This document shows positions 1 to 7,274 of a stretch of 7,274 bases of DNA, piece by piece (positions within the stretch are counted from its first letter, which is position 1; every line of letters starts with the position of its first letter). The notes beneath the pieces are model-generated. The model ran no database searches. It was not told where the DNA came from and saw nothing but the letters and a program-made list of their open reading frames with translations. Location of the stretch: assembly GCA_016176845.1 (NCBI GenBank), contig JACOWJ010000042.1:1-7274 (forward strand), written 5' to 3'. The translations under genes and the position numbers were made by a program. This DNA is from Nitrospinota bacterium. Lineage in GTDB: Bacteria > 2-12-FULL-45-22 > JACOWJ01.

Positions 1-889
1 GCCCTGCTCCACGTTGGTCCCCTCCATCCGGACCACAATGGGCACCTGGATATGCAGGTTCTTGGCGGCCTCGACCACCCCTTGAGAGAAGACGTCGCAG
101 CGCAGGATCCCGCCGAAGATATTGATCAAGACTGCCCGGACGTGGGAGTCTGAGAGCAGGATCCGGAAGGCGTTCTCCACCATCTCGGCGGTGGCCCCTC
201 CGCCCACGTCCAGGAAGTTGGCCGGTTCGGACCCGGCATGCTTAATGATATCCATGGTCGCCATGGCCAGTCCAGCCCCGTTGACGATACAGCCCACGGT
301 GCCATCCAGCTTGATATAGTTCAAACGGTGCTTGGAGGCCTCGATCTCGAGGGGTTCCTCCTCGGTCAGGTCCCGGAGCTCCTTCAGCTCCGGATGGCGA
401 TAAAGGGCGTTGTCATCGAAGTTGAGCTTGGCATCCAGGGCCAGCAGGCGCCTATCTTCGGTTACGACCAGGGGGTTGATCTCCGCCAGGGAGCAGTCCT
501 TGGCCACGAAAGCCCGGTAGAGGTTGAGGATGAACTGCGTGGCCGAGTTGATTGACGATCCCCAGATAGAGCTCCCGGGCGATCTTCATCCCCTCCTCGA
601 TCAAGACCCGCCGCACGATCCTTCCCTCCGGGCCAGTTTGCGGGGTAACCAGAGGCTTGCCCAGCATCGCGGCGGCGATCCGCTCCGCCTCCTCGGGGCT
701 CGAGGCCAGCTTGATCCCGCCCCCTTTGCCCCTTCCGCCCGCGTGGATCTGCGCCTTCACCACCACGGTTCCTCCCAGGCTCTCGGCCACCTTCCTGGCC
801 TCAGCGGGACTGAAGGCCACTCCCCCCGGCGGGACCGCCACGCCGAACTGGGACAAGATCTCCTTGCCCTGATGCTCGTGGATCTTCAT
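1..889 (-). pseudogene. sucC: Succinyl-CoA synthetase (ADP-forming) beta subunit, internally deleted and frameshifted; 3' end outside window
   Basis: SucC forms the ATP-grasp/CoA-ligase beta subunit of the TCA-cycle enzyme that interconverts succinyl-CoA and succinate with ATP formation. The ATG at 889 begins [12 protein letters not shown] and runs through the ATP-grasp element [15 protein letters not shown] to the ELYLGIV segment, about 112 codons. The frame then changes. A second frame, open from about 552 to the window edge, reads [12 protein letters not shown], then [36 protein letters not shown] and [11 protein letters not shown], all standard SucC landmarks. Compared with E. coli SucC recalled from memory, about 60 residues that should lie between these blocks (the FMASTEGG region onward) are absent. 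The unshifted frame stops at 452, giving a 145-aa product with a foreign tail. About 30 C-terminal codons lie beyond position 1. The ATG overlaps the fumarase beta stop as ATGA and has an AAGGAGG ribosome site (894-900). Family identity is very secure; whether the lesion is biological or an assembly error cannot be told here. Confidence 0.9.
545..556 (-). other. Deletion/frameshift junction inside sucC
   Basis: Codons down to 556-554 (Val of LYLGIV) match the upstream SucC frame. Codons from about 543 downward (ATQFIL) match the downstream frame. The join must lie in these few bases. The preceding codons frame +Asn-Gln and the alternative Ile-Asn-Ser have no counterpart in SucC, so the exact breakpoint is not resolved. 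Confidence 0.8.
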
Positions 890-1449
890 GATGCCTCCTT
901 GCTATATTTTTTCCTACCCTCGCGGTACAGATCTCCTCCCCGGGCGTCATTGATGACCACCACGGGGAAATTCTCGACTTCCAGACGAACGATCGCCTCG
1001 GGCCCCAGGTCCTCATAGGCCACAACCTGCGCCTTTTTCACTGTCTTGGCCAGCAGGGCCGCCGCTCCCCCGGTTGCCCCAAAATAGACGCATTTATGTT
1101 GAACCATCGCCTCGATCACCTGGGGAGAACGGGACCCTTTCCCGATCATCCCCTTGAGCCCGCGGGCGATCAATTTGGGAGAATAAGCATCCATGCGGGA
1201 GCTGGTGGTGGGGCCGATGGAGCCGATTACCTTCCCCGGCTTGGCGGGGGAGGGACCGGCGAAATAGATCACCTGGCCTTGAAGGTCAATGGGCAGCTCC
1301 TCGCCCCGGTCCATCAAGGCCACCAGGCGGGCGTGGGCCGCATCTCGAGCGGTGTAAAGGATGCCATTCAAGAGGACGCGGTCCCCGATGCGCAGCCTCG
1401 ACACATCTTCTTCCGATAAAGGGGTGGTCAGTACAATGGGCTCGGTCAT
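886..1449 (-). CDS. Fumarate hydratase class I, beta subunit (Fumerase_C)
   Basis: This is the small (C-terminal-type) subunit of the two-subunit, oxygen-sensitive [4Fe-4S] fumarase that hydrates fumarate to malate in the cytoplasm. The 187-aa product has the usual family length and landmarks: TARDAAH (33-39, holding an Asp of the active-site region), GPTTSSRMD (79-87, substrate-carboxylate binding loop), GMIGKGSRS (100-108), [11 protein letters not shown] (123-133) and YEDLGPEAI (145-152). I chose the ATG at 1449 because GGAGAGGA lies 5 nt upstream and family members start just before the PLSEEDV segment. A longer reading from GTG at 1539 adds 30 residues with no family resemblance. The stop overlaps the sucC start (ATGA). 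The gene sits 93 nt behind the alpha subunit. The homologous L(+)-tartrate dehydratase beta subunit (TtdB) is the main alternative; the sucC neighbour favours fumarase. Confidence 0.93.
894..900 (-). promoter_or_regulatory. Strong ribosome binding site for sucC
   Basis: AAGGAGG on the minus strand, 4 nt before the ATG at 889 and inside the last codons of fumarase beta. Together with the ATGA stop/start overlap it fixes the sucC start and suggests coupled translation. Confidence 0.8.
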
Positions 1450-1454
1450 CTCTA

Positions 1455-1472
1455 TCCTCTCCGCCGCGGAGA
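1455..1472 (-). promoter_or_regulatory. Ribosome site of fumarase beta inside a short perfect dyad
   Basis: The minus strand carries TCTCCGC-G-GCGGAGA at 1472-1458. Folded as a 6-bp stem with a 3-nt loop it would cover GGAGA of the GGAGAGGA ribosome site (1462-1455). The dyad is seen directly; any effect on translation is inference. Confidence 0.4.
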
Positions 1473-1542
1473 CCCCTGCCATTGGACACGGGGAGAAGCA
1501 GCGGCTTTGGTTTGAAAGGGAAGTGCGGTTCTCGCGCACATC

Positions 1543-2382
1543 TTAAAGGGTTACTTCCTTGTGTCGGCTTGCATGGCAGTTGATATTCACCGCAACGGGC
1601 AAGCTGGCGATGTGGCAGGGACGAACTTCGATGTGGACTCCCAGGGCGTAGGTCCTTCCCCCCAGCCCCTGAGGACCCATCCCCAAGGCGTTGATCTTCT
1701 CCACGAGCTCACGCTCCACGGCTGCCAGCCCCGGGTCTGGATTCTCCGAGCCCAGAGGCCGCAGCAGGGACTTCTTGGCCAGCAGGGCCGCCACCTCAAA
1801 GTTGCCCCCGATCCCCACTCCCACGATCACCGGCGGGCAGGGATTGGGGCCCGCCTCCGAGGCCTTCTGGATCACGAACCGCTTGATCCCCTCCAGACCA
1901 TCGGACGGCTTCAACATAGCCACGCCGCTCATGTTCTCGCTGCCTCCGCCCTTCGGGGCTACCTTGATCCGGAGCTCCTCCCCTGCCACCAGCTCCATAT
2001 GGAGGATGATCGGGGTGTTGTCGCCGGTGTTCTTCCGGGTGAAGGGGTCGCAGACCGACTTGCGCAGGTAACCCTCCCGGTAGCCCTGTCTCACCCCCTC
2101 TTCGATCGCCTCTGACAGGAGACCTCCCTCGAGGTGGACTTCCTGGCCCAGCTCGGCGAAGACCACCGCCAGCCCCGTGTCCTGGCAGATCGGGACGCGC
2201 TCTTCGCGGGCGATCCGGGCGTTCTCCTTGAGCTCCTGCAGGATGGCGATTCCAGTGGGCGACTCCTCGGTCTCCAGGGCCCGATCGAAGGCGGCCAGCA
2301 CATCCTCCCCGAGGTCGTAATTGGCCTCCATGCAGAGGCCTTTCACCGCTTCAATGATTTTGGATACATGGATGGTTTTCAC
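1543..2382 (-). CDS. Fumarate hydratase class I, alpha subunit (Fe-S, Fumerase)
   Basis: This is the large subunit of the two-subunit class I fumarase. It carries the [4Fe-4S] cluster whose open iron site acts on fumarate/malate. The 279-aa product matches the family length. The three expected cluster cysteines are visible: Cys66 in ICQDTG, Cys182 in NPCPP and Cys269 in INCHASRH. Other signatures are RKNTGDNTP (116-124), KGGGSENMS (144-152) and GVGIGGNFE (188-196). Translation starts at GTG 2382 with GGAGAGG (2387-2393) 4 nt upstream; the N terminus (KTIHVSKIIEAVKGLCMEAN) matches family starts, and the nearest in-frame ATG would cut off helix 1. It is first in the operon, about 47 nt downstream of the predicted transcription start. 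L(+)-tartrate dehydratase alpha (TtdA) is a paralogous alternative, less likely beside sucC. Confidence 0.95.
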   Translation of the reverse strand: MKTIHVSKIIEAVKGLCMEANYDLGEDVLAAFDRALETEESPTGIAILQELKENARIAREERVPICQDTGLAVVFAELGQEVHLEGGLLSEAIEEGVRQGYREGYLRKSVCDPFTRKNTGDNTPIILHMELVAGEELRIKVAPKGGGSENMSGVAMLKPSDGLEGIKRFVIQKASEAGPNPCPPVIVGVGIGGNFEVAALLAKKSLLRPLGSENPDPGLAAVERELVEKINALGMGPQGLGGRTYALGVHIEVRPCHIASLPVAVNINCHASRHKEVTL

Positions 2383-2435
2383 ATGACCTCTCCAAGCTAG
2401 GGAATTAGAGGTTAAAGATTCGCAAATGACTCCCT

Positions 2436-2464
2436 AGTTTAGCCCTCAGTCCCATGGCTGTCAA
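2436..2464 (-). promoter_or_regulatory. Sigma70-type promoter of the fum-suc operon
   Basis: On the minus strand a perfect TTGACA (2464-2459), a 17-nt spacer and TAAACT (2441-2436, four of six consensus bases). The expected transcript start is near 2429, about 47 nt before the GTG of fumarase alpha. Found by reading only. Confidence 0.7.
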
Positions 2465-2485
2465 GCCCCCACCGGAAATCCGAAT

Positions 2486-2509
2486 GATGCTCCTCGCCCA
2501 TGGGGCATC
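2486..2509. promoter_or_regulatory. Dyad upstream of the hutH promoter, possible operator
   Basis: GATGC (2486-2490) and GCATC (2505-2509) form a 5-bp inverted repeat that encloses the palindrome CCCATGGG (2497-2504). It ends 7 nt before the hutH -35 and lies between two divergent promoters, where a shared regulator would sit. The arms are short and the two palindromes are not concentric, so this may be chance. Confidence 0.25.
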
Positions 2510-2516
2510 TCTCCAT

Positions 2517-2545
2517 TTGTCTCGGCAGGCCTTCATCGCTATAAT
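2517..2545 (+). promoter_or_regulatory. Sigma70-type promoter of hutH
   Basis: TTGTCT (2517-2522, four of six consensus bases), a 17-nt spacer and a perfect TATAAT (2540-2545). The start of transcription should fall near 2552, leaving a leader of about 40 nt before the ATG at 2593. Confidence 0.7.
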
Positions 2546-2592
2546 AAGAAGGGGAATTTCCTTATTTTGCTAACGCCTATGCGTGGTCGTTT

Positions 2593-4122
2593 ATGGAAAA
2601 GATCTATCTGGACGGAGAGAGCCTTCAGCTGGAAGAAGTGGAGCGGGTAGCTCGATGCCAGGCCCGGGTGGAGATCTCTCCCCATGCCCTGCGGAAGGTC
2701 CAGGAGTGCCGGCGGTATCTCGAAAGAGTGATTGCCCAAGGCTCCGCGATTTATGGCGTCAACACTGGCTTTGGCCACTTGAGCCACGTGCGGATCGATC
2801 CTCAGGATATTTTAACCCTCCAAAGGAACCTGATTTACAGCCACTCGGCCGGCGTAGGTCCCCTCTTTTCCGAGGAAGAAGTGCGGGCCATCATGCTGCT
2901 GCGGGCCCACGTCCTGGCCAAGGGTTACTCGGGCGTGAGGCCCGAAGTGATCCGGACTTTGGTCGAGATGCTCAATCGAAGCGTGATCCCCGAGATTCCC
3001 CAAAAAGGATCAGTGGGGGCCAGTGGCGACCTGGCACCGCTGGCCCATCTGGCTCTGGTCATGATCGGGGAAGGGGAGGCCAGCTATCGGGGGGAGAGGC
3101 TGAGCGGGGCCGAGGCCATGGCTCGCGCTGGGATCGCTCTCCTGGAGCTGCAGGCGAAAGAAGGGCTCTCTCTCATCAACGGCACGCAAGTGATGACCGC
3201 TCTGGGCGTTCTGGCCCTGCTGGCGGGCGAGAGGCTGTGTACTACGGCCGATATCGCGGGGGCCCTGACGCTGGAAGCGGTCAAGGGGACCAATACCCCT
3301 TTCCTCCCGCAGATTCAGCGCCTTCGCCCTCATCCAGGGCAGGCGGCCTGTGCCCATAACCTCATGATCCTCCTGCAGGATAGCGGCATCCTGCTCTCCC
3401 ATAAGTATTGCCCGAAGATCCAGGATGCGTACTCCTTGCGCTGTATGCCTCAAGTGCACGGAGCGGCGCGGGATGCCATGGCTTACGTACGAAAGGTCCT
3501 GGAGGTGGAGGTGAACGCTGCCACCGACAACCCGCTGGTCTTCCCTGAGGAGGATCTCGTCCTGACGGGGGGCAACTTCCACGGACAGCCGGTGTCACTG
3601 GCCCTGGATCTTCTTGGGATGGGGCTGGCAGAGCTGGGCAGCATCTCCGAGAGGAGGATTGAGAATCTGGTGAACCCTACCCTGAGTCATCTGCCCGCCT
3701 TCTTGGTGGAAAGAGGTGGCCTCAACTCCGGCTACATGATGCTTCAGGTTACGGCTGCTGCCCTGGTCTCCGAGAACAAGATCCTGGCATCTCCCGCCAG
3801 CATCGACTCCATCCCCACCTCGGCCAACAAGGAGGACCATGTCAGCATGGGGCCGATCGCTGCTCGCAAGGCCCGGGAGATCTTGGAGAACGTCCAAAGG
3901 ATCCTCGCCATCGAGCTCCTCTGTGGGGCTCAAGGCCTGGAGTTTAGCGACCCCAAGCAGGCCGGCCGCGGTGCGCGAAAGGCTTACGAGATGATTCGCC
4001 GGGAAGTCCCTCCCCTGGTTGAAGATCGGCCACTCTATCGGGAGATCGAGGCCTGCCTCCGCCTGGTCCGAGAGGGCATCATCGTTCAAGAGATACGCAG
4101 GGAGCTTGGGGAATTGAGCTGA
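2593..4122 (+). CDS. hutH: Histidine ammonia-lyase (histidase)
   Basis: Cytoplasmic enzyme that removes ammonia from L-histidine to give urocanate, the first step of histidine catabolism. The 509-aa protein is full length. The GSVGASGDLAPLAH segment holds Ala143-Ser144-Gly145, which cyclise to the MIO electrophile. Active-site residues known from Pseudomonas putida HutH are at equivalent places: Tyr54 (YGVNTGFG), His84, Asn196 (INGTQ), Gln277, Tyr280 and Arg283 (QDAYSLR), Phe329 (GGNFHGQ) and Glu414 (NKEDHVSM). The Ser83-His84 pair in YSHSAG is the histidine-type selectivity dyad; tyrosine lyases have His-Leu and phenylalanine lyases Phe-Leu there. The ATG at 2593 fits the promoter at 2517-2545, but no clear Shine-Dalgarno precedes it. 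No other hut gene is visible: the left neighbours are divergent TCA genes and the right neighbours envelope genes. Function is very likely; a role outside catabolism cannot be excluded. Confidence 0.96.
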   Translation: MEKIYLDGESLQLEEVERVARCQARVEISPHALRKVQECRRYLERVIAQGSAIYGVNTGFGHLSHVRIDPQDILTLQRNLIYSHSAGVGPLFSEEEVRAIMLLRAHVLAKGYSGVRPEVIRTLVEMLNRSVIPEIPQKGSVGASGDLAPLAHLALVMIGEGEASYRGERLSGAEAMARAGIALLELQAKEGLSLINGTQVMTALGVLALLAGERLCTTADIAGALTLEAVKGTNTPFLPQIQRLRPHPGQAACAHNLMILLQDSGILLSHKYCPKIQDAYSLRCMPQVHGAARDAMAYVRKVLEVEVNAATDNPLVFPEEDLVLTGGNFHGQPVSLALDLLGMGLAELGSISERRIENLVNPTLSHLPAFLVERGGLNSGYMMLQVTAAALVSENKILASPASIDSIPTSANKEDHVSMGPIAARKAREILENVQRILAIELLCGAQGLEFSDPKQAGRGARKAYEMIRREVPPLVEDRPLYREIEACLRLVREGIIVQEIRRELGELS

Positions 4123-4194
4123 CCTGGGCGATCGGCATCCAGGATTCCATTGCAATGTCCACGGGGGAGTGTTATCTTCCTAATGAAATACGGG

Positions 4195-4226
4195 TTTCCT
4201 CAGTGGGGATCCCAAAAGTATAAAAT
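4195..4226 (+). promoter_or_regulatory. Possible promoter of the TonB-like/repeat-protein pair
   Basis: The 156-nt gap after hutH turns AT-rich and contains TATAAA/TAAAAT overlapping at 4219-4226, with only a poor -35 (TTTCCT at 4195-4200). Transcription from here would begin about 45-50 nt before the chosen start at 4279. The short CCTGG/CCAGG repeat just after the hutH stop (4123-4143) has no T-run and is not a convincing terminator, so read-through from hutH is possible. Confidence 0.35.
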
Positions 4227-4278
4227 TGAGGGCGATAAGTTGTTCAGTGTGATAGAAGATTTAATGGAAGAGACTATC

Positions 4279-5583
4279 ATGAAAGTTAGGGGAAGGCCGG
4301 GAATTCTGGTCGAAATGAAGGGCATGCTGCTCTTTTCCTCGCTAGCCCATGCCCTGGCCATGGGGGTGATGGTCCTCCTTGTGGCTTACCTCCCTCATCG
4401 GGAGCCCTCCGTGGTCCCGATATACACCGTAAACTTGGTGGAATTGCCCAGTCCCACCCCCAAAAGCGAGCCCAAGAAAAAGGTTCGGCCTATCCGAGAG
4501 GTTACCCCCAGGAGGGAGAAGGCTAAAGAAGTCTTCCTCCCGAAACCGAAGGAAGAAAAGCCCAGGGAGGTTCAGAACCGGAGCAAGCCCGCCCCCATGG
4601 CCCAGGCGAAGCTCCTGCCCGAACCGAAAGCGGCGCCCTCCCAGGAAGCCGTTCAGGCCACGCCCAAGGAGACCCTGAAGCCTTCTGCTCAGGAGAGCGC
4701 CCCACCCCCAGTACAACCCAAGTCGTGGTCGGTGGCCCAACAGCTCCCTGTTTCCCCTAACCCGGGCTCCGCTCCCCCCTCCGCCTTGCGGAAGCTCCTT
4801 TCCTCAGAGCCTGCCCAGGGCTCGGGCGCCAACCCCTCTTCCACCCTCCTCGCTCAGCCTCCCGGACGCCCTCAAAAGGAAGAGATCTACCGGCCCTCGG
4901 CCCCTTCGGCCCGTGAGAGCGGCCCTCCTCCCCGAGAGGTAGGAGGGCTCCAGGAGGGAGATCCTACCGGGCGAGGGCTGACGAAGGGCCGGGGGCCGGC
5001 CTCGGGCATCGATCGCCTTTCTGCCGGCTTGGGCGGCACAGAGGGCCAGGTCGCCGGAGGGACGGGAGGAGGTTGGGGAGGAGGCCATGGAGGGAAGGGC
5101 TCGGGCTTTCAGGGCGGCAAGACGGGGAGGGGCGCTCCCGGTGGGCTGGGAGGAGGGGGGACCGGCACAGGATCGTACGGAGAAGGCACGGGCTTTCGGG
5201 CTCCTTCCCGACCCATCTCCATTGGCCCCCCTTCTAAGGGGGGACTCGGGGGCCTCGATGGCGCGCCAGGGGGGGGAAAATATATCCCCTTGAATACCGA
5301 CGATCCCGATTTGGGTCCCTATATGGCCTACCTGAAGGAGAGGATCGAGCGCTTTTGGTCCAGCCCGGAAGGGGCGGAAACCCTGAAGGGCGACGTGGTG
5401 CTGGCTTTCACTGTGGAACGGGACGGCAGTCTCTCGCGGGCCCGCGTGATAACCTCTTCTGGATATCGCATCCTCGACCGGGCGGTGGTAGATGCGGTAA
5501 ATCGTGCCGCTCCCTTCCGCCCTATTCCAGAAGAGATCAAAGAAAAAAGGCTCTCGCCCATTGGGACCTTTCATTACAAATAG
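4279..5583 (+). CDS. TonB/TolA-like energy transducer with Pro/Lys-rich and Gly-rich periplasmic region
   Basis: Proteins of this kind are anchored in the inner membrane, contact a TolQR/ExbBD-type proton-driven motor, and reach through the periplasm to act on the outer membrane. From ATG 4279 (GGAAG 8 nt upstream) the product is 434 aa. A short basic N terminus precedes a membrane segment at about 15-38 with Ser20-x3-His24, the spacing of the functional Ser-His pair in E. coli TonB. YTVNLVELP follows, typical of the family. Residues ~54-240 are rich in Pro, Lys, Glu and Ala; ~243-333 are Gly-rich. The C-terminal domain (~342-434) has YLKERIERFW, GDVVLAFTVERDGSL, SSGYRILDRAVVDAV and APFRPIPEE, closer to TolA/TonB_2 patterns than to classical TonB. 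The frame is open back to TTG 4150 (with ATG at 4183 and 4264), but that stretch is AT-rich and holds the possible promoter. No exbB/exbD/tolQ/tolR is in the window. It probably forms an operon with the repeat gene 24 nt downstream. Confidence 0.85.
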   Translation: MKVRGRPGILVEMKGMLLFSSLAHALAMGVMVLLVAYLPHREPSVVPIYTVNLVELPSPTPKSEPKKKVRPIREVTPRREKAKEVFLPKPKEEKPREVQNRSKPAPMAQAKLLPEPKAAPSQEAVQATPKETLKPSAQESAPPPVQPKSWSVAQQLPVSPNPGSAPPSALRKLLSSEPAQGSGANPSSTLLAQPPGRPQKEEIYRPSAPSARESGPPPREVGGLQEGDPTGRGLTKGRGPASGIDRLSAGLGGTEGQVAGGTGGGWGGGHGGKGSGFQGGKTGRGAPGGLGGGGTGTGSYGEGTGFRAPSRPISIGPPSKGGLGGLDGAPGGGKYIPLNTDDPDLGPYMAYLKERIERFWSSPEGAETLKGDVVLAFTVERDGSLSRARVITSSGYRILDRAVVDAVNRAAPFRPIPEEIKEKRLSPIGTFHYK

Positions 5584-5607
5584 TCAATCAAGAGCTGCCG
5601 AGTAAAA

Positions 5608-6780
5608 ATGAAGCGGATCGCCTTGGCCCTGGCCATCGGGTTGGGCCTAACTCTAATCAAAATGGGAGCAGGGCATGCCGAGGAGGTCAGGACCTCTCCG
5701 CAGGCGGGGGTTTATCTTTATTGGAGGAACAACCAGCTGGTGCGCCAGGAACGAGACGTCGACGGAGATGGAAAGATCGATGCCTGGTACTATTATCGAG
5801 AGGGAAAGCTCGACCACCAGGAGGAGGACAGCAACCACGATGGCCGGCCAGACGTTTGGACTTATCATGTTGACGAGAAGGTGGACAAACAGGAGCGGGA
5901 CACCGATAGCGACGGTCGGGTGGATCTCTGGCTCTTGATGGATTTTACGGGAGCTGTCGAGCGGAGGTGGCAGGATACCAACCGGGATGGCAAGGTCGAT
6001 GTCTGGACTTATTACAAAAACGGAGAGATCGTCAAAGAAGAGCGGGATCGAAATGGAGATAAAGAGGTAGACCTCATCCTTCATTACCAAAAAGAGAAGC
6101 CCATCCGGCAAGAGGAAGATACCGACTATGATGGCCGGATGGATCTGTGGACCTACTATGACGAACAGGGTCGAATTGCACGACAAGAGGATGATACCCA
6201 TCAAGACGGCAAGATCGATGCGATTTACTTTTACCAGGAAGGCAAACTGGTCAAGAAAGAGGCCGATACCAGTGGTAACGGCAGAGTTGGCCTGAGGGAA
6301 TTCTATGAGAAAGGGAAGCTGGTCAAAAGAGAGCTGGATTCCAGCAAGGATGGGCGAATGGACTCCTGGTCCTTTTATGATCAGAACGGGCAACTCGTCA
6401 GGGTTGAAGAGGATCTGAACGAAGACGGCCTGAAGGAGACCATCTTTCTTTATAAGGAGGGAAAACTGGTCTCCAAGGCCGAGGATTCCAACGCCGACGG
6501 AAAGCCCGATGTCTGGACCTATTTCCAGGCAGAAGAGGTCGTTCGGGAGGAGCGGGATACCGATGGAGATGGGAAGGCCGATCTCGTTTCTTATTTTCAA
6601 GGGGGACGGCTGGTCCGCAAAGAGGTCGATTCCAACCACGATGGCCGCCCGGATATCCTTTCCTTTTATGAAGGGGGGGAGCTAACGCGTCAGGAGGAGG
6701 ATCTCGATTTTGACGGGCATGTGGACCGCAAACTTTACTATCAGGAAGGCAAGCTCGTGAAGCAGGAAAAGTTCAACTAA
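5608..6780 (+). CDS. Exported repeat protein: 14 tandem DxDxDGxxD / aromatic-hairpin repeats
   Basis: I do not recognise a named family. The 390-aa protein starts with a Sec signal peptide: MKR, a hydrophobic core (4-18) and a likely cut after Ala24 (AGHA/EE). From about residue 35 the rest is repeats: a half unit (YLYWRNNQLVRQER), then 14 units whose first Asp lies at 50, 74, 98, 123, 147, 171, 196, 220, 244, 269, 293, 317, 341 and 365. The consensus is D-[ST]-[ND]-x-D-G-[KR]-x-D-x-W-x-Y-Y-x-x-G-x-L-V-[KR]-x-E-[ED]. The first nine positions look like the calcium loop of EF-hand, dockerin or thrombospondin-3 repeats, without the usual position-12 Glu; the second half resembles MORN_2/YwqK hairpins. 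Units 5 and 8 have weakened loops (DRNGDKEVD, DTSGNGRVG). It lies 24 nt after the TonB-like gene, with only a weak ribosome site, suggesting one operon. A calcium-stabilised periplasmic or outer-surface scaffold is inference. The protein ends on a complete repeat with no anchor or sorting domain. Confidence 0.9.
   Translation: MKRIALALAIGLGLTLIKMGAGHAEEVRTSPQAGVYLYWRNNQLVRQERDVDGDGKIDAWYYYREGKLDHQEEDSNHDGRPDVWTYHVDEKVDKQERDTDSDGRVDLWLLMDFTGAVERRWQDTNRDGKVDVWTYYKNGEIVKEERDRNGDKEVDLILHYQKEKPIRQEEDTDYDGRMDLWTYYDEQGRIARQEDDTHQDGKIDAIYFYQEGKLVKKEADTSGNGRVGLREFYEKGKLVKRELDSSKDGRMDSWSFYDQNGQLVRVEEDLNEDGLKETIFLYKEGKLVSKAEDSNADGKPDVWTYFQAEEVVREERDTDGDGKADLVSYFQGGRLVRKEVDSNHDGRPDILSFYEGGELTRQEEDLDFDGHVDRKLYYQEGKLVKQEKFN
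5710..6777 (+). repeat. In-gene tandem repeat array, 72/75-nt period
   Basis: The coding repeats step by 24, 24, 25, 24, 24, 25, 24, 24, 25, 24, 24, 24 and 24 residues, so the DNA period is 72 or 75 nt. At DNA level the units are well diverged, but some blocks persist, such as CAACCACGATGGCCG at both 5832-5846 (unit 2) and 6633-6647 (unit 13), and CGATGTCTGGAC in units 4 and 11. This points to an old array kept by selection on protein, not a freshly expanded one. Confidence 0.9.
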
Positions 6781-6817
6781 ACCGACATGGCCAAGCAGGG
6801 TTTGCCGCCCCCGCGGA

Positions 6818-6852
6818 TGAAAATGTCCTTCAGAAAGGCCCTGGCATTTTCA
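6818..6852. terminator. Inverted repeat after the repeat-protein gene, possible weak terminator
   Basis: TGAAAATG (6818-6825) pairs with CATTTTCA (6845-6852), and CCTT/AAGG (6827-6830, 6835-6838) can extend a smaller hairpin inside. It lies about 40 nt after the stop at 6780. No T-run follows the stem, and the stem is AT-rich, so a factor-independent terminator is only possible. Confidence 0.3.
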
Positions 6853-6861
6853 CGGTAAAGC

Positions 6862-6891
6862 TTGCTTCTATTCTCTTTGACCTGCTATAAT
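6862..6891 (+). promoter_or_regulatory. Probable sigma70-type promoter of the right-end gene
   Basis: TTGCTT (6862-6867), an 18-nt spacer and a perfect TATAAT (6886-6891). A start near 6898 would give a leader of about 170 nt before the TTG start at 7068. A TTGACC at 6877 is too close to the -10 to serve as its -35. Confidence 0.5.
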
Positions 6892-6897
6892 ATCTCC

Positions 6898-7067
6898 GGA
6901 CAGGGGTGGGCCATTTGCGCTCACTGAAACCTATCTTCAGAGCCAGTGCGAGCGCTGTTGATCGTCGGGAAAACCGCTCATTTAGCTCTGAAACCGAGGC
7001 AGGGTATTGAGGTGGGCCCTGGCAATGAATATATTTGAGGATTTTTTGGTTAGGAGGAGAAGGGAAA
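6898..7067 (+). other. Long leader with nested inverted repeats
   Basis: Between the predicted transcript start and the TTG start lies non-coding sequence with an outer 8-bp dyad, TTCAGAGC (6936-6943) with GCTCTGAA (6985-6992), and an inner 5-bp dyad, GAGCG (6950-6954) with CGCTC (6975-6979). The octamers GGTGGGCC (6905-6912, 7011-7018) and CTGAAACC each occur twice. I looked for the conserved cores of cobalamin and cyclic-di-GMP riboswitches and did not see them. It could equally be an operator region or chance structure. Confidence 0.35.
7052..7057 (+). promoter_or_regulatory. Ribosome binding site selecting a TTG start
   Basis: AGGAGG at 7052-7057, followed by AGAAGGG, lies 10 nt before TTG 7068. 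This is the strongest ribosome site near the right end and is the main reason for starting the last gene at TTG and not at the in-frame ATG 7113. Confidence 0.65.
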
Positions 7068-7274
7068 TTGATCAGGCATAAAAGGCGTGAAGCTGTCGTT
7101 CTATTCTCTGCGATGCTGTTCATTGCAGGGACGCTATGGGGCAAGGCCCTAAACACTGCGGAGAAGTTCCTGTTCGGTTCTGCAGTCCCAAAAGTTGAAG
7201 CAGCAACCATCGTCCCTTCTGCTCATCCCTTTGGCTCAGACCTCATCGTGAAGATTGTCAAAGAAGAAAAACCG
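7068..7274 (+). CDS. Membrane-anchored or secreted protein of unknown function, 5' end only
   Basis: Sixty-nine codons are open from TTG 7068 to the window end. The product begins with a basic patch (IRHKRRE) and a hydrophobic stretch (AVVLFSAMLFIAGTLWG, about residues 9-25), so it is exported or anchored by an N-terminal signal. The visible remainder is a polar segment starting KALNTAEKFLFGSAVP and ending in a Lys/Glu-rich KIVKEEKP. No conserved domain can be recognised in this fragment, and I assign no function. The start is supported by AGGAGG upstream and by the positively charged residues before the hydrophobic core; starting at ATG 7113 would drop both. It has its own likely promoter and a long leader, so it is probably not part of the repeat-protein operon. 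Confidence 0.65.
   Translation, partial: MIRHKRREAVVLFSAMLFIAGTLWGKALNTAEKFLFGSAVPKVEAATIVPSAHPFGSDLIVKIVKEEKP

What the first reader, a model, noticed from the sequence alone, without database searches (positions are those of the whole stretch)
5608..6780. Array protein fusing calcium-loop motifs with MORN_2-like hairpins
Fourteen near-perfect 24-25-residue units make up almost the whole mature protein. Each joins DxDxDGxxD to W-x-YY-x-x-G-x-LV. Known calcium-loop repeats (dockerin, thrombospondin-3, EF-hand) lack the aromatic hairpin, and MORN_2/YwqK repeats lack the acidic loop. The mixture suggests a calcium-stabilised solenoid or elongated fibre in the periplasm or on the surface.
Basis: partly seen in the sequence, partly recalled or inferred. 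Interest (0 to 1): 0.6.

Follow-up and report, generated by a model that had tools for sequence, protein, structure and literature searches.

The report
Calcium-loop sheet protein beside TonB
The gene encodes a secreted protein made of 14 repeated hairpins, predicted to line up as one long flat sheet with a likely calcium-binding loop between neighbouring hairpins; in many bacteria the same kind of gene sits directly beside a TonB-type gene, whose products carry energy across the cell envelope, which points to an unrecognised partner of such systems.

Summary
The repeat array is real: 14 units of exactly 24-25 residues fill residues 50-388 of a secreted 390-aa protein. The units are regular but not near-perfect (38% mean identity, no DNA tandem repeat). 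AlphaFold2 gives a confident single-layer antiparallel sheet, one hairpin per unit, with the DxDxDGxxD loop joining hairpins. Its best fold matches are single-layer sheets (engineered OspA, YD/Rhs proteins, MORN1).

The unit is not wholly undescribed. NCBIfam 'Lsa25.6 family adhesin' matches six stretches (E=1.6e-24), below its curated cut-off.

The new result is context. In the window the gene lies 24 nt downstream of a TonB/TolA-type gene, the only TonB_C hit in its incomplete genome. Among 30 genomes, 16 of 48 relatives lie within 3 kb of a TonB_C gene, against 0.37 expected. Many are in ExbB-ExbD-TonB-repeat operons, and two sampled TonB-dependent receptors carry the repeats at their N-terminus. 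Best explanation: a periplasmic, probably Ca-stabilised partner of a Ton/Tol-like module, in the position tolB holds in tolQRA-tolB-pal. The partnership is inferred, not shown.

The parts
5608..6780 (+). REP gene: secreted 14-unit calcium-loop/beta-hairpin repeat protein, 390 aa
   Evidence: AF2 model
5608..5679 (+). Signal peptide, residues 1-24, cleavage probably after GHA
   Evidence: sequence; residues 1-31 have pLDDT under 50
5707..5754 (+). N-terminal hairpin without a calcium-type loop (residues 34-49)
   Evidence: strands 34-38 and 44-49 in the model
5755..6771 (+). Fourteen 24-25-residue units (residues 50-388): 9-residue DxDxDGxxD loop + two-stranded hairpin
4150..5583 (+). TonB/TolA-type energy-transducer gene (N-terminal TM, Pro/Gly-rich linker, TonB C-terminal domain) immediately upstream; 24 nt between its stop codon and the REP start codon. 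Start codon uncertain (TTG at 4150 is mechanical)
   Evidence: Pfam TonB_C E=9.9e-11, TonB_2 E=8.3e-10; TIGR01352 E=4.2e-12; the only TonB_C hit in its genome
5383..5577 (+). TonB_C domain of the upstream gene (residues 412-476)

Best explanation
The protein is exported to the periplasm and folds as one continuous single-layer antiparallel beta-sheet of 15 hairpins. A 9-residue DxDxDGxxD loop on one edge joins each hairpin to the next and most likely binds Ca2+, stiffening the sheet. It works as a partner of a Ton/Tol-type machine: an ExbB-ExbD (TolQ-TolR) proton motor moves a TonB/TolA-like rod, and the repeat protein is a periplasmic or outer-membrane-side element on which that rod acts. This is comparable in position to TolB in tolQ-tolR-tolA-tolB-pal, or to an accessory of TonB-dependent receptors. 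SHOWN (computed): the repeats, the predicted fold, the signal peptide, the conserved linkage to TonB/ExbB/ExbD genes across many lineages, and fusions to TonB-dependent receptors. INFERRED: calcium binding, periplasmic residence, physical contact with TonB (by which surface is unknown), and the cargo or task.
For: Fold: AF2 mean pLDDT 88 (277 residues at 90 or above), every unit a hairpin; the same strand pattern appears from the single sequence, pLDDT 72. Fold matches are single-layer sheets: engineered OspA 2fkj Z 13.6 over 299 residues (rmsd 8.5), MORN1 6t68 Z 8.1 over 185 residues, Rhs/teneurin by Foldseek at E about 1e-10. Metal loop: in 209 units of 12 relatives, D1 is 87%, N/D3 73%, D5 72%, G6 88%, D9 74%; the invariant columns of an 18-protein alignment are all loop Asp/Gly. 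Linkage: a TonB_C gene lies within 3 kb of 16 of 48 REP genes in 30 genomes, 0.37 expected, Poisson P about 4e-21. TonB-ExbB-ExbD-REP arrangements occur in L003, L004, L006, L007, L026, L063, L064, L073, L075, L076, L082, L089. TonB is usually immediately upstream on the same strand. A TonB-dependent receptor gene lies in the same 14-18-kb stretch in L028, L066, L067, L073, L075, L076, L082, L089, L097. Repeats form the N-terminal part of TonB-dependent receptors in two genomes (L030, L077). In G215 a canonical tolQRA-tolB-pal set is separate (L105), so the REP module is additional.
Against: About two thirds of sampled REP genes have no nearby TonB_C gene, and several carry other contexts (lipoproteins, DUF4340, AhpC/TSA, zinc-ribbon fusions), so the repeat is not exclusive to TonB systems. 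The window contig has no ExbB/ExbD, and the only ExbB-family hit in this 68%-complete genome is MotA-like; no TonB-dependent receptor plug was found in it or in G215. No conserved TonB-box-like N-terminal peptide is seen. The linkage P value treats genomes as independent. No complex could be modelled and no metal-binding data exist.
Confidence: 0.5

Rival explanations
1. It is a surface adhesin or scaffold of the Lsa25.6 type: an elongated secreted sheet exposed outside the cell that binds extracellular polymers or surfaces, with TonB next to it only because both are envelope genes.
For: NF050087 Lsa25.6 family adhesin matches at E=1.6e-24 and matches many relatives. Lsa25.6 is described as a surface-localised recombinant protein that binds laminin, plasminogen and fibrinogen (PMC7662565). 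Several relatives are lipoproteins by sequence.
Against: The match is below the curated cut-off of 150 bits. Host-ligand binding is irrelevant to these environmental lineages. Linkage to TonB/ExbB/ExbD is about 40 times expectation. Fusions place the repeats N-terminal to the plug of TonB-dependent receptors, normally the periplasmic side.
Confidence: 0.2
2. It is a periplasmic metal-binding or metal-buffering protein of a TonB-dependent metal uptake route, with 14 loops per molecule holding Ca2+ or another ion such as a lanthanide.
For: Up to 14 DxDxDGxxD loops, 51 Asp and 40 Glu in the mature chain, pI 4.6. TonB-dependent receptor genes accompany many relatives. Weak EF-hand/lanmodulin sequence echoes (E=0.17; 20 bits) reflect the loop motif only.
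Against: The 9-residue loop is of the structural calcium type. No receptor gene was found in G000 or in the 96%-complete G215, which has the module. The lanmodulin matches are not significant.
Confidence: 0.15
3. The repeat is a generic Ca-stabilised spacer used in many unrelated secreted proteins; the TonB-linked subfamily has no shared task beyond that.
For: Diverse fusions and contexts: zinc ribbon plus TM (L100), DUF4340 (L087), AhpC/TSA (L096), lipoproteins with a Gly-rich N-part (L002, L004).
Against: The recurrent adjacent, same-strand gene order with TonB in at least ten family-level lineages needs a functional reason.
Confidence: 0.15

Closest known systems
Lsa25.6 family adhesin (NCBIfam NF050087, Leptospira)
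   Same: Closest described sequence family; six stretches of this protein match (E=1.6e-24).
   Different: Scores 86.6 bits against a cut-off of 150; modelled on a 196-position protein; known for host-ligand binding; no TonB link known to me.
MORN / MORN_2 (YwqK) repeats
   Same: 23-24-residue hairpin units in a single-layer twisted sheet; MORN1 Z about 8.
   Different: MORN has a 6-residue connecting loop and GxG/YxGEW motifs (PMC7725318); here the connector is a 9-residue acidic loop. MORN_2 scores 19.1 bits against a cut-off of 29.6.
FG-GAP / VCBS calcium-loop repeats
   Same: The DxDxDGxxD loop sits between beta-strands; FG-GAP_3 matches the loop (15.7 bits).
   Different: FG-GAP repeats build beta-propellers with longer blades; here the prediction is an open single-layer sheet.
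YD / Rhs repeats and engineered OspA
   Same: Predicted single-layer or shell-forming hairpin meander; top Foldseek and VIA-align matches.
   Different: No significant Pfam RHS_repeat match, no metal loop, different proteins and functions.
TolB in the tolQ-tolR-tolA-tolB-pal operon
   Same: Secreted beta-rich repeat protein encoded directly after the TolA/TonB gene of a TolQR-type motor.
   Different: Not a TolB: no TolB_N or PD40 match; a genuine tolB exists separately in G215.

Membership tests
Lsa25.6 family adhesin (NF050087) | NCBIfam curated cut-off of 150 bits | tested here: not met
   86.6 bits, E=1.6e-24
Lsa25.6 family adhesin (NF050087) | Surface location and binding of laminin/plasminogen/fibrinogen | not testable with these tools
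   Reported for Lsa25.6 (PMC7662565); not computable here
MORN_2 (PF07661) | Pfam gathering score | tested here: not met
   19.1 bits against 29.6
MORN repeat | 23-residue unit: two 6-residue strands, 5-residue turn, 6-residue connecting loop, GxG motif | tested here: not met
   24-25 residues, about 2-residue turn (about 5 in the three 25-residue units), 9-residue acidic connector, no GxG (definition PMC7725318)
FG-GAP_3 (PF13517) | Pfam gathering score | tested here: not met
   15.7 bits against 26.9, loop only
DUF6802 (PF20615) | Pfam gathering score | tested here: not met
   21.2 bits against 27
Single-layer beta-sheet fold class (OspA/MORN/YD) | Open, one-layer antiparallel sheet of sequential hairpins | tested here: met
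   Prediction only: pLDDT 88, Z 13.6 over 299 residues to engineered OspA 2fkj
Calcium-binding DxDxDGxxD repeat | Acidic ligands at loop positions 1, 3, 5 and 9 | tested here: met
   D1 14/14, D/N/S 3 13/14, D5 13/14, D9 12/14
Calcium-binding DxDxDGxxD repeat | Measured Ca2+ binding | not testable with these tools
Ton/Tol-type energy-transduction module | Linked TonB/TolA C-terminal-domain gene | tested here: met
   window 4150-5583; 16 of 48 relatives against 0.37 expected
Ton/Tol-type energy-transduction module | Linked ExbB/TolQ and ExbD/TolR genes | tested here: inconclusive
   Present beside many relatives but not on the window contig; the genome is 68% complete
TolB | TolB_N plus PD40 propeller domains | tested here: not met
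   No match up to E=1

The most novel reading that the evidence does not exclude
The repeat protein is a dedicated component of a distinct, widespread Ton/Tol-like module (ExbB-ExbD-TonB-REP), in which a calcium-stiffened single-layer sheet takes the place of TolB or a receptor as the element that the TonB rod pulls on.
Probability: 0.35. Interest if true: 0.75.

Novelty: new variant of a known kind. Interest (0 to 1): 0.52.

Why it matters
TonB and Tol systems are the main known ways in which Gram-negative bacteria use inner-membrane energy at the outer membrane, and their list of periplasmic partners is short. A secreted repeat protein encoded next to TonB in many lineages would add a new partner and a testable mechanism. 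It would also give a function to a repeat otherwise known mainly as a putative Leptospira adhesin, and a natural calcium-loop single-layer sheet would be useful to protein designers.

Tried and rejected
Near-perfect or recently amplified array: rejected (38% unit identity, no DNA tandem repeat). Known solved homologue: none at a convincing E-value by sequence; lamin and lanmodulin matches are not significant. Beta-propeller: 14 units could make seven four-stranded blades, but the model is an open sheet and relatives have from about 7 to over 30 units at the same 24-25 spacing. Exclusive link to TonB-dependent receptors: rejected, since G215 has the module but no plug domain. Specially conserved terminal units or a TonB-box-like N-terminus: not seen (and inspection of mature N-termini). 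Canonical Leptospira Lsa25.6 context: no genome over the NF050087 cut-off in the sample, so not checked. Literature searches for a TonB/MORN/EF-hand-type link found nothing relevant. Plasmid collection: only weak relatives in Gordonia and Gloeothece.

Full report
WHAT IS THERE. The ORF 5608-6780 (+) encodes 390 residues. Residues 1-24 are a Sec-type signal peptide with no lipobox. Residues 34-49 form one hairpin without a loop, and residues 50-388 are fourteen units of 24 (eleven) or 25 (three) residues. The tolerant loop motif occurs 14 times, against a mean of 0.12 in shuffled sequence. The units are regular in length, but their sequences average only 38% identity and no DNA tandem repeat is detectable, so the array is old rather than freshly copied. 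The mature chain is acidic (pI 4.6, 51 Asp, 40 Glu) and has no cysteine.

FOLD. AlphaFold2 with seven sequences gives mean pLDDT 88.1 and pTM 0.74, with 277 residues at 90 or above. Each unit is two 6-7-residue strands, and the nine-residue DxDxDGxxD stretch is the connector to the next hairpin. With no alignment at all the same strands appear, at mean pLDDT 71.7. Foldseek and VIA-align 2 point to single-layer sheets: engineered OspA (2fkj, Z 13.6, 299 residues, rmsd 8.5), MORN1 proteins (Z about 7-8), the beta-meander domains of GtfA/TarM/SdgB glycosyltransferases (Z 9-11 over about 100 residues), and the shells of Rhs/teneurin proteins (Foldseek E about 1e-10 with low TM-scores). The high rmsd values show that global twist differs; the class of fold, not the exact shape, is what matches.

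METAL LOOP. Across 209 units from 12 relatives, position 1 is Asp in 87%, position 3 Asn/Asp in 73%, position 5 Asp in 72%, position 6 Gly in 88% and position 9 Asp in 74%. In an alignment of 18 relatives the only invariant columns are loop Asp and Gly. From established knowledge of FG-GAP, dockerin and thrombospondin-3 repeats, this pattern binds Ca2+. Here that is an inference.

KNOWN FAMILIES. Pfam gives only sub-threshold hits: DUF6802 21.2 of 27 bits, MORN_2 19.1 of 29.6, FG-GAP_3 15.7 of 26.9. NCBIfam NF050087, the Leptospira Lsa25.6 adhesin family, hits six stretches at E=1.6e-24, 86.6 bits, below its cut-off of 150, and also hits many relatives. Lsa25.6 is reported as surface-localised and able to bind laminin, plasminogen and fibrinogen (PMC7662565). 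The repeat is therefore partly described already, though this protein does not meet the curated definition.

DISTRIBUTION. Relatives occur in Candidatus Methylomirabilota and several Deltaproteobacteria MAGs and in 43 of 386 genomes sampled across the domain, 35 of 327 genera. Array length runs from a handful of units to over 30. Unit spacing stays at 24-25 in nearly all.

GENE CONTEXT, THE NEW RESULT. The gene directly upstream (4150-5583, same strand, 24 nt gap) carries a TonB C-terminal domain and is the only TonB_C match in the genome, which is 68% complete. The same neighbour appears beside the relatives in L002-L007, G001 (L026), G006 (L028), G058 (L070), G095 (two copies), G154, G215, G226, G233, G235, G293 (three copies), G344 and G355, and beside a fragment in G074. 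In most, TonB is immediately upstream on the same strand. ExbB/TolQ and ExbD/TolR genes complete the set in about a dozen loci, for example L026 in the only other genome held from the window's own phylum. Counting conservatively with the Pfam model alone, 16 of 48 REP genes in 30 genomes have a TonB_C gene within 3 kb, against 0.37 expected from TonB density (Poisson P about 4e-21). I counted these adjacencies by hand from the coordinate tables, and the test treats genomes as independent; even by family-level lineage there are about ten to a dozen separate occurrences. Nine loci also hold a TonB-dependent receptor gene in the same 14-18-kb stretch. In two genomes the repeats are the N-terminal part of such a receptor, ahead of the plug (L030, L077). 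Four loci (L002, L003, L004, L007) carry a second repeat protein with a Gly-rich N-part, a lipoprotein by inspection, and a vWA-domain protein.

INTERPRETATION. Gene order ExbB-ExbD-TonB-REP parallels tolQ-tolR-tolA-tolB. In Tol and Ton systems the TolA/TonB C-terminal domain captures partners by beta-strand augmentation (PMC8928145). G215 has a canonical tolQ-tolR-tolA-tolB-pal set elsewhere (L105), so the REP module is an additional machine. I think the repeat protein is most likely a periplasmic, calcium-stabilised partner of the neighbouring TonB, at about 50%. Which surface is used, and whether the job is transport, envelope tethering or receptor assistance, is unknown. TonB-dependent receptors are not obligatory: none was found in G215 (96% complete) or in the window's own genome.

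LIMITS. No complex prediction, metal test or localisation test was possible. The own genome is incomplete, and its only ExbB-family hit is MotA-like. About two thirds of sampled relatives have no TonB neighbour, so the repeat itself is a more general module of which the TonB-linked proteins are one large group.

VERDICT. A real, widespread repeat of a known structural class, partly covered by an existing family, with a strong and apparently undescribed link to Ton/Tol-type modules. The statement that the link is undescribed rests on a limited open-access literature search.

Noticed in passing
window 7035-7274 (+): Start of an exported protein whose visible end (ATIVPSAHPFGSDLIVKIVKEEKP) looks like the start of an HtrA/DegP-type protease; it is cut by the contig end and no family matched the 80 residues.
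   Followed up: partly
window 1-2382 (-) and 2593-4122 (+): Class I fumarate hydratase in two subunits (1543-2382 and 886-1539), a succinyl-CoA ligase beta-like gene (1-889, from the translation only), and an aromatic amino acid lyase probably histidine ammonia-lyase (2593-4122): ordinary metabolic genes.
   Followed up: partly
L002:1837-3465, L003:5133-6620, L004:1493-2650, L007:917-2077: A second repeat protein with a Gly-rich (zipper-like) N-terminal part, apparently a lipoprotein, directly after the first, in clusters that also hold a vWA-domain protein, TonB and ExbB: a possible outer-membrane-anchored partner.
   Followed up: partly
L104:4905-8165 (G001): A separate ExbB-ExbD-TonB cluster with a vWA protein but no repeat protein, suggesting that the vWA protein and the repeat protein are alternative or additional partners of such motors.
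   Followed up: partly
L063:2227-4332, L066:7994-10174: FG-GAP_3-containing proteins of about 700 aa encoded close to the repeat gene; a related ORF lies near the repeat gene in L067.
   Followed up: no
L100:6404-7579 (G036): The same repeats fused behind a double zinc ribbon and a transmembrane segment, an unusual topology for this module.
   Followed up: no
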